Shown: piece after piece, positions 1 through 10,000 of the stretch | How the letters are laid out: each line of letters begins with the position of its first letter | Position numbering within the stretch: the first letter of the stretch is position 1 | Source of the DNA: Treponema sp. | GTDB lineage: Bacteria; Spirochaetota; Spirochaetia; Treponematales; Breznakiellaceae | DNA length: 10,000 nucleotides | Assembly (NCBI GenBank): GCA_020216655.1 | Contig: JAIWNU010000048.1 | Span: 1 to 10,000, forward strand | Reading direction: 5' to 3' | Translations under genes and position numbers: made by a program | The notes under the pieces: generated by a model | The model's database searches: none | The model's input: only the letters and a program-made list of their open reading frames with translations | What the model was told of the DNA's origin: nothing

Positions 1-857
1 CATTGATGGACCGCCGCCACGTTGGTGGTCAAAATGAGGGTGTTTGTTTGAAGCATAGTCATGACGGTCATGCCCACCACGGTTTTTCCAGAACCGCAGG
101 GGAGCACCACCACGCCAAAGCCGGAGCCAGGGCTGCCGTCGCCGACCACTGAGCGGGCGGCCTCTACCTGGTAATCCCGGGGTGCGAAGGGTTTTCCGGC
201 CCCGGTATGGGTCCGGAAGGCGATTTCTAACGGTTCCCCCGCGGCAAGTGGGGCCATATCCTGGACAGGCCAGCCTAGTTTAATAAGCTCCCGCTTTACG
301 GTCCCCCGGTCCACGAGTTTGAGCCGGAACGCCTCCCCTGCGGGAGATAAGTATTTTGCAAGGCTTTTGGCGGATCTAAGCTCAGCGCGGATTGCTTCGG
401 ATTCGCAGACGAGCAGCAGGGTGTCCGGAAGGCTGGCAGGTGCTGCAGCATCGAGCGGCGCAGATTTAACCGCGATTGTTTCAGGCGCTATTGTTTCGGG
501 CGCGCTTGTTTCGGGCGCGGCTGCGCTGGCCCCGGCGGAATCAGAAATATCTGCTACCAGTTTGATTTTGCCGTAGCGGGCCATGGTGTCCGCAAATCCG
601 TCGAGTATGGACTGGGGGACCGGATACCGGGAATATGTTTCCAGCACCTGCTTGATATGTTCAGGGGTTAGGCCCGCGCTTGCGGCGTTCCACAGCGAAA
701 GGGGCGTTATTTGATAGGTATGGATATGTTCAGGGGACTTTTCGAGTTCCGCAAAGGGCATAATGGCCGAACGGGCTGCTTCGGCCCCTTCGGCGTGAAC
801 ATCCATGAGAAGAGTTCGATCACTCTGAACAATGAGCGGGTTCGCAGGGTTCGCCAT
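1..857 (-). CDS. XPB/Rad25-type DNA repair helicase, N-terminal 285 residues (runs off left edge)
   Basis: Superfamily 2 ATP-dependent DNA helicase of the bacterial XPB group, thought to act in DNA repair. The minus-strand frame is open from the ATG at 855-857 to the window edge. Residues about 7-103 match the XPB N-terminal domain (PLIVQSDRTLLMDV, FAELEKSPEHIHTYQITPLS, YSRYPVPQ, MARYGKIKLV). A low-complexity linker with APET repeats follows (about 104-142), then a damage-recognition-like segment. The helicase core opens with RDYQ at 227-230 and Walker A PCGSGKT at 253-259, then LILTTNVAAVHQ. The DEAH box and second RecA domain lie beyond the window. No ATG, GTG or TTG precedes codon 1 nearby, and no good Shine-Dalgarno is seen; a promoter ends 10 bases upstream, so the mRNA may be nearly leaderless. 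Family assignment is firm; the exact repair role is inference. Confidence 0.93.
   Translation of the reverse strand, partial: MANPANPLIVQSDRTLLMDVHAEGAEAARSAIMPFAELEKSPEHIHTYQITPLSLWNAASAGLTPEHIKQVLETYSRYPVPQSILDGFADTMARYGKIKLVADISDSAGASAAAPETSAPETIAPETIAVKSAPLDAAAPASLPDTLLLVCESEAIRAELRSAKSLAKYLSPAGEAFRLKLVDRGTVKRELIKLGWPVQDMAPLAAGEPLEIAFRTHTGAGKPFAPRDYQVEAARSVVGDGSPGSGFGVVVLPCGSGKTVVGMTVMTMLQTNTLILTTNVAAVHQ
474..518 (-). repeat. Three tandem 15-bp units in the helicase linker
   Basis: Three adjacent 15-bp units (474-488, 489-503, 504-518) share the core TTGTTTCRGGCGC on the plus strand. On the coding strand they give three APET(S/I)-type pentapeptides, around residues 114-128. The unit length is a multiple of three, so copy-number change would keep the frame. 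It sits in the linker between the N-terminal domain and the helicase core, where length is probably tolerated. Confidence 0.85.
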
Positions 858-866
858 ATCCGGCCT

Positions 867-895
867 ATTGTACCGGAAGCGCCCCTGCTTAGCAA
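867..895 (-). promoter_or_regulatory. Sigma70-like promoter for the XPB helicase gene
   Basis: Minus strand: TTGCTA (890-895), a 17-base spacer, then TACAAT (867-872), matching the consensus at 4/6 and 5/6. The predicted start of transcription is near 860, only about three bases before the ATG at 857. It lies between the stop of the barrel-like protein gene and the helicase start, so the helicase need not depend on upstream transcription. Prediction from sequence only. Confidence 0.5.
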
Positions 896-922
896 TGCAC
901 AGAGCAGTTTTTAGGCTGCAGC

Positions 923-1489
923 TTATTCTATGGAGAAATTAAAGCCCGTAAGAAAGGTTACCGCTGGTCTAAAGTTATAATTTGGTATCTGAAAGGCAAT
1001 ATCAAAGGGAATATAGATTCCGTTGGTAACAAAGGTGTATCCCACCGCGATTACCACACCGAGGCCTCCCAGATTAACCAGGGGGCCCGCGCCAAACTCA
1101 AGGCCGCTGTGGTGCCGATACCCCATACAGAGGGCTGCGCCGGGCAAGAAAATGGACTGTTCTATTCCCATGGCGGTGAGCAGCACCTGCAGCGCGAAGT
1201 GGTCCGAGCTTTGTCCGAGGAGATAGCGCCATTCAAAGTTAAAACCGAAAACAGAAAAATAGGGATAATAGGGGCCGCCCATAAACATGCTTTCGATTTT
1301 TTGGGAAAATTCTGCCTGATCCTGATACACGGCGCCGAATCCAATCCGAGGCCCGAAGACGAGGTACGAAGTCACCGGTTTGGTTTGGGGACCAAACCGC
1401 CCCTCCGAAGGTTCGGCGTCTTGGGCAAATACAATACCGCCAAGAGTAAGCACCACCACTAATAAGGCAAGCATTTTTTTAATATTCAT
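923..1489 (-). CDS. Secreted outer-membrane beta-barrel-like protein, 188 aa, function unknown
   Basis: I do not recognise a named family. The start is set at the ATG at 1489 because GGAGG lies five bases upstream and the protein then opens with a clean signal peptide: MNIKK, a hydrophobic run (LALLVVVLTLGGIVF), and a probable cleavage after FA near residue 22. A longer frame upstream to 1540 would bury this signal and is rejected. The mature part alternates aromatic, glycine and polar residues (YLVFGPRIGFGAVY, YPYFSVFGFNFEWRYLLG, GLEFGAGPLVNLGG, GVVIAVGYTFV) and ends in FLTGFNFSIE, a pattern typical of small outer-membrane barrels. No cysteine follows the signal in lipobox position, so a lipoprotein is unlikely. 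No terminator is evident before the helicase gene 65 bases downstream. Location in the outer membrane is inference. Confidence 0.8.
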   Translation of the reverse strand: MNIKKMLALLVVVLTLGGIVFAQDAEPSEGRFGPQTKPVTSYLVFGPRIGFGAVYQDQAEFSQKIESMFMGGPYYPYFSVFGFNFEWRYLLGQSSDHFALQVLLTAMGIEQSIFLPGAALCMGYRHHSGLEFGAGPLVNLGGLGVVIAVGYTFVTNGIYIPFDIAFQIPNYNFRPAVTFLTGFNFSIE

Positions 1490-1521
1490 AAACACCTCCG
1501 CTTTAATTATATCAATTTCGC

Positions 1522-1550
1522 TGGAAATCATCATACTCATCTACTATAAA
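1522..1550 (+). promoter_or_regulatory. Possible promoter in the divergent 74-base gap
   Basis: Plus strand: TGGAAA (1522-1527), a 17-base spacer and TATAAA (1545-1550), placed so that transcription would start just before the ATG at 1564. The same AT-rich spot reads TATAGT on the minus strand (1543-1548), a usable -10 for the barrel-like gene, though without a good -35 there. The two divergent genes may share this short control region. Weak evidence. Confidence 0.3.
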
Positions 1551-1563
1551 TTGATAAGAGACT

Positions 1564-2334
1564 ATGAAAGAAGCTCTCCGAATTTCAATAATATACATTT
1601 TCGTCGCATCTCTCTGGATCTTTTTTTCGGATGCTGCACTGGCGATGCTGAATCTGGATGTGGAGACCCTTGTCCGTTTATCCCAATTTAAAGGGTTTGC
1701 CTATGTGCTCGTTACGGGGCTCATGCTGTTTTTTCTTGTTAGAAAAGAGGTAAACCAAAAAAATGAGGTGATTGGAGAGCTTAAGCAAACGATTGATTTA
1801 AAAGACTCGGTCATGCGGGAATTGCATCACCGAATAAAAAACAATCTGCAGAATGTGATTAGTATCATCAATCTAGAAACCGGAGAACAGGGATTAACTG
1901 AAATAGCCAAGGATCGTATTCTCGATAAGCTCTACGCCCTCAGCGCAATTCATGACCTTGTGTATACCTTCGCTAATTATCGTCAGATACCCTTACAGCC
2001 AGTACTCGAACACTTTTTTTCTTATCGACATATTCCTGTTGCTAAAGAAAACCTGGACATTCAGGATACGGTACAATATACGTTGGAAGAAATTGTTCCG
2101 CTTCTTTTAGGAATTAATGAACTATTCGAGGAGCTTTCATCCCAATTGGGACACTACCAGTTTTGGATTTCATCACAAGAAAAAGAGAAGATTGATATAA
2201 CCATTCAAAGCGCTAATCTTTTCAAATTAAACATCGACAGGCCTTCTATCTTGTTATATTTAACCGGAAGCAGGGCAACCGTTTCATCCACAGCGGATGA
2301 AAACTCGGTTACCCTGAGGTTTATATTCTCGTAA
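1564..2334 (+). CDS. Membrane HisKA_2-type histidine phosphotransfer protein with degenerate kinase ATPase domain, 256 aa
   Basis: Likely a signalling protein of the inner membrane. Two TM helices (about 7-28 and 43-60) with a short loop between them (FSDAALAML ... RLSQFKGFAYVLV) form an N-terminal module common in bacterial sensor kinases. A coiled linker (61-80) leads to a HisKA_2 phosphoacceptor box, RELHHRIKNNLQNVISIINLE, in which His89 is the expected site; a second dimerisation helix follows (LSAIHDLVYTF). The ATPase part is shortened: INELFEELSSQ (184-194) aligns with the start of the N box, but the usual second Asn/Lys segment is missing, and no DxGxG or G2 loop is seen before the terminal strand VTLRFIFS. 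It may accept and pass phosphate as Spo0B or ChpT do, rather than autophosphorylate. No response regulator or sensor domain is adjacent. The ribosome site is weak (AAGAG). The gene is AT-richer than its neighbours. Confidence 0.75.
   Translation: MKEALRISIIYIFVASLWIFFSDAALAMLNLDVETLVRLSQFKGFAYVLVTGLMLFFLVRKEVNQKNEVIGELKQTIDLKDSVMRELHHRIKNNLQNVISIINLETGEQGLTEIAKDRILDKLYALSAIHDLVYTFANYRQIPLQPVLEHFFSYRHIPVAKENLDIQDTVQYTLEEIVPLLLGINELFEELSSQLGHYQFWISSQEKEKIDITIQSANLFKLNIDRPSILLYLTGSRATVSSTADENSVTLRFIFS
2277..2310. other. Strong hairpin at the 3' end of the kinase-like gene, near the convergent junction
   Basis: TTTCATCC (2282-2289) and GGATGAAA (2295-2302) are a perfect 8-bp inverted repeat around a 5-base loop. 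It is extended by AACCG (2277-2281) and CGGTT (2306-2310) across a 3-base bulge. Neither strand has a T tract after it, so it is not a classical intrinsic terminator. It lies inside the last codons of the plus-strand gene, 30 bases from the stop of the convergent nitroreductase gene, where no other terminator is visible. Confidence 0.6.
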
Positions 2335-2339
2335 AGAAA

Positions 2340-2882
2340 TCACCATTTGTTGTAATGCACCACCTGGGCCAGGTCTTTCCGTTCACGAATGGCAGTTTCG
2401 GACTTCATTTGCCATGGTTCAAGACCTTCCGGGGAACCGGGCTTTCCGACCACAAGAAGAGTTACCACATCGTATTCCTTGGGGATCCCTAAGACAGTTC
2501 TGACCTTTTTGGGGTTAAAGCCCGCGATAGGATGGGCGATGAGCCCCACATGGGTTGCCTGGATCATCATGTTCATGGCGCAGAGTCCAAGGTCAAAGTG
2601 AGCATAGTCGCGGCCCTCGTCCAGCCGGCAATCGTCGCAGGCCCGCGCCGCCAGGGCTATAATAAGGGGCGCTTTTTTTGCCCAGCTATTACCTTCCGCC
2701 AGTGCTTCGTGAAGCGGAAGCAGGGCTTCGCCCTGAACTGGGACCAGGTGCCAGGGCTGGTTGTTGTAACAGGAAGGTGCTAAGGTACCGGCAATCAGGA
2801 TTTCCTGCACCGCCTGCTCATCGAGAGGTTCTGGACTCAGGGCCCGCCGGGCTCGCCGCTGTTCTATAGCCGAAAGTATCAT
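2340..2882 (-). CDS. Nitroreductase-family FMN flavoprotein, 180 aa
   Basis: Probable cytoplasmic FMN-dependent NAD(P)H oxidoreductase. Family marks are the N-terminal phosphate-binding segment EQRRARRAL (7-15), the FMN-contact motif APSCYNNQPWHLV (35-47), the central dimer helix DLGLCAMNMMIQATHVGL (97-114) followed by AHPIAGF, and LVVGKPG near the C-terminus. Length fits the family. The start is the ATG at 2882, because AAGGAG lies seven bases upstream and the protein then begins as the family does; a longer frame to 2951 adds 23 unrelated residues and crosses the promoter. A Cys-rich stretch, ARACDDCRLDEG (79-90), sits in the middle of the protein. The physiological substrate cannot be told from sequence. 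The gene is convergent with the kinase-like gene (5-base gap) and divergent from the chemoreceptor. Confidence 0.9.
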   Translation of the reverse strand: MILSAIEQRRARRALSPEPLDEQAVQEILIAGTLAPSCYNNQPWHLVPVQGEALLPLHEALAEGNSWAKKAPLIIALAARACDDCRLDEGRDYAHFDLGLCAMNMMIQATHVGLIAHPIAGFNPKKVRTVLGIPKEYDVVTLLVVGKPGSPEGLEPWQMKSETAIRERKDLAQVVHYNKW

Positions 2883-2916
2883 ACTGGGACTCCTTACACC
2901 CTTGTAAATCACTACA

Positions 2917-2945
2917 AATATACCTATTATTGTCATAATCAGCAA
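2917..2945 (-). promoter_or_regulatory. Probable promoter of the nitroreductase gene
   Basis: Minus strand: TTGCTG (2940-2945), a 17-base spacer, TATATT (2917-2922). The predicted transcript begins near 2910 and carries the AAGGAG site before the ATG at 2882. The -35 shares TTGCT with the helicase promoter. I see no convincing promoter for the divergent chemoreceptor gene in the same gap. Confidence 0.45.
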
Positions 2946-2995
2946 ATACATCTAAGGGCGGTTCATCTCAAAATAAACTATTCAAGGAGCTATAT

Positions 2996-5077
2996 ATGAA
3001 AATCGGATTACAGCAAAAATTATACCTTATGCTGCTGCTTCCGCTCATTCTTATTCTTATTGTAATTGCAGGTATAGCATCGGTAACCACAAGCAAAAGC
3101 ACCAATGGACTCATAGAATCATCTGCCCGCAGCATGGCAAAAAATACGGCCCATACCATCGATATTATTTTTGATAACTATAAAATGCGATCCCAGCAGC
3201 TTGCCCGGGAAAGCAGGATTTCTTCCATGGTGTGGGAATGGGCAAAAGAAGCATTTCAGGAAGAGAAAACCTATGACACCAATCTTGAATCTACCTTATT
3301 GATCGAACCTTCGGGAAAAACCATGACCTTAGAGGGCCAGCAAGCCCAGGTAAATGACAGCGATTATTACCAGGACATTTTTTATTTAAATAAAGCGGTA
3401 ACGATAAGCAATGCAATTATTTCCAAAACAAGCGGAAATCCGGTGATCGTAGTTGCAGCAGCCATCAAGGACCGTGGCAGGGACAAAGCAAATGGCGCGG
3501 TGGGCCTCGTGTTAAGCCTGCAAAGTTTAGCCCGCTATTTTTCAAGCGAAACAGGGTTAAATGGAATTGCAATGCTGGTGGACAACAAAGGAACGGTGGT
3601 CTATCACCCAGACTCCCAAATTCGGATGAAGCTCAACCTGCTTAAAGCCGATGAAGCAGGCTACCGAGGGCTCCAGACGCTCGCCCAAACAATGCTGGAA
3701 GGGAAAGAAGGTTCTGGCACTTATAAGGGGCCCGACAGCAATCAATACCATGCGTTCTGGGCTCCCCTCTCTGCAGTGCAGGACTGGAGTTATCTCGTAG
3801 CCATTCCAGAAGCTGACTTTATCCGCCCCGTACAGGCTACCATTCTCGTGGTTGTTCTTTCGTTTATCGGCCTTGCCCTTATTATTGCCCTCCTAATTTA
3901 TTTTATCGGCCATATCATCAGCAAACCCGTTCGGGAAACCAGAAACGCTATCGAAGATTTAGCCCGGGGCGAAGGGGACCTGACCCGCCGGCTCACCATC
4001 ATCACCAACGATGAACTGGGCGAAATGGGAAACAATCTAAACCAGTTCCTGGACCTTATTCACAGTATTGTCGGTTCGGTACGGAACATTGTAGACCAGA
4101 TGCGCCTCCTGGGAGATGAATTGCAGGCCAACACGACCGAAGCGGCGAGTTCTGCTAAACAAATTTCCGGCAATACGGAGGATATTAAGGACCGGCTCGT
4201 GAGCCAATCTGCGGGAGTCAGCGAAACCCTAGCCACGGTGGAACAGATTAACCGGAACATCAAATCATTCCTACAGATGATCGAAACCCAGGCGACAAAC
4301 CTGACCGAGGCTTCCAGCGCCATAGAAGAGATGGTGGCCAACATCAATGCGGTAGCCCAGACGGCAATTCGAAATTACGAAAATATTATGACCCTGGGCA
4401 AAGATTCCGATGCGGGCAAGGAACTCCTTAACAATGTGGAAAGCCTTATCCAAAACATTGACCAGGCCAGCGAAGGAATGCTCGAGGCCAACACCATCAT
4501 TGCCAATATCGCAAGCCAGACAAACCTGCTTTCCATGAACGCCGCCATAGAAGCAGCCCATGCGGGAGACGCCGGCAAGGGCTTTGCCGTGGTAGCCGAG
4601 GAAATCCGCAAGCTGGCAGAAAACGCCAACGAACAAAGCAAGACCATTACCCAGGTTTTGCATAATGTCAAATCCTTAATTGACGAGGCAGTAAGTTCGA
4701 CCGCGGAGGCCCAAAAGAAATTCGACAACGTGTTTGAAGGCATTAGAAAGGTGGGCAACCAGGAAATTGAAATTAAAAACGCCATGGAAGAACAGCAGCA
4801 GGGCTCCCAGCAGGTACTGGTAGCCATGAAAGAACTGAATCAGATTACCGCGGAAATCCGCTCCGGCTCGGAAGAAATTCGCATCGGAAGCCAATCTATT
4901 TTAGATGAAATGAGCCGGGTCATGAAGGGGACCCAGGAAATTGAACAGGCATCTCAGGAAAATGCCCAGGGCTCGCTTGAAATTGTTCAGGCCATGGAGC
5001 ATATCAGCAATTTGAGCACCTCTAACGCCCAATCCATTAAAGAACTTGAGTCCCTGGTGGTAAAATTTAAAATTTAG
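2996..5077 (+). CDS. Methyl-accepting chemotaxis protein with periplasmic double-Cache sensor, 693 aa
   Basis: Transmembrane chemoreceptor that relays ligand binding to CheW/CheA. TM1 is about residues 9-30. The periplasmic region (31-280) has the long N-terminal helix and two PAS-like folds of dCache_1 sensors ([20 protein letters not shown], then [17 protein letters not shown] and [16 protein letters not shown]). TM2 is about 282-305 and HAMP 305-358 ([31 protein letters not shown]). A long coiled coil follows, with the conserved hairpin tip at 499-544 ([38 protein letters not shown]). The R-x-W-Y signature of amino-acid-binding Cache domains is not seen, so the ligand is unknown. The C-terminus (LVVKFKI) has no CheR/CheB pentapeptide. 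AAGGAG six bases upstream supports the start. No terminator follows before the pyr leader. Confidence 0.96.
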
Positions 5078-5080
5078 GAC

Positions 5081-5110
5081 TTGCGCAAAATATATTCTTT
5101 GTGATAGCAT
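5081..5110 (+). promoter_or_regulatory. Probable pyr operon promoter
   Basis: TTGCGC (5081-5086), an 18-base spacer, then TAGCAT (5105-5110) preceded by TG one base upstream, i.e. an extended -10. The -35 begins three bases after the chemoreceptor stop. A start near 5117 would give a short untranslated leader of about 26 bases before the leader-peptide ATG. Neither box is perfect. Confidence 0.45.
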
Positions 5111-5142
5111 CCCGCCAATTACAAACCGGGAGGGGAAGCAGG

Positions 5143-5313
5143 ATGCACCGACACAACAAAACAGCGCTGCATAGCAATTATGCTTTGCCCCAGCGGGTCG
5201 GGAATTTCTTTCCGGCCCTTTTCATCGTTTTTTCTAGCCGCCCTGTCAGGGCGGCTTTTTTTTGCCCATTTACTATTAGCGTTACCGACTGGAACAGAAA
5301 AGAACCGGTTTAA
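5143..5313 (+). CDS. Putative pyr attenuator leader peptide, 56 aa (PyrL-like by position)
   Basis: A small ORF starts at the ATG at 5143, with GGGAGG nine bases upstream (5128-5133). It stays open through the whole attenuator and stops at 5311-5313, where the TAA abuts the pyrB Shine-Dalgarno. It begins [16 protein letters not shown]. Residues 22-31 ([10 protein letters not shown]) are encoded by the U-rich tract, and residues 32-38 by the terminator stem; the terminator T run gives FF, followed by CP. E. coli PyrL has the same logic: a Phe-rich stretch over the U tract, then AFFCP over the terminator. The peptide itself probably has no function; its translation would place a ribosome on the terminator. 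Real translation is inferred, not shown. Confidence 0.6.
5195..5218 (+). promoter_or_regulatory. Pause-type RNA hairpin plus U-rich tract of the pyr leader
   Basis: GGGTCGGGAA (5195-5204) pairs with TTTCCGGCCC (5209-5218) over ten base pairs, two of them G-U, with a 4-base TTTC loop. A U-rich stretch follows at 5219-5235, with runs TTTT (5219-5222) and TTTTTT (5228-5233). This is the arrangement expected for a transcription pause that lengthens when UTP is scarce. It lies inside the leader ORF and ends 17 bases before the terminator stem. Confidence 0.6.
5236..5263 (+). terminator. Intrinsic terminator acting as the pyr attenuator
   Basis: AGCCGCCCT (5236-5244) and AGGGCGGCT (5248-5256) form a perfect GC-rich 9-bp stem with a 3-base loop, followed directly by a T run to 5263 and then GCCC. 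This is a textbook Rho-independent terminator. It stands 61 bases before the pyrB ATG and is overlapped by the leader ORF, so a translating ribosome would prevent its folding. It could also end read-through from the chemoreceptor gene, which has no terminator of its own. Confidence 0.92.
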
Positions 5314-5324
5314 GGGAGGAGCCC

Positions 5325-6254
5325 ATGCTGCAAGGCAGACATCTGGTGGATCCGCAGGATCTGCAATTAACGGAATTGGAGGACCTTTTTTCGCTAGCCC
5401 AGCGTATCCAAAAGGACCCATTGCACTACCGGGATCTATGCCGGGGAAAAATTCTCGCGACCCTCTTTTTCGAGCCCAGCACGAGAACCCGGCTCAGTTT
5501 TGAAGCCGCCATGCTCAGGCTCGGAGGCTCCTGCCTCGGTTTCGCAGAACCTTCTTCCAGTTCAGTGGCCAAGGGAGAAAGCCTGGCGGACACGATCCGC
5601 ACCGTTGCGGCCTACGCGGATATGATCGTCATGCGGAACCCCAAAGAAGGCGCAGCCCTCCTCGCTTCCCGCTATTCCTCGGTTCCGGTAGTCAATGCAG
5701 GCGACGGGGGCCATCATCACCCCACCCAGACCCTGACGGACCTGCTCACTATCCGTCAGCTCCGGGGTTCCACCGAAGGCTTAACCATAGGCTTCTGCGG
5801 GGACCTGCGCTTCGGGAGGACGGTCCATTCTCTGGCGGAAACTTTGGCCCGCTACCGCAACAATCGTATGGTGTTCATCTCCCCCCAGGAACTTAAAATC
5901 CCCGAGTACATTAAAAACGGAGCCCTCGCCCGGAATAACATAGAATACCGTGAAACTGACCGGCTCGAATCGGTCATGGGCGACCTGGATGTACTCTACA
6001 TGACCCGGGTCCAGCGGGAACGGTTCTTTAACGAAGAGGACTACATCAGGCTCAAGGACTTTTACATCCTGGACAACGAAAAACTAAAAAACGCAAAAAA
6101 GGACCTCATCATCCTGCACCCCCTGCCGCGGGTCAACGAAATTGCCATGGAGGTCGACGCTGACCCCCGGGCAGCCTACTTTGCCCAAGCAAAATACGGC
6201 ATGTATGTCCGTATGGCCCTGATCGCTTCCCTTATAGGAGACGCAGCATGCTAA
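5325..6254 (+). CDS. pyrB: Aspartate carbamoyltransferase catalytic chain, 309 aa
   Basis: Condenses carbamoyl phosphate with L-aspartate to N-carbamoyl-L-aspartate, the first committed pyrimidine step; cytoplasmic. All active-site motifs are present: [13 protein letters not shown] with STRTR at 52-56, [10 protein letters not shown] with Lys83 from the 80s loop, MRNP with Arg104, [10 protein letters not shown] from His132, [12 protein letters not shown] with Arg165, TRVQRERF with Arg228 and Gln230, and HPLPRV at 265-270. Length is normal. GGGAGGAG (5314-5321) sits just before the ATG and directly after the leader-peptide stop, so translation may be coupled to the leader. The last 7 bases overlap pyrI. 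With PyrI next to it, the enzyme is expected to be the regulated c6r6 type. Control is probably by attenuation in the leader. Confidence 0.98.
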
Positions 6255-6682
6255 ACATAGCGAAAATAAAGAACGGTATCGTTATCGACCATATCAAAGC
6301 AGGCCAGGGACTGCGTATTTTTAACTGGCTCGGCCTCGGCAAGGCCCCTTACACGGTCGCCTTTGTGGTTAACGCCGAATCCCGCCGCATGGGACGGAAG
6401 GATATCATCAAAATTGATAACGAAATTACCATCGATTTCGCCGTCCTGGGGCTCATCGACCCCAACATTACGGTCAACGTCATAGAAAACGAGCAGATTA
6501 CCGAAAAAATCCGCCTCAAGCTCCCCGAACGGGTGGAAAACATATTAATCTGTAAAAACCCGCGCTGCATTACCGCCACCGAGAAATACGCCCCCCACAT
6601 TTTCCACCTGGTGGACCCTGCGCGCGGCCTTTATCGCTGCGAATACTGCGATGAACAGCGGAGTGCCGAGGACTTCCGGTAG
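6248..6682 (+). CDS. pyrI: Aspartate carbamoyltransferase regulatory chain, 144 aa
   Basis: Binds nucleotide effectors (CTP, UTP, ATP in the E. coli enzyme) and holds PyrB trimers together. The N-terminal effector domain shows GIVIDHI (Asp14, His15) and [10 protein letters not shown] (Lys55), with [11 protein letters not shown] (Lys87) before the zinc domain. The zinc domain has four cysteines, Cys102, Cys107, Cys131 and Cys134, spaced C-x4-C-x23-C-x2-C. The N-terminus is about ten residues shorter than in E. coli. The start codon overlaps the pyrB stop (ATGCTAA), with AGGAG about eight bases upstream, which favours matched synthesis of the two chains. Confidence 0.97.
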
Positions 6683-6688
6683 GCCTTC

Positions 6689-8017
6689 ATGAAACTAATT
6701 TTCCACCAGGTCCGGCTCGTGGACCACAGCATGGATAGACGGGGCAGCCTCGTAGTAGAGGATGGACACATCCGGGAAATTCATATTGATGAAGTTCCGG
6801 CGGATTTGGCAAAGGCAGGCGGGGCGGCAATCCATATTGACTGTTCAGGCACCGACTGGGTCCTCATGCCCGCCTTTGTGGACCTCCACGCCCATTTTCG
6901 CGACCCCGGTTTTCCCGAAAAGGAAAGTCTCGAATCCGCGAGCCTCGCCGCCGCATCAGGCGGCTTTGGGACCGTAGTCTGCATGGCAAACACAAAGCCC
7001 GTCATCGATAACTTAGACCTGGCCCGTAAGCTCCAGAGCCGGGCCGAGCGGCTTGGCCTTATTGACCTTTTCCCCGTCCTGGCCTTAAGCCGGAACATGG
7101 AAGGCCATGACACGGGCCACCTGGAAGCCCTCGATGCAAAAACGATAGGGGGCACGGTGCGGCTCCTTTCTGAAGACGGCAAAGATGTGGCGGATGATAG
7201 GGTCCTCCGCAAGGCCCTCCATGAGGCCCGCAGGCTTGGGCTTCCCGTGAGCTATCACTGCGACTGGGGCGGAAAAGAGGCGGAGGACGCCAAGAAGGCA
7301 GGATTGCCCCGATGCATCTGGAGCCGCCTGGAGGAAAACCTTGCCACCGAACGGGTCCTTGCCCTGGCAGCCGAAACGGGGGTTCACATCCATATTGCCC
7401 ATGTATCGACCAAGGAAGCGGTAGAGCTCATTCGCAGGGCCCGCAAAGGGTCCGCAGCTCAGGGCTTCCGCCTTACCTGCGAAGCCACCCCCCACCATCT
7501 GGCCTGCACCGAGGAAATTGTGGACCAGTTAGGCCCTGAAAGCTATGGCCGGGTCAACCCGCCCCTCAGAACTGCGGCAGATATCGGCGCCCTTATTGAG
7601 GCGGTGCAGAGCGGAATCATCGATGCCATCGCCACCGACCATGCGCCCCATACCGAGGCGGACAAGGCCCAGGGGGCGCCGGGCTTTATCGGTCTTGAAA
7701 CAGCCTTTGCAGCCTGCCATACGGCCCTTGTGGCAGAACGGCATCTATCGCTAAAAAAACTTTCGGCCCTCATGAGCCGCAACCCGAGCCGCATACTCAG
7801 GCTCGAAGACCGGGGTTTTCTTGCCCCCTGGGCCCGTGCGGATCTCGTGCTGGTAGATCCCAGCGCTGAGTGGACCGTGCAAAAAGAGGATTTCAAGTCC
7901 CGCAGCTCGAACAGCCCCTTTATCGGTCAAAGGCTGCAGGGCCGGGTACTCATGACCATACACAGGGGAAACATCGTGTACGACACCCTTACAAACTATC
8001 CAAGGAGAATAGGATGA
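6689..8017 (+). CDS. pyrC: Dihydroorotase (class I, zinc amidohydrolase), 442 aa
   Basis: Cyclises N-carbamoyl-L-aspartate to dihydroorotate. Family marks in order: DLHAHFRDPGFPEKE with metal ligands His67 and His69 and substrate Arg71; CMANTKPV with Asn101; LSEDGKDV with Asp163, aligned with the bridging acid of the Aquifex/Bacillus type rather than a carboxylated Lys; SYHCDW with His190; IAHVSTKEA with His237; TCEATPHHL; RVNPPLR; and ATDHAPH with catalytic Asp317. Length fits the long class I form, not the 340-residue E. coli PyrC. The ATG is six bases after the pyrI stop and has no good Shine-Dalgarno, so it probably relies on ribosomes finishing pyrI. Its stop overlaps the pyrF start as ATGA. 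Confidence 0.97.
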   Translation: MKLIFHQVRLVDHSMDRRGSLVVEDGHIREIHIDEVPADLAKAGGAAIHIDCSGTDWVLMPAFVDLHAHFRDPGFPEKESLESASLAAASGGFGTVVCMANTKPVIDNLDLARKLQSRAERLGLIDLFPVLALSRNMEGHDTGHLEALDAKTIGGTVRLLSEDGKDVADDRVLRKALHEARRLGLPVSYHCDWGGKEAEDAKKAGLPRCIWSRLEENLATERVLALAAETGVHIHIAHVSTKEAVELIRRARKGSAAQGFRLTCEATPHHLACTEEIVDQLGPESYGRVNPPLRTAADIGALIEAVQSGIIDAIATDHAPHTEADKAQGAPGFIGLETAFAACHTALVAERHLSLKKLSALMSRNPSRILRLEDRGFLAPWARADLVLVDPSAEWTVQKEDFKSRSSNSPFIGQRLQGRVLMTIHRGNIVYDTLTNYPRRIG

Positions 8018-8937
8018 AATATGCCATGGACGCCCTCTTTGAGGCGGTACGGGACCGGGGACCGGTCTGCGTAGGACTTGATACCGCCCCCGATTATATC
8101 CCGCCCCGGGAGATAAAACACGCCACATCCAAGGCCCGGGCTGTTTTAGATTTTAACCGGGCAATTATCGACGCAACACAGGATGTATCGGCCTGCTACA
8201 AGGTCCAGATAGCCTATTACGAAGCCTTGGGACTTGCAGGCCTTGAGGCCTACCGGGACACCCTGGCATATATCCGCCAGCGGGGCAGCCTCGTCATCGC
8301 CGACATTAAGCGGGGAGACATAGCCGACACTGCTAAATGCTATGCCAAGGCCCATTATGAAGGGGACTTTGAAGCAGACCTGGTCACCCTATCGCCCTAT
8401 ATGGGCATGGACTCCATTGAACCCTGGTTTTCTTATGCCAAAGAACAGGGCAAAGGGGCCTTTGTGCTCATGCGGACCAGCAATAAGGGCATGAAGGACT
8501 TTGAATACCAGGAATTAGCCAAAGGAGGGCGGCTATACCATGAGGTGGGACGGAAAATGCAGGCTTTGGCCAAAGAATGCCGGGGCAGTTCCGGGTTCGG
8601 TGCCTTTGGCGTAGTGGTGGGCTGCACCGAGCCGGAAGAGGCCGAACGAATCAGGCGGGAGCATGGGGACCTCTTTTTTCTCATCCCCGGCTACGGCGCC
8701 CAGGGAGGAGCCGCGGAAGATGCAAGCCGCCTTTTGATTGATGGAAACGGCGGGGTGGTAAACGCTTCCCGGTCTATCCTAAAAGCCTGGTTTGCCGATT
8801 TTAACACCCAAAATATCTCGGAAGCCACCTATGCAGATGTGGCCGCTGCGGCCCGCCGGGAAGCCCTGGCCATGAAAAACGATATACTTGCGGCCTGTGC
8901 TGCCAGCAGGGGCCGGGAGGGGGCTTCCCGTGGCTGA
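8014..8937 (+). CDS. pyrF: Orotidine 5'-phosphate decarboxylase, type 2, 307 aa
   Basis: Decarboxylates OMP to UMP, the last step of the pathway. The catalytic motif DIKRGDIADTAKCYA gives the D-x-K-x-x-D set Asp97, Lys99 and Asp102. The N-terminal strand VCVGLDTAP, FNRAIIDAT, KVQIAYYEALG, VVVGCTEPEE, FFLIPGYGAQGG and VVNASRSIL fit the longer type 2 family also found in mycobacteria and clostridia, rather than the 230-245-residue E. coli type. The start is the ATG at 8014, with AAGGAG six bases upstream and an ATGA overlap with pyrC; an in-frame ATG at 7870 lies deep inside pyrC and is rejected. The last 8 bases overlap pyrK. Confidence 0.97.
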   Translation: MKYAMDALFEAVRDRGPVCVGLDTAPDYIPPREIKHATSKARAVLDFNRAIIDATQDVSACYKVQIAYYEALGLAGLEAYRDTLAYIRQRGSLVIADIKRGDIADTAKCYAKAHYEGDFEADLVTLSPYMGMDSIEPWFSYAKEQGKGAFVLMRTSNKGMKDFEYQELAKGGRLYHEVGRKMQALAKECRGSSGFGAFGVVVGCTEPEEAERIRREHGDLFFLIPGYGAQGGAAEDASRLLIDGNGGVVNASRSILKAWFADFNTQNISEATYADVAAAARREALAMKNDILAACAASRGREGASRG

Positions 8938-9745
8938 AACAGCTCACTGCTCCCATGACCGGGCATTTCTTCCCGGCACCATTATTGCCAACCCGGTCAT
9001 ATATGAGGCGAAGGGCGAAGGGGCTGTCTCGGTGCTGCAGGTCAGCTGGGATGGGCCGGAAAGCAAACCGGGTCAATTTTTTATGCTCCGAATGGTACGA
9101 AGCGGGGTTGTCCTCGGCCGGCCCATCAGCGTGCTGGATCATCAGAAGGGGATTCTGAGCTTCCTTGTGGCTGAACGGGGAATCGGGAGCCGGGAGTTGG
9201 TGCAGGGCCGGCCCGGCGAAACAATCGAGCTTGCAGGCCCTCTTGGGAACACTTGGCCCAGTATGCCTGACTCAACAGGGGCCTCGGCTTCCGGCCCAGG
9301 GTCCGCAGGACACAAACCTATCGCTTTAGTCGGAGGAGGTATCGGCATCGCTCCCCTCCTTTTTTTAAGTAAAACCATGGACAGCGCGGATTTCCGCTTT
9401 TTTGCAGGTTTCCGGTCCCGGCCCTACGGCCTCGAATCCCTGCCGAACCAAAACCTTACCGTTGCAACCGAGGACGGCTCCGCAGGGTACCGGGGAAGAA
9501 TTCCTGACTTTTTTAATCCCGCTGAGTACCGGGCAGTCTATGCCTGCGGACCTGTCCCCATGCTCAGGCGCATCGCCGAAGACTGCGCGAAAGCCGCCGT
9601 TCCCTGCTTTATCAGCCTGGAAGAACGGATGGCCTGCGGAGTCGGGGCCTGCCTGGGTTGCACGGTCCGTACAAAACAGGGGAACCGCCGCTGCTGTGCC
9701 GACGGCCCTATTTTCCCCGCCGAGGAGGTACTCTTCGATGACTGA
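8930..9745 (+). CDS. pyrK: Dihydroorotate dehydrogenase electron-transfer subunit, 271 aa
   Basis: Iron-sulfur flavoprotein that passes electrons from the FMN of PyrD to NAD+ in class 1B enzymes. An FAD-binding ferredoxin-reductase domain shows GRPISVLD (63-70), GPLGN and GGGIGIAPL (135-143), followed by [12 protein letters not shown]. The C-terminal 2Fe-2S site has Cys236, Cys241, Cys244 and Cys255 or 256 in [11 protein letters not shown] and [11 protein letters not shown] choose the GTG at 8930 because GGGAGG lies nine bases upstream and it overlaps the pyrF stop as GTGGCTGA; an ATG at 8888 would add 14 residues inside pyrF and lacks a good site. A Ser/Gly/Ala/Pro-rich segment (about 110-129) looks like an insertion before the NAD domain. 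Confidence 0.95.
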
Positions 9746-10000
9746 AGCTCATCAATCTACAAGGGACCAGACAACATCTGCTCAAACATCTCAAGCACCG
9801 GACCTTTCGATACGCATCGCGGGGCTTGTTCTTAAAAATCCGGTTATTGCCGCTTCGGGGACCTTCGGCTACGGCAGGGAGTACGAGGGCCTCATCGATG
9901 TATCCCGCCTTGGCGGGATCTGCACCAAGGGGCTTACCCTCTACCCGCGGGAAGGAAACCGGGGAAGGCGGCTCCACGAGACCCCCTCGGGGCTCATGAA
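9738..10000 (+). CDS. pyrD: Dihydroorotate dehydrogenase catalytic subunit, class 1B, first 87 residues (runs off right edge)
   Basis: Oxidises dihydroorotate to orotate at an FMN; with PyrK it makes the NAD-dependent heterotetramer. Visible family parts are [27 protein letters not shown] (23-49), with the FMN-binding SGTFG motif, then [18 protein letters not shown] with the FMN-contacting Lys64 (57-74), and ETPSGLM at the edge. The active-site base lies beyond the window. Pairing with pyrK argues for class 1B. Residues 1-21 are Gln/Ser/Thr-rich and look like a non-conserved extension, but no better start lies downstream. The ATG overlaps the pyrK stop by 8 bases (ATGACTGA), with GAGGAGG nine bases upstream. 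Confidence 0.96.

Follow-up and report, generated by a model that had tools for sequence, protein, structure and literature searches.

The DNA in front of pyrB in a 10,000-nucleotide stretch of a Treponema sp. genome (the window) probably acts as a transcription attenuator that is coupled to the translation of a leader open reading frame (ORF) and senses UTP, as in E. coli pyrBI. Every element named for such a leader is present between the end of a chemoreceptor gene (position 5077) and the start of pyrB (5325), the terminator and the ORF across it are conserved in the genus, and an ORF reaches the terminator in 48 of the 59 family leaders in which it could be tested. Translation of the leader, the pause of the polymerase, UTP as the signal and suppression of this terminator by the ribosome are the parts that we infer. 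A pyrBI-style attenuator was also the reading of an earlier note on the window, and it is supported by the ORF over the terminator (4/4 genus members as well as the 48 family leaders) and by the failure to find PyrR.

The leader elements all lie on the forward strand. A promoter recognized by eye spans 5081–5110, with the -35 hexamer TTGCGC (5081–5086), an 18-nt spacer and an extended -10 element (TGA-TAGCAT, 5102–5110, with TAGCAT at 5105–5110); transcription would be expected to start near 5117. A promoter-scoring scan favored another upstream pair (TTGAGT/TAAAAT) over this conserved one, and the same leader ORF was picked either way. The Shine-Dalgarno sequence GGGAGGGG (5128–5135) precedes a leader ORF of 56 codons (5143–5313; ATG at 5143, TAA at 5311–5313), which spans a hairpin and the terminator. 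The hairpin (5195–5218; 10 bp, -16.1 kcal/mol, z -4.0) is a possible class I pause hairpin, for which a transcript 3' end 11–12 nt past the structure would fall in the T run at 5228–5233. It is followed by a U-rich tract, TTTTCATCGTTTTTTCT (5219–5235), presumed to be the UTP-sensing stretch, and by the intrinsic terminator or attenuator (5236–5263), with a 9-bp stem, a 3-nt loop and a T run. The terminator hairpin (5236–5256) has a predicted energy of -17.4 kcal/mol (z -4.6) and the T run continues to 5263. Both hairpins are unusual relative to chance. The predicted fold of the leader accommodates them together and contains no competing antiterminator. The leader TAA directly adjoins the pyrB Shine-Dalgarno sequence, GGGAGGAG (5314–5321), and the pyrB ATG follows at 5325. 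The order of the elements and the path of the ORF across both hairpins to a stop at the pyrB ribosome site are therefore as the earlier note described them.

The leader peptide matched no Pfam or NCBIfam family at E values up to 10, in libraries that presumably contain a PyrL model, and its best PHROGs match reached only E 0.084. By itself, the window ORF is also unremarkable: 17% of dinucleotide shuffles are open over 56 codons, and one of the two remaining frames of the leader is likewise open.

Downstream on the same strand are pyrB (aspartate carbamoyltransferase catalytic chain, 5325–6254; TIGR00670, 3e-103), pyrI (regulatory chain, 6248–6682; NF002063, 1e-62), pyrC (dihydroorotase, 6689–8017; TIGR00857, 2e-99), pyrF (OMP decarboxylase, 8014–8937; TIGR02127, 4e-72) and pyrK (dihydroorotate dehydrogenase electron-transfer subunit, 8888–9745), the last two with uncertain start codons. 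The pyrK product matches NF000798 (2e-59; 201 bits, below the cut-off of 219) and DHODB_Fe-S_bind (5e-16). The window genome is 2.66 Mb (G000, about 90% complete). In G001, another member of the genus, a similar-sized gene run leads into pyrD (DHO_dh) and a gene for a phosphoribosyltransferase, probably pyrE. Upstream, the chemoreceptor gene (2996–5077, forward strand) ends with a stop codon only 3 nt from the -35 box (5077–5086). Short ORFs separate the chemoreceptor gene from the pyr leader in G001 (L226:1229–1821), and one of them encodes a helix-turn-helix protein with a weak IS481-type match.

We propose that RNA polymerase starts near 5117 and that a ribosome loads at 5143. If UTP is plentiful, the polymerase would outrun the ribosome across the U-rich tract (5219–5235), the terminator (5236–5263) would fold and the pyr genes would be off. 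When UTP is low, the polymerase would slow in the tract, probably aided in the window species by the hairpin at 5195–5218. The ribosome would then catch up and cover the 5' arm of the terminator, letting the polymerase continue into the pyr genes. A published account describes pyrL in terms of transcription-translation coupling at low UTP (PMC10135430), and a second presents the same mechanism (PMC5021804). Terminators located close behind a stop codon are suppressed by ribosomes at the stop codon, according to a third study (PMC4824070).

An ORF of 48–56 codons passes through the terminator in all four members of the genus (G000–G003). The terminator core and its T run occur once in each of these genomes, before pyrB, and in identical letters. 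G000, G001 and G003 read this DNA in one frame and G002 reads it in another; hence, it is the openness of the frame that is conserved and not the peptide. Each ORF is individually weak evidence, as 15–31% of shuffles stay open. G003 retains the promoter and G002 has it in the form TTGCAA/TAGCAT; in G001, a TTGCGC/TAGCAT pair is more distant, 223 nt upstream of the terminator. G-rich stretches precede the leader ATG in G001, G002 and G003. Ahead of the U tract, G000 and G003 show a clear hairpin (z -3.3 and -2.2), which G001 and G002 do not (z 0.0 and -0.3).

At the level of the family, 146 of 195 genomes contained pyrB at E values up to 1e-60 and 142 leaders were read, four (G143, G163, G172 and G209) having been dropped as partial or at contig ends. 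A terminator was sought within 300 nt and found in 69 leaders; some of the other 73 sit on contigs that run out near pyrB. The best promoter-like pair was picked blind to ORFs and the first ATG downstream was taken as the start of the ORF. This rule yielded a testable ORF in 59 of the 69 leaders and excluded ten without an ATG, in some of which the terminator is reached by an upstream reading frame or by an ORF with a GTG or TTG start. The ORF was open to the terminator (within 12 nt of the stem) in 48/59 leaders. Dinucleotide shuffles predict 20.3 (sd 3.2) and gave a maximum of 35 in 200,000 draws, and frames +1 and +2 were each open in 24 of the 59 (Fisher p 2e-7, real frame versus both pooled). 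When each of the 24 genera was represented by a single leader, about 20 and at least 19 were open, against a null of 8.1 and a maximum of 15 in 2000 draws. Where the promoter scored 16 or more, all 15 ORFs were open (other frames, 4 and 9; 7.6 expected). Thus, the openness of the ORF across the family is far from chance. Among the 11 leaders that are not open is one from the genus of the window, G001, in which the ORF was located through its Shine-Dalgarno sequence alone; an alternative ATG, chosen post hoc, gives an ORF that reaches the terminator in 9 of the 11. The earlier note had named a terminator kept without an overlapping ORF as the pattern that would speak against its reading, and neither the genus (4/4) nor the family leaders (48/59) showed it.

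Two other signals in these leaders were considered and rejected. The motif CCGCC-N-GGCGG, present in 58 of the 69 leaders, is a poor candidate for a DNA operator because its spacing varies (4 to 7, once 9); the T run that follows it further disfavors an operator, although the terminator search itself required a T run. Stop codons fall at the terminator foot in 20 of the 48 open ORFs, but they do so also in 9/24 and 8/24 of the open ORFs in the other frames, so this clustering is not specific.

Many of the family ORFs start closer to the promoter than the window ORF does. The ATG lies 5–9 nt past the -10 box in 34 of the 59 leaders, compared to 8.7% for random anchors, which implies that these transcripts begin at or beside the AUG and are apparently leaderless. 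These ORFs, many of them about 12 codons long, are open in 33 of 34 cases (16 genera), with 15 and 14 open in the other frames and 13.7 expected. The ATG is 36–43 nt before the terminator in 16 of 18 tested leaders from four genera (g7, g28, g43 and g49). Leaderless transcripts are described as common in another spirochaete, Leptospira interrogans (PMC5243855). Several genera could have reduced the attenuator to a minimal leaderless transcript that is translated from its first codon for about 12 codons and ends at or in the terminator. Direct loading of ribosomes at the 5' end and the speed of the polymerase over some 40 nt would then decide readthrough into the pyr genes, with no pause hairpin, Shine-Dalgarno sequence or protein factor, a proposal for which we see the chances as evenly balanced.

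The sequence just before the terminator is rich in T throughout the family. A 21-nt segment ending 4 nt before the stem has a T fraction of 0.475 in the 59 leaders, against a leader mean of 0.284, and 51 of the 59 exceed their own mean. The values for this segment are 0.48 in the window and 0.38 in E. coli. This composition fits a UTP-dependent slowing of the polymerase. A pause hairpin conserved across the family is not supported, there being no excess over control stretches (mean z -0.46 in 69 leaders versus -0.37 in 68 control stretches; z below -2 in 8/69 versus 7/68). The pause-type hairpin of the earlier note is thus present at 5195–5218 (z -4.0), and also in G003, but is not conserved beyond control. 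As it is strong in the window and not family-wide, the hairpin is at most a local refinement. The comparison of related leaders that the earlier note had suggested consequently bore out the open ORF, the terminator (in the genus) and the T enrichment, and not the hairpin.

These patterns bear on a different explanation, namely that the terminator merely ends transcription of the upstream chemoreceptor gene, that the pyr operon has another promoter and that the ORF is there by chance. The chemoreceptor gene is on the same strand and ends at 5077, a scan of the window found no other same-strand terminator-like site before 5195, and the window ORF alone is not improbable. Because the scan found no separate terminator on that strand between the gene and the leader hairpins, the attenuator may indeed also stop readthrough from it. 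However, the nearest long upstream ORF (90 codons or more, called mechanically) points in the opposite direction in 16 of the 34 leaders with enough upstream sequence, in the same direction in 13, and is unclear in five, where the terminator is overlapped by a reverse ORF. G001 retains the leader ORF and the terminator despite the helix-turn-helix gene that stands between the chemoreceptor gene and the leader. A scan of 5264–5324 found no promoter-like pair from which the operon might otherwise be transcribed. Together with the conservation of the open ORF and U tract, this makes a terminator dedicated to the chemoreceptor gene very unlikely.

Attenuation that depends on a protein or ligand, be it PyrR, a different RNA-binding protein or a riboswitch, and in which the ORF is incidental would share with the window a terminator before the pyr operon, the arrangement seen in PyrR-dependent attenuation (RF00515). 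PyrR attenuation controls pyr operons in Firmicutes, and a search of six loci with Rfam recognized one PyrR site, before pyrB of Fervidicella (L105). The same search returned no match for four spirochaete loci (L004, L005, L008 and L066), nor one at gathering score for Fonticella (L097), though its leader looks PyrR-like by eye. RF00515 was found in none of the 195 family genomes under strict filters that lose weak matches; the controls from Bacillus subtilis, Thermus and Lactococcus all matched, two of the three over the cut-off. No PyrR protein scored over the cut-off in nine genomes, each of which has weak matches to PyrR models below it. These searches agree with the earlier note, which had seen neither a PyrR gene nor a PyrR-binding loop, and with neither the RNA nor the protein found, we do not place the leader in the PyrR class. 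Furthermore, the window has no Rfam element at gathering score, and a permissive search of its leader gave nothing near gathering score; six small RNA models that appeared in it were far below and were judged to match terminator hairpins by chance. No competing antiterminator appears in the leader's predicted fold either, and the family leaders look unalike by eye apart from the terminator, which does not fit a conserved site for a ligand or protein. A protein- or ligand-dependent attenuator is therefore very improbable. Coupled attenuation that senses general translation capacity or an amino acid in place of UTP is highly improbable: a translated ORF beside a terminator would respond to any change in how ribosomes are spaced, and leaderless translation can depend on the state of the ribosome, but T is enriched before the terminator in 51/59 leaders, the genes downstream make UMP, and no run of a single codon recurs by eye in the leader peptides beyond those that T tracts force.

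A UTP-sensing coupled attenuator remains the preferred reading, and its closest counterpart is E. coli pyrBI with its leader pyrL. The window shares with it a leader ORF that is led by a Shine-Dalgarno sequence, overlaps the terminator and ends at the pyrB ribosome site; a hairpin; a U-rich tract before the terminator; a strong, GC-rich terminator between promoter and pyrB, with T8GCCC after the stem; and pyrB and pyrI downstream. It differs in belonging to another phylum, in the number of pyr genes that follow (at least five, compared with two), and in the distance from the hairpin to the terminator stem (17 nt versus about 38 in E. coli, whose hairpin was located by eye). A two-sequence BLASTP comparison aligned 22 residues of the window peptide and PyrL (E 5e-4), largely over positions at which the T tracts impose FF and FFCP. 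Most of the similar residues (FFP, AFFCP) are set by T tracts in this way, and hence the similarity is no evidence of descent. Homology to PyrL is likewise rejected because in G002 a different frame is read through the identical terminator DNA.

Other known attenuators resemble the family leaders in part. In E. coli rph-pyrE, attenuation is also coupled to translation and the reading frame ends before the terminator. Similarly, the leader stop codon is at the terminator foot (by foot+2) in 20 of the 48 open relatives. In three of six leaders examined from genus g23 (G067, locus L030; G127; G128), an upstream frame of more than 300 nt, which we take from its residues to be HD-GYP-like, ends 5–6 nt before the terminator at pyrB. 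Unlike rph-pyrE, the ORF in relatives is usually a dedicated short leader, and the window follows the pyrL plan, its stop codon ending about 57 nt past the stem. Leaderless leader peptides are known from attenuators that respond to amino acids, including Sinorhizobium trpL and leaders of Corynebacterium, where a short ORF at or near the 5' end of the transcript also controls a terminator. Those systems sense charged tRNA through competing hairpins, whereas the window has no predicted competing hairpin and its genes make UMP. With no codon run beyond the Phe codons of T tracts either, we do not regard it as a trp- or his-type attenuator. We found no description of such an attenuator in spirochaetes in the titles and abstract openings of papers listed from an open-licence library. 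A survey of attenuators (PMC2965389) returned no mention of spirochaetes, Treponema or UTP in a term search, and the pyr passages located in it concern PyrR.

UTP-dependent coupling of ribosome and polymerase at pyr genes is the textbook E. coli case. The same plan in many genera of another phylum would show that it readily originates or persists where PyrR is absent. Among the relatives the device takes several forms (an ORF through the terminator, a leaderless mini-ORF, and an upstream reading frame that ends at the terminator), some of them seemingly far smaller than the classic one. Such a device also implies that transcription and translation are closely coupled in spirochaetes, something of which we know no test, and the leaderless forms would be a very small natural assay for it.

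The ORF rule was also applied to 11 leaders of the order from outside the family. All three that could be scored in two further families (G070 in f2; G072 and G107 in f4) are open through the terminator, each ORF by itself being compatible with chance (Pnull 0.79, 0.33 and 0.77). A third family (f3, eight genomes) does not show the pattern: the rule found no terminator in seven of its eight leaders, and the terminator in G097 has no preceding ATG. The ATG of G070, G072 and G107 lies 24–29 nt past the -10 box, as in a leader with a Shine-Dalgarno sequence. This suggests that the form seen in the window may be older than the leaderless form.

Two smaller observations concern single genera. In g53 (G055, G237 and G238), where the search used found no terminator, a -10-like box can be seen by eye about 5–6 nt before the pyrB ATG, and pyrB itself seems to be leaderless. 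In g10 (G012, G135, G136, G140 and G141), the leader peptides have a common N-terminus resembling MKxRxWK, hinting that the start of the peptide is itself conserved in this genus.
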